Part shown: piece after piece, positions 1 through 64,000 of the stretch | How the letters are laid out: the number at the start of each line of letters is the position of its first letter | How positions within the stretch are numbered: the first letter of the stretch is position 1 | Assembly (NCBI RefSeq): GCF_011174775.1 | Contig: NZ_JAANHS010000001.1 | Coordinates: 248,001-312,000, forward strand | Length of the DNA: 64,000 nt | Source: Rhodobacter calidifons | GTDB lineage: Bacteria; Pseudomonadota; Alphaproteobacteria; Rhodobacterales; Rhodobacteraceae | Reading direction: 5' to 3' | Translations under genes and position numbers: made by a program | The notes under the pieces: model-generated | Told to the model about the DNA's origin: nothing | Database searches by the model: none | Seen by the model: the letters and a program-made list of their open reading frames with translations, nothing else

Positions 1-495
1 GAATACCCCAAACGCTGCGTCGAACAGATCGCCCGCTGGAAGAAGGAAGCCGAGGCGCTGAAGAACGCCAACACCGTCGAGGTGAAGGAATCCCACGAAT
101 ACGCCTCCGAGATCGTGAACTCGGTCGTCACCGGCGAGCCTTCGGTGATCTACGGCAACATCGGCAACCGCGGCTATATCCCGCAACTGCCCGAGGGCTG
201 CGCGGTGGAAGTGCCGGTGCTGGTGGATGCCTCGGGCCTGCAACCGACCGTGGTGCATGACATCCCGCCGCAACTGATCGCGCTGATGCGCACGAACATC
301 AACGTGCAGGACCTGACGGTGCAGGCGCTGCTGACGGAAAACCCCGAGCATATCTACCACGCCGCCATGCTCGACCCGCATACCGGGGCGGAACTGGACC
401 TCGACCAGATCTGGGCGATGACCCATGACCTTCTGGCCGCGCATGGCGACTGGCTGCCGGAATGGGCGCGGGTGCCCCTGCGCAAGGCGGGCTAA
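1..495 (+). CDS. GH4 family alpha-glucosidase/alpha-galactosidase, C-terminal part (5' end outside window)
   Basis: The reading frame is open from the first base and ends at TAA 493-495, giving the last 164 residues of a longer protein. The segment resembles the C-terminal half of NAD- and Mn-dependent glycoside hydrolase family 4 enzymes (MelA/AglA type): 'YGNIGNRGYIPQLP' followed by 'VEVPVLVDASGLQP' is the typical end of the substrate-binding domain. These enzymes cleave alpha-glycosides in the cytoplasm by a redox-assisted mechanism. The NAD-binding N-terminus and metal ligands lie upstream and cannot be seen, so substrate specificity cannot be called. It converges on dacB. Confidence 0.75.
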   Translation, partial: EYPKRCVEQIARWKKEAEALKNANTVEVKESHEYASEIVNSVVTGEPSVIYGNIGNRGYIPQLPEGCAVEVPVLVDASGLQPTVVHDIPPQLIALMRTNINVQDLTVQALLTENPEHIYHAAMLDPHTGAELDLDQIWAMTHDLLAAHGDWLPEWARVPLRKAG

Positions 496-559
496 ACCCA
501 TGTGGCCCCGGCGCATCTGCGTAGTGGGGGGCGGGACCGCGGGGTGCCTTGTCGCCAGG

Positions 560-583
560 GCGCCGGGCAATCGCGCCCGGCGC
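560..583. terminator. Hairpin between convergent GH4 and dacB genes
   Basis: A perfect 9-bp stem (gcgccgggc / gcccggcgc) with a 6-base loop lies in the 147-bp gap between the two convergent stop codons. There is no T-tract on either side, so it may be a factor-assisted or bidirectional terminator. Nothing else is seen in the gap. Confidence 0.45.
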
Positions 584-642
584 GGGGGGCAAGATGGCAA
601 GAGCCCGCGCCGCAAGGCCGGGCGCGCGCCGCCATGCAAAGG

Positions 643-2124
643 TCAGGCGTAGGCCCCGGCCCAGCGGTTGATGAGCTGCCCCTGCAACCGCCGCGCGCGG
701 GCGGTCCAGGCCTTGCCGCCCTCGGGCTCCTCGCGCAGCGCGACCGGCACGGCATCGCGCCGCCCGGGATCGCCCGTGAAGATCGCAAACACCAGTTCCC
801 GCCCCGGCGCGGGCGGCACCACATGGCCGGCCAGCCCCGAGACGAAGTTCAGCGTCCCCGACTTGGCCAGCACCTTCACCTTGCTGCCCTTGATCGCCTC
901 GCCCTTGTCGTCCTTCATCCCCATGTCGCGCAGGATCGGCTTCAAGCCGCGCCGCCCTGCCTCGGCCTTCTGCAACAGCGTGGCCATGGCCCGCGCCGTC
1001 ACGCGCGAGCGCCCGCCAAGCCCCGAATGGTCATGCAGGTCCACCTGCACCCCGAAGGTCGCCGCGACCCAGTCCGACATCGCCCGCGCCGAGGCCTTCA
1101 GCGTCGTCAGCCGCGAGGCCGCCAGCCCCACACATTCCGCCGTCAGGTTGGTGGAAAACCGCAGCATGTCGCGCAGGACGACCGTCAGCGGCTCGCTTTC
1201 CAGCCGCCCGAGTTCGGACCCCGCAGGCAGCGCCGCCACCCGCTCGCCCGGCTCCAGCCGGATGCCCTGGGCGCGCGCCAGCGTCCGGAAGACCTCGGCC
1301 ACATAGGCGCCGGGGTCGCGCACCGGCAACCAGCGGCTGCCGCCCTTGCCCAGCGCGCCGGCGGCCACCGTCCATTCCTCGACCTGTCCCGGCGCATAGG
1401 TGAACAGCGGCGCCTCGCGCTGGGCGATGGCCACCCGCACGCGGCCGACCGGCGGCAGGAACCTTTCGCCGCGCGCGTCCACCGCCACGCGCCAGTCGCT
1501 CCCCTCGCGCTTCCACTCGAAATGCACGCGGTTGAAGTTCAGGCACAGGCCGGAAATCGCGGCGTTATAGCCGACATGGTCGGGCTGGTCCTCGGCGATG
1601 CCGCGCAGGCCGGGAAGCGCGCCGTCCCAGTAGAGGAACCGACCCGTGGCCCCCTTCAGGCCCGATTGCGCCAGCCGCGCCACCAGATCGCCCAGCTGGT
1701 CGGTCTGCAAGGTCGGATCGCCGCCGCCCGCCAGCACGATGTCGCCCTGCACCATCCCGCCCTGCACCGGGCCGGTGGCCAGGACCCGCGTGACAAAGCG
1801 ATGCGTGGGCCCCAGCCGGTCCAGCGCGTAAAGCGCGGTCACCGCCTTGGCCACGCTGGCCGGCGGCAGAGGCAGGTCCGGCTCGCGCGATTGCAGCACC
1901 GCGCCGCTTGCGCCGTCCATCACCACAAAGGCCACCGATCCGCCAAGCCTGGCCGCCTGGATCAGCGCCTCGGCATCGACCGGCTTCCGCGTCGCCTGCC
2001 CTGCCGCCGCCAGAGCCTTGCCCCCGCGCGCCACCGGGCGGGGCGAGCTGTCCATCACCTCTGCCACCGCCGGCAAGGCCGCGCCCGCCAGCAGCCCGGC
2101 CAGCATCATCCGCCGCGAAATCAC
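643..2124 (-). CDS. dacB: D-alanyl-D-alanine carboxypeptidase/endopeptidase, PBP4 (DacB) type
   Basis: A 493-residue periplasmic serine peptidase of family S13 that trims or cleaves peptidoglycan cross-links. The three penicillin-binding motifs are present in order: SVAK (nucleophile S90, K93), STN (324-326) and KSGT (421-424). The N-terminus has a twin Arg then a hydrophobic run (RRMMLAGLLAGAALPAVA), consistent with an export signal, possibly Tat. The start is a GTG at 2124 with GGAGGA six bases upstream; the in-frame ATGs a few codons later have no such site. The same frame stays open far upstream to 3216, but that is antisense to the next gene. It is divergent from the MarR-GNAT gene. Confidence 0.88.
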   Translation of the reverse strand: MISRRMMLAGLLAGAALPAVAEVMDSSPRPVARGGKALAAAGQATRKPVDAEALIQAARLGGSVAFVVMDGASGAVLQSREPDLPLPPASVAKAVTALYALDRLGPTHRFVTRVLATGPVQGGMVQGDIVLAGGGDPTLQTDQLGDLVARLAQSGLKGATGRFLYWDGALPGLRGIAEDQPDHVGYNAAISGLCLNFNRVHFEWKREGSDWRVAVDARGERFLPPVGRVRVAIAQREAPLFTYAPGQVEEWTVAAGALGKGGSRWLPVRDPGAYVAEVFRTLARAQGIRLEPGERVAALPAGSELGRLESEPLTVVLRDMLRFSTNLTAECVGLAASRLTTLKASARAMSDWVAATFGVQVDLHDHSGLGGRSRVTARAMATLLQKAEAGRRGLKPILRDMGMKDDKGEAIKGSKVKVLAKSGTLNFVSGLAGHVVPPAPGRELVFAIFTGDPGRRDAVPVALREEPEGGKAWTARARRLQGQLINRWAGAYA

Positions 2125-2220
2125 GCCTTTTCCTCCGTTTTCCCGGTCATAACGCCTTCCCGGCCGATTCCGCCAGTCCGGGATGCAGCCGGGCCATTCG
2201 CGCTTGCGTGACGCGATTGC

Positions 2221-2255
2221 CTGACTATGGTCAGATGAAATACCTGACCAAGGTC
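2221..2255. promoter_or_regulatory. Two dyads upstream of the MarR-GNAT gene (candidate operator)
   Basis: CTGAC-tatg-GTCAG (2221-2234) and GACC-aa-GGTC (2246-2255) lie in tandem just before the ATG at 2263. Both contain GAC/GTC half sites. MarR proteins usually bind such short dyads over their own promoter, so autoregulation is a reasonable inference, not shown. Confidence 0.4.
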
Positions 2256-2262
2256 TGCCATC

Positions 2263-3138
2263 ATGCTTGACGCCGTCGCGCGCCTGCGCCGCTTCAACCG
2301 TGCCGTCACCCGCGAGGTGGGGGCGCTGGACACCTCGTTCCTGGGCCGGGGGCGGCCCTTGGGGGCGGTCCGGGTTCTGGTCATGGTGCGCCCCGAGGGG
2401 ACGGATGTGGCGCTGATCCGGGATCGGCTGGGGCTGGATTCGGGTCTCATGAGCCGCTTTCTGCGCAGCCTCGAACGCGAGGGGCTGATCCAGACCGCAA
2501 CCGACCCCGCCGACCGCCGCCGCCGCATCGCCCGGCTGACCCCGGCGGGCGAGGCCGAAGTTGCGGCCTATGACGCCATCGGCCAGGCCCGGGCTGCGCG
2601 TCTCCTTGCCCGTGCCGGGTCGCGCGCGGCCGAACTGGTGGCCGCGATGGACCTGATCGCCACGGTGCTGAACCGCGACCAGCTGGAGATCCGCCCCGCC
2701 GACCCCGACAGCCCCGAGGTGCTGGCCTGCTGGCAGGCCTATGTCGCCGAACTGGTCGCCCGCGTCCCCGGTGCGACGCCCGATCTCTTCCTGCTGCCCG
2801 ACCCGGGTGCCGACCGCTACCGCCCGCCGCAGGGCCGCTGCCTTTTGGCCTGGTCCGACGACCTGCCGGTGGGCTGCGTGTCGCTGCGCCCGCTTGATGC
2901 CGCGACCGCCGAGGTCAAGCGGCTCTGGGTCGATGCCGCCGCCCGGGGCCAGGGCCTCGCCCGCCGCCTGATGACCGCCATCGAGGACGAGGCGCGGGCG
3001 ATGGGACTGGTCGCGCTGAAGCTCGACACCAATTCCGCCCTGTCCGAGGCGATTGCGCTTTACCGCGCGACGGGCTGGCGCGTCTGCGCCCCCTACACCG
3101 GCGCGCCGGCCGATACCTGGATGGAAAAGCTTCTCTGA
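2263..3138 (+). CDS. MarR-type winged helix fused to a GNAT acetyltransferase
   Basis: A 291-residue protein with a MarR-like DNA-binding domain at about 1-145 (helix-turn-helix around '[20 protein letters not shown]', then a wing rich in Arg, '[13 protein letters not shown]') and a GNAT domain at about 150-291. The acetyl-CoA loop is seen as '[15 protein letters not shown]' (R-G-x-G-L-A), followed by '[19 protein letters not shown]'. Such fusions are widespread and annotated as bifunctional regulator/N-acetyltransferases; the acetylated substrate is unknown. ATG at 2263 is preceded by AAGG. The gene is divergent from dacB, with two dyads in its leader. Confidence 0.82.
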
Positions 3139-3163
3139 CCGGACCCGCCCCGCGCGCGGGCCC

Positions 3164-3766
3164 TCACCGCCCCGCGCGCCAGCCGCCCCGCGCCCGGATT
3201 TCGCTGGACGAGGCATCGCTCATCGGCAGGTTCACGAAAGCCCAGACCGGAGGCCTGTGGCCGCGCAGGTTCTCGCCACGCGCCACCTGATGCACCCGGA
3301 ACGCCCGCGCTGCCACAGACAGCCGTGCGGCCACCCCCGACCCCGGCCGCGCCAGCACCCCGACCGGCACCGCCCGCAGGATGTCGCGCCACCGCCCCCA
3401 GCGATGAAACTGCACCAGATTGTCAGCCCCCATCAGCCAGACGAACGTGACTCCGGGATAGATCGCCTTCAGCCGGTCGATCGTATCCGCCGTCGCCCGC
3501 GTGCCCAGCCGTTCTTCCAGCGCCGTGATCTTCACCCGCGGGTCCCGCATCACCGCCTTCGCCCGCGCGATCCGGTCCTTGAGCGGCGCCGGCTGGCGCG
3601 CCTTCAGCGGATTGGCCGGTGTCACCAGCCACCAGACCTGATCCAGCCCCATCCGCTTCAGCGCCTCGCGGGTGATATGCACATGCCCCTCATGCGCCGG
3701 ATCGAACGACCCGCCGAGCAGCCCCACGACCATCCCCCTGGTCGCCACCGGAAACCCCTGCCGCAT
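3164..3766 (-). CDS. nadD: Nicotinate-nucleotide adenylyltransferase
   Basis: A 200-residue cytoplasmic enzyme that adenylates nicotinate mononucleotide to deamido-NAD in NAD synthesis. The nucleotidyltransferase signature [11 protein letters not shown] is at 18-28 (H25, H28), and '[13 protein letters not shown]' and 'SSSEIRAR' match the later family motifs. A longer frame exists to 3817, but the ATG at 3766 has GGAGG nine bases upstream and puts the signature at the usual distance from the N-terminus. The gene ends 25 bp from the convergent MarR-GNAT stop and is divergent from ettA. Confidence 0.92.
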
Positions 3767-3892
3767 CGGACCCGTCCTCCCATGCGGCCGAGAAAACCCG
3801 AACCGCCCGCCCCGCACAAGCCCGGCCCCGGTTGCAGCCCCGCCCCTTCGCCGCTACATGTGCGCCAACCCCAGATCTCAGGAACCCCATCC

Positions 3893-5548
3893 ATGGCCAG
3901 CTATCAATACGTCTATCACATGGAGAACGTCTCCAAGACCTATCCCGGCGGCAAGACCTGCTTTGAAAACATCAACCTGAACTTCCTGCCCGGCGTGAAG
4001 ATCGGCGTCGTCGGCGTGAACGGCGCGGGCAAGTCGACCCTTCTGAAGATCATGGCCGGGATCGACAAGGACTTCAAAGGCGAGGCCTGGGCGGCGAAAG
4101 GGGCGAAAGTCGGCTACCTCGCGCAAGAGCCCTACCTCGACCCCGCGCTGACGGTGAAGGAAAACGTCATGCTCGGCGTCGCGGCCCAGCAGGCGATCCT
4201 CGACCGCTACAACGAACTGGCCATGAACTACTCGGACGAAACCGCCGAGGAAATGGCCCAGCTGCAAGACCAGATCGACGCCCAGAACCTGTGGGAACTC
4301 GACGCCACCGTCGGCGTCGCGATGGACGCGCTGCGCTGCCCGCCCGACGATGCCGACGTGACCACGCTGTCGGGCGGGGAACGCCGCCGCGTCGCGCTCT
4401 GCAAGCTTCTGCTTGAAAAGCCCGACATGCTGCTTCTGGACGAACCCACCAACCACCTCGACGCCGAATCCATCGCCTGGCTGCAAAAGCACCTGATCGA
4501 CTACAAGGGCACGATCCTGATCGTCACCCACGACCGCTATTTCCTGGACGACATCACCGGCTGGATCCTTGAACTCGACCGCGGCCGCGGCATTCCCTAC
4601 GAGGGCAACTATTCCTCCTGGCTGGAACAGAAGGCCAAGCGCATGGCCCAGGAAGCGCGCGAGGACAAGTCGCGCCAGAAGGCCCTCGAAAAGGAACTGG
4701 AATGGATCCGTTCCGGCGCCAAGGCGCGGCAGGCCAAGGGCAAGGCGCGTCTCAACCGCTATAACGAGATGGTCAGCCAGACCGTCACCGAACGCGCCAC
4801 CACCGCGCAGATCATCATCCCGAACGGCGAACGTCTGGGCAACAAGGTGATCGAGGTCGAGGGCCTGAAGAAGGCGATGGGCGACAAGCTTCTGATCGAG
4901 GATCTGTCCTTCACCGTCCCCCCCGGCGCCATCGTCGGCGTCATCGGCCCGAACGGCGCGGGCAAGTCCACCTTGTTCAAGATGATCACCGGTCAGGAAC
5001 AACCCGACGCCGGCACGATCAAGCTGGGCGAAACGGTAAAGCTGGCCTATGTGGACCAGTCGCGCGACGCTTTGGACCCGAACAAGAACGTGTGGGAGGA
5101 AATCTCCGGCGGGGCCGAGGTGATCCATCTGGGCGACTACGCGATGAACTCCCGCGTCTATACCGGGGCGTTCAACTTCAAGGGGACGGACCAGCAGAAG
5201 AAGGTCGGCCTGCTGTCGGGCGGCGAACGCAACCGCGTCCACCTGGCCAAGCTGTTGAAATCGGGCGGCAACGTCCTGCTGCTTGACGAACCGACCAACG
5301 ACCTGGACGTCGAGACGCTTCAGGCGCTGGAAGCCGCCATCGAGGATTTCGCCGGCTGCGCGATCATCATCAGCCACGACCGCTTCTTCCTCGACCGGCT
5401 CTGCACCCACATCCTGGCCTTCGAGGGCGACGCCCATGTGGAATGGTTCGAGGGCAACTTCCAGGCCTACGAGGAAGACAAGGTCCGCCGCCTCGGCCCC
5501 GACGCGCTGGAGCCGAAGCGGGTGAAGTACAAGCGGTTCGCGCGGTAG
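3893..5548 (+). CDS. ettA: Energy-dependent translational throttle protein EttA (ABC-F ATPase)
   Basis: A 551-residue soluble ABC-F protein with two ATP-binding cassettes and no membrane segments. The first Walker A is GVNGAGKST (41-49), the second GPNGAGKST; both ABC signatures (LSGGE) and both 'LLLDEPTN' Walker B motifs are present. The linker between domains contains the basic '[20 protein letters not shown]' stretch found in EttA, which contacts the ribosome. EttA gates entry to elongation according to ADP/ATP ratio. The first Met before '[16 protein letters not shown]' matches the family start. Length is as expected (about 555). Confidence 0.95.
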
Positions 5549-5555
5549 CCCGTAG

Positions 5556-5656
5556 GTCGGGGCCTGCCCCGACTCCCTTGGCGCAAGTTCCGCAGGTCGG
5601 GCTTCAGCCCGACTCCGCTCCCCCCCTTTGTCATCCCCGCTTTCGCGGGGATGACA
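5556..5656. repeat. Three consecutive perfect hairpins after ettA
   Basis: Stem 1: gtcggggc/gccccgac (5556-5573, 2-base loop). Stem 2: gtcgggct/agcccgac (5596-5613, 2-base loop). Stem 3: a 12-bp perfect stem tgtcatccccgc/gcggggatgaca with loop tttc (5629-5656). Stems 1 and 2 share the core gtcggg. Stem 3 is of the gtcatcccc-GAAA-ggggatgac type that recurs in many proteobacterial genomes. Probably a REP-like cluster that also ends ettA transcription. Confidence 0.6.
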
Positions 5657-6039
5657 GGACACCACCATGACCGCAGGGTAAGGTTCCGCCTCACCATCCG
5701 CAGGCTGCGCATGGATTGCGCACCAGGCCATGCCCTCGGGTCGTTCCGCACTCGCGCTTCCGCTCTGGTCGCGGCGAGAACCTGTGCGGCCACTGGCGCT
5801 GCTGCTGGCAGAGCGGCGCGCCCACAAGCTGCCGGACGTCCGGCGAGGCAATTCTCCGGTGCCCGGGCCTCTCCGGGTGACTGTCGGGAAGGTCATTTCA
5901 TTGCATCGGTCATGCCACCCCCCAATCCTTAACCCCACCCTAACGCCCACAGCCAACCCCTTGAAATCCCTCACCCCGCCCCAGGCGCCGCGCGCGGCGC
6001 GGCCAGCGGCCCTTCCCCTCCCCCACCCCCGCCCCTACA
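5657..6039. other. Stretch with no recognisable gene
   Basis: This 383-bp stretch has short open frames on both strands but none with a ribosome site, family motif or credible composition. It becomes C-rich towards the esterase start. I see no RNA gene or IS terminus in it. Confidence 0.5.
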
Positions 6040-6059
6040 CTCCCCTGGAAAGAGGGGAG
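6040..6059 (+). promoter_or_regulatory. Hairpin covering the ribosome binding site of the esterase gene
   Basis: CTCCCCT (6040-6046) pairs with AGGGGAG (6053-6059). The right arm contains the purine-rich ribosome site just before the ATG at 6063. The fold would hide the site and could limit translation. Confidence 0.4.
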
Positions 6060-6062
6060 CCC

Positions 6063-6977
6063 ATGACCCAGCCCGACTACCAGAGCCTCATCGACGCCCC
6101 CACCTGGGCCTTCATCAAGCGCACCGAGGCCGCCTACCCCGAGGGCACCGCCACCCGCTCCATCGCCGAGCAGCGGGCGATCTACGACCGGATGTGCCGG
6201 GCCTTCGACACCCCTTACCCTGCCGGTGTGACCTCGCACGACGCCCCCCTCGCCGGCGTCCCCTGCCGCATCTACCCCGGCACGCAACCGACCGTCCTCT
6301 ACCTGCACGGCGGCGGCTTCGTGGTCGGCGGCCTCCATTCCCACGACGGGATCTGCGCCGACATCCGGGGGGCCACCGGCCTGACCGTCGTCTCGGTCGA
6401 CTATCGCCTGTCGCCGGAGCACCTCCACCCCGCCGCCTTCGACGACGCCTGCGCCGTGGCCCGCCACCTTGCGGCCCGGGGTCCGCTGATCCTGGTGGGC
6501 GACAGCGCCGGGGCCAATCTTGCCGCCGCCGCCTGCCACGCCCTCCGCGGCACGCCGCAGATCATGGGCCAGATCCTGATCTACCCCGGCCTCGGCGGAG
6601 ATCCTTCCGCAGGCAGCTACCTCGCCCATGCGAAGGCCCCCATGCTGACCCGCGACGAGGTCCTGTTCTACCGGGACATCCGCCACGGCGGGCCTGCCCC
6701 TGACGCAGACCCCACGGTCAGCCCGCTGCGGGACACCGATTTCACCGGCCTGCCGCCAACCCTTGCGATCGCCGCCGAATGCGACCCCCTTGCGGACGAC
6801 GCCCCGGCCTATGCCCGGAAGATCGCGGAAGCCGGGGGCCGCGCCCGTTCGATCACCGAGCCGGGCCTCGTCCACGGCTACCTCCGCGCCCGCCACTCCG
6901 CCCCCCGCGCGGCCGCAAGCTTTGCGCGGATCACCGCAACCCTCACCGCCTTCGCCGCCAGCCGATGGCCCTGGTAA
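6063..6977 (+). CDS. Alpha/beta hydrolase, hormone-sensitive-lipase-like esterase
   Basis: A 304-residue cytoplasmic esterase of the HSL/family IV group. It has the oxyanion motif HGGGF (82-86), nucleophile motif GDSAG with S148, an acidic residue in 'AAECDPLADDA' and His in 'GLVHGYLRA'. No signal peptide. These enzymes hydrolyse short acyl esters; the natural substrate cannot be told. ATG at 6063 follows a strong GAGGGGAG site, part of a hairpin. A lipoprotein hydrolase gene starts eight bases after its stop, suggesting a two-gene operon. Confidence 0.85.
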   Translation: MTQPDYQSLIDAPTWAFIKRTEAAYPEGTATRSIAEQRAIYDRMCRAFDTPYPAGVTSHDAPLAGVPCRIYPGTQPTVLYLHGGGFVVGGLHSHDGICADIRGATGLTVVSVDYRLSPEHLHPAAFDDACAVARHLAARGPLILVGDSAGANLAAAACHALRGTPQIMGQILIYPGLGGDPSAGSYLAHAKAPMLTRDEVLFYRDIRHGGPAPDADPTVSPLRDTDFTGLPPTLAIAAECDPLADDAPAYARKIAEAGGRARSITEPGLVHGYLRARHSAPRAAASFARITATLTAFAASRWPW

Positions 6978-6985
6978 GACCCAGG

Positions 6986-7891
6986 ATGCGCCCCCTGGCT
7001 ACTGCGGCGGCATCGGCAGCCGCGCTGCTGCTTGCGGCATGCGCCGCCCGCGACCTGCCGGCCCGCGCGCCCCTCTACCCCGTCGCGGCCGAGACGCGGG
7101 CCCGCCCGCAGACCGTGACCGTCCTTCTGCCCGGCGCGCTGACCACAGCCGGGGTCTTCGGCCCGGCGCGCGGCTGGGCCGGCCCCGACCACCTCGTCGT
7201 CGAATACCGCCTGCCCGGCATGCAGGGCGAACCGTTGCGCCCCCCGCTTGACATCGCCCGATCTGCGCAATGGGTCGCCGACCTGGCCAACCGCCACCCG
7301 GAGGCCCGAATCCAGCTTCTCGGCTATTCGACCGGCGCCGTCATCGCGTTGGAAGCCGCCGGGAGGATCCAGCACAGTGAGCGGGTCCAGGTGGTCGCCG
7401 TCGCCAGCGCCACCCCCTTTCCCGGGGCGGCGCTGGCCACGCTGCGCGGCGCGGTGCAGGTGGCTGGCGGCGCGCTGGCCATCGGTTCGCTAAACCGCCA
7501 GCGGGTCTGGGAGGAATATTTCAAGACGCTCTATCTCGGCACCGGCTGGCGCCGCTCGGCGGAAAAGCGCGAGATCGCCCGCCGGCTGGAAGAGGCGATG
7601 CGCGGCAGACTGACGACCCCGGGCGAGGGCCGGGGCCGGGCGCAATCGGCAAGCCTGCTGCTCTGGGCCCCGTCGCGCGCAGCGCTGGCGACGCAGGCCC
7701 GGATCACCTTCTATCATGGCGACCGCGACCCGGTGTTCGGCCTGGGCGCGGTGCGGCGCCTGGCGGCCAGGTTCGATGCCCGCCTCTGCGTGCTGCCCGA
7801 GGAGGGACATCTGGTGTTCCAGTCGCGCCCCGACCTGATACGCCGCATCCAGCGCCAGTTCGAAGCCCCTGCCGGCACGTCCCCATGCTAG
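6986..7891 (+). CDS. Lipoprotein alpha/beta hydrolase
   Basis: About 301 residues. The N-terminus (MRPLATAAASAAALLLAAC) is a lipoprotein signal with lipobox LLAAC, so the enzyme is probably anchored on the periplasmic side of a membrane. The fold is indicated by 'LLPGALTTAGVFGP', the nucleophile elbow GYSTG, the acid in 'YHGDRDPVFG' and His in 'LPEEGHLVFQS'. An in-frame ATG at 6965 overlaps the upstream stop; I prefer 6986 because it leaves a normal signal length. Substrate unknown. It follows the esterase closely. Confidence 0.72.
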   Translation: MRPLATAAASAAALLLAACAARDLPARAPLYPVAAETRARPQTVTVLLPGALTTAGVFGPARGWAGPDHLVVEYRLPGMQGEPLRPPLDIARSAQWVADLANRHPEARIQLLGYSTGAVIALEAAGRIQHSERVQVVAVASATPFPGAALATLRGAVQVAGGALAIGSLNRQRVWEEYFKTLYLGTGWRRSAEKREIARRLEEAMRGRLTTPGEGRGRAQSASLLLWAPSRAALATQARITFYHGDRDPVFGLGAVRRLAARFDARLCVLPEEGHLVFQSRPDLIRRIQRQFEAPAGTSPC

Positions 7892-7966
7892 GCGGCAGAC
7901 CTGCCTGACGGAACCGCAGCGGTGGCCGAAGCGTTGCCCCGGCAGCGAAACAACCGGAGCTCTCCC

Positions 7967-8044
7967 ATGAAAGGCGCCCTTGCCTGGCTGATCGGCATCC
8001 CGATCCCGATCATCATCGTCCTCTACCTGCTCGGCGTGTTCTGA
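7967..8044 (+). CDS. 25-residue single-span membrane peptide
   Basis: A very short ORF with a good ribosome site (GGAG eight bases before ATG). It encodes Met-Lys-Gly, then an almost fully hydrophobic segment containing 'LIGIPIPIIIVLYLL', ending -GVF and TGA at 8042-8044. It would be one membrane helix with N-terminal Lys. I believe similar peptides with the 'IGIPIPII' core occur in other proteobacteria, but no search was possible. It ends 21 bp from the convergent aroA stop. Confidence 0.55.
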   Translation: MKGALAWLIGIPIPIIIVLYLLGVF

Positions 8045-8065
8045 CGCCGGCCAACCGGGCCGAGG

Positions 8066-9412
8066 TCAGCCTCGCGCGATCTCGGCCCCAAGACCCCGCA
8101 TCAGGTCCTCGAAAATCGGGAAGGAGGTCTGGATCGGCGATCCGTCGTCGATCGCGACCGGAGCCTTCGCCGCCAGCCCGCAGACCAGGAAGGACATCGC
8201 GATCCGGTGGTCGATATGGGTGGCGCAGGTCGCGCCCCCCGGCACACCGCCCGGCCCCATGCCGTGGACGATCAGCGTGTCCTCGTCCTCTTCCACGCGG
8301 ACGCCGCAGGCCTCCAGCCCCCGGGCCATCGCGTCGATCCGGTCGCTTTCCTTCACCCGCAGCTCCCTGACGCCGCGCATCACCGTGCGGCCGGTGGCGA
8401 AGGCCGCGACGACCGACAGGACCGGATATTCGTCGATCATCGAGGGCGCGCGGTCCGGGGGCACCTCGATCCCCCGCATGTTGCCCGAGAACCGGACGCG
8501 CAGGTCGGCCACCGGCTCGCCCCCCTCTTCGCGCGGGTTCCGGAATTCGATGTCCGCGCCCATCTCGACCAGGGTCAGGTAAAGCCCGTTGCGGGTCAGG
8601 TTCTGGCTGACGCCGGGGACCAGGATGTCCGAGCCCTCGACGATCAGCGCAGCACAGACCGGAAAGGCCGCGCTGGAGGGGTCGCGCGGCACGGCCACGG
8701 TCTGCGGCCGCAGCTCGGGCTGGCCTTTCAGGGTGATGACATGGCCCTCGGCGGTCTTCTCGACGTGAAGCTGCGCCCCGAAGCCCAGCAGCATCCGCTC
8801 GGAATGGTCGCGGGTCGGTTCCTTCTCGATCACCACGGTCTCACCGGGCGCGTTCAGACCGGCAAGCAGCACCGCCGACTTCACCTGGGCCGAGGCCACG
8901 GGCAACGCATAGCGCACCGGGACGGGGTTCGCGGCACCGACCACGGTCATCGGCAGGCGGCCGCCCTGACGGCCATATGCGCGGGCGCCGAAGAGGCCGA
9001 GGGGTTCGGTGACGCGCCCCATCGGGCGTTTGCGCAGGCTGGCATCGCCGGTGAAGGTCGCGGTGATCGGCGTCGTCGCCATGGTGCCCATGATCAGCCG
9101 GACGCCCGTGCCGGAGTTGCCGCAGTCGATCACATCCGCCGGTTCCTGAAACCCGCCGACACCCACACCGTTCACCGTCCAGAGGCCTTCACCATGCCGG
9201 GTGACCGTCGCGCCGAAGGCCCGCATCGCCTTGGCCGTGTCCAGCACGTCCTGGCCTTCCAGAAGGCCCGAGATCTTCGTCTCGCCCACCGCCATCGCGC
9301 CGAAGATCAGCGACCGGTGCGAGATCGACTTGTCACCCGGCACAGCGGCCACGCCCGTCAGCGGCCCGGACTTGCGGGATTTCATCGGTTGCGCATCGCC
9401 ATGGCCGGACAT
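8066..9412 (-). CDS. aroA: 3-phosphoshikimate 1-carboxyvinyltransferase (EPSP synthase)
   Basis: A 448-residue cytoplasmic enzyme joining phosphoenolpyruvate and shikimate 3-phosphate in aromatic amino acid synthesis. Motifs: [10 protein letters not shown] (K28), '[10 protein letters not shown]', '[14 protein letters not shown]', 'RDHSERML' and 'APSMIDEYP', which resemble the class II (Agrobacterium CP4-like) family more than the E. coli enzyme. In the PEP-site loop it reads NSGTG (99-103), with Gly where CP4 has Ala. Start ATG 9412 has GGGAG upstream. It is the last gene of the minus-strand block after trmB. Confidence 0.93.
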
Positions 9413-9471
9413 CTTCGTCTCCCTCAGGTTCCGGGATGCCTGATAGCGCAACCTTGCGACCCGCGCGACCC

Positions 9472-9516
9472 CGATTTCTTGCGGAAATCGGTCCGGAATT
9501 CTGCTTAGAATTCCGG
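9472..9516 (-). terminator. Two adjacent hairpins at the trmB stop
   Basis: CGATTTC/GAAATCG (9472-9490, 5-base loop) and CCGGAATTC/GAATTCCGG (9493-9516, 6-base loop). The loop of the second holds the trmB TAA. They lie between trmB and aroA and could end trmB transcription or mark an RNA processing site. Neither has a clear T-tract. Confidence 0.4.
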
Positions 9517-10203
9517 TGCCCGGCGGCGGAAGGTCAGGTAATGCGGCTGGCGTCCCTCGCGCAGCGCCTTCTGCTCGTAGCGCGTCGGGATCCAGTCCTC
9601 CCAGGCCTCGCCCGCCCCCGTCTGCGCGACCAGGCTGAACCCGGCTTCGGGCACTTCCTCCAGCGTCTGCCGGACATAGTCGGGGATGTCGGTGGCGACG
9701 CGGAACTCGGCACCGGGTGCCGTGACGCGGGCCAGGGGCAGCAGGTATTCCGGCGTGACGAAGCGGCGGCGGTGGTGGCGGGCCTTCGGCCAGGGGTCGG
9801 GGTAGTTGAGGAAGACCTTGGACAGGCAGGCGTCGGGCAGGACGTCGAAAAGATCGCGCACATCGCCCGGATGCAGCCAGAGGTTCGTCACCCCCGCCCC
9901 CCGGATCTTGCCCAGAAGCATCGCGACGCCGTTCACGAAAGGCTCGGCCCCGATCAGCGTCACCTCCGGATGGCGCGCCGCCATATGCACCAGATGCTCG
10001 CCCCCGCCGAAGCCGACTTCCAGCCACAGGGGCCCCTTGGCGAAGCCCATGTCCAGGGCCGACCGGGACGGATTTTCCTCCCGCGTCACCCCGCGCAGGG
10101 TCAGCGGGCCCAGATCCTCGGCCAGATAGCCCTTCTGGCTTGCCCGCAGGGTCTTGCCCTTGATCCGGCCGTAGAAGTTGCGGCGTTGGCCCGCGTCGGT
10201 CAT
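9505..10203 (-). CDS. trmB: tRNA (guanine-N7-)-methyltransferase
   Basis: A 232-residue SAM-dependent enzyme that forms m7G46 in tRNA. The SAM loop is '[10 protein letters not shown]' and the family signature '[15 protein letters not shown]' is intact. The N-terminal '[14 protein letters not shown]' is typical of the alphaproteobacterial family, which supports the ATG at 10203. That ATG lies only three bases after the U-tract of the metK terminator, and no Shine-Dalgarno sequence is visible before it, so expression may depend on read-through or on leaderless initiation. Confidence 0.92.
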
Positions 10204-10206
10204 GTG

Positions 10207-10232
10207 AAAAAGCCCCGGAACTGATCCGGGGC
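10207..10232 (-). terminator. Rho-independent terminator of metK
   Basis: On the minus strand an 8-bp GC stem (GCCCCGGA/TCCGGGGC, 5-base loop, 10212-10232) is followed by five U residues (10207-10211). It is a textbook terminator placed directly before the trmB start codon. Confidence 0.85.
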
Positions 10233-10328
10233 CTTCAAACAGAGCCAGGCGACAGGGTCAAGCGCGACCGGAGCCCGAAGTGGCGAGGCCGTCCGCGTGG
10301 CTCGATGCCACAAGGACGGCTTGCCCGA

Positions 10329-11495
10329 TCAAACGGCCTGCTTCAGCGCCTCGATCAGATCGGTGCGCTCCCACGAGAAGCCGCCGTCCGCCTCGGGCGC
10401 GCGGCCAAAATGGCCGTAGGCTGCGGTGCGCTGATAGACCGGCCGGCTCAGCTCCAGATGCGTGCGGATGCCGCGCGGGGTCAGGTCCATGACCTCGGCC
10501 ACGGCTTTCTCGATGCGGCTGGCCTCGACCTGGCCGGTGCCGTGGGTGTCGACATAGATCGACAGGGGTTTCGCCACGCCGATGGCGTAGCTCACCTGCA
10601 AGGTGCAGCGTTCGGCCAGCCCCGCGGCCACCACGTTCTTCGCCAGATAGCGCGCGGCATAGGCCGCCGAGCGGTCGACCTTGGTCGGGTCCTTGCCGGA
10701 GAACGCGCCGCCGCCGTGGGGGGCCGCGCCACCGTAGGTGTCCACGATGATCTTGCGGCCCGTGAGCCCTGCGTCGCCATCGGGCCCACCGATGACGAAA
10801 GTCCCCGTCGGGTTGACGTGCCATTCGGTCTTGCGGGTGATCCAGCCCTCGGGCAGGACTTCGCGGATATAGGGCTCCACGATCCTGCGGATGACCTTCG
10901 AGGTCTGGCGCTTGGACGTGTGCTGGGTGGACAGCACGATCGAGGTCACCTCCACGGGCTTCCCGTTCGCATAGCGCAGCGTCAGCTGGCTTTTCGCATC
11001 CGGCCCAAGCGTCGGCTCGGCACCCGACTTCCGCGCTTCGGCCAGACGGCGCAGGATCGCATGGGCATAAAGGATCGGCGCCGGCATGAACTCGGGCGTC
11101 TCGGTCGTGGCATAGCCGAACATGATCCCCTGGTCGCCCGCCCCGTCGCGGTCCACGCCCTGCGCGATGTGGGCGCTTTGTTCGTGGATGTAGTTGTGGA
11201 CCTTGATCTTTTCCCAGTGGAACTTCTTCTGTTCATAGCCGATGTCGCGCACGCAGTCGCGCACGATGCCGTCGATCCGGTCCATCATGGCGCGCGTCGC
11301 CTCTTTCGAGGACAGCCCGACCTCACCGCCGACCACCACGCGGTTCGTGGTGGCGAAGGTCTCGCAGGCGACGCGGGCGTTGGGTTCCTCTTTCAGGAAG
11401 GCATCCAGGACGGCATCCGAGATGCGGTCGCAGACCTTGTCGGGATGGCCCTCCGAGACGGACTCGGACGTGAAGACGTAATCTTTGCGGCTCAT
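10329..11495 (-). CDS. metK: S-adenosylmethionine synthetase
   Basis: A 388-residue cytoplasmic enzyme that makes SAM from methionine and ATP. Recognised by '[14 protein letters not shown]' at the N-terminus, the loop '[12 protein letters not shown]' and the P-loop-like '[19 protein letters not shown]'. Length is a little above the E. coli enzyme, as usual in alphaproteobacteria. ATG 11495 follows a GGAG that is part of an upstream riboswitch, and a strong terminator follows the gene, so metK appears to be a regulated single-gene unit. Confidence 0.96.
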
Positions 11496-11500
11496 GAGGA

Positions 11501-11547
11501 AGTGCTCCGTTGGATGATCCCCGCCACGCCAGGAAGCCGTTGTGGCA
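11501..11547 (-). ncRNA. SAM/SAH-type riboswitch in the metK leader
   Basis: On the minus strand the leader reads tGCCACaacgGCTTC...GTGGCg...GGAGCac before the ATG. Stem P1 pairs GCCAC (11542-11546) with GTGGC (11523-11527). The loop GCTTC (11533-11537) can pair with GGAGC (11504-11508), which contains the ribosome site, giving an H-type pseudoknot that hides it. The conserved core 'ACAACGGCTTCCTGGCGTG' and position immediately before metK match the SAM/SAH riboswitch described from Rhodobacterales. Ligand binding would lower metK translation. Confidence 0.85.
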
Positions 11548-11586
11548 GTTCAAGATGCGCCTCCCTACGCGGCAGGGGTCGGGGCG

Positions 11587-13065
11587 TCAATGGGCAGCGG
11601 GCCAGCGGCGGAACATGGCCAGAAGGCCGAGACCGGCCAGCAACAGCAGCAGCGGTCCGTCGCCCCGGCGGCTGTAGGGCGTGGGCGGCAGCGCCCCCGG
11701 AACCCGGGCATCCAGCGCCGCCATCGTCCCGAAGGGCAGCGCCTCCACGACCCTGCCGCGGGCGTCGATCACCGCCGTCACCCCGGTGTTGGCCACCCGG
11801 ATCAGCGGCAGACCCTGCTCGACCGCGCGCAGGCGGGCCTGCGCGAAATGCTGGAACGGCCCGGTCCAGATGCCGAACCAGGCGTCATTCGTCGCCTGAA
11901 GCATCCAGTCTGCGCGTTCGGGCATCGCGTTCACCTCGCGCGGGAAGATCGCCTCGTAGCAGATCAGCGGCAGCACCTTGCCAAAGCGCCCGAGGTCCAG
12001 CACCCGCACCCCCGGCCCCGCCGAATAGGTCGCCCCCGCCTGGGCGGCAAAGGCGCGCAGGCCGAACCACTGATAGGCAAGGTCGCCAAGGGGAATGTAT
12101 TCGCCGAAAGGCACCAGATGGGCCTTGTCATAGCGCGCGGTCTCTTCCCTCTCGCCCTCCAGCACCCGGATCGAGTTGTAGAACCGCCCCGCCTCTTCGC
12201 GCTGGATCCCCACCGCGACCGGCCGCCCGCCCGAAGCCGCCGTCACCATCCCGGCCACCGAGGGCGCATATTCCAGCATGTAGGGCACCGCCGTTTCCGG
12301 CCAGAGCGTCAGGTCTGCCGGCGGCGCCCCGGCGGTCATATCCAGCAGCCGGTCCAGGAATTCGTCCGCCAGGGCCTGGTCCCATTTCAGCGACTGCGCG
12401 GCATTGGGCTGGACCAGCCGCACCACCGCCTCGCGCGGGGCGGGCAGGGGCTGGGCCAGCCGCCAGACGCCGAACCCCCAGGCCAGGGCCAGAAGCAGGG
12501 CGGCCGTGGCCAGCCCCCCCCTTCCGCGCCACAGGACCGGAAGGGCCGCGGCCAGAAGCGTCAGAAGGCTCAGCGCCGATGGTCCGGCCAGCGCGGCCAA
12601 CTGATCGACCGGTGTGCCGATCCAGACATGGCCGGCCATGGCCCAGGGAAAGCCGGTAAAGAGGACACCCCGCAGCCACTCCAGCGCGACGAAGCAGCAG
12701 ACAAATCCCAGTGCGGGCTGCGCGGTCAGACGGGCAAGGGCCGCCGCCCCGGCCCAGAACAGGCCAAGGCCGAAGGACAGCAGGACCACGGCAAAGGGCG
12801 CCATCCAGCCGTGCCGCGCGATGTCGATCAGGAAGGGCTCGACGATCCAGTTCAGCGCGAGGGCGAAATGCCCGGCCCCGGCGAACAGCCCGGTCAGGAA
12901 GGCCCCGCGCGCGTCCGGCACCCGGGACAGAAGCCAGACCAGCCCGGCCAGCGCCGCCAGCGTCGCCCACCAGAACCCCAGGGGCGCCTGCCCCAGCGCC
13001 GCGACGGCGCCAAGGCCAGAGGCCAGCACCAGCCGCCGCCGGCCTTCGGTCCAGCCCTGCCCCAT
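11587..13065 (-). CDS. lnt: Apolipoprotein N-acyltransferase
   Basis: A 492-residue inner-membrane enzyme that adds the third acyl chain to lipoproteins. The N-terminal half has several hydrophobic spans; the periplasmic nitrilase-like domain carries the catalytic triad E257 (WPETAVP), K314 (YDKAHLVPFGEY) and C369 (LICYEAIFP). A last span lies at the C-terminus. The start is three bases after the corC-like stop, so the two are translationally close, as in the usual ybeZ-ybeY-corC-lnt operon. Confidence 0.94.
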   Translation of the reverse strand: MGQGWTEGRRRLVLASGLGAVAALGQAPLGFWWATLAALAGLVWLLSRVPDARGAFLTGLFAGAGHFALALNWIVEPFLIDIARHGWMAPFAVVLLSFGLGLFWAGAAALARLTAQPALGFVCCFVALEWLRGVLFTGFPWAMAGHVWIGTPVDQLAALAGPSALSLLTLLAAALPVLWRGRGGLATAALLLALAWGFGVWRLAQPLPAPREAVVRLVQPNAAQSLKWDQALADEFLDRLLDMTAGAPPADLTLWPETAVPYMLEYAPSVAGMVTAASGGRPVAVGIQREEAGRFYNSIRVLEGEREETARYDKAHLVPFGEYIPLGDLAYQWFGLRAFAAQAGATYSAGPGVRVLDLGRFGKVLPLICYEAIFPREVNAMPERADWMLQATNDAWFGIWTGPFQHFAQARLRAVEQGLPLIRVANTGVTAVIDARGRVVEALPFGTMAALDARVPGALPPTPYSRRGDGPLLLLLAGLGLLAMFRRWPAAH

Positions 13066-13068
13066 GCC

Positions 13069-13962
13069 TTACCCGGCCGCCGAAGCCGGGGCCACCGCCT
13101 CGGGCAGGCGCACGCGCACCCGCTTGATCCGGCGCGGATCGGCATCGACGATCTCGAACTGGACACCGCTTTCGTGCTCGATCACCTCGCCGCGCGCCGG
13201 CACCCGGCCGGACCGCAGGAAGACAAGGCCCCCCAGCGTGTCGATCTCCTCGTCCTCCTCGCCCATCCGCAGGGCCAGGCCCAGCGCGGCCTCGATCTCT
13301 TCCAGGGGCGCGGTGGACTGCGCCAGGATCACGCCGGGCTTTTCTTCCTTCCACAGCGCGCCTTCGTCCTCGTCATGCTCGTCCTCGATCTCGCCGATGA
13401 CGGTCTCGATCAGGTCCTCGATGGTCACCAGCCCGTCCACGCCGCCGTATTCGTCGATCACCAGCGCCATGTGCACGCGTTCCTTCTGCATCTTCTGCAA
13501 AAGGACGCCTGTCGGCATCGACGGCGGCGCATAGAGGATGGGGCGCAGAAGCCGCTTCAGGCTGAACCGGCCCGAGGCGCCGAAGCCGTGCTGCAAGGCC
13601 AGGTCCTTCAAGAGGACCAGCCCCTGCGGATGGTCGAGCGTGCCCTTGTAGACCGGCAACCGGCTGAAGCCATGCTGGCGGAAGGTCTCGACCAGCTCGT
13701 CCTTGCCGATGTCCAGCGGCACGGCAACGATCTCGGCCTTGGGAACGGCCACGTCATCCACCCGCATCCGGCGCAGCGCGTGCAGCCCCTGCGAGGCAGG
13801 TGCGGCGCCCGGCTCGGCCAGGCCGGCGGCCGGTTCGGGCACGGAACTGAAGGCAGAGAGAAGCCTGCCGAAAAAGCCGCGCTGGCCCTGGTCTGAGGCG
13901 GGATCATCGGTCTCGTCCAGCGCGGCCTGCGCTGCCGGAGACCCGTCGGTGCTACTGCCCAT
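13069..13962 (-). CDS. CorC/HlyC-family CBS-domain protein
   Basis: A 297-residue cytoplasmic protein: an acidic, variable N-terminus (1-65), a pair of CBS domains (about 70-205, including 'MRVDDVAVPKAEIVAV' and 'VHMALVIDEYGGVDGLVTIEDLIE') and a C-terminal CorC/HlyC domain (about 215-290, 'EEEIDTLGG'-like segment). It lacks the transmembrane CNNM part, so it is the soluble CorC type, linked in other bacteria to Mg/Co efflux or membrane-repair functions. ATG 13962 has AGGA upstream; an upstream in-frame ATG at 14037 overlaps ybeY and is less likely. Confidence 0.85.
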   Translation of the reverse strand: MGSSTDGSPAAQAALDETDDPASDQGQRGFFGRLLSAFSSVPEPAAGLAEPGAAPASQGLHALRRMRVDDVAVPKAEIVAVPLDIGKDELVETFRQHGFSRLPVYKGTLDHPQGLVLLKDLALQHGFGASGRFSLKRLLRPILYAPPSMPTGVLLQKMQKERVHMALVIDEYGGVDGLVTIEDLIETVIGEIEDEHDEDEGALWKEEKPGVILAQSTAPLEEIEAALGLALRMGEEDEEIDTLGGLVFLRSGRVPARGEVIEHESGVQFEIVDADPRRIKRVRVRLPEAVAPASAAG

Positions 13963-14005
13963 CGGTCCTTTGTCCGAGATAACACCCGTCCAGCGGGTGC
14001 GAGCC

Positions 14006-14506
14006 TCAATATGGGTCAGAAACCCCGAGGCTTGCAAGTATCCGGACCTCCAGCGCCTCCATCAGCGCGGCATCCTCGTCCTCGATGTGGTCGTAGCCCA
14101 GCAGATGCAGGGTGGCATGGACGATCAGGTGGGTGACGTGGTCCGCCATGGGCTTGCCCTGTTCACCTGCCTCGCGCGCGCAGGTCTCCCAGGCGATCGC
14201 GATGTCGCCCAGCGGTTCGGGGTCCTCGACGTCGCCCGGCTCCGGCAGTGTCGGCGCCTCTCCGACACTGTCCGCCCCCCGTTCCTCGGAGGGCCAGCTC
14301 AGCACATTCGTCGGCACCGGCCTGCCACGGAAATCGGCGTTCAGCGCGGCGATCCGCGCGTCGTCGCAGCCAAGGACGCTGATCGCGAATCCGGCCATCG
14401 GCAGACCCAGCCCCGCGAGGGCCGCCCGCGCGGCGCTTTCGGCCAGGGCCGCAAGCCCGAAGGCCTCCCACCGCGTGTCTTCGATCACCGTCTCGACCAG
14501 GTCCAT
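14006..14506 (-). CDS. ybeY: Endoribonuclease YbeY
   Basis: A 166-residue metal-dependent RNase used in 16S rRNA 3' maturation and ribosome quality control. The zinc motif HATLHLLGYDH is complete (H130, H134, H140). 'FRGRPVPTNVLSWP' is the other conserved block. The insertion after it (about 74-98, rich in Glu/Pro) is common in alphaproteobacteria. Located between phoH and the corC-like gene, the standard neighbourhood. Confidence 0.93.
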   Translation of the reverse strand: MDLVETVIEDTRWEAFGLAALAESAARAALAGLGLPMAGFAISVLGCDDARIAALNADFRGRPVPTNVLSWPSEERGADSVGEAPTLPEPGDVEDPEPLGDIAIAWETCAREAGEQGKPMADHVTHLIVHATLHLLGYDHIEDEDAALMEALEVRILASLGVSDPY

Positions 14507-14577
14507 GCCCCGCCCCTAACGCGAAGCCGTCCATCCGTCAAATCGCGCGCGGCGCGCAAGTGACCTGCCTCCGGCGG

Positions 14578-14650
14578 GAGTATTTGGGACATGGGCAAAT
14601 GCTGCTTGCCCATGTGACAAATACTCTGGGGGTTTGGGGGTGAAACCCCC
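14578..14650. repeat. Long imperfect inverted repeat plus terminator-like hairpin before ybeY
   Basis: The arms 14578-14598 and 14606-14626 are 21 bases each and complementary except at two adjacent positions, with a 7-base loop. Directly after, GGGGGTTT (14628-14635) pairs with AAACCCCC (14643-14650). The element sits in the 223-bp gap between phoH and ybeY. The flank 'cctccggcgggagtattt' resembles sequence I associate with repeats in Rhodobacterales intergenic regions. Confidence 0.6.
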
Positions 14651-14729
14651 AACTGCCGAGAAGGCGGGCTGAAGCCCCGAGGACGAGACAGAAGCCTCGC
14701 GCGCCAGCCCTCTGCCCGACAGCCGCCGG

Positions 14730-15734
14730 TCAGGCCCGCGCTTCGTCCGCCTCGTAGGCCTCGATGATCCGGCCGACCAGCGGGTGACGCACCACGTCCT
14801 TCGAGGTGAAGTAGTTGAAGCTGACCCCGCGCACGCCCTTGAGGATCCGCTCGGCCTCGGCCAGGCCCGAGGCGGTGCCGCGCGGCAGGTCCACCTGCGT
14901 CCGGTCGCCGGTGATAACCATGCGGCTGCCTTCGCCCAGGCGGGTCAGGAACATCTTCATCTGCATCGAGGTCGCATTCTGCGCCTCGTCCAGCACGATG
15001 AAGGCGTTGGACAGCGTGCGGCCGCGCATGAAGGCCAGCGGCGCGATCTCGATCCGCTTTTCCTGGATCAGCTTTTCCACCTGTTTCGATGGCAGGAAAT
15101 CGTTCAGCGCGTCGTAAAGCGGCTGCATGTAGGGATCGACCTTTTCCTTCATGTCGCCGGGCAGGAAGCCGAGCCTTTCGCCCGCCTCCACCGCCGGGCG
15201 CGAGAGGATGATCTTCTCCACCGCGCCCGAGATGAACATGGTCACGCCCACCGCGACCGCGAGATAGGTCTTTCCGGTGCCCGCCGGGCCGATGCCGAAG
15301 CCGAGCTCGTTCTGGAAGAGGTTGGCGACATAGGCCTTCTGCGCCTCGGTCCGGGGTTCGATCGGCTTCTTGCGGGTGCGCAGTTCCATGCCTGTCGAGA
15401 AAAGCTCGATCTGCTCGGCGCCCTCTGCCTCGCCGGCGGGGCGGCCCATCCGCATTGCGCCGTCGATGTCGCCGGCAGCCACGTTGCGCCCCGATTCCAG
15501 CCGGGCATAAAGCGAGCGCAGCACCGCTGCGGCCTGGTCGCGCGTGATCCTGTCGCCCACAACCGCCAGACGGTTGCCACGTCGCAGGATGTGCACCCCC
15601 ATCTGGTGTTCGATCTGCGCCAGGTTGCGGTCGAATTCGCCGCACAGATCGATCAGCAACCGGTTGTCGGGAAATTCGAGGATGGTCTCGACGATATCCT
15701 CGGCGGACGGGGGGGTCAGCGCGCTGATGCCCAA
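14730..15734 (-). CDS. PhoH-like ATPase (YbeZ)
   Basis: About 334 residues, cytoplasmic, P-loop NTPase of the PhoH family, partner of YbeY in RNA metabolism. Walker A 'GPAGTGKTY' and Walker B 'FIVLDEAQNA' are present, with 'ITGDRTQVDLP' further on; an N-terminal RNA-binding-like region ('GEFDRNLAQIEHQMGV') precedes them. I place the start at a TTG (15734) because AAGGAG lies six bases upstream and the next residues GISALTPPS match the usual N-terminus. An ATG at 15794 would add 20 residues but lacks a ribosome site. Confidence 0.88.
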   Translation of the reverse strand: MGISALTPPSAEDIVETILEFPDNRLLIDLCGEFDRNLAQIEHQMGVHILRRGNRLAVVGDRITRDQAAAVLRSLYARLESGRNVAAGDIDGAMRMGRPAGEAEGAEQIELFSTGMELRTRKKPIEPRTEAQKAYVANLFQNELGFGIGPAGTGKTYLAVAVGVTMFISGAVEKIILSRPAVEAGERLGFLPGDMKEKVDPYMQPLYDALNDFLPSKQVEKLIQEKRIEIAPLAFMRGRTLSNAFIVLDEAQNATSMQMKMFLTRLGEGSRMVITGDRTQVDLPRGTASGLAEAERILKGVRGVSFNYFTSKDVVRHPLVGRIIEAYEADEARA

Positions 15735-15869
15735 AGGGGTCTCCTTGTTGCAGGGCCACGAAAAAACTTTGCAGCCGGATACGGCATCTGGCAAGCGAAA
15801 CCCGATGCCGACACAAAGTCTTGTAGGGAATCATGCCGAATTGATGACAGTCGGCGCAATGACGCACAG

Positions 15870-15895
15870 AAAAAGGCCCCGGCGTCGCCGGGGCC
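15870..15895 (-). terminator. Rho-independent terminator after the lipoprotein gene
   Basis: A 9-bp perfect GC stem (GGCCCCGGC/GCCGGGGCC, 3-base loop, 15875-15895) followed on the minus strand by five U residues (15870-15874). It ends the OmpA-lipoprotein unit 30 bp after its stop and separates it from phoH. Confidence 0.85.
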
Positions 15896-15924
15896 CTGCG
15901 TTTTCCTGTCGGTCGCGGATCGCC

Positions 15925-16344
15925 TCAGGGCTTGCCGTGGCCCCGGGCCGGGCCCGAGACCCGGTCGCGGATGCCGGCATCGCGCGTCTCGTAGACGCCG
16001 ATCACCGTTCCCGGCGGATACTTGCCGTCACAGACCGGCAGCCCGGTCCTGGGGTCGAAGCGCGGCGAGGAATAGCCTTCCAGACCGTCGTCGATGATCC
16101 AGACCTGGCATCCATCCGGATCATAGGCGATCGCCGCCTCGCCATCGACCAGCTTCGAATCGTCGCGGCCAAAGTCCTGGGCGGTGGCAATCACCGAATC
16201 CGGTCCCGAATAGGGCCTGGTGCCCTCGATCCCCTCGAACAGCCCGCCGCATCCCGACAGAAGCGTGCCACATCCCAGGATCAGCCCCGCCCGTGCCAGC
16301 ACGCCGATGCGTCCCGTTTTCCTGCATCCTGCAAGCGTCATCAT
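15925..16344 (-). CDS. Small lipoprotein with a DPDGCQxW domain, function unknown
   Basis: 139 residues. A lipoprotein signal ends in LLSGC (C32). At 75-105 it has the block 'DPDGCQVW', then 'GLEGY', then 'DPRTGLPVC', which is also present in the OmpA protein encoded just upstream (its residues 43-74). The two cysteines in the block could form a disulfide in the periplasm. Its start is two bases after the OmpA stop, so the two are co-translated. I do not recognise the family; a role at the envelope next to the OmpA protein is inferred. Confidence 0.7.
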   Translation of the reverse strand: MMTLAGCRKTGRIGVLARAGLILGCGTLLSGCGGLFEGIEGTRPYSGPDSVIATAQDFGRDDSKLVDGEAAIAYDPDGCQVWIIDDGLEGYSSPRFDPRTGLPVCDGKYPPGTVIGVYETRDAGIRDRVSGPARGHGKP

Positions 16345-16346
16345 CC

Positions 16347-16910
16347 TCAGCCCTTCTTGCAGAAGACTTCGACACGGCGGTTCTTCGCCATGCCCTTTGC
16401 GGTCGCGTTCGAGGCGGCAGGCCGGCTTTCGCCGTAGCCCGTCACGCTGTCCACCACTGCGCCGACCGACTGCGCGACCGCCGCCACGGCTGCGGCGCGG
16501 GCCTCGGACAGTCCCTGGTTGTAGGCCTCCGAACCGCGGCTGTCGGTGTGACCTTCGATCGAGAAGGAGAAGGCGCCCGTCTGGCGGAAGTATCTTTCAA
16601 GCTTCTCCCGGCCCGCGGCGGTCAGCGTGGCGCTGGCGGTCGCGAAATAGGTGTCGGTGCTTTCGGTCAGGCAGCTGACCTGTTTCAGGCAGACCGGCTT
16701 GCCGGTCCTGGGGTCGCGGCGCGGCACCATGTAGCCTTCGGTCCCGCCATCCGCCCACCAGTGCTGGCAGCCGTCCGGGTCGATCCAGACGCCCCATTCG
16801 ATCTTGCCCGAAACCGCGCCCTCCTGCGCCCAGGCCATCGGCGCCGCGACCAGGCACATCCCGGCGATGCAAGCCGAAAGCGCCAGCCGCAGCCTGCTTT
16901 CCATGTTCAT
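16347..16910 (-). CDS. OmpA-family peptidoglycan-binding protein with a DPDGCQxW domain
   Basis: 187 residues. A signal peptide (ending around MAWA, residue 28) leads to the DPDGCQxW block at 43-74, then an OmpA C-terminal domain (about 85-185) with the usual 'IEGHTDSRGSEAYNQGLSEARA' core (split here: IEGHTDSRG, then NQGLSEARA) and 'GYGESRP'. It should bind peptidoglycan in the periplasm. No beta-barrel is present. The start at 16910 has GGGGGA upstream; a longer frame to 16991 lacks support. It forms an operon with the following lipoprotein gene, both inserted between miaB and phoH. Confidence 0.82.
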   Translation of the reverse strand: MNMESRLRLALSACIAGMCLVAAPMAWAQEGAVSGKIEWGVWIDPDGCQHWWADGGTEGYMVPRRDPRTGKPVCLKQVSCLTESTDTYFATASATLTAAGREKLERYFRQTGAFSFSIEGHTDSRGSEAYNQGLSEARAAAVAAVAQSVGAVVDSVTGYGESRPAASNATAKGMAKNRRVEVFCKKG

Positions 16911-17081
16911 TCTGTCCCCCACTTCGGCAATTCGGGCCTGTTCGGCCCCGGCAGCAGCAATGGGCGGATATTGCCGACGAAACCCGACCAAGAGAAGACG
17001 CAGATACCAGGATCGGCGCCCGAACGGCGTTTCGGCGCCGCGACTGCGGCATTCTTGCCAGCAGGATCTGATGACATGCAG

Positions 17082-18401
17082 TCAGCCCGCGCGCGAAATC
17101 AGGGCGCCGGCCAGAGAATTCGGGGCCGAGGCCGCGACCCGCACCCTTACGATCTCACCGATTCGACCGTCCGGGTCGGGGACATGCACGGCATGCAGGT
17201 GGTCGGACTTGCCCACCATCTGCCCCGGCAGACGGCCGGGCTTTTCATACAGCACCGTGACCTCGCGCCCGACCATGGCCGCCTGCGTGGCCTGTTGCTG
17301 GGCGGTGATCAGCGCCTGAAGCTCCTGCAACCGGGCGTCGGCCACCTCGGCCGGCAGCGGAGCCTTCTCGGCCGCAGGTGTGCCGGGCCGGGCGGAATAC
17401 TTGAAACTGAAAGCCGCGCCGAACCCCACGGCGCGGATCAGGTCCAGCGTGGCCTGGAAATCCGCATCCGTCTCGCCGGGGAAGCCCACGATGAAATCCG
17501 AGGACAGAAGGATGTCTGGCCGCGCCGCGCGGATGCGTTCCACCAGCCGCAGATACTGTTCCGCCGTGTGCTTGCGGTTCATCGCCTTCAGGATGCGGTC
17601 GGACCCCGACTGCACCGGCAGGTGCAGATAGGGCATCAGCTGCGGCACCTCGCCATGGGCGGCGATCAGGTCGTCGTCCATGTCGTTCGGATGGCTGGTG
17701 GTATAGCGGATGCGGTCCAGCCCGGCGATCCCGGCCAGTTCGCGCACCAGACGCGCGAGGCCCCAGGTGCCGCCCGGCCCCTCGCCGTGATAGGCGTTGA
17801 CGTTCTGGCCCAGAAGCGTGATCTCGCGCACGCCCTGCGCCACCAGCTTGCGCGCCTCGTCCAGAAGCCGCGCGACGGGGCGGCTGACCTCGGCGCCGCG
17901 GGTGTAGGGGACGACGCAGAAGGCGCAGAACTTGTCGCAGCCTTCCTGCACGGTCAGGAAGGCCGTGGGGCCACGCAGCGCGCGGCGTTCGGGCAGATGG
18001 GAGAACTTGTCCTCGACCGGGAACTCGGTGTCCACGATGCGGCCCCCGGCCTCGACCATGGCGGGCAGGCGGTGATAGGCCTGCGGCCCGACCACCAGAT
18101 CGACCACCGGCGCGCGGCGCAGGATCTCTTCGCCCTCGGCCTGGGCGACGCAGCCCGCGACGCCGATCTTCAGGCCGGGCCTTGCTGCCTTCAGCGCCCG
18201 CAGCCGGCCAAGGTCGGAATACAGCTTTTCGGACGCCTTTTCCCGGATGTGGCAGGTGTTCAAGAGCACCAGGTCCGCATCCTCGACCGTCTCGGTCGTG
18301 ACATAGCCCTTCGCGCCCAGCGCCTCGGCCATGCGCTCGCTGTCGTAGACGTTCATCTGGCAGCCGTAGGTCTTGACGAACAGCTTCTTGGCTTCGGTCA
18401 T
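17082..18401 (-). CDS. miaB: tRNA-2-methylthio-N6-dimethylallyladenosine synthase
   Basis: A 439-residue radical-SAM methylthiotransferase acting on i6A37 of tRNA. The N-terminal cluster cysteines are C14, C50 and C84; the radical-SAM triad is C155, C159, C162 (CDKFCAFC). A C-terminal TRAM domain (about 370-435) is visible. ATG 18401 follows AGGAGA. The frame continues upstream into sequence antisense to the next gene, which I exclude. Confidence 0.95.
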
Positions 18402-18537
18402 GGGCCTGGTCTCCTGGACTGCCGGGCTTCTAGCGCAAGCGGCCCCCCACCTCAACGCTTCTGCCTGGCCCACCGCGCGGACTTGCATCCGCGGGCGGGA
18501 TCGCAGACCTTCGCGCCCACCGCCAACGGAAACCGGA

Positions 18538-19407
18538 ATGCGCCACGCCAGCCTTGCCGCCCTGCTCGACCGCCCGCCGACCGGGTTCGGCAAGGGTCCG
18601 GTCGCGCTGATCCTGGCCGAGGACGGGGTCGAACTGGACTCGACCCTCGACCACCACCTGAAGATCGGCTTCCGCGATGTCGTGCTGCTGGCGCCCGAGG
18701 GGGTGGAGGTCCATCCCGAACAGGAAGGGCGGGTCCACATCGTGCGGCACGACGTCTTTGCCGAAGGGGCGCTGGTCGCTGCGGTGAACCGGGCGGCCGC
18801 GGCGCTGCCCGGTCGGTGGATCTACTACTGCCACAACGCCGAATACCTGTTCTTCCCCTTCTGCGAGACGCGCCGCGTCGGCGAGATGCTGGCCTTCCAC
18901 GCCGAGGAACGGCGCGAGGCGATGCTGACCTATGTGATCGACCTTTACGCCGGAGACCTTGGGGCCGCGCCGGATGCCGTGTCGCTGGAGGATGCCTGGC
19001 TGGACCGCACCGGATACTATGCCCTGGCCCGGAAGGACCCCGCGAACGACTGGCAGCCGAAGGACCGCCAGCTGGATTTCCACGGCGGATTGCGCTGGCG
19101 TTTCGAGGAACACATCCCCTATTCCCGGCGCCGGATCGACCGCATCTCGCTGTTCCGTGCGAAACCGGGCGTGACGCTGCGGCCCGACTTCACGCTGACG
19201 GAGGAAGAGATGAACACCTATTCCTGCCGCTGGCACAACAACCTGACCGCGGCGGTCTGTTCCTTCCGCACCGCCAAGGCGCTGCGCACCAATCCCGGCT
19301 CGCGTCACGCGATCCAGACCTTCCGCTGGCCGAATTCGGTGCGGTTCGACTGGAACAGCCGGCAGCTGATGGACCTCGGACTGATGGAGCCGGGGCAGTG
19401 GTTCTGA
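18538..19407 (+). CDS. Glycosyltransferase-2-like protein, function unclear
   Basis: 289 residues, no signal or membrane span. The N-terminal part ('[27 protein letters not shown]', given in pieces: VALILAEDG, then DHHLKIGF) and the central '[17 protein letters not shown]' resemble GT2-type proteins in which a D-x-D-E segment is followed by a hydrophobic strand, but here the position reads His-Asn-Ala-Glu, so metal binding and activity are uncertain. I assign the family only tentatively. Divergent from miaB with a 136-bp gap; start ATG 18538 with a weak site. Confidence 0.55.
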
Positions 19408-19410
19408 CCC

Positions 19411-19445
19411 ATCACGCAGCCGTGATCGCCTGACCGAAACTTCGG
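19411..19445. terminator. Two small dyads after the glycosyltransferase gene
   Basis: ATCACG-cagc-CGTGAT (19411-19426) and CCGAA-ac-TTCGG (19434-19445) follow the stop at 19407. They may terminate this gene or act before the fasciclin gene; no T-tract is seen. Confidence 0.3.
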
Positions 19446-19513
19446 CGCCGACGCCTCCGTTCCCTTGAATGTGACAGCCGGATGGTCCGGCTGGTCCCGG
19501 AATGGAGTGTCCC

Positions 19514-20056
19514 ATGTCGCTGAAATCGATCCTTGGCGCCGTCGCGCTGTCTGCCCTTGCCACCTCGGCCTTTGCCGCCAACCCCGATGTCGGCGGGGCG
19601 CCGATGTTCGAGTCGAAGAACATCGTCGAGAATGCCGTGAACTCGAAGGATCACACCACGCTGGTGGCCGCCGTGAAGGCGGCGGGCCTGGTCGATGCGC
19701 TGATGGGCCCCGGCCCCTTCACCGTCTTCGCGCCCGTGAACGACGCCTTCGCCGCCCTGCCTGCCGGCACGGTGGAGACGCTGCTCAAGCCGGAGAACAA
19801 GGCGATGCTGACCAAGGTCCTGACCGCCCATGTCGTGGCCGGAGACCTGAAGCTGGCCGATCTGCGCCGCAAGGTCGGCAAGGACGGCTTTGCCAACCTG
19901 CGCACCCTGTCGGGCGACGCGCTGTCGGTGAAGTTCAAGGGCGACAAGGCGATGGTCTATTCGGAATCGCGCAACATCGGCACGATCACCATCGCCGATG
20001 TGGACCAGTCGAACGGCGTGATCCACGTCATCGACACGGTGCTGGTTCCGAAGTGA
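19514..20056 (+). CDS. Secreted fasciclin (FAS1) domain protein
   Basis: 180 residues. A signal peptide (residues about 1-22, ending SAFA) is followed by one FAS1 domain: 'TLVAAVKAAGLVDALMGPGPFTVFAP' in pieces (TLVAAVKAAGL, GPFTVFAPVNDAF), then the YH-like region 'LTAHVVAGDL' and the closing 'NGVIHVIDTVLVP'. FAS1 proteins are periplasmic or extracellular adhesion-type domains; the bacterial role is unclear. ATG 19514 has GGAG seven bases upstream. It is terminated by a strong hairpin. Confidence 0.88.
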   Translation: MSLKSILGAVALSALATSAFAANPDVGGAPMFESKNIVENAVNSKDHTTLVAAVKAAGLVDALMGPGPFTVFAPVNDAFAALPAGTVETLLKPENKAMLTKVLTAHVVAGDLKLADLRRKVGKDGFANLRTLSGDALSVKFKGDKAMVYSESRNIGTITIADVDQSNGVIHVIDTVLVPK

Positions 20057-20080
20057 GCCGACAGGTTGCGTGACCAGTGC

Positions 20081-20105
20081 GGGCGGGGGCAACCCCGCCC
20101 TTTTT
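20081..20105 (+). terminator. Rho-independent terminator of the fasciclin gene
   Basis: GGGCGGGG (20081-20088) pairs with CCCCGCCC (20093-20100), followed by five T (20101-20105). The T-run overlaps the stop codon of the convergent irr gene. Confidence 0.88.
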
Positions 20106-20529
20106 ACGCTGCGCCCTGCTCGGCGCGGCGCAGGCGGATCACCACATCGACGCGGCTGACCGTCATGCCCTCGGGCACCTGCGGCAGCGCGGCGATCTCC
20201 AGCTCTTCGGCCGGGGCATCGGTCAGCGTGTGGCTGTCTTCCCAGTAGAAATGCGGATGGTCGTCGGTGCGGGTATCGAAATAGCTTTTCGAGCCATCCA
20301 CCACGACTTCGTTCATCAGACCCGCCTCGCAGAAGGCGCGCAGCGTATTGTAGACGGTGGCCAGGCTGACCTTTTCGCCCGCATCAGCGGACAGCGCAAA
20401 CAGGCTTTCCGCCGTCACATGCCGGTTCATCCCGTCGCCGATCAGCAGTTCCGCCAGCGCAAGCCGCTGGCGCGTCGGGCGCAAGCCCCCCGCCTTCAGC
20501 CATTCCGCGCTGCGTTCCCTGCCGGTCAC
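20104..20529 (-). CDS. irr: Fur-family iron/heme response regulator Irr
   Basis: A 141-residue transcription factor. The winged helix contains '[14 protein letters not shown]' and '[18 protein letters not shown]', and the dimer/ligand domain has '[14 protein letters not shown]'. Irr controls heme synthesis and iron homeostasis in alphaproteobacteria and lacks the CxxC zinc pairs of classical Fur, as here. The start is GTG (20529) with GAGG seven bases upstream. Divergence from fabA is, to my knowledge, common in Rhodobacterales. Confidence 0.85.
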
Positions 20530-20876
20530 TGGCCGCCTCGTTCCATACTCAGTCCGATATAGGGCCTCAATCCCGACCGTTTCAATGCGGAATCGTGGCC
20601 TTCAGCGGGAAATCCCCGCAGAATCCTGCCGAATCCGGGGCCAGAGCGGCCCGACGACCGGCGCCACCGCCACCCGCGGCGCAACCCGCGTCCGCGGCGC
20701 GGCGATCCGGCCCCGGGCCGCCCTGGCAATCTCTTGCGCCGGGTTCACCCACCCGATGGCCGTGCCGACCGCTGCGAACCCGTCCTGCCTGTCGCCCTGC
20801 GCGCGCCCGCCAGACTTGCCAGTCTTTGCCGCCGGATGCTAGGGAGGGTGACGGGGCAAATGGGGGACCACAAGGG
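20530..20876. other. irr-fabA divergent intergenic region
   Basis: A 347-bp gap that must hold both promoters. A purine-poor segment around 20545-20575 (ttccatactcagtccgatat) is the most AT-rich part and is the likely irr promoter. The fabA frame stays open upstream to 20595, but composition there is not protein-like. I find no conserved operator with confidence. Confidence 0.4.
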
Positions 20877-21386
20877 ATGGCGTCGTATCCGACCTTCTTC
20901 GACAAGGAAGCGCTTCTGGCCTGTTCCAGGGGCGAGCTTTTCGGTCCCGGCAACGCCCAGCTTCCCGCGCCGCCCATGCTGATGATGGACCGGATCACCG
21001 ACATCTCGGAGGACCGGGGCGCGCACGGCAAGGGTCATGTGGTGGCCGAGTTCGACATCACCCCGGACCTGTGGTTCTTCGACTGCCATTTCCCCGGCAA
21101 CCCGATCATGCCCGGCTGTCTGGGCCTTGATGGCCTCTGGCAGCTGACCGGCTTCAACCTCGGCTGGCGCGGCTGGCAGGGGCGCGGCTATGCGCTTGGC
21201 GTGGGCGAGGTGAAGCTGACCGGCATGGTCCGCCCGGACCGCAAGCGGCTGACGTACCACGTCGATTTCACCAAGGCGGTGCAGACCCGCCGCCTGACCA
21301 TGGGAGTGGCCGATGGCCGGGTCGAGGCGGATGGCGAAGTGATCTATCTGGTGAAGGACATGAAGGTGGCGCTGAGCGAGGCGTAA
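20877..21386 (+). CDS. fabA: 3-hydroxydecanoyl-ACP dehydratase/isomerase
   Basis: A 169-residue hot-dog enzyme that dehydrates 3-hydroxydecanoyl-ACP and isomerises the trans-2 to the cis-3 product for unsaturated fatty acid synthesis. Active-site H71 ([15 protein letters not shown]) and D85 (LDGLWQ) are present. ATG 20877 is preceded by AAGGG and matches the family start '[22 protein letters not shown]' (pieces [20 protein letters not shown]). A strong terminator follows, so fabA appears to be transcribed apart from fabB. Confidence 0.95.
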
Positions 21387-21468
21387 GTCCCCCGCCGGGG
21401 CGGCTGGCGAGCTTTGCGGCAACGGATCATGCTCTGGCGACACAAGAGTGAGCTGCGGCCGCCACAGA

Positions 21469-21500
21469 CCGCGCGATTGCGGTGGCGACGCGCGGTTTTT
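21469..21500 (+). terminator. Rho-independent terminator after fabA
   Basis: CCGCGCG (21469-21475) pairs with CGCGCGG (21489-21495) across a 13-base loop and is followed by five T (21496-21500). Confidence 0.75.
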
Positions 21501-21516
21501 CCGATCTTTGCCAGGT

Positions 21517-22425
21517 TTATGGCTTGGTCGCATGTTTTGCCGTCACCGGCTGCGCATCTGCCATCACGATCCTTGCCGCCCCATGGCTCTTCCGCTGGTA
21601 CTTCATCGGGGTCCGGCTGTCCTTCGGAGGCCCCACGATGGCCGACCGCAAGGAGACCGAACGCATTGCCGCCATCGCCCGGACATCGCCCTGAACAGCG
21701 CCCGCGACCCAGCCTGACTGCTGCCATCTCCTCCGCAACAGCGCCCTGACCGGCCGCAGCACCCGGCGCGCCCAATCGGCGGTCCTGGTGGCCCGCCAGC
21801 CCGTCGGCACCGAGATGTCAGACCGGCTTGATCTCTGCTGCGCGATCGAAGGGGTGCAGACATAGGACGCCACCTCGGGATGCGCGCGGCGGAACCAGGA
21901 ATAGGCCCCGTCCACGGGCATCGGCCCGCCCTCGGCCGCGCCCCTGGGGCGCTGGAGCATCGCCTCCAGATGATCGACCAACCGGAAGATCACTTCGCCC
22001 CGCAGGCCGATGAAATGGCTCAGAAGCAGGTCCCGATCCGGGCTTAGCGGCTCCAGCCGTATCGCCCCGTCCGACGCGGCCCGGTCGTGGCCGCGCCCGC
22101 CGTGCAGGAAGGCCCAGTCGGTTTCGTGCAGTGCGTCAAGCCGGGCGTTCCGCGCCAGCGCGGCGGGGGTCCAGTCCACGTCATCCTCGAGGATGAGGAG
22201 GCTGCGATGGCCCTCTGCCACCGCGTCCCGCAGCGCAGCGAGGTGGCTGAGGAAACACCCCCTCTCGCCCACCGAGCTGAAATTGCCGGGGTCTGCGGGC
22301 CGTACCGCCGGGAGGAACTGCACCAGCGGATCATCCGCCAAGCCGATCATCGCCAGTTGCGCCATCATCTCGCGCCGACGGTCGGTCCGGTGCGGCAGGT
22401 TGATCACGTAGACGCGGTCGAACAA
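21517..22425 (-). CDS. Glycosyltransferase family 25 (LPS-type) protein
   Basis: About 302 residues if started at TTG 22425. The family 25 N-terminus is clear: '[17 protein letters not shown]', then '[13 protein letters not shown]' and '[10 protein letters not shown]' (the acidic D-D-V-D catalytic/metal site). These enzymes transfer hexoses to LPS or glycoconjugates. The exact start is uncertain: the frame is open to 22686 but the upstream part overlaps fabB; TTG 22425 puts the domain right at the N-terminus, and TTG 22512 is an alternative. It lies on the opposite strand between fabA and fabB, and its last 60 residues look poorly conserved. Confidence 0.7.
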
Positions 22426-22588
22426 GGTCCGCAGCAGGTCCTGGTCAAATCGCGTCTGGGGTCGGGAGGGTGCCGTCCTGGCAAGATTAGTCGGTCCCCC
22501 GGCATCGGACAAGCGCCGCGCGACCCAACCACCTTGCCCCCTCCCCCCCACTCCCTTAAACAGACCACACGTCACCAAGGGAGGCCCC

Positions 22589-23818
22589 ATGCGCCGCGTC
22601 GTCATCACCGGGATCGGGATCGTATCCTCCATCGGCAATTCCGCCGCCGAGGTCGAGGCGTCCTTGCGCGCTGGCAAGTCCGGCATCGTCTTCGCCCCCG
22701 ACTATGCCGAGCACGGCTTCCGCTGCCGCGTTCATGGGGCACCGAACATCGTGCTGGAAGACCACATCGACAAGCGCGACCTGCGCTTCATGGGCGATGG
22801 GGCGGCCTATACCTTCATCGCGATGGACCAGGCGGTGAAGGACAGCGGCCTGTCGGAATCCGACATCTCGAACGAACGGACCGGGATCATCGTCGGCTCG
22901 GGCGGTCCCTCGACCAAATCCTTCTTCAAGGCCCACAACATCGTGCGCGAAACCGGCGCGCCGAAACGCATCGGTCCCTTCGGCGTCACCAAGGGCATGT
23001 CCTCGACCGTCTCCGCCTGCCTCGCCACCCCGTTCAGGATCAAGGGCGTGAACTATTCCATCACTTCGGCCTGCTCCACCTCCGCGCATTGCATCGGCAA
23101 CGGGACCGAGCTGATCCAGATGGGCAAGCAGGACATCGTCTTTGCCGGCGGCGGCGAGGAGCTGGACTGGACGCTCTCCTGCCTCTTCGACGCGATGGGG
23201 GCGATGTCGTCGAAATACAACGACGCGCCGGAAACCGCCTCGCGCACCTATGACGCCAACCGCGACGGCTTCGTCATCGCCGGGGGCGGCGGGATCGTGG
23301 TTCTGGAGGAACTGGAACACGCCAGGGCCCGCGGCGCGAAGATCTATGCCGAGGTCACCGGCTACGGCGCCACCTCGGACGGCTACGACATGGTGGCCCC
23401 TTCGGGCGAGGGCGGCGAACGGGCGATGCGGCTGGCGCTGTCCACCCTGCCCGCAGGCCGCAAGATCGATTACATCAACAGCCACGGCACCTCGACCCCG
23501 GTCGGCGACATCACCGAGGTCGAGGCGATCCGCCGCGTCTTCGGCCGCGGCTCCACGCCGCCCATCGCCTCGACCAAGTCGCTGACCGGCCACTGTCTCG
23601 GTGGCGCCGGGGTGTGGGAGGCGATCTTTTCGCTGATCATGCTGAACGGCAGGTTCATCGCCGCCTCGGCGAACGTGTTCACGCCCGACCCGGCTCTGGA
23701 TCCGGGCGAGATCGTGACCACGATGCGCGACAACGTGGACCTCGACTCGGTCCTGTCCAACAGCTTCGGCTTCGGCGGCACCAACGCCACCCTCGTCATG
23801 TCCAGATATCTCGGGTAA
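22589..23818 (+). CDS. fabB: Beta-ketoacyl-ACP synthase I
   Basis: A 409-residue condensing enzyme for fatty acid elongation, needed for unsaturated chains with FabA. Catalytic triad C162 (TSACSTSAH), H299 ([11 protein letters not shown]) and H335 (SLTGHCLGG). Start ATG 22589 with GGGAGG seven bases upstream. fabI starts five bases after its stop, so fabB-fabI is an operon. Confidence 0.95.
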
Positions 23819-23823
23819 TCGCC

Positions 23824-24612
23824 ATGGCAGACCTCATGAAGGGCAAGCGCGGGCTGGTCATGGGCGTGGCCAATGACCGCTCGATCGCCTGGGGCATCGC
23901 CCGGGCGCTGGCGGCGGAAGGCGCGGAACTGGCGTTCAGCTACCAGGGCGAGGCCTTCGGCAAGCGGGTCGAGCCGCTGGCCGCCAGCGTGGGTTCGGAT
24001 TTCCTGATCGACGCGGATGTGACGAACGAGGAAAGCCTGGACGCGCTGTTTGCCGAGATCGGCCGCCGCTGGGGCAGGCTGGATTTCGTCATCCATGCCA
24101 TCGCCTATTCCGACAAGGCGGAGCTGACCGGGCGCTTCATCAACACGACCAAGGGCAACTTCCTGAATTCGCTGAACATCTCTTGCTTCAGCTTCATCGA
24201 CGTGGCCCGCCGCGCCGAGGCGCTGATGCCCGATGGCGGGTCGCTGATCACCCTGACCTTCCAGGGTTCGAACCGTGTGGTGCCGAACTACAACGTGATG
24301 GGCGTGGCCAAGGCGGCGCTGGAATCGGCGACGCGCTATCTGGCCAACGACCTCGGGCCGCAGAAGATCCGGGTCAACGCGATCTCGCCCGGGCCGATGA
24401 AGACGCTTGCGGGATCGGCCATCGGCGGGGCGCGGGCGACCTACCGGCATACCGAGGAGAACGCCCCCCTGCGGTCGAATGCCACGCTCGAGGCGATCGG
24501 CGGCACGGCGGTCTGGCTCTGCTCGGACTACGGCGCCTGCACCACGGGCGAGGTGATCCATGTCGATGGCGGCTTCCATGTCCTTGGCATGCCGCAGGGC
24601 GAAAATCTCTGA
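23824..24612 (+). CDS. fabI: NADH-type enoyl-ACP reductase
   Basis: A 262-residue short-chain dehydrogenase-like enzyme reducing trans-2-enoyl-ACP in each fatty acid cycle. The nucleotide loop is 'GVANDRSIAWGIA', and the catalytic pair is Y156 and K163 (Tyr-x6-Lys spacing typical of FabI). No separate ribosome site is obvious, and the start is five bases after fabB, so translational coupling is likely. Confidence 0.94.
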   Translation: MADLMKGKRGLVMGVANDRSIAWGIARALAAEGAELAFSYQGEAFGKRVEPLAASVGSDFLIDADVTNEESLDALFAEIGRRWGRLDFVIHAIAYSDKAELTGRFINTTKGNFLNSLNISCFSFIDVARRAEALMPDGGSLITLTFQGSNRVVPNYNVMGVAKAALESATRYLANDLGPQKIRVNAISPGPMKTLAGSAIGGARATYRHTEENAPLRSNATLEAIGGTAVWLCSDYGACTTGEVIHVDGGFHVLGMPQGENL

Positions 24613-24779
24613 GGGGTCCCGCCTGACGGCTCCTCGTGCGCATCATGGTTGGACTGGGTGCCTGGCTCGTGGTCGGTCATCGGGGGAACTCCTGGCCTGT
24701 CACCGCATCACACGCCCGGACGGCCTGCTTCCGTTGCGGCCCGCATCGGGTCTCGGCGCAGGGGTCGGGGTGTCCGGAC

Positions 24780-24828
24780 GGTCCGCAACCGGACCCTTGC
24801 GAAAAGACGGCGATCCGGAAATTTCCGG
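24780..24828 (+). terminator. Hairpin and perfect palindrome downstream of fabI
   Basis: GGTCCG-caac-CGGACC (24780-24795) is followed by the 14-base perfect palindrome CCGGAAATTTCCGG (24815-24828). Both lie in the 249 bp between fabI and a tRNA fragment. No gene is seen in this stretch. Confidence 0.4.
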
Positions 24829-24861
24829 CGTGGACACAGAGTGCTTCCGCCCGGAAGAGGC

Positions 24862-24910
24862 TGGAGCGGGTGACGGGAATCAAACCCGTGTCTCCAGCTT
24901 GGAAGGCTAG
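24862..24910 (-). pseudogene. 3' fragment of a tRNA-Gly(UCC) gene
   Basis: On the minus strand the sequence has a full anticodon arm (CTAGC-CTTCCAA-GCTGG, anticodon UCC), variable loop, T-arm (ACGGG-TTTGATT-CCCGT) and the 3' acceptor strand CACCCGC-T-CCA. The 5' acceptor strand and D-arm are absent; upstream is an unrelated AT-rich run. It differs at many positions from the intact tRNA-Gly next to it, so it is not a local duplication. Such 3' halves are typical scars of integrases that use tRNA genes. Confidence 0.75.
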
Positions 24911-24998
24911 TGCGATCTTTGTGCGAAACCAAACATAATCAAGGCGTTGCTCTTCAAGGAGCGAGCGCTTTGTCAGCATACTGTCGGCAAGTGCTTCT

Positions 24999-25072
24999 TG
25001 GAGCGGGCGGCGGGAATCGAACCCGCGTCTCCTGCTTGGAAGGCAGGGGTCTTACCATTACACAACGCCCGC
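24999..25072 (-). tRNA. tRNA-Gly(UCC)
   Basis: On the minus strand: acceptor GCGGGCG/CGCCCGC, D-loop with AATGGTA, anticodon arm CTGCC-TTCC-AAGCAG reading UCC, T-arm GCGGG-TTCGATT-CCCGC, discriminator T and encoded CCA. All four stems pair. The 74-base length with CCA is normal for tRNA-Gly. Confidence 0.93.
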
Positions 25073-25224
25073 TCTGCCCCGGGTAGGTATTCGGACCTGA
25101 TCGCTTCGTCAAGGCGCGACAGAAAGGCACGTTGGCGCGAAAGGTCGTAAGGACCGTTGTCAAGCGGACGCAATAGGCGAAAGCGGCCGGTCGTGGCCTT
25201 CCGACAAAGTCCAAGGAGACTGGT

Positions 25225-25301
25225 GTTTGATCCCACGGTTTGATGGTGCGAACCTTTCGAAGGAAAGGAATGAAGCACTATGGGTCAGGTTCGTCACGGC
25301 A
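25225..25301 (+). mobile_element. Possible 5' remnant of an IS481-type element
   Basis: ATG at 25280 opens 'MGQVRHG', the start I know from many IS481-family transposases, with AAGGA ten bases upstream. The match ends after seven codons, and the frame stops 17 codons later. Only a fragment remains, directly fused to IS5-like sequence. No terminal repeat can be fixed. Confidence 0.35.
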
Positions 25302-25458
25302 GAGTTCGACCGCGTCACCTGCAAGTGGCAGCACCTGATCGAGACCCTCATTGAAAAAGCGCAAGGAATTCGGAAGCATCGCCACGCGGTGCTGCAAGAC
25401 AGACAGGATTTTCTGTGCCTTCATCGCAGTCGCTGCGACAGTCATTCGCCTCGGGTGA
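25298..25458 (+). pseudogene. IS5-family transposase C-terminal remnant, frameshifted
   Basis: One frame reads 'FDRVTCKWQHLIETLIEK' and, after a shift near 25354, the next frame reads 'KEFGSIATRCCKTDRIF' then 'CAFIAVAATVI' up to TGA at 25458. Together these match the conserved IS5-group transposase end (KWRHLIEN..., LKEF.RIA.R.DKTD..F...I.LAA.VI). The N-terminal three quarters are missing. The remnant overlaps the last codons of the oiaC-like gene on the other strand. The rest of 25073-25224 shows no gene. Confidence 0.6.
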
Positions 25459-26353
25459 ACGTCGACAGGCCCTGGTCATCACCAGACGCTGACCGCGCCA
25501 CCCACTCGAGCGAACTGCGCACGGCTGCAACGACTGCGCTGTCCGAGGGAACCTCTTCTCGGCGCCTGGGATCGCCGTGGGCCGGGCGCCACAGCCGGAT
25601 GGGATGCTCGATCCCGAGGGGCACGTCTGGCGGAATGGCTGCGAGCGGCACGTCTGTTCCATAGCCGACATCGCCCTGGCCCACCGGGCAGAACACCCAG
25701 TCTCCGGCGACATCCCTGAGGTCCTTCAGGTGGAGATGGGCTGCGACCGGAAGTGCGGCGCGCAAATCTTCGGCTGCCGACGCGCGGCGCGCACCGTAGG
25801 TCAGTGCATTGCCGATGTCATAATTCAGCCTTACCCAGGGGCTGTCGAATGCGGCAACCACCGCGGCGCCGCGCACGCCGTCCGGGATCAGCGCGTCCGA
25901 TCCATGGCCGGGATTCTCGAGCGCAAGCGTCAGGCCGGCCGCCGCAAGGTCGGGCAGGACAGCGGTGACGACCCTACGGAAGTCCTGGGTGCGATCAGCG
26001 GTCGTGGCATTGCAGATCAGGATCCGCGCACCGAGCGCCGCCGCAAATCCGATCCTCCGGCGCAGCTTTTCGTGGCTGTCGGGACTGCCCAGGTCGGTAT
26101 GGGCCGAGACTGCATGCACCGTAAGGCCGCTGACCGCGATCAGGCGCGCAAGCCTTTGCGCGCGCGATTCACGGAAGCTGTCCTCGTCGAAGGCCATGTA
26201 TCCTTCGATATAGGCAGGTTCCACCGCGACAGCACCGGCCTCCGCCAGAAGCGCGAGTCCGTGCTCCAACGGCCTGCCGTCCAGGACGACAGTTGAAACA
26301 GCAACATTGACGAGAGGGTTTAACAGCGGGGGTTGGGGGGGTGACACTGGCAT
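25442..26353 (-). CDS. oiaC: TIM-barrel sugar epimerase/isomerase-like protein, probable 3-oxo-isoapionate decarboxylase
   Basis: A 303-residue xylose-isomerase-like TIM barrel ('VAVEPAYIEGYMAF', 'LALENPGHGSDALI', 'LNYDIGNALTYG', 'AHLHLKDLRDVAGDW', with E, D, H and E positions typical of the metal site). In D-apiose clusters this family supplies OiaC, which decarboxylates 3-oxo-isoapionate to L-erythrulose. The call rests on the apnO-apnL-apiose dehydrogenase neighbours; from sequence alone only the fold is certain. The start at ATG 26353 lacks a clear ribosome site. Its 3' end overlaps an IS remnant. Divergent from apnO across an AT-rich promoter. Confidence 0.6.
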   Translation of the reverse strand: MPVSPPQPPLLNPLVNVAVSTVVLDGRPLEHGLALLAEAGAVAVEPAYIEGYMAFDEDSFRESRAQRLARLIAVSGLTVHAVSAHTDLGSPDSHEKLRRRIGFAAALGARILICNATTADRTQDFRRVVTAVLPDLAAAGLTLALENPGHGSDALIPDGVRGAAVVAAFDSPWVRLNYDIGNALTYGARRASAAEDLRAALPVAAHLHLKDLRDVAGDWVFCPVGQGDVGYGTDVPLAAIPPDVPLGIEHPIRLWRPAHGDPRRREEVPSDSAVVAAVRSSLEWVARSASGDDQGLSTFTRGE

Positions 26354-26354
26354 A

Positions 26355-26366
26355 ATGGTATACTAT
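26355..26366. promoter_or_regulatory. GTATAC-centred dyad between oiaC and apnO (candidate GntR operator)
   Basis: ATgGTATACtAT is centred on GTATAC, in a strikingly AT-rich 85-bp divergent promoter. FadR-subgroup GntR regulators often bind T-G/T-GTATAC-type dyads, and a FadR-type regulator is encoded at the end of this cluster. The dyad abuts the oiaC start, so binding could repress oiaC and affect apnO. Confidence 0.5.
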
Positions 26367-26439
26367 GTTGCTTAGTGTTTTTTAACAATATGATTCGCTG
26401 GGGATATCACCCGTCGGACGCTGTTCAGGAGAGGATGCA

Positions 26440-27282
26440 ATGACACGACCGGTCGCGGTTCTGGGCGCTGGTGGCAAAATGGGATTTCGCGTCACCAAAA
26501 AGCTCTTCGACGCAGGATATGACCTGCGCGCGGTCGAGATCGGCGAAGTCGGCCGGGCGCGGCTCGCCGATGCGGGTATCACGGCAACGGATGCTGCCCA
26601 TGGCCTGCCGGGCGCCGAGGTCGTGGTGCTGGCGCTGCCGGACAACATCATCGGCAGGGTCGCGGCCGAGATCGCGCCCAGCCTGCCGGCAGGAACCATG
26701 CTGCTGATCCTCGATGCGGCCGCGCCTTATGCCGATGTCCTGCCCAAGGACCGTCCCGACCTGACCTATTTCGTCGGTCATCCCTGCCATCCGCCGCTCT
26801 ACAATGACGAGTCGGACTGGGAAGCCCGCCGGGACTACCATGGAGGGGTGGCCAAGCAGGCGATCGTCTGCGCCCTGATGCAGGGGCCGGAAGAACACTA
26901 TGCGCTCGGCGTCGAAATCTGCGAGGCGATGTGGTCGCCCGTGACCAGGACCCATCGCGTCAGTGTCGAGCAGCTAGCGATCCTCGAGCCTGGCCTGTCG
27001 GAAATGGTTGCGATGTGCATGATCGACGCGATGACCGAGGCGGTCGAGGAATGCGCGACCCGCTACGGGATCGACCGAGAGGCGGCGAAGGACTTTCTGA
27101 TCGGGCACCTGAATGTCGAGATCGCGATGTGGTTCGGCTATTCGCCCAAGGTGCCGTCGGACGCCGCGCTGCGCCTGCTGGAATTCGGCAAGTCGCGGAT
27201 CATGCGGCCAGACTGGCGCGAGGCCCTTTCGCCCAAGGTGGTCCGTCAGGCCGCCGATCTGATCGTCCACGGAAAGATATGA
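26440..27282 (+). CDS. apnO: Probable D-apionate oxidoisomerase (6-phosphogluconate dehydrogenase-like)
   Basis: 280 residues. An N-terminal Rossmann fold starts 'VAVLGAGGKMGFRVTKKL', followed by 'VVVLALPDNIIGRV' and a helical C-terminal domain with 'FVGHPCHPPLYNDES' and 'HLNVEIAMWFGYSPKVPSDAAL' (cut: HLNVEIAMWFGYSPK). The general family is phosphogluconate dehydrogenase-like. In D-apiose pathways such a protein (ApnO) oxidises and rearranges D-apionate to 3-oxo-isoapionate with NAD. The adjacent lactonase and dehydrogenase genes support this. It has GGAGAGG upstream of ATG 26440, and apnL begins four bases after its stop. Confidence 0.68.
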   Translation: MTRPVAVLGAGGKMGFRVTKKLFDAGYDLRAVEIGEVGRARLADAGITATDAAHGLPGAEVVVLALPDNIIGRVAAEIAPSLPAGTMLLILDAAAPYADVLPKDRPDLTYFVGHPCHPPLYNDESDWEARRDYHGGVAKQAIVCALMQGPEEHYALGVEICEAMWSPVTRTHRVSVEQLAILEPGLSEMVAMCMIDAMTEAVEECATRYGIDREAAKDFLIGHLNVEIAMWFGYSPKVPSDAALRLLEFGKSRIMRPDWREALSPKVVRQAADLIVHGKI

Positions 27283-27286
27283 AGCC

Positions 27287-28897
27287 GTGACGGACTGGCA
27301 TGAACAGGCGGCGATCACGCTGGGACGGCTTCGTGCGGTGATCCGCCAGGGCGAACTGCGCGGACTCTGGTTTGCCGGGCGCGAGGTCTTGCGCGGCCTG
27401 TCCTGTCCTGTGCGCGATGCGGATTGGGGAACCGTTCCCGTCGTCACCTCGGCCGAGGAGGTGGAAGAAAACAGCTATCTTCGCCGCTTCGACGAAAGGC
27501 TCGGCCGGTTCCGGGGCACCTTTCGCGTCGAGGCAGAGGCCGAAACCCGCATTCGCTTTGCTCTCCGGCTTGCCGTTGACCGCGACATGGAGGTGAACCG
27601 TGCCGGTTTCGTTGTGCTACATCCCCTGGCCGAGGTTGCAGGCACCCCGATGACCGTTACCCATTCCGACGGTTCCCGGTCCGAGGCCGCCTTTCCCGAA
27701 CGCATTGCCCCGGCGCAACCGGTGGGCGGGATCGCCGGGATCGCACATCGCGTCGGTCCGGTGTCGGTCGGGCTGACTTTCAGGGGCGACATCTTCGAGA
27801 TGGAGGATCAGCGCAACTGGTCGGATGCCAGCTTCAAGACCTACTGCCGGCCGCTGTCGCTGCCACGCCCCTATGTCATTGCGGCGGGCAGCGAGATCGT
27901 TCAAGAGATCACGTTGGAACTGGGCCTTGCGGCAGAGGTGCCCCCGCCGCGGCCGCAGCCGGTGGCGGGTATCTGGCGACTGCCGCAGGTTCTGCTGGCG
28001 CATGAACCGGGGCTGTCGTCGCTGCGGGGGTTGGCGGCCTTCCCGGGTGTGCCGGTCCTGCTGCGGGTCTCGGCAGCGACACCCGAGGTCGAGATCGCCG
28101 CTCTGGCCCAGCGGGCAGATGTGGCGGTCGAGATCCTGTTCGACGATCTGGCCGATCTGGACGCCCAGGCAGGGCGGTTGCTGCACCTGGGACTGCGGCC
28201 GCTGCGGGTCGTCGCCCTGCCGCGCAGCTATCTCGCCAGTCATCAGCCCGAGGGCCCTTGGCCCGACGGCCCCGCGCCGCGCGACGCAATCGCGCCGTTG
28301 CGCGCGGCCTTTCCCGGCGTTCCGGTCGGCACGGGAAGCCTGACCAACTTCACCGAATTCAACCGCTGCCCGCCGGACCTTTCGGCCGACTACGCGACCT
28401 TCGGCACGACCGCGATCGTGCATGCCGCTGACGACGACTCGGTCATTGCAACGCGCGAAGCCCTGCCGGCCATCTTCGCCTCGGCCAAGGCCCTCGCCCC
28501 AGGCAAACCGCTGCATCTGGGGCTCTTTTCGATCGGCATGCGGTCGAACCCCTATGGCCGGTCGGTGGTGCCCAACCCCGACGGGCTGAGACTGCCGATG
28601 GCGATGGTCGATCTCCGCCAGAGGACCGGCTTTGCTGCGGTTCATGCGTTTGGCGTGCTGGCCGCTGCGGCACGAGCCGGGGTCGAAAGCGTTTCGCTGG
28701 CGATGCCCGATGGCCCGCTCGGTGCCGAAGGCACACCGCTTGGTGCACTGATCCGCGCCGTCGCGCCATTGGCGGGGCGAACGGCAACCTGGCGCGAGAC
28801 CGTCTCGGGCCCCAGCATGACAACCGATGGTCTGTCGATCAGAACCGATGGCCCGGAAAGGCTGGAGGTCGCACCACGACTCTGCGGGGTGCCCTGA
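27287..28897 (+). CDS. apnL: Probable D-apionolactonase
   Basis: 536 residues, cytoplasmic. An N-terminal beta-rich domain (about 1-200, with 'LRGLWFAGREVLRGLSCPVRD' in pieces: GLWFAGREVLRG, 'MEDQRNWSDASFKTYCRPL'), a TIM-barrel-like middle (about 220-440, 'GTGSLTNFTEFNRCPP') and a small C-terminal domain. This three-part layout fits ApnL, which opens D-apionolactone to D-apionate. GTG start at 27287, immediately after apnO. Its last 22 bases overlap the start of the next gene if the latter begins at ACG 28876. Confidence 0.65.
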   Translation: MTDWHEQAAITLGRLRAVIRQGELRGLWFAGREVLRGLSCPVRDADWGTVPVVTSAEEVEENSYLRRFDERLGRFRGTFRVEAEAETRIRFALRLAVDRDMEVNRAGFVVLHPLAEVAGTPMTVTHSDGSRSEAAFPERIAPAQPVGGIAGIAHRVGPVSVGLTFRGDIFEMEDQRNWSDASFKTYCRPLSLPRPYVIAAGSEIVQEITLELGLAAEVPPPRPQPVAGIWRLPQVLLAHEPGLSSLRGLAAFPGVPVLLRVSAATPEVEIAALAQRADVAVEILFDDLADLDAQAGRLLHLGLRPLRVVALPRSYLASHQPEGPWPDGPAPRDAIAPLRAAFPGVPVGTGSLTNFTEFNRCPPDLSADYATFGTTAIVHAADDDSVIATREALPAIFASAKALAPGKPLHLGLFSIGMRSNPYGRSVVPNPDGLRLPMAMVDLRQRTGFAAVHAFGVLAAAARAGVESVSLAMPDGPLGAEGTPLGALIRAVAPLAGRTATWRETVSGPSMTTDGLSIRTDGPERLEVAPRLCGVP

Positions 28898-29865
28898 TCG
28901 GCTGCGGCTTCCTCGCCCGGAACCACATGCGCGGGTGGGCGGAAATCGACGGCGTGCGGATCGTCGCGGTCTGCGATACCGACCCCGCAAAGGCCCGGGC
29001 CTTCGCCCTCGATTTCGGTGCCCTGGCCTATACCGATGCCGGCACGATGCTGGCAGAGGTGAATCCCGACTTCACCGACATTGTCACGACCGTCGCCGCG
29101 CATCGGTCGCTGGTCGAACTTGCGGCACGTCACAGCCGCGGCGTGACCTGCCAGAAGCCCTTTGCCGAAACGCTTGACGATGGCGATGCGATGGTCGCGG
29201 CCTGCGCAGCGGCCGGAGTCCCGCTTCTGGTGCACGAGAACTTTCGCTGGCAGTCGCCCTATCGCGCACTCGGGGCCGCACTGGCCGCGGGCGCCATCGG
29301 TGCGCCGCGCTTCCTGCGGCTCAGTTTCCGGCATGCCTTCGACATCTACGCCAACCAGCCCTATCTGGCCGAGGTCAGGGACCTTGCCCTGGTTGATCCC
29401 GCGGCTTGGGAAAAGGTCTGTCGCGCGGCTGAAGAGGCTGCAACCGCGGCGCTTGGCAGCGGACAGAGCGTCATCCTCGCCTCGGCACGCGGTCCCGATG
29501 ACCCGGCGCTTGCCGCGGCGCGAACGGCATATCGGAGCAGCGGCCTGTCGGTCCAGGCAGCGACCGCACGGTTGGGGGCGGGGTTCGGCCGCACCTTGCG
29601 CGGACTGCACGACCGTCGCGCGGCATCGCGCTTCGCCGTCGCAGGCGGCGACACGTCGAGTTTCGCCACCCGGGCCTTCGGAGCCGTGGCGCTGACCGCA
29701 GAGGCCGAGATCGCGCCCGCGGTGCCGCTGATGAAGGCACACTTTCACCAGGCTGACGCCGCCTGCGACTGGATCGTCAAAGGCGGCCAGATGGGCCCAG
29801 AGGACCTGTTCGTGCGCATGCGCGACGGGGTGGCCCGATCAGACCCGGAGGCGCGCCTCGCGTAG
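28876..29865 (+). pseudogene. In-frame chimera: N-terminal half of a D-apiose dehydrogenase joined to the C-terminus of a DUF1537 (OiaK-like) kinase
   Basis: Residues 1-174 are a Gfo/Idh/MocA dehydrogenase: 'RGALIGCGFLARNHMRGW', 'VTCQKPFAE', 'VHENFRWQSPYRAL', 'QPYLAEVRDLALVD'. From about 29397 the protein becomes the C-terminal domain of a four-carbon acid sugar kinase: 'SVILASARGPDDP', 'FAVAGGDTSSFATRAFG', 'IVKGGQMGPEDLFVRMRDG'. The second half of the dehydrogenase and the first two thirds of the kinase are missing (about 1.4 kb if adjacent). No ATG, GTG or TTG covers the NAD-binding motif; the expected start codon reads ACG (28876) with GGAGG seven bases upstream. ATG 28927 would lose the dinucleotide loop. 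Neither activity is expected to be complete. Confidence 0.75.
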
Positions 29866-29905
29866 CCGGACAAGCACTGAAAACAGCTCTCAAAGGGAGG
29901 ATACC

Positions 29906-30907
29906 ATGAAGCTGCTGAGAACCACCGCCACCCTGGCCCTGTTGTCCGCAGGTGCGACCTTCGGGTCGGGCGCACAGGCGGCGAACATCTGCTTTGCGTT
30001 CCAGGATCTGGAAACCGAGTTCTGGGTCGCCGGCCACAAGGCGATCACCACCACGCTGACCGAAGCCGGTCATAAAGTGATCGAGAAGAACGCCATCGAA
30101 GACGCCAACAAGCAGCTGGAACAGGTGCGCGACTGCATCGCCCAAGGGGTCGACGGCATCATCCTGATCCCGCAGGATGGCGAAAGTGCCGTGACGATCG
30201 TGAAGGAGGCGCAAGCGTCCGACAAGCCGATCGCCGTGTTCAACCGGCCGCCGACCGACCTGTCCAAGGGCATCATCGTCGTCGCCGACAACGCAACCAT
30301 CGCCGAGGCCGCAACCGACTTCGTGGTGGAGCAGGCGCTGGCCGGGGCACCTGCCGATGCGAAGCTGAACGCCCTGATCATCGTCGGCGACCTCGGCGAC
30401 CCCAACGCCGTCGGCCGCAAGGACGGCTTCTACGCTGCGATCAACAAGCATGCCGACCGCTTCAACGTGATCGAGGTGGCTTCGGAATGGGACGCGGCGA
30501 CGGCTCTGGCCAACCTCGAGGCGGCGGTGACGGCGAACCCGAAGATCGACCTGATGTTCACCTCTTCCGATTTCCTGTTCCCGACGATCCGCTCGGTGCT
30601 TGAGCCGCGCGGCATGTGGAAGAAGGCCGGCGAAGACGGACACATCCCGCTGGCGGGGCTCGACGGCGACGCGACGGCCTGCAAGCTGATCAAGGAAGGC
30701 TATGTCTCGGCCACCGGCGTGCAGGACCTGTATTTCGAGGCCGAGTCGGCGATGAATGCGATCCTGAAGGCGGTCGAGACGGGCAATGCCCGGCCGAACG
30801 AGGTGATCCCCGATCCCGGCTTCGCTCTGACCCAGGCCAACCTTGGCAAGCGCGAGATGGACATGTGGGGTTGCGTCCTCTTGTCGGAAGGCTTCCTCGA
30901 CAAGTAA
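29906..30907 (+). CDS. Sugar ABC transporter periplasmic binding protein (RbsB type)
   Basis: 333 residues with a signal peptide (about 1-25, ending AQA) and a Peripla_BP_4 fold: 'GVDGIILIPQDGESAVTIVKEAQ' (pieces GVDGIILIPQDG, IVKEAQ), 'AVFNRPPTDL', 'PLAGLDGDATACKLIKEG' and 'SATGVQDLYFEAESAM'. It should capture a pentose-like sugar, plausibly D-apiose from the context. Strong AAAGGGAGG before ATG 29906. Intact, unlike two of its neighbours. Confidence 0.85.
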   Translation: MKLLRTTATLALLSAGATFGSGAQAANICFAFQDLETEFWVAGHKAITTTLTEAGHKVIEKNAIEDANKQLEQVRDCIAQGVDGIILIPQDGESAVTIVKEAQASDKPIAVFNRPPTDLSKGIIVVADNATIAEAATDFVVEQALAGAPADAKLNALIIVGDLGDPNAVGRKDGFYAAINKHADRFNVIEVASEWDAATALANLEAAVTANPKIDLMFTSSDFLFPTIRSVLEPRGMWKKAGEDGHIPLAGLDGDATACKLIKEGYVSATGVQDLYFEAESAMNAILKAVETGNARPNEVIPDPGFALTQANLGKREMDMWGCVLLSEGFLDK

Positions 30908-30974
30908 GCGCCTCGCAGGGCCCGGCCGCCACTCCCGCGGCCGGGTCCCACTTCCAGCATCGGACTGATCACGC

Positions 30975-32102
30975 ATGACCTTTTCCCCCACACCGCAGCG
31001 ATCCGTAAGAGACCGGGCAGCCGACCTGTTCCTGTCGGATTATTTCGTGCTGTACATGTCGCTTGCCTTCATCGCGGTCCTGGCGCCGTTCCTGCCGACC
31101 TTGCTGACGCCCAGCAACGCAGTGAACATCCTGTCCAACATGTGGCCGCTTCTCATCGTCGCCATCGGGCAGACCTTCGTGCTGGCCATCGCCGGGATCG
31201 ACCTCAGCCAGGGCGCGGTGATTGCCTTGACCTCCGTGATCGGGGCGGCGCTCATCACGCTGGTTGCTGACCCGGTCGTCCTGTCCAAGGCCCCGCTCTG
31301 GGGCAGCGTCATCACCGAGAACGGGGGGCCGCTCGCCGGGGTCGCTGGCGGCATTGCCGTTGCGATCATCGTGATGCTGACGCTGGCGGCGTTGATCGGC
31401 CTGCTGAACGGCCTGGCGATTGCCGTGCTGGAAATGCCGGCCTTCATGGTCACGCTGGTCAGCATGATCACGATCAGCGCGCTTGCCATCTACCTCACAC
31501 AATCAGAGAACATCGCGCAACTTCCCAAAGGTTATGTGGCGCTGGGCAAGGGCGATATCGTTTCGGTCTACTTCGGGGCCAAGGAGACGCCGCAACTGCC
31601 ACGCAAGCAGGTGTTTTCGCTTGTCACTTATCCGATGGTCATCGCCGTTACGATGGCGATCCTTGCCCATGTGCTGCTGAACCGCACCGTCTTCGGCCGC
31701 CAGATCCTCGCCATCGGCCAGAACCGCAAGGCGGCCGAGATTTCCGGCGTGCCGGTGCGGCGCGTCATTGTCCTTGTCTTCATCGTCTCGGCCGTCTTTG
31801 CCGCAGTTGGCGGCATCCTCTACTCCGCCCGGCTCGAGGCTGGTCGGCCCACCTTGGGCGAGGGCACGTTCCTGCTCGACGTGATCGGGGCGACGGTGAT
31901 CGGCGGGACCGGCCTGTTCGGCGGCAAGGCAAAGATCATATGGACACTGTTCGGCGTCTTGTTCTTTGTCCTCCTGTCCAGCGCGCTCGGGGCGATGAAC
32001 CTGTCGGCGTTCCAGGTGGACATGATGAAGGGTGCCGTGATCCTTGCCGCAGCCCTGCTTGACGTACTGCGGACGCGGATCATGCAGGATCGCGCAAGAT
32101 GA
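30975..32102 (+). CDS. Sugar ABC transporter permease (RbsC family)
   Basis: 375 residues with about ten hydrophobic segments. The family core 'FVLAIAGIDLSQGAVIAL' and 'GLLNGLAIAVLEMPAFMVTL' (cut: GLLNGLAIAVLEMPAF), the coupling region 'RQILAIGQNRKAAEISGVPV' and the closing 'DVIGATVIGGTGLFGG' are present. It is full length. The ATPase gene overlaps its stop by four bases (ATGA), showing tight coupling. A second permease is present only as a fragment fused to the ATPase. Confidence 0.88.
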   Translation: MTFSPTPQRSVRDRAADLFLSDYFVLYMSLAFIAVLAPFLPTLLTPSNAVNILSNMWPLLIVAIGQTFVLAIAGIDLSQGAVIALTSVIGAALITLVADPVVLSKAPLWGSVITENGGPLAGVAGGIAVAIIVMLTLAALIGLLNGLAIAVLEMPAFMVTLVSMITISALAIYLTQSENIAQLPKGYVALGKGDIVSVYFGAKETPQLPRKQVFSLVTYPMVIAVTMAILAHVLLNRTVFGRQILAIGQNRKAAEISGVPVRRVIVLVFIVSAVFAAVGGILYSARLEAGRPTLGEGTFLLDVIGATVIGGTGLFGGKAKIIWTLFGVLFFVLLSSALGAMNLSAFQVDMMKGAVILAAALLDVLRTRIMQDRAR

Positions 32103-33319
32103 CCGCGCTTCTGTCGCTCGACGGTCTGGGCAAGACCTGGTTCGGAGTGTCCGCGGTGAAGGACCTCACGCTCGACGTGGCCGAGGGCCGCCTGCTTGGC
32201 CTGATCGGGCAGAACGGCGCGGGCAAATCGACGCTGATGAACATGATCGGCGGGGTGGTCCAGCCCAGCAGCGGTGCCATGCGCTGGCGGGGGGCACCCT
32301 ACGCTCCGCAATCTGCCGGCGACGCCGCACGGACCGGGATCGCCTTCATTCACCAGGAACTGAACCTCTTCACCAATCTTTCGGTGGCGGAAAACCTCTA
32401 TATCGACGGCTTCCCCCGCCGTTTCGGCCTGATCGACTGGTCGACGATCCGTCGGCGCAGCACCGAAATCCTGAGGCGCCTGGCGCTGGATCTGGACCCG
32501 GATACGCCCATCGGTCGGCTGTCCCCGGGTGAGCGGCAGCTTGTCGAGATCGCGAAGGCGCTGCACAACGACGCCCAGCTCATCATCTTCGACGAGCCGA
32601 CGACCTCGCTGACCCTGCGTGAGACCGCCCGGCTGTTCGAGACCATCGCCGCGCTGCGGGCCGAAGGCCGGACGATCATCTACATCAGCCATATCCTCGG
32701 CGATGTGCAGCAGCTGGCGGACGATATCGGCGTGCTGCGCGACGGCCAGCTGGTGGACAGCGGACCGGCCGCAGAGTTCACGGTGCAGCGCATGATCCGG
32801 TCGATGATCGGACGCGACCTCGGTGGCCTCTACCCCCCGCGCAGCGCCACCCCGGGCAGCGCCACGGTGCTGGAGGCGCGGGGGCTGACCCAGCCCGGCG
32901 TGCTTCAGGACGTGTCGCTGACGGTCCGCGCGGGCGAGCTGGTCGGGCTGTTCGGCCTGATGGGCGCGGGAAGGTCGGAACTGGCGCGCATCCTCTGCGC
33001 CGCCGTCGCCGGCACCATCATGATCGCGCAGATCGGTCGGCTGGATGCGGGCTTCGGCGAGGGCCGCGAGTTCGACGTCATCGCAGCTGCGGTGTTGGGG
33101 GGAGCCAGCCTCTTCGGCGGGGTCGGTTCGGTCTGGGGCGCCGTGCTCGGCGCCACGCTGATCCAGACCGTCAAGCTTGGCCGGGTGTTCACCGGGGTCA
33201 ACCTTTATCTCCAGCCCATGATGCAAGGTCTGATCATCCTGATTGCCGTTCTCGCCGACGGTGTGCGGGAAAAGCGGCTCAGGCTGCTCCTGAAGCGGCG
33301 GATCCGCCCGGCTGGGTGA
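32099..33319 (+). pseudogene. In-frame chimera: sugar ABC ATPase joined to the C-terminus of a second RbsC-type permease
   Basis: Residues 1-300 are an RbsA/XylG-type ATPase with complete first domain (Walker A GQNGAGKST, signature LSPGERQ, Walker B LIIFDEPTTSL) and the start of the second domain (GLMGAGRSELARILC). At about 33000 the frame passes into a permease end: 'GTIMIAQIGRLDAGFGEG', 'AAAVLGGASLFGGVGSVWGA', 'LQPMMQGLIILIAVLAD'. The rest of the second nucleotide domain and about two thirds of a permease are missing (about 1.3 kb). The soluble-to-membrane fusion would hardly work as either component. Confidence 0.75.
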
Positions 33320-33406
33320 CAGCTCGTCCTCCGACCCGACTGGATATGGTCTGCCACATGCGCTAAATCCTGCCAGAGCTGGGCCCGGACCAAGGTTGTT
33401 CCGCGC

Positions 33407-34159
33407 ATGATGAAAGAACCGATCGAACGCCGTCGCCTCTATCAGGAGGTCATGGATCGTATCATCGCCATGATCGAGGATGAGGGCCTCAGACCGGGCG
33501 ACCCGCTTCCTGCCGAACGCGAATTGTCCGAGCGCTATTGTGTCGGCCGCCCCGCCGTGCGCGAAGCGCTGCAGAACATGGCGCGCATGGGCCTGATCAG
33601 GCTTACCCAGGGCGAACGTGCCAAGGTCGCCGCGCCGACCTTCGCCAATCTCCTGAACTCGATGTCCCTGACGACAAGCGGAATCCTACGGTCCTCCGGC
33701 CACGGACTCGATCACCTCAAGGAAGCGCGCCTTCTGTTCGAGGTGAACATGGTCCGGTTGGCAGTCGAAAGGGCCACCCCGGAGGATATCGAGAAGCTTG
33801 AACAGCGCTTCAACGACCAGCAGAACAGCCTGCCGGACATGGTGCAGTTCGTGAACTGCGACATGCTCTTCCACAGCGAAATTGCCCGGATCACCCGCAA
33901 TTCCATCTTTCCGGCCCTGAGCGAGGCCATGTTCGGGTGGCTTGCCGAATTCTACACCCACCTCGTGCGCGTTCCCGGGACCGAGCAGCTTACACTGCAA
34001 GAGCACGCCGCGATCCTAGCGGCCATCAAGGCCAGGGATTCCATACGGGCCGAACGCGCGATGACCGAGCATCTGACCCGCGCCAACACGCTCTACCAGC
34101 GGTTCGCGGAACGGCAGGTCTCTGCCGGCGCGAGTGAACCCCGGTCGCAGGGCTCCTGA
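33407..34159 (+). CDS. GntR-family regulator, FadR/FCD subgroup
   Basis: 250 residues. The N-terminal winged helix has 'PGDPLPAERELSERYCVGRPAVREAL' (cut: LPAERELSERYCVGR), the C-terminal all-helical FCD domain has 'LKEARLLFEVNMVRLAVERA', 'MLFHSEIARITRN' and 'EHAAILAAI' with His residues typical of the metal/ligand pocket. It is the likely regulator of the sugar cluster and the candidate binder of the GTATAC dyad upstream of apnO. ATG 33407; second Met follows at once. The following 260 bp (34160-34419) show no gene. Confidence 0.85.
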   Translation: MMKEPIERRRLYQEVMDRIIAMIEDEGLRPGDPLPAERELSERYCVGRPAVREALQNMARMGLIRLTQGERAKVAAPTFANLLNSMSLTTSGILRSSGHGLDHLKEARLLFEVNMVRLAVERATPEDIEKLEQRFNDQQNSLPDMVQFVNCDMLFHSEIARITRNSIFPALSEAMFGWLAEFYTHLVRVPGTEQLTLQEHAAILAAIKARDSIRAERAMTEHLTRANTLYQRFAERQVSAGASEPRSQGS

Positions 34160-34419
34160 CGGCCGGGGCTGCCAAACGGGTCGGTGTCCACAGCCCGTCT
34201 CGTGCGATCTGCACAGTTCATGGGGCGATGGCCACGTCATGGGCCGATCCTGTCGCGGCATGCGAGTTGTGGCTCCGCGTCCCGGTCGCTTCTGCTGCGT
34301 GACGCTTGACGTTGACCTGCCACGGGTGCGGTCGCGGTCGCGCCTGTGCCGGGCCGCGATGTCCCTGCCTTCGACAGCGATCTGATCGCCTGGAAGCACA
34401 GCTGCCGCAAGACGCGCGG

Positions 34420-34863
34420 TCAGCGGGTGTAGCGGATGAAAGGCGTCAGCTTGCCGATCCGGTCGTAAAGCCTGCGACCGGCCGCGTTGAAATCCTGCGT
34501 CAGCCAGTAGACGGCCGGCGTGCAGTTGGCATCGGCGGCGGCAAAGACTCCCTCGATCAGCTTGCGCCCAAGGCCGGTGCCGCGGGCAGCCGGATCGACG
34601 TAGAGGTCCTGTAGATAGCAGACGTTCTCGACCTTCCAGCAATGCCGATGGAGAAGGTAGTGGGCCAGCCCCATGGCCTGCCCGTCGACCTCGGCGATCA
34701 GGCCGTGGAAATCCCGCGGATCATCGCCCAGAAGCCGCGCGAAGGTGGTGGCATGGACCAGTTCGGGCGCCGAGGTTTCGTAATAGTCGAGATACCCGGT
34801 CCAGAGACGGCGCCAGTCGGCTTCGTCCGCGGCGCGCAGGGGACGGATGAAGCCTTCGGGCAT
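34420..34863 (-). CDS. GNAT family N-acetyltransferase
   Basis: 147 residues. The GNAT fold is seen from 'IRPLRAADEADWRRLW', 'MGLAHYLLHRHCW', the acetyl-CoA loop 'LYVDPAARGTGLGRKLIEGV' (cut: DPAARGTGLGRKL) and 'YWLTQDFNAAGRRLYDRIG'. Resembles diamine/small-molecule acetyltransferase-like proteins; substrate unknown. ATG 34863 has GGGAG six bases upstream. It lies at the end of the liv/hyu operon, 63 bp after livK'. Confidence 0.82.
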   Translation of the reverse strand: MPEGFIRPLRAADEADWRRLWTGYLDYYETSAPELVHATTFARLLGDDPRDFHGLIAEVDGQAMGLAHYLLHRHCWKVENVCYLQDLYVDPAARGTGLGRKLIEGVFAAADANCTPAVYWLTQDFNAAGRRLYDRIGKLTPFIRYTR

Positions 34864-34925
34864 GGGATCTCCCGTCGCAGGGTCGGCCCCGGTGAGACGG
34901 GGCCGACAGGGGCTTGCGGAAAGCC

Positions 34926-35447
34926 TTACTTCATCAGGTCGGCGACCGGAATGGGCGCCGAGATCGTCCACTCGTCCACCACGCCGGGCTTGCCGTTGCT
35001 GGTCTCGACGATCAGGTAGCGGGCCTGGTTCTGGTGGTGCAGCTCGCTGGTGAAGGTGCGCGGGCCGAAGAGCGTGGGCTCTCCGTTCATCTTCTCCAGT
35101 TCCGCCACCACTGCGGCGGCCTCGGTGGTGCCAGCACGTTCCACCGCCTTCGCCCAGACGTCGACCAGCACGTAGCCCGGATAGACATACTGCGTCGAGG
35201 GGTCGCCTCCGGTGGCTTCCTTGTACTTGGCGTTGAAGGCCGTCACTTCGGGGTTCGGGTCGTCGCCGTAGATCGAGCCCTGGACCGGGACAAAGAAGTT
35301 GGACAGATCCGGCACCGCCGACAGCCAGTAGCTGCCGTCCACACCCGAGCCGTTGAGGATCATCGAGTTGATGCCCGCTGCCCGCAGCTGCTTGATGGCC
35401 GAGACCGCGCCCGGCATCATCGTGCAGAGCATGATCGCATCAGGCTC
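34926..35447 (-). pseudogene. C-terminal fragment of a branched-chain-type ABC substrate-binding protein (livK-like)
   Basis: About 173 residues from 'EPDAIMLCTMMPGAVSAIKQL' (cut at 20: EPDAIMLCTMMPGAVSAIK) to 'APIPVADLMK' and TAA at 34926. This is the second lobe of a type I binding protein ('NGSGVDGSYWLSAVPDL', 'YPGYVLVDVWAKAVERAG'). The signal peptide and first lobe are absent. Upstream the DNA belongs to livM in another frame, so this is the product of a deletion and has no start. Confidence 0.75.
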
Positions 35448-36094
35448 TTGTTCACGCCGCTTGCGGCGGCGGCGGTGGGTTCGTCCCGCGCGGCACGCAA
35501 GGCAAGGCCGTAGCGGCTGATCGAGAAGGCCCAGGCGACGAAGACAGCAAGGATCGCGGCGACCAGATAGGGCCAGAGGCTGCGGATGATCGGGATGCCG
35601 ACGACGGATGAGGTGGCGGCGGTCACGCTCGACCAGTTGGAATAGATCGCGTTCACCATGGCCAGCATGGCGAAGGTCGCGATCGAGGCCGCGATGCCCG
35701 AAAGCCGCATCAGGACTGCGCCGAAGACAAGCGCCCAGAAGGCGGCGAAGGCTCCGCCCGCGATGGCCGCGCCCCAGAACGGGATCTCCAGCTGCGTCAG
35801 CCAATTGGGCAGGCCGGGCATCGCCATGCCCTTCATCATCGGCTTGATCGTGGTCCAGGCCGCGACATAGCCGCCGAGGCAGGCAAAGGCGATGTGGCCG
35901 AAGCTGATGACACCGGAATTGCCGATGAAGGTGTATAGCCCGACGACAAAGATCACCTGAAGGAAGATGTCGATCACGGTCTGGTTGAAGGGCCGCGACC
36001 CGGCGAACCAGGCGACCAGTGCGAAGGCCACCAGCAGCGCCGACAGGATCAGCGGCGTGGCGATGGTGCGGCGCAGGATCGAGGGACGGGCCAT
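35417..36094 (-). pseudogene. Branched-chain-type ABC permease LivM, truncated at the 3' end
   Basis: 225 codons. The N-terminal two thirds is a normal LivM: hydrophobic spans, 'FIGNSGVISFGHIAFACLGG' and the coupling segment 'GLALRAARDEPTAAAASGVNK'. After GVNK (about 35447) the frame enters livK sequence out of frame and stops nine codons later (SLMRSCSAR). The missing part is the last 110-130 residues. Start ATG overlaps the livH stop by one base. Confidence 0.78.
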
Positions 36095-37008
36095 CAGACG
36101 CGCTCCCTGGTGCCGCGCGCGGCCAGAAGGCCCTGCGGGCGGAAGATCAGGACCAGGATGACCGCGCCATAGACGAAGGCATCGCGGAAGGCGCGGGCAT
36201 CGGGCGGCAGGATCACCTGCATCACCGTGGCGATGGCGCCGAGGGCAAAGCCCGCGATCACTGCGCCCGCAAGGCTGCCCATGCCGCCGATCACCGTGGC
36301 GATGAAGGCCATCAGCATCACGCTTGCCCCCATCATGATGTTGGCCGTCCCGGTCTGCGACCCCAGGATCAGTGCAATCGCCGCTGCCAGCGCGCCTGAA
36401 AGGGCAAAGGCCCCCATGATCACCCGGTTCGCCCGGACCCCCAGCATCCGCGCCATGGTGAAGTTTTCGGCCGCCGCGCGCATCTCAAGGCCAAAACGGG
36501 TGCGGCGCAGGAAGGCGGTCAGCCCGATGAGGACCGCGATAGTCACCAGGATGGTGATCAGCTGCAAAAGCGGGATGCGCGCGCCGAAGATCTCGACCGG
36601 CTGGCTCAGCCCCGGCAGAAGCAAGATGCTTTTCGGCCGGCTGGAGAACAGCATCAGCAGGAAATAGCGGATCACGAAGCCCAGCGCGAAGGATGCGATC
36701 ATCATCGTCGCGGGGTTCACCCGGCGGAAGCGGCGGAAGACCACGACCTCGGACAGGACGGAAAGCCCCGCGCCCACTGCCAGCGTGAAGGGGATGAGGA
36801 GGAACCACGGCAAGTTGCCGGCAAAGATGATGGCGACGGCATCGACCGAGGGCCACAGAAGCGCGAAGACGCAGAAGGCGATGACGTCGCCATGGGCGAA
36901 GTTGACCAGCCGCATCACGCCGAAGATCAGCGCGATGCCCAGCGCGCCGAGGGCATAGAGCGAGCCCAGCGACAATGCGTCGAAGACGACCTGCATCAAC
37001 CCGCCCAT
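36094..37008 (-). CDS. Branched-chain-type ABC transporter permease LivH
   Basis: 304 residues, full length, about eight membrane spans. Typical segments: 'GSLYALGALGIALIFGVMRL', 'NFAHGDVIAFCVFAL', 'EMRAAAENFTMARMLGV' (the ATPase coupling region) and 'FIATVIGGMGSLAGAVIAGF'. With LivM, LivF, LivG and a binding protein it would form an importer for amino-acid- or amide-like compounds. Start and stop overlap the neighbours by one base each. Confidence 0.9.
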   Translation of the reverse strand: MGGLMQVVFDALSLGSLYALGALGIALIFGVMRLVNFAHGDVIAFCVFALLWPSVDAVAIIFAGNLPWFLLIPFTLAVGAGLSVLSEVVVFRRFRRVNPATMMIASFALGFVIRYFLLMLFSSRPKSILLLPGLSQPVEIFGARIPLLQLITILVTIAVLIGLTAFLRRTRFGLEMRAAAENFTMARMLGVRANRVIMGAFALSGALAAAIALILGSQTGTANIMMGASVMLMAFIATVIGGMGSLAGAVIAGFALGAIATVMQVILPPDARAFRDAFVYGAVILVLIFRPQGLLAARGTRERV

Positions 37009-37742
37009 CAGTGATCCCCGTATCCGAAATAGGCGGCCTGCATCGCCTCGCTTTGGCCCAGGGCGCGCGCGTCGCCGTCCAGCACGATCTCGCCCCCGCG
37101 CATCAGCATCATCCGCCCGCCGATCATCATCGCGCGGGTCGAGGACTGCTCGACGATCAGAAGGGTCAGCTTGCGCTCGGCGCGCAGCGCGATGAGGCGT
37201 TCGTAAACCTGGTCGGTGATGTTCGGCGCAAGGCCGAGGCTTGGCTCGTCGATCGCCACCAGCCGAGGCGTTGTCATCAGCGCGCGCCCGATGACCAGCA
37301 TCTGCTGCTGCCCGCCTGACAGAAGGCCCGCCTGGCTGTGGCGCCGCTCCTTCAGGATCGGGAAGGTGGCATAGACCGCCTCCAGCTCGGTTGCCGCCCG
37401 GGCCCGCCAGCCGCGGGTGGCCGCATGCATCCCGGTGCCCACCATCAGGTTTTCCTCGATGGTGAGCGAACCGAACACGTCGCGCCCCTCGGGCACCATG
37501 GACAGGCCAAGGCGGGCGATGTCCTCGGGTGCCTCGCCGGTGATGTCGTGGTCGGCAAAATCCACCCGGCCACCCGCGGGCGGCGTCACCCCCGCGATGG
37601 CACGCAGAAGCGACGATTTCCCCGCCCCGTTCGGCCCGGTGATGAACAGGACCTCGCCTTCGGCGAGCGTGAAGGTCACGCCGCGCACGGCCGTCAGGCG
37701 GCCGTAGCGGACCGAGACGTTGGAGAGCGACAGCAGGCTCAT
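37008..37742 (-). CDS. Branched-chain-type ABC ATPase LivF
   Basis: 244 residues, cytoplasmic. Walker [10 protein letters not shown], signature LLSGGQQQMLVIGRALM, Walker B 'LVAIDEPSLGLAP' and the switch His replaced by Gln in 'LLIVEQSSTRA', as usual in LivF. It starts at ATG 37742, overlapping the livG stop (ATGA). Complete. Confidence 0.9.
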   Translation of the reverse strand: MSLLSLSNVSVRYGRLTAVRGVTFTLAEGEVLFITGPNGAGKSSLLRAIAGVTPPAGGRVDFADHDITGEAPEDIARLGLSMVPEGRDVFGSLTIEENLMVGTGMHAATRGWRARAATELEAVYATFPILKERRHSQAGLLSGGQQQMLVIGRALMTTPRLVAIDEPSLGLAPNITDQVYERLIALRAERKLTLLIVEQSSTRAMMIGGRMMLMRGGEIVLDGDARALGQSEAMQAAYFGYGDH

Positions 37743-38491
37743 GCCTCGACCTCCAGCACGGGCAGGTCGATGTCGGCGGCGCTGCCCATGTAGGCGTGCC
37801 GCACCTTCTCGCTGGCGCGGATGGCCTCGGGCGGGCCGGTCTCTATAACGGCGCCACTGTCGAGGACGACGATATGGTCGCAAAGGCCAAGGACGAGGCC
37901 TACGTTGTGTTCGATCAGAAGGACGCCGCAGCCCATTTCCACGGCGATGCGGCGGATGAGGGCGGAAAGCTCGGCCGCCTCCTGCGCGCTCATCCCGGCG
38001 GCGGGTTCGTCGAGCAGCAGGAACTTCGGCCGCCCCATCAGCGCCCGGCCGATGGCCACGCGGCGCTCGTCGGTATAGGGCAGCGCGCCCGCGATCCGAC
38101 CCGCCAGGGGCGCGATGCCGACCCAGTCGAGCATCGCCTCGGCCTCGGCGATGGCGACGGCGCGAGACTGGCCGAGGCCCACGCCCGTGACTTCCAGGTT
38201 GTCGATCACCGGCAGGTCGCGGAAGAGCCGCCCGCCCTGGAAGGTCCGCGCGATGCCACGGCGGCGCACCTCATGCGGCTTCAGGCTGCCAAGGGGCTGG
38301 CCGTCCAGCAGCACAGCACCTTCCGTCGCGGCCTGAAACCCGGTCAGCACGTTGACAAGCGTGGTCTTGCCCGCCCCGTTCGGGCCGATCAGCCCCACGA
38401 TCTGGCCCGGGGTCACCGTCAGGTCCACCCCCGACAGCGCTTTCAGCCCGGCGAAGGCCACGGATACCTTGTCAGCGCGGAGTTCTGTCAT
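37739..38491 (-). CDS. Branched-chain-type ABC ATPase LivG
   Basis: 250 residues. Walker A GPNGAGKTT, Walker B 'FLLLDEPAAGMSAQEA', switch His in 'LLIEHNVGLVLGLCD'. The signature region reads 'LPYTDERRVAIGRALM', a divergent form with no canonical LSGG, as is frequent in LivG (LPYGxQR). Starts within the hyuA stop (ATGA overlap). Complete; partner of LivF. Confidence 0.9.
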   Translation of the reverse strand: MTELRADKVSVAFAGLKALSGVDLTVTPGQIVGLIGPNGAGKTTLVNVLTGFQAATEGAVLLDGQPLGSLKPHEVRRRGIARTFQGGRLFRDLPVIDNLEVTGVGLGQSRAVAIAEAEAMLDWVGIAPLAGRIAGALPYTDERRVAIGRALMGRPKFLLLDEPAAGMSAQEAAELSALIRRIAVEMGCGVLLIEHNVGLVLGLCDHIVVLDSGAVIETGPPEAIRASEKVRHAYMGSAADIDLPVLEVEA

Positions 38492-40578
38492 CTTGCTCCT
38501 TTCCGGTCGCGGGTGATGAGGTAGGAGCCGCTGGCATCCAGCCGCGCGGTCCAGCCCGGTTCGATGACGATGGTGGTGGTCACTTCCTCGATCACCGCCG
38601 GCCCCTTGATGACCGCATCGGCGCCCAGCGGTGTGCCGTCATAGATCGGGGTCCGGGTACGCTTGCCATCGGCGCTGAACACCGCGTCTCGGTGGCCCTT
38701 CAGCGCCTTCTGCGGCGTGACACCTTTGCCGATGGCCATCCGCGCGGGCTTGTCCACCACGCCGTAAAGCGTGCTTTCGATGTTCACGACCTCGACGGTC
38801 GAGGCAGGCTCGGCGTAGGTGTAAAGTTCCTTGTGGCGCTTGTGGAAGGCGTCCTTGACCTTGCCGATGGATTTCGCGTCCACCTTGAAGGTGCCGATTT
38901 CCACGGTGCATTCGTGGACCTGGCCGACATAGCGCATGTCAAGGCTGCGCTTCGTCACGATATCCTTGCCCTTGAAGCCGTCGCACTTCAGGTGCGCGAC
39001 GCCCTGCGCCTCGATCTGGGCGAAGAGTTCGTCGATCCGGGCATAGGCCGCGTCCTTGTCCAGCCGCAAGGGCGCGGTGGCCATGTAGTTGTATTTCACG
39101 TCGCTGATGATCTGGCCAAAGGCGCAAAGACCCGAGGCAAGCTTCGGCAGGACGATGGTGTCGATCCCCATCGCGTCGGCCAGCGCGGTGATATGCGCCG
39201 CCGTCGCCCCCCCGGCGCCGACCAGCACGAAGTCGCGCGGGTCATAGCCGCGTTCCACCGTCACCCGGCGGATGCCGTTGACCATGTTGGCGTTGACGAT
39301 GGTGAACATGCCGTAGGCGGCGCGTTCGACGCTCATCTTCAAAGGGTCGGCGAGGTTCGTCTTGATCGCCTGATGCGCCTTGGCGGCATCCAGCGGCAGG
39401 CGGCCGCCGACCAGGCCGTCGGGGTTGAGGTAGCCGAGAACCAGGTTCGCGTCCGACACGGTCGGAAGCTTCCCGCCCTGGCCATAGCAGGCCGGGCCGG
39501 GGTCGGAGCCCGCCGATTGCGGGCCCATCTGCATCAGCCCCATCTCGTCGATCCAGCCGATGCTGCCGCCCCCGGCGCCCAGCGTCTCCACCTGGATCAT
39601 CGGCACCCCGATCCGGTAGCGCAGGAAGTCGATGTTCTTGTTGATGTTGGTGCTGCCATCCTTGGTCAGCGTGATGTCGAACGAGGTGCCGCCCATGTCG
39701 ACGGTGATGACGTTGCGATGGCCGAAGGGCTCGCAGACATACTGCCCGGCGGCGGGCGCCGAGGCGGGGCCGGAGTTGATGGCATAGACCGACCGGTCCG
39801 TCATCGCCTGCCCGACGGCAAGCCCGCCGTTCGACTGGTAGTAGCGCACCGGCTGCCTGGCACCGAGGCCGCGGAAATAGCTGTCCACCGCCTCGACATA
39901 GCGCTTCATGATCGGGGCGAGATAGGCGTTCACCACCGCTGTCGAGGTGCGGGTATATTCGCGGACCTGCGGGTAAAGCTCAGACCCAAGGGTCAGCACC
40001 ACGCCCGGCAGCATCTCGCGCACGATCTCGCCGGCGCGGCGCTCGTGGTCGGGGTGCAGCACCGACCAGACGAAGCTGATCGCCACGGTCTCCACCCCCT
40101 CGGCGCGGAACAGTTCGCAGGCGGCGCGGACATCGGCCTCGTTCAGGGCCTCGCGCACGGACCCATCCGAAAGCACCCGTTCCCGCACGCCGCGCCGCAG
40201 ATAGCGCGGCACCAGCATGGTCGCGGGCGGATAATCGGCGTCATAGCGGTAGCCGTCCTCCTTGTGGCCAAGGCGGATCTCCAGGCTGTCCTCATGCCCC
40301 GCCGTGCAGATCAGCCCGGTCTTGGCCCCCGTGTGGGTGATCAGCGCATTCAGCCCCACGGTCGTACCGTTGATGCAGAGGTCGCAGTTCGACACCACCT
40401 TTTCGGGCGAGACACCCAGTTCCTCGGAGATCAGCGCAAGGCCGTTGCGGATCGCCAGCGTCGGGTCCTGCGGGGTGGAGAGCGCCTTGAACAGGCGCAC
40501 CTGGCCCGTTCTGTCGGCCAGAACGAAGTCGGTGAAGGTGCCGCCCGCGTCGATGCCCAGTCGGTAATCGGATTTCAT
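38488..40578 (-). CDS. hyuA: Hydantoinase/oxoprolinase subunit A (HyuA family)
   Basis: 696 residues, cytoplasmic. The ASKHA-type N-terminal domain begins 'RLGIDAGGTFTDFVL', with 'VITVDMGGTSFDITL' and 'VLVGAGGATAAHITALADAMG' (cut: VLVGAGGATAAHI) forming the ATP-binding parts. HyuA with HyuB hydrolyses hydantoins, N-methylhydantoin, 5-oxoproline or related cyclic amides with ATP. Length is normal. GGAG seven bases before ATG 40578. hyuB ends 13 bp upstream. Confidence 0.9.
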   Translation of the reverse strand: MKSDYRLGIDAGGTFTDFVLADRTGQVRLFKALSTPQDPTLAIRNGLALISEELGVSPEKVVSNCDLCINGTTVGLNALITHTGAKTGLICTAGHEDSLEIRLGHKEDGYRYDADYPPATMLVPRYLRRGVRERVLSDGSVREALNEADVRAACELFRAEGVETVAISFVWSVLHPDHERRAGEIVREMLPGVVLTLGSELYPQVREYTRTSTAVVNAYLAPIMKRYVEAVDSYFRGLGARQPVRYYQSNGGLAVGQAMTDRSVYAINSGPASAPAAGQYVCEPFGHRNVITVDMGGTSFDITLTKDGSTNINKNIDFLRYRIGVPMIQVETLGAGGGSIGWIDEMGLMQMGPQSAGSDPGPACYGQGGKLPTVSDANLVLGYLNPDGLVGGRLPLDAAKAHQAIKTNLADPLKMSVERAAYGMFTIVNANMVNGIRRVTVERGYDPRDFVLVGAGGATAAHITALADAMGIDTIVLPKLASGLCAFGQIISDVKYNYMATAPLRLDKDAAYARIDELFAQIEAQGVAHLKCDGFKGKDIVTKRSLDMRYVGQVHECTVEIGTFKVDAKSIGKVKDAFHKRHKELYTYAEPASTVEVVNIESTLYGVVDKPARMAIGKGVTPQKALKGHRDAVFSADGKRTRTPIYDGTPLGADAVIKGPAVIEEVTTTIVIEPGWTARLDASGSYLITRDRKGAR

Positions 40579-40591
40579 CTCTCGCTCCCCC

Positions 40592-42382
40592 TCAGTTCGC
40601 GGCCATGGCGGCGCGGCGACGGGCGCGCAGCTCTTCGGTTGCCTTGATGTCCACGTGCAGCGTGGCGGGGTCGGTGATGATGACTCCGTAATCCTCCCTT
40701 GCGCCAATGATCGAGACGAGGTTGTTCTTGACGTCCCAGACGACCTTTTCGACCGCCCGGTCCATCGGGTTGCCGTAACCGCCGCCGCCGGGGTTCATGT
40801 TGGTGATCCGGTCGCCGGGCCTGATGACCTTGATGACGTTCTCGCGGATGGTCTCGTGCCGGTCGCCCTCGACCAGCTCCAGCCGCCCGACCTTGGTGTC
40901 GATGATCGTCGAAGTCGCCCCCGCAGCCCCCACCGCCGGGATGCGGCGGCCTTCGCCGAAGGTGATGAAGGTCATCTCGTCATTCAGGGGCTCCACCTCC
41001 CAGGCGGTGCCCGATCCGCCGCGGAATTTCCCCGCGCCGCCACTGTCGGTCATCAGGGAATAGCGGTGGATGATGATGGGGTAGCTGTATTCCAGCAGTT
41101 CCACGTCGCCCGAGGTCAGCGCGCCGAAGCAGCATTCCGGCCCGCAGGCGTGCCAGCCGTCCTGGCTGGGGGTGGCCCCTGCCCCGCTGATGATGGTGGC
41201 CAGCACCATCGTGACGTATTCCTCGTCATGCCGCTTGTCCCAGCCGGCGATGTTGAGGCCGTTTGCGTGCCCCCACGAGGCCGAGACCTTGGAGGGCACC
41301 GCCTTTTCGAAAGCCAGCCGGACCGCGTCGGTCAGCGTCTCCATCGGGGTGGTGGTGCAGTTCATGTGCGGCGCGGGTTCTGCCGCGTTGCAGATCGTGC
41401 CCTTGGGGCCGAAATCCACCGTCACGCAGCGGTAAAGCCCTTCGTTGTAGGGCGGCGGCAGCTGCGCGAACATCATCAGGCCGAGGTAGACGCCGGAATG
41501 GCTGTTCCCCTCGTAGCTGTTGATGAAATAGGGGATCTGCGGCGGCGAGGCGATTGCGATGTGGCAGCTGTCTCCCTTGATGGTGACGGTTGCCTTGATC
41601 TCGAAATCGCCATGGCCGTGGCCCGCATCCTCAAGGATCGCCATGCCTTCGTAGGTGCCGTCCGGCACGCCCGCAATCAGGCCGCGCATCTGGCGTTCGG
41701 CCATGTCGAGAAGCGTGTCGATGCAGGCATCGACCTGTTCCTCGCCGTATTTCTCCAGCATCGCCAGAAGCGCGCGTTCGCCCACCTGGCAGGCACCGAT
41801 CAGCGCGTTGAAATCGCCCTCCTGGTCACGGCGCGCGCGCATGTTGGTCAGGATGAAGTTCAGCACGTCCTTGCGCGGCACGCCCCGGTCCCAGACCTTG
41901 ACCGGCGGGATGCGCAGGCATTCGGCGTAGATTTCCCTGGCATTAGGGTTGTAGCCCGCCGGAACCGGGCCGCCCACGTCGGTCAGGTGGCCCTTGCAGA
42001 CGGTCCAGTATTTCAGCTTTCCCTTCCAGAACACCGGCTTGTAGAAGCAGGTGTCAATGGCGTGGCTGCCGCCCCAGGCCGGGTCGTTGTGGATGATGAG
42101 GTCGCCTTCGTGGATGTCGCCCTCGAAATACTTCGCCACCACCTTCATCGCCGGGATCAGCGACCCCAGGTGGATCGGGATGTCCTGGCCTTGCAGGATC
42201 ATCTCTGGGCGGTGGTTGAACAGCGCCGTGGAATAGTCGTGCGCCAGGTTGAACACGGACGACCGCGCGGTCTTTTCCAAGGACAGCGTCATCTCGCGCT
42301 GCGTCGTTTCCAGGATGCCCCGGACCACCGACAGGGTGATCGGATCCACCTCGACCTTCTTCTTCCCTTGCGTTCTCGCCAT
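40592..42382 (-). CDS. hyuB: Hydantoinase/oxoprolinase subunit B (HyuB family)
   Basis: 596 residues. Family motifs: 'SLEKTARSSVFNLAHDYS', 'LIIHNDPAWGGSHAIDTCF', 'SHSGVYLGLMMFAQL', 'SGGAGKFRGGSGTAWEVE' and the terminal 'NMNPGGGGYGNPMDRAVEKV'. It provides the hydrolytic subunit. ATG 42382 is preceded by GTG at 42385; I prefer ATG, with GGAGG eight bases upstream. First gene of the hyuB-hyuA-livGFHM-livK operon, divergent from an AraC gene. Confidence 0.9.
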   Translation of the reverse strand: MARTQGKKKVEVDPITLSVVRGILETTQREMTLSLEKTARSSVFNLAHDYSTALFNHRPEMILQGQDIPIHLGSLIPAMKVVAKYFEGDIHEGDLIIHNDPAWGGSHAIDTCFYKPVFWKGKLKYWTVCKGHLTDVGGPVPAGYNPNAREIYAECLRIPPVKVWDRGVPRKDVLNFILTNMRARRDQEGDFNALIGACQVGERALLAMLEKYGEEQVDACIDTLLDMAERQMRGLIAGVPDGTYEGMAILEDAGHGHGDFEIKATVTIKGDSCHIAIASPPQIPYFINSYEGNSHSGVYLGLMMFAQLPPPYNEGLYRCVTVDFGPKGTICNAAEPAPHMNCTTTPMETLTDAVRLAFEKAVPSKVSASWGHANGLNIAGWDKRHDEEYVTMVLATIISGAGATPSQDGWHACGPECCFGALTSGDVELLEYSYPIIIHRYSLMTDSGGAGKFRGGSGTAWEVEPLNDEMTFITFGEGRRIPAVGAAGATSTIIDTKVGRLELVEGDRHETIRENVIKVIRPGDRITNMNPGGGGYGNPMDRAVEKVVWDVKNNLVSIIGAREDYGVIITDPATLHVDIKATEELRARRRAAMAAN

Positions 42383-42523
42383 CACGAAGCCCTCCCGTAA
42401 GGGCCGCGCAACAGGGGAACGGTCGGGCGGAAGGCCCGGGCGTCATATCTGCCTTCCCTGTCGCGCGGCGTCTGTTGCGCCGTTGATCGGGGAAGGCTAG
42501 CGGCGCGATTGCGCCCGCGTCTT

Positions 42524-42536
42524 TGCACGGGGTGCA
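42524..42536. promoter_or_regulatory. TGCAC-ggg-GTGCA dyad in the hyuB-araC divergent region
   Basis: The dyad is about 140 bp from the hyuB start and 90 bp before the AraC start. Two more related half-sites (tgcg) lie nearby. Position between divergent genes makes it a candidate operator; no proof. Confidence 0.35.
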
Positions 42537-42627
42537 CTGGCTTTTGCGTCTGAGCGCAAGGCGGCAGGATGCCCGCTTGTCCGACTCGCGCGCCCATGGC
42601 CAGATGGCCACAAGGGGACAGGACGCG

Positions 42628-43569
42628 ATGAAGAGCACCATCACCACGCGCGGGGTGGACCGGGCGGCCCGCAGCCGGCACTGGCACGAAACCATCGCGC
42701 GCGCCTATTTTCCGCTGGACCTGACCTTCCCCCAGCCCGAGGCCTTCGACGGCGAGCTGACCTCCTGGGATCTGGGGGGCGTGTCGATCTCGCGGCTGAC
42801 CTCCGATCCGCTGCTCTATCGCCGTCTGCCCAGGCACTTCCGCGAGCCGGGGCCCGAGGAATTCCTGGTCACACTGCCCGCCAGGTCCGAAGTCCGCTTC
42901 GCCCAGGGCGGCAGGGAAGTGCGCGCCAACCCCGGCGCCTTCTTCATCGAGCGCAGCCATGAGCCCTACGAGTTCAGCCACGCCGAACCTGCCGACCTCT
43001 GGGTGATGAAACTGGGCAAGGACATGCTGGGCGGGCGCATCCGCGCGCCGGACCGGTTCTGCTCTCTCCAGTTCGATGCGACGAACGGGGCGAACGGGCT
43101 TTTCGTGGACATGGTCCACCTGATCCCCGGGCGCTATGACGCGATGACCGAGGAGACCCGCGCCATCGTCGGCCGGCAGCTGGTGGACCTTCTGGCGCTC
43201 GCCATCCAGTCGGACGACCGGGTGCTGACCTCGGGCGCGTCCAGCGTGCGGGCGGCGCATCTGGCGCGGATCGAGGCCTTCGTGCGCCGCCATATCGACG
43301 ACCCCGCGCTTGGCCCGGACAAGGTGGCGGCGGGCTGCGGGATTTCCGTGCGCTACCTGCACGAGCTTCTGCGCGACACCAACATGACGCTCGGCCAGTG
43401 GATCCGCGACACGCGGCTCATGGCGGCAATGGAGGATTTGCAGAACCCCGCCGACCGCCGCGCCATCGGCGAGATCGCCTATGCGCGCGGTTTCACCGAC
43501 CAGGCGCAGTTCTCCCGCGCCTTCCGGGCGCGCTTCGGGGTGACCCCGAAAGAGGCGCGCGGGCGCTAG
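42628..43569 (+). CDS. AraC-family transcriptional regulator
   Basis: 313 residues. An N-terminal cupin-like AraC-binding domain (about 40-170, 'PGAFFIERSHEPYEF') and C-terminal double HTH (about 215-313, 'VAAGCGISVRYLHELLRD', 'EIAYARGFTDQAQFSRAFRA', 'FGVTPKEAR'). Divergent from hyuB, so the natural candidate activator of the cyclic-amide operon. The frame is open 35 codons upstream, but ATG 42628 gives the usual start with a purine-rich leader. Confidence 0.87.
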   Translation: MKSTITTRGVDRAARSRHWHETIARAYFPLDLTFPQPEAFDGELTSWDLGGVSISRLTSDPLLYRRLPRHFREPGPEEFLVTLPARSEVRFAQGGREVRANPGAFFIERSHEPYEFSHAEPADLWVMKLGKDMLGGRIRAPDRFCSLQFDATNGANGLFVDMVHLIPGRYDAMTEETRAIVGRQLVDLLALAIQSDDRVLTSGASSVRAAHLARIEAFVRRHIDDPALGPDKVAAGCGISVRYLHELLRDTNMTLGQWIRDTRLMAAMEDLQNPADRRAIGEIAYARGFTDQAQFSRAFRARFGVTPKEARGR

Positions 43570-43573
43570 CGGA

Positions 43574-43643
43574 CCGCTCATCGTCGCACTTCGTGCGCTC
43601 TTCGCTGTGATGCGAAGACAAGCCGAAGGCGCAGGATGAGCGG
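43574..43643. other. Three-way-junction inverted repeat between convergent araC and pxpC
   Basis: An outer 9-bp stem (ccgctcatc 43574-43582 / gatgagcgg 43635-43643) encloses two hairpins: cgcac-ttc-gtgcg (43585-43597) and cttcgc-tgtgat-gcgaag (43600-43617). The whole 70-bp gap is thus structured. Probably a bidirectional transcription end; all three stems are perfect. Confidence 0.55.
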
Positions 43644-43652
43644 ACGGGCGCA

Positions 43653-44621
43653 TCACCGTCCCAGATGATCGCGCACGCGGGCGAGGGCCGCCTGCCGGTC
43701 GGCCCGCGCGGCCAGCGCCTGATCCATCGTCACCTCGACGAAGCGCGCCGGGGCATGCGGCTGCAACTGGCCGATCAGGTCCATGTCGGCGCTGATGACG
43801 CAGCCCAGCATCATGTAGCCCCCGCCCGACACCGCGTCGCGGTGCAGCACGATCGGCTCCGTCCCGCCCGGCACCTGAATGCTGCCGTAGGGATAGCAGG
43901 CATCGACGATGTTCGACGGGTTCGACCCCGCCCCGAAGGGCTGTTCGCGCGGCACGAAGTCCAGCGCCGTGCCGCCCTTGAAGCGATAGCCGATCCGGTC
44001 CGCCTCGGGCGCGACCTTCCAGGTGTCGGCGAAGAAGCGCTTTCCCGCCTCGGCGGTGATCCGGTGCCAGTAGAGCCCCGGCAGCATCCGCAGTTCCGCC
44101 GGGCTACCCGGCATCCGCCGCAAGGCCGCCGGGACGCTGCCCTTGCCCGCCTTCCCGGCGCCGACCGGCAATTCGTCGCCCGCCTTCAGCGCGCGCCCCT
44201 CGTGCCCGCCCAGCGCCCCGAGCGTGTAGGTCGAGCGCGAGCCGAGTTTCACCGGCACGTCGATCCCGCCCGAGACCGCGATATAGGCCCGGGCACCGGA
44301 TTTCAGGAAGCCGAAGGACAGCCGGTCCCCCGCCCTGACCGGGAAGGCCTCCCAGCCCGGCCGCTCCTCGCCGTTCAGCTTCGGCGGCAGATCGCCCCCC
44401 GTCACCGCCAACGTGGCGGGCGCGGTGAATTCCAGCTCCGGCCCCGTGAACACGGCTTCCAGAACCGCGGCGCCCTCGTCGTTGCCGACCAGCATGTTGG
44501 CCACGCGCAGGGCGAAACGGTCCATGCCCCCCGAGAGGGGAATGCCCAGATGGTAGTAGCCTGGACGCCCAAGGTCCTGCACGGTGGTCGAAAGACCGGG
44601 AGAAATCACCTTAACGGCCAT
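43653..44621 (-). CDS. pxpC: 5-oxoprolinase subunit C / biotin-dependent carboxyltransferase family
   Basis: 322 residues of the AHS2 (KipA) family. N-terminus 'VISPGLSTTVQDLGRPGYYHLGIP' (cut: GLSTTVQDLGRPGYYHLG), then 'AYIAVSGGIDVP' and 'PSNIVDACYPYGSIQVPGG' (cut). PxpC works with PxpB and PxpA in ATP-dependent opening of 5-oxoproline; related domains in urea amidolyase carboxylate biotin-linked substrates. Starts 11 bases inside the pxpB frame. Confidence 0.88.
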   Translation of the reverse strand: MAVKVISPGLSTTVQDLGRPGYYHLGIPLSGGMDRFALRVANMLVGNDEGAAVLEAVFTGPELEFTAPATLAVTGGDLPPKLNGEERPGWEAFPVRAGDRLSFGFLKSGARAYIAVSGGIDVPVKLGSRSTYTLGALGGHEGRALKAGDELPVGAGKAGKGSVPAALRRMPGSPAELRMLPGLYWHRITAEAGKRFFADTWKVAPEADRIGYRFKGGTALDFVPREQPFGAGSNPSNIVDACYPYGSIQVPGGTEPIVLHRDAVSGGGYMMLGCVISADMDLIGQLQPHAPARFVEVTMDQALAARADRQAALARVRDHLGR

Positions 44622-45486
44622 GAAGCGCCTCCATCAGCCTGGCGTTGGTACCGGCCATGTCGTTGTTGAACTCGGAAAGCGAGAAGGTCGCCGGGCGGAT
44701 CACCGGTTCGAAGCGGTTCGCCTCGACCGCTTCCAGCGCCGCGTCGTAGTCGTCGCGGCTGATCGGCTTCCACTTCACGATGTCGCCGGGCCGGAACAGG
44801 CACATCTCCTCGCGCAGGTAGGAGACCTGCTGGTTCGGGTCGTAGATCGGCATCGGCGTGATCCCGAACATCTGGTAGCCACCGGCCCCCCGGACTGAGT
44901 AGATGCAGGAAAAGCAGCCGCCATGGCCCACCGTCAGCTTCGGCGTATCGGTGCGCGGGCGCAGGTATTTCGGCACCTGCAACTGCCGTTCGCGCTCGAC
45001 CATCTGATAGAGGAACGGCAGCCCCGCGACGAAGCCCACCATCGAGACGAACCAGGGCTGGCTGGAATGGGCCTTGATGAAGTTCTCGACCGTCCCGAGG
45101 CCGTTGATCTCGGCGGCATATTCAAGGTCGGTCCTGGTCGGGTCCTGGTGCCGTTCGCGGAAGCGCATCAGCGTCTCGTGCGTCCAGGGGTCCTGATAGA
45201 GGACCGGGATCTCGATGATCCGGGTCTGAAGGCTCGCGTCGGACTGCGAGGCCGCCGCCTCCATTCCCTGCAATTCCTTCAACAGGTCGCCCGGCCTGAT
45301 CCGGTCTGGGTCGAATTTGACCTGGAAGCTCGCGTTCGCCGGGCAGATCTCGGTCACGCCCTTGATCCCGGCTGCCTTGACCGCGTTGGTCATCGACAGC
45401 GAGGTGAAGAAGGCTTCCAGCGACATGGATTCGGAGACTTCCCCGAAGATGTGCTCGTCGCCTCCGAAGCTGAAACGGATCGTCAT
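44611..45486 (-). CDS. pxpB: 5-oxoprolinase subunit B (AHS1/KipI family)
   Basis: 291 residues. The C-terminal cyclophilin-like part has 'FVAGLPFLYQM' (the F-x-x-G-F/L-P-Y-like motif) and 'GAGGYQMFGITPMPIYDP'. The N-terminal part is longer than in E. coli PxpB (218 residues), with a 70-residue insertion before 'IEIPVLYQD'. Good site GGAGGG before ATG 45486. Coupled to pxpC by overlap. Confidence 0.85.
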   Translation of the reverse strand: MTIRFSFGGDEHIFGEVSESMSLEAFFTSLSMTNAVKAAGIKGVTEICPANASFQVKFDPDRIRPGDLLKELQGMEAAASQSDASLQTRIIEIPVLYQDPWTHETLMRFRERHQDPTRTDLEYAAEINGLGTVENFIKAHSSQPWFVSMVGFVAGLPFLYQMVERERQLQVPKYLRPRTDTPKLTVGHGGCFSCIYSVRGAGGYQMFGITPMPIYDPNQQVSYLREEMCLFRPGDIVKWKPISRDDYDAALEAVEANRFEPVIRPATFSLSEFNNDMAGTNARLMEALHGR

Positions 45487-45496
45487 GGTCCCTCCC

Positions 45497-46873
45497 TCAT
45501 GGTTCCAGCTCCGGCACCAGCCGGGCGGAGTGGGTGTCGAGCCAGCCTTCCAGCCAGCGGGTGTGAACGGCATTGGCCTGCACGGCCGCGTCCTCGGCCA
45601 GGGCCAGGAACAGGGGGCGCGTGGTGCGCAGGCCCTCGATCCGGGTTTCCTTCAGCGCGCGGACCAGGCGGGCAATCGCGGCCTCGCGCGTCTCGCCATG
45701 CACCACCAGCTTGGCCAGCAGCGGGTCGTAGAAGGGCGGCACGGTATAGCCCGCATAAAGCATCGATTCGAACCGCACGCCCGGCCCGCCCGGCACGCGC
45801 AGGGCGGAAACCGTGCCGGGGAAGGGCGCGAAGTCGCGCGACGGATCCTCGGCGTTCAGCCGCACCTCGATGGCATGGCCGCGCGCCACGATGTCGTGCT
45901 GCTTCAGCCGCAGCGGCTCGCCGCCTGCGATCCGCAACCCCTCGGCCACCAGGTCGATGCCGGTGATCATCTCGGTCACCGGGTGTTCCACCTGGATGCG
46001 GGTGTTCATCTCGATGAAGAAGAAGCGGTCGCTTTCGTCGTCGTAGAGGTATTCGATCGTCCCCGCGCCGGAATAGCCGACTGCCTTGGCCAGCCGCACC
46101 GCACTCTGGCACAGTTCCTCCCGCACCCGATCAGACAGCGCGCTGGAGGGCGCCTCTTCCCAGACCTTCTGGCGGCGGCGTTGCAGGCTGCATTCCCGCT
46201 CCCAGCAATGCACCGCGTCCACGCCGTCGCCCAGCACCTGCACCTCGATGTGCCGCGCCCTGGTGATGACCTTCTCCATGTATAGGCCGCCGTCGCCGAA
46301 GGCAGCCAGCGCCTCTGCCGCGGCCTGGGGGAAGGCGGCTTCGAACTCGGCCAGATCGCTGGCGATGCGGATGCCCCGCCCGCCGCCGCCGGCCGCAGCC
46401 TTGATCATCACCGGAAAGCCGGTGTCCATCAGGATGTGCCGCGCTTCCTCGATACCGGCCACGCGGCCCAGGCTTCCCGGCACCACCGGCACCCCCGCCG
46501 CATGGGCGGCCGAGCGCGCGGCCACCTTGTCGCCCATGGTGCGGATCGCGTCACCGGACGGCCCGACAAAGACCAGCCCCGCCGCGGTGCAGGCATCGGC
46601 GAAATCGGCGTTCTCGGCCAGGAAGCCGTAGCCGGGATGCACGCTGTCCGCGCCCGTGTCGGCGGAAGCCTTCAGGATCGCGGCCTGATTGAGATAGCTT
46701 TTCTTCGCCGCCGGCGGACCGATGCTCACCGCCTCGTCCGCTATCTGGACATGCAGCGCCTCCTCGTCGGCATCCGAATGGACGGCCACGGTCGCGATCC
46801 CGAGGTCCTGCGCCGCGCGGATCACCCGCACGGCAATTTCCCCGCGATTGGCGACCAGCAGCTTCTTCAGCAT
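45497..46873 (-). CDS. Biotin carboxylase (AccC-like)
   Basis: 458 residues. N-terminal 'KLLVANRGEIAVRVIRAAQD', ATP-grasp motifs 'MIKAAAGGGGRGIRI' and 'FFIEMNTRIQVEHPVTEMI', catalytic 'IQVEH'. It should carboxylate the biotin on the neighbouring 77-residue carrier using ATP and bicarbonate. Being next to pxpB/pxpC, whose families include carboxyltransferase-like domains, it is likely dedicated to this locus rather than to acetyl-CoA carboxylase. Confidence 0.88.
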   Translation of the reverse strand: MLKKLLVANRGEIAVRVIRAAQDLGIATVAVHSDADEEALHVQIADEAVSIGPPAAKKSYLNQAAILKASADTGADSVHPGYGFLAENADFADACTAAGLVFVGPSGDAIRTMGDKVAARSAAHAAGVPVVPGSLGRVAGIEEARHILMDTGFPVMIKAAAGGGGRGIRIASDLAEFEAAFPQAAAEALAAFGDGGLYMEKVITRARHIEVQVLGDGVDAVHCWERECSLQRRRQKVWEEAPSSALSDRVREELCQSAVRLAKAVGYSGAGTIEYLYDDESDRFFFIEMNTRIQVEHPVTEMITGIDLVAEGLRIAGGEPLRLKQHDIVARGHAIEVRLNAEDPSRDFAPFPGTVSALRVPGGPGVRFESMLYAGYTVPPFYDPLLAKLVVHGETREAAIARLVRALKETRIEGLRTTRPLFLALAEDAAVQANAVHTRWLEGWLDTHSARLVPELEP

Positions 46874-47106
46874 CAATCCACCTCGGCCAGAACGGCGCCC
46901 GCCATAACGGGTTCCTCGTTGTCGGCGACGAAACGGATGTTCGCCCCGGCCACTTCGGACCGCACCTCGTGAAAGGACTTCATCACCTCGATCAGCCCGA
47001 TCACGTCGCCGACGGCGACGGCATCGCCATCGGCCTTGAAGGGCGGCTTGTCGGGCGCGGAGGCGCGGTAGAAAGTGCCGGGCAGCGGAGACTGGATCTG
47101 GGCCAT
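46873..47106 (-). CDS. Biotin carboxyl carrier protein, short
   Basis: 77 residues: a biotinyl domain only ('SPLPGTFYRASAPDKPPF', 'VGDVIGLIEVMKSFHEV', with the biotinylated Lys K43 in EVMKSF). It lacks the Pro/Ala-rich linker of AccB. Its stop overlaps the biotin carboxylase start by one base, so the two are made together. Ribosome site AAAGGA before ATG 47106. Confidence 0.88.
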   Translation of the reverse strand: MAQIQSPLPGTFYRASAPDKPPFKADGDAVAVGDVIGLIEVMKSFHEVRSEVAGANIRFVADNEEPVMAGAVLAEVD

Positions 47107-47117
47107 GGAATGTCCTT

Positions 47118-47840
47118 TCAGGTGTAGGGCTGGACGGCGGCCCGCACGGCGCGGGCGATGTCGATGGCGTTCGGCGTGTCGGAGTGGATACAGATCGAAT
47201 CGCAGCGCACGGGAATGTCGCTGCCATCCGTCGCCGTGCCCTTGCCCTCGGTGATCGCCCGCAGGCAGCGCGCGGCCATCAGCGCGGGGTCCTTTGCGTC
47301 ATGCTCGCGCGTCACGATCAGGCTGCCGTCGGGGCGGTATTCCAGATCGGCGTAGAACTCGGCCACGAACCCGTGCCCGCGCGCCGGGTAGATCCGTTCG
47401 TGCAGCGTGCCCGTCATGCCCAGAAGCGGCACCTTGAAGACATCCGCCGCGTCGCAGATGGCATGCGCGATGTCCTCCTGCCGGGCGGCCATCCCGTAAA
47501 GGCTGCCATGCGGCTTGATGTGGTTCAGCTCCATCCCCTCTGCCCGCAGGAAACCCGTCAGCGCGCCGACCTGGTAGATGATGCAGTTGGCCATTTCCTC
47601 GCGGCCCATCCTCATCTCGCGCCGACCGAAGCCTTGCAGGTCGGGCAGGCTGGGATGCGCACCGACCTTCACCCCATGCCGCTTGGCCAGCCGCACCGTG
47701 GCGCGCATGTGGTCGAAATCGCTGGCGTGAAAGCCGCATGCCACATTGGCGATGTGGATGAAGGGCATCAGCCCTGCGTCATCCCCCATCCGCCAGAGAC
47801 CAAAGCTTTCCCCCATGTCACAGTTGACCGTGACAGGCAT
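47118..47840 (-). CDS. pxpA: 5-oxoprolinase subunit A (LamB/YcsF family)
   Basis: 240 residues. Begins 'VTVNCDMGESFG', with 'ANVACGFHASDFDHMRATV' and 'VGAHPSLPDLQGFGRREM' and 'HIKPHGSLYGMAA', all PxpA landmarks. PxpA catalyses ring opening of activated 5-oxoproline. First gene of the operon pxpA-bccp-accC-pxpB-pxpC. GGAGG six bases before ATG 47840. Divergent from a LysR gene. Confidence 0.92.
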   Translation of the reverse strand: MPVTVNCDMGESFGLWRMGDDAGLMPFIHIANVACGFHASDFDHMRATVRLAKRHGVKVGAHPSLPDLQGFGRREMRMGREEMANCIIYQVGALTGFLRAEGMELNHIKPHGSLYGMAARQEDIAHAICDAADVFKVPLLGMTGTLHERIYPARGHGFVAEFYADLEYRPDGSLIVTREHDAKDPALMAARCLRAITEGKGTATDGSDIPVRCDSICIHSDTPNAIDIARAVRAAVQPYT

Positions 47841-47920
47841 GGCATCCTCCGAACTGTCGCCAATGACAGGATGGTGACCCGAGTCGGTGCGCATAGGCAA
47901 ATACGAAATTCTGCAAGACG

Positions 47921-47939
47921 ATATCGAAAAAATTGATAT
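47921..47939. promoter_or_regulatory. LysR-type T-N11-A box before the lysR/pxpA divergent pair
   Basis: ATATC-N9-GATAT is a perfect dyad that contains the T-N11-A pattern of LysR-type regulators. It lies nine bases before the LysR start and about 80 bp from pxpA, in the most AT-rich part of the gap. Autoregulation plus control of pxpA is the usual arrangement. Confidence 0.6.
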
Positions 47940-47948
47940 GCTCTCCTC

Positions 47949-48854
47949 ATGTCGCTGACCCTGAAACAGCTCCGCTATTTCATCGCCGCCGCCGAGACCG
48001 GACAGATCAGCCATGCCGCGATGGAGATGAACGTCTCGCAATCCGCGGTCACGGCCAGCATCCAGGGCCTTGAGGCCGACCTCGGGGTCAAGCTCTTGAC
48101 CCGCAGCGCGCAGGGTGTCGCCGTCACGCCGGAAGGCGCGCGGTTCCTGGCCCGCGCGCGCGGGATCATGGCCGCGGTCGAGGATGCGACCCGCAGCCCG
48201 TTGGGAGAGGAGTCGCGCGTCACCGGCCGCCTGCGCCTTGGGGTGACCTATACCGTCGCGGGCTACTTCATGGCCCGGCATTACGCCGCCTTCCGCCGCA
48301 GCTACCCCGGGATCACGCTGGAACTGTCCGAACAGCCAAGGGCGGCCGTCGAGAACGCGCTGGTCACCGGGGGCCTGGACCTTGCGGTCCTTTTGACCTC
48401 CAACCTGGCCAACCACGACGAACTTGACGCCGAAACACTGTTCCGGTCGCGCCGCAGGCTCTGGCTGCCATCGGACCACCCGCTGCTGGCCTCGCCGCAG
48501 GTCAGCCTGCACGACGTGGCGCGGCTGCCTTACGTCATGCTGACCGTGGACGAGGCCAGCCGCACAACCGGTCGCTACTGGGATCACTACGGCCTTACAC
48601 CGCAGGTGGTGTTCTCGACCTCCTCGGTCGAGGCCGTCCGATCCATGGTCGCGGCCGGGATGGGGGTCACGATCCTGTCCGACATGGTCTACCGGCCCTG
48701 GTCCCTGGAAGGGCAACGGATCGAACAGCGCGTCACGGTCGAACCCGTGCCATCGATGGACGTGGGCCTCACCTGGGCGCGCGCTCGGCCCCTCTCGGGT
48801 CCGGCACAGGTGTTCCGCGCCTTCCTGTCGCTGACGCTGAGCTCTGGCGGATGA
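47949..48854 (+). CDS. LysR-family transcriptional regulator
   Basis: 301 residues. N-terminal winged helix 'LKQLRYFIAAAETGQISHAA', 'VSQSAVTASIQGLEADLGV', then a co-inducer domain of two lobes. The divergent position and the T-N11-A dyad make it the likely regulator of the pxpA operon; the inducer could be a cyclic amide such as 5-oxoproline, which is inference. A tight GC hairpin follows its stop. Confidence 0.9.
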   Translation: MSLTLKQLRYFIAAAETGQISHAAMEMNVSQSAVTASIQGLEADLGVKLLTRSAQGVAVTPEGARFLARARGIMAAVEDATRSPLGEESRVTGRLRLGVTYTVAGYFMARHYAAFRRSYPGITLELSEQPRAAVENALVTGGLDLAVLLTSNLANHDELDAETLFRSRRRLWLPSDHPLLASPQVSLHDVARLPYVMLTVDEASRTTGRYWDHYGLTPQVVFSTSSVEAVRSMVAAGMGVTILSDMVYRPWSLEGQRIEQRVTVEPVPSMDVGLTWARARPLSGPAQVFRAFLSLTLSSGG

Positions 48855-48856
48855 TG

Positions 48857-48871
48857 CCGGCGCGGCGCCGG
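48857..48871 (+). terminator. GC hairpin directly after the LysR gene
   Basis: CCGGCGC (48857-48863) and GCGCCGG (48865-48871) are complementary; the working stem is probably the outer CCGGC/GCCGG, extended by flanking gatg/catc. No T-tract. The 250 bp that follow (to 49122) show no gene. Confidence 0.4.
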
Positions 48872-49122
48872 TCATCAAGGCGCCCGGACCCCGGAACGGC
48901 CTCGCAAGTGACCTGGCGGGACGGGGAGAGGGGACATCGACCCCGCCACGCCCGGCAACCGCAGCCGCAGGGAACCTGCCTTTCCGCTTTCCGCCCTGAG
49001 CCGGGGTCAGGATGCTGCCCGCGCCACCTTCGCCCGCCGACAGATCCGGGACTGACGACCCAGGATATTTCCATCACACAACACCCGCGCCGAAGGTCGG
49101 ACAGCACCTCGCCGGGCGCGCT

Positions 49123-49779
49123 TCACGCCGCGACCGGGACGATCAGCCCCGCGCCCGAGGCCCGGTTCGAGTTGACCTCGACCCCCACGCGCCAGGGCCG
49201 GTTCAGCACCCCCTCCGCCACCGGTCGCATCAGGGTCGCCGCACCGTGCCCCGCCTCGCCCAGCCAGAGCGGCCAGTCCGCCCGCTCCAGGATCACCGGC
49301 TCGCGGTGGTGGATGCCGGCCATGCCCGGACCTGCCTCGGTCGAGACGATGGCGACGGTATCCAGGTCGCGCCACCGCTGCCAGACGCCCGCCAGCGCCA
49401 TCGGCTGGCCATCCGCACGGGTGAAATACCAGGGCAGCCGGGCCTTGCCCTCGCCCGCGCTCCATTCGTAGAAGCCCGAGGCCGGGACGATGCAGCGCCG
49501 CTCGCGGATCGCGGCCTTGAAGGCGGGTTTCGCCGCCACAGTGTCGGACCGCGCGTTGATGATCAGCGGCCCGTCGTTCGGCGCCTTGTACCAGGCCGGG
49601 ATGAAGCCCCAGCGCATCGCCCGCAGCCGCCGCACCCCGCCCTCGGACGTCACCACCGCGACGCTATTCGTCGGGCAGACGTTGAAGTTCGGCGTGACCG
49701 GCAGATCATTGCCCGGCACGGCGTCGAACAGCGCCGCCAGCGCCGCGTTCGGATGGGTGATTGTGAACCGCCCGCACAT
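49123..49779 (-). CDS. SOS response-associated peptidase (SRAP/HMCES family)
   Basis: 218 residues. The protein starts MCGRFTITHP, so Cys2 becomes the catalytic N-terminal residue after Met removal. Other marks: 'NVCPTNSVAVV', 'MRWGFIPAWYKAPND', 'INARSDTVAAKPAF', 'RRCIVPASGFYEW' and 'HHREPVIL' with the active-site His. SRAP proteins form a DNA-protein cross-link with abasic sites in single-stranded DNA. An upstream in-frame Met at 49857 would destroy the Cys2 feature, so ATG 49779 is right. Confidence 0.93.
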   Translation of the reverse strand: MCGRFTITHPNAALAALFDAVPGNDLPVTPNFNVCPTNSVAVVTSEGGVRRLRAMRWGFIPAWYKAPNDGPLIINARSDTVAAKPAFKAAIRERRCIVPASGFYEWSAGEGKARLPWYFTRADGQPMALAGVWQRWRDLDTVAIVSTEAGPGMAGIHHREPVILERADWPLWLGEAGHGAATLMRPVAEGVLNRPWRVGVEVNSNRASGAGLIVPVAA

Positions 49780-49933
49780 GCGCCCGAAGCCTAGCCCGAT
49801 CCGGCCGCGATGCAAGCCGCCCGGCCGCTGCGGCCTGACGGGCAAAAGCCGGGCCATGACGGCGGGCGCCGCAATCTGGGGCCGGGCAGGGCGCCCCGGC
49901 GAACGCCCCCGCCCGCCCGTCCCGGGGGCCGGC

Positions 49934-51535
49934 CTAGGGCTTCACCGTGATCCGCCCGTCCGTCATCGGCGACACCGGGCCGGTCCTGGCCATGTATTCG
50001 GCCAGCACATCGGCCAGATCGGGCCCGAAGTCATAGGCATTGGCTGCATCGACGAACATCCGGAACCCGTCGCCGCCGCCCCGGACATAGTTGTTCGACA
50101 CCACCTTGTAGACCGCCGCCGGGTCGATGGGCCCCCAGGCTCCGTCCGCGTCCATCACCATGACGTCGGACACGCGTGCGCCGGCCGGAGCCTTGGGATC
50201 GAAGCTGTATTTCAGCCCGGCCACCTGAAGGAACCGGCCCGCGCCCTCTTCCACCTTGCTGACCCCGTTCTCCAGCGCGGCCAGCAGCGTTGCCCCCGTC
50301 ACTTCGAAGGTCGAAAGCGTGTTCTGGAACGGCAGCACCGTCAGCACCTCGCCCATCGTCACCGGCCCGGCGTCGATCGAGGCGCGCACCCCGCCGCCGT
50401 TCTGCAAGGCGATGGTCACGCCCTGGCCCCGGACCCGATCCAGCATCGCCTCAACGATCAGGTTGCCCATCGGGCATTCCACCGCGCGGCAGCTTTCGCG
50501 GCTGCCGTCGATCCCGGCGGCGGCTTCGGCAACGACCTTGTTCTTCAGCGCTTCGATCGGCCCGCCCAGTTCCTTGACCCGCGCCTCGATCTCGGGGTCC
50601 GGCGCGACGCTGGCGTCCAGCAGGATCGTGTCGCCCTCGGCAAACTCCAGCCGGCCCGCATCGTCGAAGGTCAGGATCAGGTGGCCGACATATTTCGAAT
50701 AGGCATAGGCCTGCACCACCGGCACCAGATCGCCCTCGCCGCGGGTGACCCAGGTCGGATAGGCCCCGGCCCGCCTGGGATCCGTCGCCGACAAGAGACT
50801 GTGGCTGTGCCCGCCGACAACCGCGTCGATCCCGGGCACGGCGGCCGCGATCTCCAGGTCCTTCGGCAGGCCGACATGGGTCAGCGCAAGGATCTTCGTC
50901 ACGCCTTCCGCCTCCAGCGCGGCGGCATCGGCGCTCAGGCTGTCGATCTCGTCCTGAAAGAGGACCGACGGCCCCGGCGACGAGGTGTCCACCGTGTCCG
51001 TCGCCAGGGCCGAGACGATGCCGATCTTCTCGCCGCCGACCTCCAGCACGACATGGTTCGCAACCCGCCCGCCCAGGAAATTCGACCGGCTGACGTCGGT
51101 GTTGCCGCTGATCACCGGGAACGTCGCCTTGTCAAGGAACCCGGCTAGACCTTCCGGCCCGTCGTCGAATTCGTGGTTGCCCAGGGCCATCGCATCGAAG
51201 CCGATCCGGTTCATGAACTCGGCCACCACCTCGCCCTTGTAGGTAGTGTAATAGAGGCTGCCCTGGAACTGGTCGCCCGCGTCCAGCACGATGACATTGC
51301 CGCCCTCGGCCCGGATCCGGTCGCGCAGCTCGCTGATCTTGGCCGCGACGCGGGCGATACCGCCAAAGCACTTGTTCTCGGCCGCATCCTCGGCCGAACA
51401 GGTGCTGTCGAAGGCGTTGATCGCCTCGATCCGGCTGTGCAGGTCGTTGATGTGAAGGACGTGGAGCGTGTAATCCGCCCGGGCCAGCTCTGCCGTCAGG
51501 GCAAGGGTGGCGCTGGAAAGCAGAAGCATGCGCAT
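49934..51535 (-). CDS. Periplasmic 5'-nucleotidase/2',3'-cyclic phosphodiesterase family
   Basis: 533 residues with a signal peptide (1-20, ending ARA). The metallophosphatase domain has 'HINDLHSR', 'DAGDQFQGS', 'ALGNHEFDDG', 'THVGL' and 'GGHSHSLL'; the C-terminal nucleotide-binding domain has 'LQNGGGVRASID' and 'SNNYVRGGGDGF'. It should release phosphate and nucleosides from external nucleotides. GGGAG before ATG 51535. A promoter with an in-spacer hairpin is upstream. Confidence 0.92.
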   Translation of the reverse strand: MRMLLLSSATLALTAELARADYTLHVLHINDLHSRIEAINAFDSTCSAEDAAENKCFGGIARVAAKISELRDRIRAEGGNVIVLDAGDQFQGSLYYTTYKGEVVAEFMNRIGFDAMALGNHEFDDGPEGLAGFLDKATFPVISGNTDVSRSNFLGGRVANHVVLEVGGEKIGIVSALATDTVDTSSPGPSVLFQDEIDSLSADAAALEAEGVTKILALTHVGLPKDLEIAAAVPGIDAVVGGHSHSLLSATDPRRAGAYPTWVTRGEGDLVPVVQAYAYSKYVGHLILTFDDAGRLEFAEGDTILLDASVAPDPEIEARVKELGGPIEALKNKVVAEAAAGIDGSRESCRAVECPMGNLIVEAMLDRVRGQGVTIALQNGGGVRASIDAGPVTMGEVLTVLPFQNTLSTFEVTGATLLAALENGVSKVEEGAGRFLQVAGLKYSFDPKAPAGARVSDVMVMDADGAWGPIDPAAVYKVVSNNYVRGGGDGFRMFVDAANAYDFGPDLADVLAEYMARTGPVSPMTDGRITVKP

Positions 51536-51570
51536 GGAAGGCTCCCGTGTTGGTTGAACAGAACAGGCTG

Positions 51571-51593
51571 ACTCGCCCGCAGGCGAGTGTCAA
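51571..51593 (-). promoter_or_regulatory. -35-like TTGACA with a dyad in the spacer, upstream of the 5'-nucleotidase
   Basis: On the minus strand TTGACA (51593-51588) is followed by a dyad ACTCGCC-tgcg-GGCGAGT (51571-51588) that fills the expected 17-base spacer. The matching -10 is poor (CAGCCT), so activator control or an operator in the spacer is possible. Confidence 0.4.
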
Positions 51594-51687
51594 AGTCCGG
51601 TTGTCCTGACGTGACAAGCGACTGCAACACCCGCGTGACAGCCGGTGGCGGATTGACCTTGCGCCCGGTCACGGGCAAAAGCGCGCC

Positions 51688-52026
51688 ATGCTGATCCTCA
51701 AGATCTTCCGTCGCTCCGAATGGGATGCCTTCCGCGCGGCCGGGGAAACCCGCGGCGCGCCGGTCGATCTGGCCGATGGCTACATCCATTTCTCGACGCC
51801 TGCCCAGGTGGTCGAAACGGCCGCCCGATGGTTCGCCACGGAAAGCGATCTGGTGCTGGTGGCCTTCGACCCGGACCGGCTGGGGGCCGAGCTGAAATGG
51901 GAACCCGCGCGCAACGGGCAGCTGTTCCCGCATCTCTACCGGCCGCTGCGGATCGAAGAGGTGGTCTGGGACAAGTCGCTGCCGCTGGGGGCCACCGGCC
52001 ACATCTTCCCCGAGGGGTTGTGGTGA
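51688..52026 (+). CDS. DUF952 family protein
   Basis: 112 residues. '[18 protein letters not shown]', '[20 protein letters not shown]' and '[19 protein letters not shown]' are typical of DUF952, a small cytoplasmic family distantly like glutathione-independent ADP-ribosyl or thiol-related folds but without assigned function. It overlaps pyrD by four bases (GTGA), a coupling I know from other Rhodobacterales. Confidence 0.85.
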
Positions 52027-53084
52027 GCCGTATCGAGCGGCTGGGCCTGGCCATTCTGCACCGGATGGACCCGGAACGGGCGCATGGCCTGTCGCTTCGG
52101 GCCTTGCGCGCGGGCCTTGTGCCCCTGCCCGGCCCGGTCGATCTGCCGCGGCTGCACCTGACCCTGGCGGGGATGCCGCTGCTGAACCCGGTCGGGCTTG
52201 CCGCCGGCTACGACAAGAATGCCCAGGCCATCGGTCCGCTGTCGCGGGCGGGCTTCGGCTTTCTGGAAGTCGGGGCCGCGACGCCCCTGCCGCAGGCCGG
52301 CAACGACCGTCCGCGCCTGTTCCGGCTGACCGAGGACCGCGCGGTGATCAACCGCTTCGGCTTCAACAACCAGGGCATGCAGGCCATCGGCGCCCGCCTG
52401 GCCGCGCGCCCGCGCGGGATGGTGCCGGTCGGGCTGAACCTCGGGGCCAACAAGACGTCGGACAACCGCGCCGCCGATTTCGCCGCCGTGCTGGCCCATT
52501 GCGGCCCGCATGTCGATTTCGCCACGGTGAATGTCAGCTCGCCCAACACCGAGGGCCTGCGCAACCTTCAGAGCCGGACGCTCTTGGCCGACCTCCTGAC
52601 CCGCGTGATGGAGGCGCGGCTGGCCCTGGCGCGGCCGATCCCGGTCTTTCTGAAGATCGCGCCCGACCTGTCGCCCGGAGAGCTGGAGGACATCGTCGAA
52701 GTTGCGCTTCTGGCGCGGGTGTCGGGCATCATCGCCACGAACACCACGCTGTCCCGCGAAGGTTTGAAATCTGCAAATCGGGACCAGGCTGGGGGACTTT
52801 CCGGGGCGCCATTGTTCGAAAAGTCCACAAGGCTATTGGCCCGACTGTCGCATCTGACGCGGGGGATCCTGCCCCTGATCGGGGTCGGCGGCGTGGGTTC
52901 GGCCGAAGAGGCCTACCAGAAGATCCGCGCCGGGGCCTCGGCGGTGCAGCTTTACAGCGCGATGGTCTATCGGGGGATCTCGATCGTGCCGCAGATCGCC
53001 ACCGGCCTTGACGCGCTTCTGGCCCGCGACGGCTATGCCAGGGTCTCGCTGGCCGTCGGCACCGGACGCGACGCCTGGCTCTGA
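52023..53084 (+). CDS. pyrD: Dihydroorotate dehydrogenase (quinone), class 2
   Basis: 353 residues. An N-terminal membrane-association helix pair ('[19 protein letters not shown]') then the FMN barrel: '[16 protein letters not shown]', '[10 protein letters not shown]', '[14 protein letters not shown]' (catalytic Ser in this loop), 'GGLSGAPLF' and '[17 protein letters not shown]'. It oxidises dihydroorotate with quinone in pyrimidine synthesis. GTG start at 52023 within the DUF952 stop, with GAGGGG upstream. Confidence 0.94.
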
Positions 53085-53126
53085 CCCCGACAGCCCTTTT
53101 GTCTGACGGTAAACCTCCCGGCGGGC

Positions 53127-53363
53127 TCAGAACGCCTTGAACGTCATCGTGGTCAGCGTCCGCTGGATGCCCGGAATGTCGAACAGCTTCGACGACAGGT
53201 AATGGCCCACGTCCTGATCTTCGGGGATATAGACCTTGGCGATCAGGTCGTAGTCGCCGCTGGTCGAATACATCTCGCTGACCACCTCGCGATCCCAGAT
53301 CGCATCGGCGACCTCGTAGGTCATGCCCGGCGTGCAGCGGAACTGGACGAAAACCAAAGCCAT
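53127..53363 (-). CDS. Stand-alone Lrp/AsnC ligand-binding (RAM) domain
   Basis: 78 residues: 'ALVFVQFRCTPGMTYEVA' and 'VVSEMYSTSGDYDLIAKVYI' and 'GIQRTLTTMTF' are the beta-alpha-beta ligand domain of Lrp/AsnC regulators without the DNA-binding helix-turn-helix. Such stand-alone units oligomerise and bind amino acids. GGGAGG before ATG 53363. Neighbour genes do not indicate a partner. Confidence 0.85.
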   Translation of the reverse strand: MALVFVQFRCTPGMTYEVADAIWDREVVSEMYSTSGDYDLIAKVYIPEDQDVGHYLSSKLFDIPGIQRTLTTMTFKAF

Positions 53364-53384
53364 CGCGGCCTCCCTTCTCCTGCG

Positions 53385-54932
53385 CTACCCTAGATCGCCC
53401 GCAGCGGAAGGGGAAGTCCCGCCCAGCGCCAGGGGCGAGGGCTGGCGCTTCAGATCCTCGATCGACAGGGGAACCTCCGGCCGCGCCAGCCGGTTCCGCA
53501 CCACCCAGCGCAGGCGTGTCTGCGCCCGGGTGATCGCGACATAGGCCAGCCGCTTCCACAGCGGCACCCCGGCCTCGGACCGCCCCGATTGCGCCGCGGC
53601 ATAAAGATCGGGGGCAAAGACCTGCACCTCCTCCCATTGCGAGCCCTGCGCCTTGTGGATCGTCACCGCCGCGCCGTGCAGGAAGGCCGCCCCCATCCGC
53701 GCGGCATGCGGGATGAAGGGCTCTTCCTCGTCCGGCTTCTCGATCTTGATGATCGAGGCCGCGCTGACCTGCGGCTCCTCTGCCCCCACCACATGCAGCC
53801 GCGCGAACCCGTCGCGGTTGCCCTCGCCCAGGTAGATCACCTGCGCACCCTTGATCAGGCCGCGGGCCTCCAGGTCGATGCGCTTTTTCCGGTGCTTCAG
53901 CGGCAGTTCGATCCCGTCGCAGATCAGAGGCTCGCCCGGCAGCAGGGCGTCCTCCGGCGCGCCATAGGCCGCCCGGAAGGCCTGGATCAGCCGCACCCGC
54001 GTCGCGTTGCGCCAGACCAGGACCGGCGAGCGCGCCATCAACCCCGCCTCGACCCTTTCGGCCCAGACCACCCGGTCATCGGCCCGCGCCTTTTCCTGCA
54101 CCAGCGCCTCGAAATCCTGAAACCCCAGCCGGTCGTCGCCCAGCGCATGGGCGAGGTCCAGGATCGGATTGTCCTCTGCCTGCCGGTGGATGCGGTGCAG
54201 GATCAGCTTGCGGCCCTCGCTCAGCCGGTCGAACACCATCTGACCGGACTGGCCGACCGGGGCCAGCTGTGCGGGATCCCCGAACAGCACCAGCGTCGGG
54301 AAGATCTCGTGCAGATCCTCGAACTGGCGCTCGTCCAGCATCGAGGATTCATCGACCAGGCCCACATCCAGCGGCTCTTCCCGCCGTTTCCAGCCCTTGA
54401 TGAAGTCCGATCCCTTCAGCCCCGCCGCTGCCAGCGCGCCCGGAATGCTGGCGACCTGGCTGTAGAACGCATGCGCCCGGTCCAGCGCCAGATCGGTCAG
54501 CCCCTCGACCGAGGGGCGCGACCCCGTTCCCGCCAGCCATTCGGCGATCTTCTCGTATTCCGGGTCATAGACCGGGGTATAGAGAATCCGGTGGATCGTC
54601 GTCGCCGGCACCCCGCGCAGGCGCAACACGCTGGCCGCCTTGTTCGTGGGGGCCAGGATCGCCAGCGTCCGGCGGTCCTTGCGCCGGCGTCCCTCGTAAT
54701 CGCCGCTGATCACCTCGACGCCTGCGGCCTTCAGACCCTGGAAAAGCTCGGCCAGCAGCATGGTCTTGCCCGATCCCGCCTTGCCGAGCACCGCCAGCAC
54801 CGAGCTTCGCCCCTCGGCCATCGGGGTCAGAGCCCCTTCGGCAAGGTCGATCCCGGCCCCCAGGAAAGCGGCCGCGAGGCGATCATAGGCCTCGGCCTGG
54901 TCGTCGGAAAAGGTCAGAGCGGGCGCCTGCAT
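53385..54932 (-). CDS. RecD-like ATP-dependent DNA helicase
   Basis: 515 residues, superfamily 1B. Walker A GKAGSGKT (50-57), 'APTNKAASVLR' (motif Ia), 'VGLVDESSMLD' (motif II), 'FGDPAQLAPVG' (motif III), 'HRIHRQAEDNPIL' (motif IV) and the C-terminal UvrD-like 'AAVTIHKAQGSQWEEVQVF' and 'LAYVAITRAQTRL'. Related to RecD2/Dda-like helicases. TAG stop at 53385. RAM-domain gene starts 22 bp downstream. Confidence 0.88.
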   Translation of the reverse strand: MQAPALTFSDDQAEAYDRLAAAFLGAGIDLAEGALTPMAEGRSSVLAVLGKAGSGKTMLLAELFQGLKAAGVEVISGDYEGRRRKDRRTLAILAPTNKAASVLRLRGVPATTIHRILYTPVYDPEYEKIAEWLAGTGSRPSVEGLTDLALDRAHAFYSQVASIPGALAAAGLKGSDFIKGWKRREEPLDVGLVDESSMLDERQFEDLHEIFPTLVLFGDPAQLAPVGQSGQMVFDRLSEGRKLILHRIHRQAEDNPILDLAHALGDDRLGFQDFEALVQEKARADDRVVWAERVEAGLMARSPVLVWRNATRVRLIQAFRAAYGAPEDALLPGEPLICDGIELPLKHRKKRIDLEARGLIKGAQVIYLGEGNRDGFARLHVVGAEEPQVSAASIIKIEKPDEEEPFIPHAARMGAAFLHGAAVTIHKAQGSQWEEVQVFAPDLYAAAQSGRSEAGVPLWKRLAYVAITRAQTRLRWVVRNRLARPEVPLSIEDLKRQPSPLALGGTSPSAAGDLG

Positions 54933-54971
54933 GGTCGGACCATAGCCGTCAGGACCGGCAAGCGTAAGCCG

Positions 54972-55157
54972 TCAATGCATCTGCCGACCGGACGGCGGGG
55001 CGTGCGGCGCATCATCCTGTCCGTCCTGCGATTCCGCGATCTCGACCCTGGCCTCCTCAAGCGCCTCGGCCACCCGGGCGGCCAGGCGCGGAAGGTCGTT
55101 CCGGGTTGCAAAGGCAAGCAGATCCGACAGAACGTCGAAAACCCAGTCGTGGCGCAT
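54972..55157 (-). CDS. Small conserved-looking cytoplasmic protein
   Basis: 61 residues: 'MRHDWVFDVLSDLLAFATRN' then 'LPRLAARVAEALEEARVEI' and a disordered polar tail. Predicted as two amphipathic helices. I recall similar short proteins (DWVFDVL.DL) in Rhodobacterales but know no function. GAGGGACGG before ATG 55157 supports translation. Lies between the helicase and ccr. Confidence 0.6.
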   Translation of the reverse strand: MRHDWVFDVLSDLLAFATRNDLPRLAARVAEALEEARVEIAESQDGQDDAPHAPPSGRQMH

Positions 55158-55283
55158 TCCGTCCCTCGCCCGAAAGCTGTGCTGCCACGGCCCCCGGCAC
55201 CCTCGACAGGCGCCAGAGGTCGCGGCGACTCACTTAAGCACAGAAATCCGGCCGATGGGTGAATTCGTTGTCTGGGGTTGCGT

Positions 55284-56579
55284 CTAGCGGTTTCTGCTCG
55301 CCTCAAGCGTGTCCTCGAAGGTGCGCAGGCCGGTCCGCGGCGCCTGCACCAGCACCGCCATGTTGCCCGGCTTGTGCTGGTTCTTCCACATCAGCGTATG
55401 CGCCTTGGGGATGTCGGCCCAGGGGAAGACCTCGGACATGCAGGGGTCCAGCCTGCGCTCGATCATCAGCTTGTTGGCCGAGGACGCCTGCTTCAGATGC
55501 GCGAAGTGGCTGCCTTGCAGGCGCTTCTGGTGCATCCACATGTAGCGCACGTCGAAGGTGCAGTTGAAGCCGGTGGTGCCTGCGCAGATCACCACCATGC
55601 CGCCCTTCTTGCAGACCAGGCTCGAGACCGGGAAGGTCGCCTCGCCCGGATGCTCGAACACCATGTCGACGTTCACGCCCTTGCCGGTGATGTCCCAGAT
55701 CGCCTTGCCGAAGCGCCGCGCCTCCTTCAGCCACTCGTTGTATTCGGGGCTGTTGACCTTGGGCAGCTGCCCCCAGCATTTGAACTCGTTGCGATTGATG
55801 ACACCCTTTGCGCCCAGGCCCAGCACGAAATCGCGCTTCGATTCGTCGCTGATGACCCCGATCGCATTGGCACCGGCGGTGTTGATCAGCTGGATCGCAT
55901 AGGAACCCAGGCCCCCCGACGCCCCCCAGACCAGCACGTTCTGCCCCGGCTTCAGGTCATGCGGCTCATGCCCGAAGAGCATCCGGTAGGCGGTGGCCAG
56001 CGTCAGGGTGTAGCAGGCCGATTCCTCCCAGGTCAGATGCTTCGGGCGCGGCATCAGCTGCTGGGCCTGCACCCGGGTGAACTGGGCGAAGCTGCCGTCC
56101 GGCGTCTCGTAGCCCCAGATCCGCTGGCTGGGGCTGAACATCGGGTCGCCACCGTTGCATTCCTCGTCGTCGCCGTCGTCCTGGTTGCAGTGGATCACCA
56201 CCTCATCGCCGACCTTCCAGCGCTTGACCTTGTCTCCCACCGCCCAGACGATGCCCGAGGCATCCGACCCCGCGATGTGATAGGGCTGCTTGTGCCCGTC
56301 GAACGGGCTGATCGGCTGGCCCAGCCCCGCCCAGACCCCGTTGTAGTTGACGCCCGCCGCCATCACCAGGACCAGGACCTCGTGGCTGTCGATGGTCCAG
56401 GTGTCCACCACCTCCTGCTGCATGGCCTGTTCCGGGGGGCCGTGCCGGTCGCGCCGGATCGCCCAGGCATACATCTGCTTCGGGACATGCCCCAGCGGCG
56501 GCATTTCGCCCAGCTCGTACAGGTCCTTCTTCGGCGCGTCGTAGATCACCTGGGCGTTTTGCGTATCCAAAGCCAACAT
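55284..56579 (-). CDS. ccrA: Crotonyl-CoA carboxylase/reductase
   Basis: 431 residues. MDR-family reductase: 'NYNGVWAGLGQPISPF', 'HIAGSDASGIVWAVGD', NADPH loop 'VLVWGASGGLGSYAIQL', 'FEHPGEATFPVSSL' and 'AGTTGFNCTFDVRYMWMHQK' (cut: TGFNCTFDVRYMWMHQ). It reductively carboxylates crotonyl-CoA to ethylmalonyl-CoA with NADPH and CO2, the key step of the ethylmalonyl-CoA pathway for C2 assimilation and PHB-linked carbon flow. ecm lies about 1.6 kb away. ATG 56579 with GGAGG very close. Confidence 0.95.
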   Translation of the reverse strand: MLALDTQNAQVIYDAPKKDLYELGEMPPLGHVPKQMYAWAIRRDRHGPPEQAMQQEVVDTWTIDSHEVLVLVMAAGVNYNGVWAGLGQPISPFDGHKQPYHIAGSDASGIVWAVGDKVKRWKVGDEVVIHCNQDDGDDEECNGGDPMFSPSQRIWGYETPDGSFAQFTRVQAQQLMPRPKHLTWEESACYTLTLATAYRMLFGHEPHDLKPGQNVLVWGASGGLGSYAIQLINTAGANAIGVISDESKRDFVLGLGAKGVINRNEFKCWGQLPKVNSPEYNEWLKEARRFGKAIWDITGKGVNVDMVFEHPGEATFPVSSLVCKKGGMVVICAGTTGFNCTFDVRYMWMHQKRLQGSHFAHLKQASSANKLMIERRLDPCMSEVFPWADIPKAHTLMWKNQHKPGNMAVLVQAPRTGLRTFEDTLEASRNR

Positions 56580-56642
56580 AGCCTCCAACCTTATGCCGCG
56601 CCGCAGAATCGCTGCGCCCTCGGCAGCAGATAAACTTTCTCC

Positions 56643-56656
56643 GCGCAACTTTGCAA
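56643..56656 (-). promoter_or_regulatory. TTGCAAAGTTGCGC motif upstream of ccrA
   Basis: On the minus strand a tandem TTGCAAA-GTTGCG lies about 65-78 bases before the ccrA ATG. It resembles the TTTGCAA-type sites of the RamB/PccR short-chain acyl-CoA regulators known from Rhodobacterales. Only the resemblance is claimed. Confidence 0.35.
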
Positions 56657-56682
56657 TAGTCTGAATGACCGATATTGAAATT

Positions 56683-58041
56683 TTATGTCTGCGGCGTCGC
56701 AGAAAGATCGGTTGCCGGCACCGATTCCGCGTAGAATGCCAGCAAGGCACGCTCAGAGGCCACGGGCTGCAAGGCGTCACTCACGATCCCCCGGCGGATC
56801 AGCGGCACCAGCCCCTCATCGAGGATCGCGCCGATCCCGTGTGGCGGCAGCTTCAGGACCGCACCCCGCGCCTGCAAGGCCGCGATCAGGCGTTCCACGC
56901 GCGCCGCCAACTCTTCTCGGCTGGCCGCCCCCTCGCCCAGCGCCTTCGCCACCAGAGGCACCGGCAGGACCGGCACCACCACAGCGACCGCCGCCATCAG
57001 CCGCGCACCCAGCGTATCGACGGTCCCGCCGCCCGCCAGATGCTCACGCAGGCTGACCGGCGCGCCGAACGCCGCTGCGGCCGTCCCGAACCCCTTCGTC
57101 CGGCCCCGGAACCGCGCCCACAGGAACCCGATCGCGTGCCAGGCGACCCAGAGCGGCCGGTTGCGGAACCGCCGCGTCTCCGACTGCGCAGCCTCGACCA
57201 GCACCCGGTCCTCCAGAACCCGGTCATAGGCCAGGCCCACCGGGACAAAGACCACATCGCGGTCCCCCGGCTCCCAGCCCTCCACGATATAGCTCAGCAG
57301 ACCCAGCTTTGCCGGCCCCACCCGCCCATCCAGGCTCAGCCCGCCTTCGGGGAAGATCGCCTGCGTCGTCCCCTCCTCGGTCGCCATCTGCACATAGCGC
57401 GCCAGCACGCGGCGATACAAAGCGTTCCGGCTACCCCGCCGGATGAAATAGGCCCCCATCGAACGGATCAGCGCCGACAGGGGCCAGACCCGCGCCCATT
57501 CGCCCACCGCATAGCTGACGGCCGATCGGTCCGCGACCAGCCATGTCACCAGCACATAGTCCATGTTGCTGCGATGGTTCATCACGAAGATCACCGTGGC
57601 CTTCGGGTCCAGATGCGCCAGCGCCTGATCCACCTTGCCGACCCGCACGCGATACAAGAGCCGGCTCAGCCATTTCGCCGCCCGAGTGCCAAAGCCGAAG
57701 TAGACCGTCGCGGAAAACCCCGGCACGATCTCGCGGGCATAGCGCCGGGCCTCCTCGAAGGCGACTTCCCCCGGCACGCCCGTCTCGGCCGCATGGGCCA
57801 TTGCGGCCTCGACCACCTTCTGGTCATAGGCCAGCCGCGCCACCATGTCCGACCGCCGGGCCAGCTTGAACAGGTCGATCTTGCGGTCCAGCCGCGCGTT
57901 CAGCTGCGACAGCGCCTTCTCGGCCCGCCGCCGGAAGAACCAGCGCACGGATGGAAACAGGAAATGCGTGGCAAAGCTGATCGCGGCGAACCCCAGGATC
58001 AGGACAAGCAACCAGACCGGAACCGCCACCGTGCCGAACAT
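56683..58041 (-). CDS. PlsB-like glycerol-3-phosphate/1-acylglycerol-3-phosphate acyltransferase
   Basis: About 452 residues. An N-terminal membrane span ('VPVWLLVLILGFAAISF') then a PlsC/PlsB-type acyltransferase domain: NHRSNMD (H-x4-D catalytic motif), 'RRGSRNALYRRVLARY' and 'AIFPEGGLSLDGR' (acceptor phosphate-binding). It probably makes lysophosphatidate or phosphatidate. ATG 58041 is preferred over TTG 58059. It sits between ccrA and ecm and divergently from ecm. Confidence 0.8.
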   Translation of the reverse strand: MFGTVAVPVWLLVLILGFAAISFATHFLFPSVRWFFRRRAEKALSQLNARLDRKIDLFKLARRSDMVARLAYDQKVVEAAMAHAAETGVPGEVAFEEARRYAREIVPGFSATVYFGFGTRAAKWLSRLLYRVRVGKVDQALAHLDPKATVIFVMNHRSNMDYVLVTWLVADRSAVSYAVGEWARVWPLSALIRSMGAYFIRRGSRNALYRRVLARYVQMATEEGTTQAIFPEGGLSLDGRVGPAKLGLLSYIVEGWEPGDRDVVFVPVGLAYDRVLEDRVLVEAAQSETRRFRNRPLWVAWHAIGFLWARFRGRTKGFGTAAAAFGAPVSLREHLAGGGTVDTLGARLMAAVAVVVPVLPVPLVAKALGEGAASREELAARVERLIAALQARGAVLKLPPHGIGAILDEGLVPLIRRGIVSDALQPVASERALLAFYAESVPATDLSATPQT

Positions 58042-58226
58042 CGGCAAAGCCTGCCCCAAACCGCCCCCCGCGTCGATGACTTCGTCGCGCCCCGGCCCCG
58101 TCCCGCGACGAGACGCCGAAGGCGCACAAGCGGCATCGCCGCAGCGCAGCGATTGACATTGGCATGATCTTTCCCGTATGCCATCCCTAACGCAATAAAA
58201 TTACCGCCGCGACTCGCGAGGCTCCG

Positions 58227-60182
58227 ATGACCGCTGAAAAACCCTGGCTCTTCCGCACCTATGCCGGCCATTCCACCGCCGCGGCGTCGAATGCGCTGTA
58301 TCGCACCAATCTGGCCAAGGGTCAGACCGGCCTGTCGGTCGCCTTCGACCTGCCGACCCAGACCGGCTACGACAGCGACGACCCGCGCGCGCGCGGCGAG
58401 GTCGGCAAGGTCGGCGTCCCCGTCGCCCATCTCGGCGACATGCGCACCCTGTTCGCGGACATCCCGCTCGAACAGATGAACACCTCGATGACGATCAACG
58501 CCACCGCCCCCTGGCTTCTGGCGCTCTACATCGCCGTGGCCGAGGAACAGGGCGCGGACGTGTCCAGACTCCAGGGCACGGTGCAGAACGACATCATCAA
58601 GGAATACCTCTCCCGCGGCACCTACATCCTGCCGCCCGAGCCCTCGCTCCGCCTCATCACCGATGTCGCGGCCTACACCGGCAGACACCTGCCGAAGTGG
58701 AACCCGATGAACGTCTGCTCCTACCACCTGCAAGAGGCCGGGGCCACGCCGGAACAGGAACTGGCCTTCGCGCTCGCCACCGCCTGTGCGGTCCTAGATG
58801 ATCTGAAAGTGAAAGTTCCTGCCGCAGATTTCCCTGCAATGGCGGGCAGAATGTCGTTTTTTGTCAATGCCGGCATCCGCTTCGTGACCGAGCTGTGCAA
58901 GATGCGCGCCTTCACCGCGCTCTGGGATGAACTGCTCGAAACCCGCTACGGCATCGCCGACCCGAAGTTCCGCCGCTTCCGCTATGGGGTGCAGGTGAAC
59001 TCTCTCGGCCTGACCGAACAGCAGCCGGAAAACAACGTCTACCGCATCCTGATCGAGATGCTGGCCGTCACGCTTTCGAAGAACGCCCGCGCCCGCGCCG
59101 TCCAGCTGCCCGCCTGGAACGAGGCGCTGGGCCTGCCCCGCCCCTGGGATCAGCAATGGTCGCTGCGCATGCAGCAGATCCTGGCCTACGAGACCGACCT
59201 GCTGGAATATGACGACCTCTTCGACGGCAACCCCGCCATCGAGCGCAAGGTCAACGAACTGAAGGCCGGGGCTCTGGAAGAACTCGCCCATATCGACGCG
59301 ATGGGCGGGGCCGTCGCCGCCATCGCCTACATGAAGGGCCGCCTGGTCGAGGCCAATGCCGAACGTCTTGCCCGGATCGAATCCGGCGCGACCACCGTGG
59401 TCGGTGTCAACCGCTTCACCACGACCGAACCCTCCCCCCTCGCCACCGGCGAAGGCGCGATCATGCAGGCCGACCCGCAGGCCGAGGCCGACCAATGCGC
59501 CCGCCTTGCCGCCTGGCGCGAGGCCCGCGACCCGCAGAAGGTCGCCGAAGCCCTCGCCGCCCTCCGCCAGGCCGCCCAGGCCGGCGAAAACATCATGCCT
59601 GCCTCGATCCTCTGCGCCAGGGCGGGCGTCACCACCGGCGAATGGGGCGGGGCGATGCGCGCGCTTTACGGCGAATACCGCGCGCCCACCGGCGTCAGCC
59701 GGAACCCGTCCAACCGCACCGAGGGCCTTGAACCCGTCCGCGACGCCGTCGCCGCCGTGGCCACCAAACTCGGCCGCCCGGTGCGGCTCCTCCTCGGCAA
59801 ACCCGGCCTCGACGGCCATTCAAACGGCGCCGAACAGATCGCCGCCCGCGCCCGCGACTGCGGGATCGAGATCACCTATGACGGCATCCGCCTGACCCCG
59901 CAGGAAATCGTCACTGCCGCCGCCGAGAAACAGCCCGATGTGATTGGCCTGTCCATCCTGTCCGGCAGCCACCTGCCCCTGATCCGCGAAACGCTCGACC
60001 TGATGCGCCAGCACGGCCTGACCCAACCCCTTGTTGTCGGCGGCATCATTCCCGACGACGACGCGCAGAGGCTGAAGGCGATGGGCGTGGCGCAGGTCTA
60101 TACGCCCAAGGACTTCCAGCTGAACCGGATCATGCTGGATCTGGTGGCGCTCGCCGACCCCGCGCCGGTCGCGGCGGAATAG
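58227..60182 (+). CDS. ecm: Ethylmalonyl-CoA mutase (B12-dependent)
   Basis: 651 residues. A mutase barrel ('[20 protein letters not shown]', '[18 protein letters not shown]', '[18 protein letters not shown]', '[11 protein letters not shown]') and a C-terminal cobalamin domain with D529-G-H531-x-x-G (LDGHSNG). It turns (2R)-ethylmalonyl-CoA into methylsuccinyl-CoA. Shorter and distinct from methylmalonyl-CoA mutase, and paired with ccrA nearby. No cobalamin riboswitch is visible in the leader. Confidence 0.93.
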
Positions 60183-60221
60183 GGCGCCGAACCCGCGCCT
60201 CCGCGCGCTTCGGGCGGCGCC
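60183..60221 (+). terminator. GC-rich hairpin after ecm
   Basis: GGCGCCG (60183-60189), a 2-base AA bulge and CCCG (60192-60195) pair with CGGG (60211-60214) and CGGCGCC (60215-60221). It begins one base after the stop. No T-tract; the remaining 170 bp to deoD show no gene. Confidence 0.5.
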
Positions 60222-60390
60222 ACGATGGCTGACGATCTTCAGTCGGCTTTTCGTGCCATCCGGTGCGCCATCTCTCCCTACCGGCTTGCGGCCTGGCCTG
60301 TTGATCGGGCAGGGTGCGCGCGACACGCAGTCGAAACAGTTGACCCCTAGGCAATGCGTTGCTGCGCAACCGACCAGGAATGAGGGACAG

Positions 60391-61095
60391 ATGACCTTCC
60401 ACATCGGCGCCAGGCCGGGCGAGATTGCCGAAACCGTGCTGCTGCCCGGCGACCCCTACCGTGCCCGCTGGGCCGCGCAGACCTTCCTCAAGGACGCGGT
60501 TCTGGTGAACGAGGTGCGCGGGATGCTGGGCTATACCGGCACCTGGAACGGCCACCGCGTCACCATCCACGGGTCCGGCATGGGGATGCCCTCGCTGTCG
60601 ATCTATGCCAACGAACTGATCCGCGACTACGGGGCCAAAACCCTGATCCGCATCGGCTCGGCCGGGGCCCTGCCCGAACATGTCAAGGTCCGAGACGTGA
60701 TCCTTGCCCAGACCTGCTCGACTGTCGGCTCGCCCTCCCGGACGATCTTGAAGGAACTGAACTTCGCCCCCTGCGCCGATTTCCACCTGCTTTCCAAGGC
60801 TTACGCCGCCGCCATGGCCCGCGGCACACCCGTCCATGTCGGCGGGATCTATTCCTCGGATACCTTCTACGACGAACGCCCCGACCTGTCGGAACAACTC
60901 CTCCGCCACGGCTGCCTGGGGGTCGAGATGGAGGCGGCCGAACTGTATATGGTCGCCGCCCGCCACGGCGCACGGGCGCTTGCCGTCCTCACCGTCTCCG
61001 ACCACATCACGACCGGAGAGGCCCTGCCCGCCGACCAGCGCGAACGCAGCTTCGGCGCGATGGTGGAAATCGCGCTGGAGGCGGCCTTTGCCTGA
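60391..61095 (+). CDS. deoD: Purine-nucleoside phosphorylase, DeoD type
   Basis: 234 residues, NP-I family. '[17 protein letters not shown]', '[17 protein letters not shown]', '[16 protein letters not shown]', '[13 protein letters not shown]' and '[12 protein letters not shown]' are the DeoD landmarks (hexameric, using phosphate to cleave purine nucleosides). GAGGGACAG before ATG 60391. A longer frame upstream to 60253 lacks support. Confidence 0.94.
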
Positions 61096-61097
61096 CC

Positions 61098-61114
61098 CCT
61101 TGCGCCGCGCAAGG
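61098..61114 (+). terminator. Hairpin after deoD
   Basis: CCTTGCG (61098-61104) pairs with CGCAAGG (61108-61114) with a 3-base loop, two bases after the deoD stop. No T-tract. Confidence 0.4.
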
Positions 61115-61152
61115 CGGCTTCCATCTCTGCTTGCCAAGACAAGGTGCGCCGC

Positions 61153-61587
61153 ATGACCCGTCGCCGTCTGGTGCTTTTCCTGCCCGTCGCGCTCCTCGCT
61201 ACCGGGTCAGGGTATGCTTTGCTGCAACCGGCAATGGTCGGGTCAACGCTTGACGCCGAAACCGCCTTTCGGCGTACCAGGGCAGGCGATCTTCTGCTGA
61301 TCGACATCCGCCAGCCCGACGAATGGGCCGCGACCGGCAGCCCGCAGGGCGCGCACCGGCTTGACCTGCGCAGCCGCGATTTCCTCGACCGGCTTTCGAT
61401 GCTTGCAAACGGCGACCGCAACCGCCCCATCGCCCTGATCTGCGCCACCGGCGGCCGGTCCGCCCGCCTGGCACGCGCCCTGACCAGGGCCGGTTTCACC
61501 AATGTCCTCGACGTCTCCGAAGGCATGCTCGGCTCTTCCGCCGGTCCCGGCTGGCTTGGCCGTGGCCTGCCCACCGTCACCGACTGA
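61153..61587 (+). CDS. Membrane-anchored or exported rhodanese-like protein
   Basis: 144 residues. A basic N-terminus and hydrophobic segment (MTRRRLVLFLPVALLATGSG) suggest export or anchoring. The rhodanese domain has 'LLLIDIRQPDEWAATGSPQG' and the active loop CATGGR (C97 to R102), so it should be a working persulfide carrier. ATG 61153 with AAGG upstream; GTG at 61144 is an alternative. Unlinked in function to deoD. Confidence 0.85.
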   Translation: MTRRRLVLFLPVALLATGSGYALLQPAMVGSTLDAETAFRRTRAGDLLLIDIRQPDEWAATGSPQGAHRLDLRSRDFLDRLSMLANGDRNRPIALICATGGRSARLARALTRAGFTNVLDVSEGMLGSSAGPGWLGRGLPTVTD

Positions 61588-61653
61588 CCGCATCCCGCGC
61601 TTGCATCTGCCGCGCCGGGCGGCTTTCCTCTGCCGACCTGATCGGAGTCCGTC

Positions 61654-62967
61654 ATGCCCCACCTCGCCCCCCGCCCCTGGGTCCCGACCGAGACCCATGT
61701 CCAACGCCTTGCCGCCGAGGCCGCGAAACCCTCTGCCCAGGTTGCCGCCCGCCTCGACGCGCTTATCGCCCGCAATCGCGAAATCCACGATCAGGACTGC
61801 TTCAACCTCAACCCCGCGACCAATGTGATGAACCCGCGGGCCGAGGTCGCGCTGGCCTCCGGCCTCGGCTCCCGCCCCTCGCTGGGCTACCCCGGCGACA
61901 AGTATGAAATGGGGCTTGAGGCGATCGAGGAGATCGAGGTCATCGCCGCCGAACTTGCCGCCGAGATCTTCCAGGCGCGTTTCGCCGAAATCCGCGTCGG
62001 CTCCGGCGCGCTGGCCAACCTCTACGGCTTCATGGCGCTGGCCAGACCGGGCGACAGTATCATCGCGCCCCCTGCCAGCATCGGCGGCCACGTCACCCAT
62101 CACGCCGCCGGTTGCGCGGGGCTTTACGGGCTGACCACCCACCCCGCCCCCATCGACGCCGACGGCTACACGCTTGATCTTTCGGCCCTCCACGACCTCG
62201 CCCACGCCGTCCGTCCGAAGGTCATCACCATCGGCGGCAGCCTGAACCTGTTCCCCCACCCGGTGGCCGAGGTCCGCAAGATCGCCGATCAGGTGGGCGC
62301 CAAGGTCCTGTTCGACGCCGCCCATCAATGCGGCATCATCGCCGGGGGCGTCTGGGCCAACCCGCTCACCGAAGGCGCGCATCTGATGACCATGTCCACC
62401 TACAAGAGCCTCGGCGGCCCTGCCGGAGGCCTGATCGTCACCAACGATGCCACCATCGCCGAACGCCTCGACGCCATCGCCTTCCCCGGCCTCACCGCCA
62501 ACTTCGACGCCGCGAAATCGGCGGCGCTGGCCTATACCCTCCTCGACTGGCGCGACCACGGCGTAGCCTATGCCACGGCCATGGTGGAGCTCGCAAAGGC
62601 CCTCGCCCGCGAACTCACCCAACTCGGCCTCCCCGTCTTCGCCGCCGACCGGGGCGCCACCACCTCGCACCAGTTCGCCATCGAGGCCGCCCCCTATGGC
62701 GGCGGCCAGGCCGCCTCGAAAACCCTCAGGAAAGCCGGCTTCCTCGCCTGCGGCATCGGCCTGCCCCTCCCCGACGTGCCGGGCGACCTGAACGGCCTGC
62801 GCCTCGGCACGCCGGAACTCGTCCGCCGCGGCGTCACCCCCGCCGACGCCCCCGCGCTGGCCAGCCTCATCGCCGAAGCCCTGCGCTCCAACGCCCCCGA
62901 AACCCTCGCCCCCCGCACCAAGGCGCTGCGCGCCCGGTTTCAGGGCCTGCATTATGTTACGCCATGA
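61654..62967 (+). CDS. Serine hydroxymethyltransferase-like PLP enzyme
   Basis: 437 residues of fold type I. PLP-binding Lys is K251 (STYKSLGGPAGG), with 'DAAHQCGIIAGG' (aspartate-histidine pair over the ring) and 'GSGALANLYGFMAL'. N-terminal 'LNPATNVMNPRAEVALASGL' resembles SHMT 'LIASEN...' only weakly. The divergence from GlyA suggests another substrate, perhaps another beta-hydroxy amino acid. GGAG before ATG 61654. The next gene overlaps its stop. Confidence 0.82.
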   Translation: MPHLAPRPWVPTETHVQRLAAEAAKPSAQVAARLDALIARNREIHDQDCFNLNPATNVMNPRAEVALASGLGSRPSLGYPGDKYEMGLEAIEEIEVIAAELAAEIFQARFAEIRVGSGALANLYGFMALARPGDSIIAPPASIGGHVTHHAAGCAGLYGLTTHPAPIDADGYTLDLSALHDLAHAVRPKVITIGGSLNLFPHPVAEVRKIADQVGAKVLFDAAHQCGIIAGGVWANPLTEGAHLMTMSTYKSLGGPAGGLIVTNDATIAERLDAIAFPGLTANFDAAKSAALAYTLLDWRDHGVAYATAMVELAKALARELTQLGLPVFAADRGATTSHQFAIEAAPYGGGQAASKTLRKAGFLACGIGLPLPDVPGDLNGLRLGTPELVRRGVTPADAPALASLIAEALRSNAPETLAPRTKALRARFQGLHYVTP

Positions 62968-63947
62968 GAACCCGCAAACTCGGCCGCTCCGGCCCCGACG
63001 TTTCCGCCCTCGGCCTTGGCTGCCTGTCCTTCGGCGGCATGTTCGGCCCTACGACCGAGGCCGAATCCCTGCGCACCCTCGACGCCGCCTGGGAGGCCGG
63101 GATCACCTTCCTCGACACCGCCAACGGCTATAGCAAGGGCGTCTCCGAGACCGTCATCGGCACCTGGCTGAAACGCTCCGGCCACCGCCCGCACATCGCC
63201 ACCAAGGCCGCCTTCACCGACGACCCCGCCCGCCGCATCGACAACCGGCCCGAACACCTGCGCGCCGAACTTGAAGGCTCGCTGAAACGCCTCGGCCTGG
63301 ACCACGTCACCCTCTTCTACGCCCACCGCCACGACCCCCGGATCCCGGCCGAGGACCTTGCAGGCACCATGCAACGCCTGCACGCGGAAGGGAAAATCCT
63401 CGGCTACGGCCTGTCGGAAGTCGGCCCCTATACGCTGGAACGCTGCCACGCCGTCCATCCGGTGATGGCTGTGCAAAGCGAATACTCGCTCTGGACCCGC
63501 ACGCCGGAACTTGGCCTGATCCAGCGTTGCGCGCAGTTGGGAGTGGCCTTCGTCCCCTTCTCCCCCCTCGCCCGCGGCGCCTTCGGAACGCCCATGGCCG
63601 ACCCCGCCAGCTTCGCCCCGAACGAATTCCGCAGCCGCATCCCCCGCTTTGCGCCCGAAAACTGGCCGCACAACAAGGCACGGCTCCACGCCTTCCACGC
63701 CTTCGCGCGGCAACGCGGCTTCACCCCCGCCGCGCTTGCCCTGGCCTGGCTTCTCGACCGCGCGCCCCACATCATCCCTATCCCCGGCACCCGCACGGCC
63801 GATCACCTGCGCGCCTGGGCCATGGCCCCCGAGATCGACCTGACCGACGACGACCGCCAGGAAATCGACCGCCTCCTGCCCATCGGCTGGGCCTGGGGCG
63901 ACCGCTACGACGACCACATGGCCGCGACGGTGGAACGCTATTCCTGA
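62964..63947 (+). CDS. Aldo/keto reductase
   Basis: 327 residues, (beta/alpha)8 barrel. Catalytic tetrad visible: D51, Y56 (DTANGYSKG), K81 and H121 (FYAHRHDPR); the NADPH site is 'IPIPGTRTADHL'. ATG overlaps the stop of the SHMT-like gene (ATGA), so both are made as an operon. Substrate unknown; a shared amino-alcohol or hydroxy-aldehyde route with the preceding enzyme is a guess. The last 53 bases of the window hold nothing. Confidence 0.9.
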   Translation: MRTRKLGRSGPDVSALGLGCLSFGGMFGPTTEAESLRTLDAAWEAGITFLDTANGYSKGVSETVIGTWLKRSGHRPHIATKAAFTDDPARRIDNRPEHLRAELEGSLKRLGLDHVTLFYAHRHDPRIPAEDLAGTMQRLHAEGKILGYGLSEVGPYTLERCHAVHPVMAVQSEYSLWTRTPELGLIQRCAQLGVAFVPFSPLARGAFGTPMADPASFAPNEFRSRIPRFAPENWPHNKARLHAFHAFARQRGFTPAALALAWLLDRAPHIIPIPGTRTADHLRAWAMAPEIDLTDDDRQEIDRLLPIGWAWGDRYDDHMAATVERYS

Positions 63948-64000
63948 CCCGGAGGCGCCGTCACCTCTTGCAGGGAAAGTGGAAACCAGTCCTACCGCCG

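Follow-up and report, generated by a model that had tools for sequence, protein, structure and literature searches.

An in-frame apsD-oiaK chimera in Rhodobacter calidifons is most probably a pseudogene of a decaying, acquired D-apiose operon

A single open frame of 329 residues at positions 28876-29865 of the DNA analysed here starts as a sugar dehydrogenase and ends as a kinase. Does it encode a two-domain enzyme, is it what deletion has left of two genes, or was it made by the assembly? The window, that is the whole stretch of DNA analysed, comprises 64,000 nucleotides of Rhodobacter calidifons (G000:C11:248001-312000) and belongs to an assembly of 3.62 Mb in 59 contigs, rated as 99.99% complete. 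The features of the locus are listed in Table 1.

Table 1. Genes, remnants and junctions at the locus (positions in the window)
Feature	Position	Strand	Evidence
Xylose-isomerase-like TIM barrel protein, intact	25442..26353	-	PF01261, residues 33-232
Phosphogluconate-dehydrogenase C-terminal family protein, intact	26440..27282	+	PF16896, E 6.8e-62; 43% to Shinella copy, residues 4-272 of 280
Homologue of D-apionate lactonase (ApnL), near intact; frame continues a few codons beyond the apsD start position	27287..28897	+	NF049900, Shinella comparison
GGAGGT, Shine-Dalgarno-like, 6 nt before the ACG at 28876	28864..28869	+	read directly
apsD remnant, residues 1-174, Rossmann half only, without standard start codon	28876..29397	+	Pfam, relatives, structure match
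Junction 1: ApsD homology stops, OiaK homology starts; not placed to the base	29392..29403	+	alignments, locus distances
oiaK remnant, C-terminal nucleotide-binding domain only, ~residues 313-450 of 451 (~140)	29398..29865	+	Pfam, NCBIfam, alignment
Sugar ABC substrate-binding protein, intact	29906..30907	+	77% to Shinella apiose-cluster copy, 1-334 of 334; PF13407
Sugar ABC permease 1, intact	30975..32102	+	66%, 1-375 of 375
Sugar ABC ATPase remnant, ~residues 1-300 of 499, comprising nucleotide-binding domain 1 and the beginning of domain 2	32099..32996	+	Pfam, relatives
Junction 2: in-frame join between ATPase and permease 2; loss of 1.25-1.28 kb; ~2 bp shared (by eye)	32995..32996	+	12 collinear loci
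Sugar ABC permease 2 remnant, C-terminal ~105 residues	32995..33319	+	67% over residues 213-325 of 329; PF02653 188-269
GntR/NanR-type regulator, intact	33407..34159	+	NF003011, above cut-off
LivK-type binding protein remnant, C-terminal half, without start	34926..35449	-	PF13458 187-342 of 343; collinear with G002, G025, G012
Junction 3: 1.08-1.10 kb missing relative to G002, G025, G012; ~1 bp shared (by eye)	35449..35449	-	same-genus comparison
LivM-type permease remnant; frame continues to a stop at 35417	35449..36094	-	PF02653 positions 8-179 of 269

The preliminary description had read the frame as a Gfo/Idh/MocA dehydrogenase that turns into the C-terminal domain of a kinase at about 29397, the dehydrogenase lacking its C-terminal half and the kinase its N-terminal substrate domain, and both profile searches and alignments bear this out. 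Pfam GFO_IDH_MocA (PF01408) matches residues 4-119 (E 1.3e-18) and NBD_C (PF17042) matches residues 166-312, corresponding to positions 27-168 of 168 of the profile (E 5.4e-21); SBD_N (PF07005), the substrate-binding domain of OiaK, is missing from the frame. On the NCBIfam OiaK model NF042436 the kinase half covers positions 313-450 of 451 with 81 bits, a score that comes from a partial protein and is to be read against a cut-off of 700 bits set for whole proteins. Alignments of each half with six full-length relatives, a check that the description had proposed, put the dehydrogenase edge at about residue 174: homology to ApsD extends over residues 1-174, up to DLALVD and directly before the GLHLFD motif of the relatives, and homology to OiaK begins within a few codons of this edge (29397) and continues to the end of the kinase. 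The best solved relative (5uhw and four more entries, 345 aa) aligns to residues 1-170 only. The N-terminal Rossmann NAD-binding domain of ApsD is present and its C-terminal catalytic and substrate domain, including GLHLFD, is absent; of OiaK the NBD_C domain is present. We take the histidine of GLHLFD to be the catalytic residue of ApsD. The chimeric frame is confirmed as a sequence feature. That it encodes a working enzyme appears very unlikely, because a standard start, the second half of the dehydrogenase and the substrate domain of the kinase are all lacking.

The codon at 28876 is ACG, at a position that is methionine in the six aligned relatives. The first ATG, GTG or TTG of the frame is found at 28927, past the GCGF nucleotide-binding motif, and the apsD remnant cannot be translated in full from a standard start codon. 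Weak initiation at ACG is possible; the product would still lack the second half of the dehydrogenase and the substrate domain of the kinase. The upstream ApnL homologue matches NF049900 with E 4.2e-96, which is under the model cut-off, as is the Shinella copy, to which it is 49% identical over residues 6-501 of 545. The distance from the lactonase to apsD is short here, 92 bp when counted by hand from the last whole lactonase query codon (90 in the automated count, which includes a partial codon); the lactonase tail is 134-311 bp in 16 loci within the accepted range. A fourth deletion at this border was considered and dropped: the lactonase stop overlaps the apsD start by four bases in six of eight loci checked, the frame phase of these relatives is kept, and the lactonase tail is variable. 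(An automated start-codon scan, with the four-base overlap in 8 of 20 loci, chose an inner GTG in several of them and is left out as a count.) A non-standard start behind a normal ribosome-binding site explains the short border better than a deletion does.

According to the preliminary description, a family of natural proteins with exactly this fusion would point to a real architecture; none was found in plasmid records, family genomes or the loci of relatives. Among the matches listed, none of the 335 plasmid records with a match covers 80% of the fusion query. At E 1e-25, 68 of 394 family genomes match, this genome included (67 of the 393 others), again among the matches listed: the strongest of these matches end at residues 174-176, five weaker ones reach 240-248 and most end at about 175 or earlier. 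The best 80 of 478 relatives all match the dehydrogenase half and a single one extends to residue 203. Four cases with long or doubtful alignments (L035, L037, L041 and L107) were rechecked, G219 and G055 being left out, and the kinase half alone had no significant match in the four (best E 1.4). The best dehydrogenase match listed for the other 31 genomes of the genus is 37% identical.

Gene order was read with reference proteins in 94 loci, a few of them on contigs present twice and with all other genes invisible; the stretches L136, L154, L155, L157 and L158 were left out of the analysis. Among the genes searched for, oiaK never comes directly after apsD in these 94 loci (in 13 of them, apsD is followed by none of these genes). 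The order apsD-oiaX-oiaK is present in 10 of the 94, and these are all the loci in which apsD precedes oiaK, with oiaX between them; in 10 of the 94, apsD is followed by transporter genes, and oiaX and oiaK are elsewhere or unseen. Where oiaK is present, it follows oiaX in 69 of 76 loci. The distance from the apsD edge to the oiaK edge is 2632-2703 bp in the 10 apsD-oiaX-oiaK loci and 6 bp here. Judged by these relatives, about 2.65 kb (2.63-2.70 kb) were probably lost at junction 1, including an oiaX gene that would have been present before the loss. The view that apsD was joined to oiaK across a deletion is thus supported by 10 collinear loci, and by missing pieces that remain unmatched in the assembly; the loss of about 1.4 kb proposed with it is probably too small, as the 10 relatives with this order have oiaX in between.

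The N-terminal kinase domain (SBD_N) has no match anywhere in the assembly, and the DNA of L059 over the missing stretch gave only two hits to the assembly, of 35 and 26 bases, at a sensitivity limited by the ~69% identity of L059 in ApsD. The only match to the large RuBisCO subunit in the assembly (G000:C11:24.8k) might have been a displaced oiaX, but this was rejected: the frame, of 373 aa, is intact, stands beside a transketolase half and scores higher on other models than on that of OiaX. The kinase relatives are too distant for junction 1 to be resolved to single bases, and since the nearest apsD is 76% identical to the remnant, junctions 1 and 2 are less firmly placed than junction 3.

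Further downstream, the ATPase and permease 2 of the sugar transporter form a second fused frame (32099-33319), with a loss of ~1.26 kb. We searched 86 loci for both pieces, and 12 passed the filter (both pieces more than 50% identical and less than 4 kb apart); the gap between the two is 1277-1307 bp in all 12 and 27 bp here. At 35449, LivM runs into the second half of LivK in a different frame, and the LivM end and the LivK start are lost. The flanks of this position are collinear and 81-88% identical in the same-genus genomes G002, G025 and G012, which have 1.08-1.10 kb extra between them, and the listed match rows of G006, G015 and G018 imply ~1.07-1.08 kb extra (by hand). Junction 3 is a clear deletion relative to same-genus genomes. 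As expected for pseudogenes formed by deletion, a collinear copy of the missing segment is found in relatives at junctions 1 (10 loci), 2 (12 loci) and 3 (three genomes).

All three junctions lie in a stretch of ~24 kb that is accessory, as judged from the backbone on either side of 24.6-49.06 kb, which is only ~1.3 kb apart in G001 and G003, and from the adjoining tRNA-Gly gene (24999-25072). The stretch matches G002 in its right part (34.4-48.9 kb), and from 35449 onward this match continues for 13.4 kb without a break. Its left part with the apiose operon (~25.5-34.3 kb) has no DNA match in the other 31 same-genus genomes among the matches listed, in a comparison that scored few candidates per genome. 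Between the two ends of the island there are no exact repeats of at least 11 bases and no att-like pair. A complete D-apiose operon is not present: dehydrogenase and kinase are broken and a decarboxylase was not found, while the lactonase and putative oxidoisomerase homologues are near complete. The phosphogluconate-dehydrogenase C-terminal family protein is presumably the D-apionate oxidoisomerase.

Taken together, the frame is very probably a chimeric pseudogene, part of a D-apiose catabolic operon that was acquired horizontally beside tRNA-Gly and is decaying. The operon, which was presumably once complete here, lies in the accessory stretch and would have lost its function before, or through, the large deletions. 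Separate deletions would account for the three junctions. At junction 1, apsD would have lost its second half and oiaK its first two thirds, with oiaX probably gone entirely; at junction 2, the later part of the ATPase gene would have been removed together with most of permease 2; and at junction 3, in the adjoining transporter of the branched-chain-amino-acid type, livM has lost its end and livK its start. By chance the reading frame is kept at two of the three joins, so that the remnants resemble fusion genes. Such an outcome is unremarkable: at least two in-frame joins of three are expected with a chance of ~0.26 (by hand). Going by its gene content, the cell appears to have lost the use of D-apiose by this route.

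Whether the locus is decaying or was collapsed in assembly had been left as an alternative in the preliminary description. Two further deletions and the unmatched missing pieces favour decay; a collapse of the repeat type is unlikely, with ~1 bp shared at junction 3, the only junction for which close relatives define both edges, and similar breaks being rare in 202 kb of this assembly. The frequency of such breaks was estimated by comparing collinear stretches of this genome (G000) with G003 and G009 for private missing segments of at least 40 bp: there are 5 in 202,460 bases of G000, 1 in 203,373 of G003 and 4 in 203,660 of G009 (3, 2 and 2 in a smaller first comparison of 95,813, 91,958 and 96,935 bases, respectively). 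Sets E, F and G yielded little aligned sequence and were left out of the 202-kb count, and set C22b aligned over only 37,700 bases. A script found the edge inside a coding frame in both relatives for 1, 0 and 1 of these segments. A loss of ~170 bp from an ABC permease of the nucleoside type (contig C33 of G000), evident against five of five relatives compared, was added by hand, as it had slipped past the frame filter of the script; the hand check was done for G000 alone, so that the rates are not strictly comparable. Coding sequence is therefore cut by 2 private deletions in 202 kb elsewhere in the genome and by 3 in 6.6 kb here. At the former rate, 0.065 deletions are expected in 6.6 kb and the chance of 3 is ~4e-5 (by hand), a figure that shows clustering and not its cause, as the accessory stretch is under different selection. 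A truncation problem across the whole genome was tested through PF02653 (27 matches, the partial matches C44:65884 and C22:244561 being left out of the follow-up) and the comparison with G003 and G009, and was rejected; one more broken permease, that on C33, was found. Deletions thus exist outside the locus, too.

That the complete genes are in the genome and three segments were skipped by the assembler or in gap closing is quite unlikely. The assembly is a draft of 59 contigs, and three breaks inside 6.1 kb with hardly any small lesions would fit such an error; however, the two readable joins (~1 bp at junction 3, ~2 bp at junction 2) contain no repeat, the missing pieces were not found on other contigs, and private missing segments number 5 in this assembly as against 1 and 4 in the two relatives. 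Real deletions are favoured because the breaks are clustered in an acquired stretch, the joins are near-blunt and the lost pieces are absent from other contigs. The apsD and oiaK remnants could also have entered on two DNA fragments that differed in gene order and were joined by recombination on arrival. The region does look acquired, gene order varies widely in relatives and many different genes stand behind apsD. Yet the flanking order here fits the layout of L048 and L049 (ApnL-ApsD-OiaX-OiaK-PGDHC-SBP-perm1-ATPase-perm2), and deletion has been at work here anyway, with collinearity at junction 2 in 12 of 12 loci and at junction 3 in three same-genus genomes; we regard such a joint as unlikely.

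A functional protein, in which the Rossmann NAD-binding half and the ATP-binding half of the kinase have acquired a new role, is highly improbable. The join is in frame without internal stops, GGAGGT stands 6 nt ahead of the ACG and the surviving residues are still mostly conserved. Against this, no standard start codon retains the nucleotide-binding motif, the segment from GLHLFD and the whole SBD_N domain are gone, the fusion is not found in the relatives searched, the neighbouring genes are broken likewise, and in-frame joins are no rarity at the chance given above.

The chimeric pseudogene is probably young, an age estimate that rests mainly on the absence of stops and frameshifts: the surviving pieces have neither, and the only small lesion observed is the ACG start. 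Counted over alignment columns that relatives conserve to 95% or more, 5 of 224 deviate in the four remnants and 10 of 479 in five intact genes (summed by hand); overall, erosion of the remnants does not exceed that of their intact neighbours. Single genes give a mixed result: ranked among relatives by deviation rate, the apsD remnant comes 10th of 82, that of oiaK 5th of 64 and the regulator, which is intact, 2nd of 57. Three large deletions with just one small lesion would be unusual for slow neutral decay. Ku has no match in this genome and is present in 8 of 32 genomes of the genus; the joins are therefore unlikely to stem from classical end joining. An origin of all three deletions in one breakage episode, with near-blunt, Ku-independent rejoining of newly acquired DNA, is consistent with the clustering (3 in 6.6 kb versus 2 in 202 kb), the joins with ~1-2 bp shared, the absence of Ku and the lack of stops and frameshifts, and is in our view rather improbable. 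If there was one event, the locus would be a small bacterial example in which clustered end joining independent of Ku disarmed a foreign operon quickly, and would be informative on the rejoining of breaks in incoming DNA by bacteria that lack Ku.

The locus looks like ordinary recent gene decay and not like a novel type of protein. It illustrates cleanly that deletions in frame can yield convincing but false fusion genes, and neither 28876-29865 nor 32099-33319 should be annotated as a new multidomain enzyme or transporter. It would also be a plant-sugar operon caught early in its loss after acquisition, with large deletions preceding most point lesions. The original D-apiose pathway paper is reportedly that of Carter et al. 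2018. Bacterial pseudogenes lost by deletion (PMC2916853) are likewise disrupted genes that are apparently young; in contrast to these, the locus described here is damaged mainly by large deletions, which cluster in a single acquired stretch. The D-apiose pathway is described in PMC6302742 and PMC11747546, the latter with a cluster in the Rhodobacteraceae strain LCG007 that comprises lactonase, dehydrogenase, oxidoisomerase, kinase and decarboxylase and is linked to growth on D-apiose. Compared with the cluster as presented there, the lactonase and putative oxidoisomerase homologues are near intact here and dehydrogenase and kinase persist as remnants; in contrast to it, the decarboxylase gene was not found here, and dehydrogenase, kinase and transporter are broken.

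The dehydrogenase remnant aligns to ApsD (EC 1.1.1.420, Gfo/Idh/MocA; 5uhw group) over residues 1-174 nearly without gaps, with up to 76% identity and the motifs GCGF, QKP and HENFRW, but stops before GLHLFD, lacks the C-terminal half and starts with ACG. The kinase remnant has the NBD_C domain of OiaK (EC 2.7.1.231, PF07005 and PF17042) with GGDTS and KGGQMG and is 37-50% identical to the complete relatives in the 10 loci, but is without the PF07005 domain and the first 26 positions of NBD_C. The TIM barrel neighbour, too, borders apiose operons in the relatives L051, L055, L057, L060 and L065.

The accessory stretch of about 24 kb lies between backbone ends that are only ~1.3 kb apart in two other genomes of the genus (G003 and G001). 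Within it, ~1.08 kb absent at 35449 is present in same-genus genomes.

Features in the window and in a further stretch of the source genome (L135)
Feature	Coordinates	Strand	Remarks
Accessory stretch, about 24 kb	24612-49062		adjoins tRNA-Gly
Xylose-isomerase-like TIM barrel protein	25442-26353	-	flanks apiose operon
In-frame chimera, second in window	32099-33319		sugar-ABC ATPase (residues ~1-300) joined to the C-terminal part of permease 2 (~105 residues)
LivM-type permease and LivK-type binding protein	34926-36094	-	each truncated at 35449
RuBisCO-like protein, intact, 373 aa	L135 1231-3353 (G000:C11 ~24.3-26.5 kb)		adjoins second half of split transketolase

The TIM barrel protein, which has no NCBIfam match, also flanks the apiose operon in five loci of relatives (L051, L055, L057, L060 and L065), and in the stretches examined of three of these (L051, L057 and L065) neither oiaX nor oiaK was seen; it is therefore a candidate supplier of an alternative decarboxylation step. 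The RuBisCO-like protein reached no cut-off of the NCBIfam models compared.

Elsewhere in the source genome (G000), a nucleoside-type ABC permease has lost ~170 bp (L151, about 8513; G000:C33 ~200.5 kb); the deletion is private to this genome, the permease being present in five relatives. The shortened frame continues into what, by eye, resembles a purine nucleoside phosphorylase gene. Two more partial PF02653 permease matches are found at G000:C22:244561-244914 and G000:C44:65884-66249, one with an internal stop.
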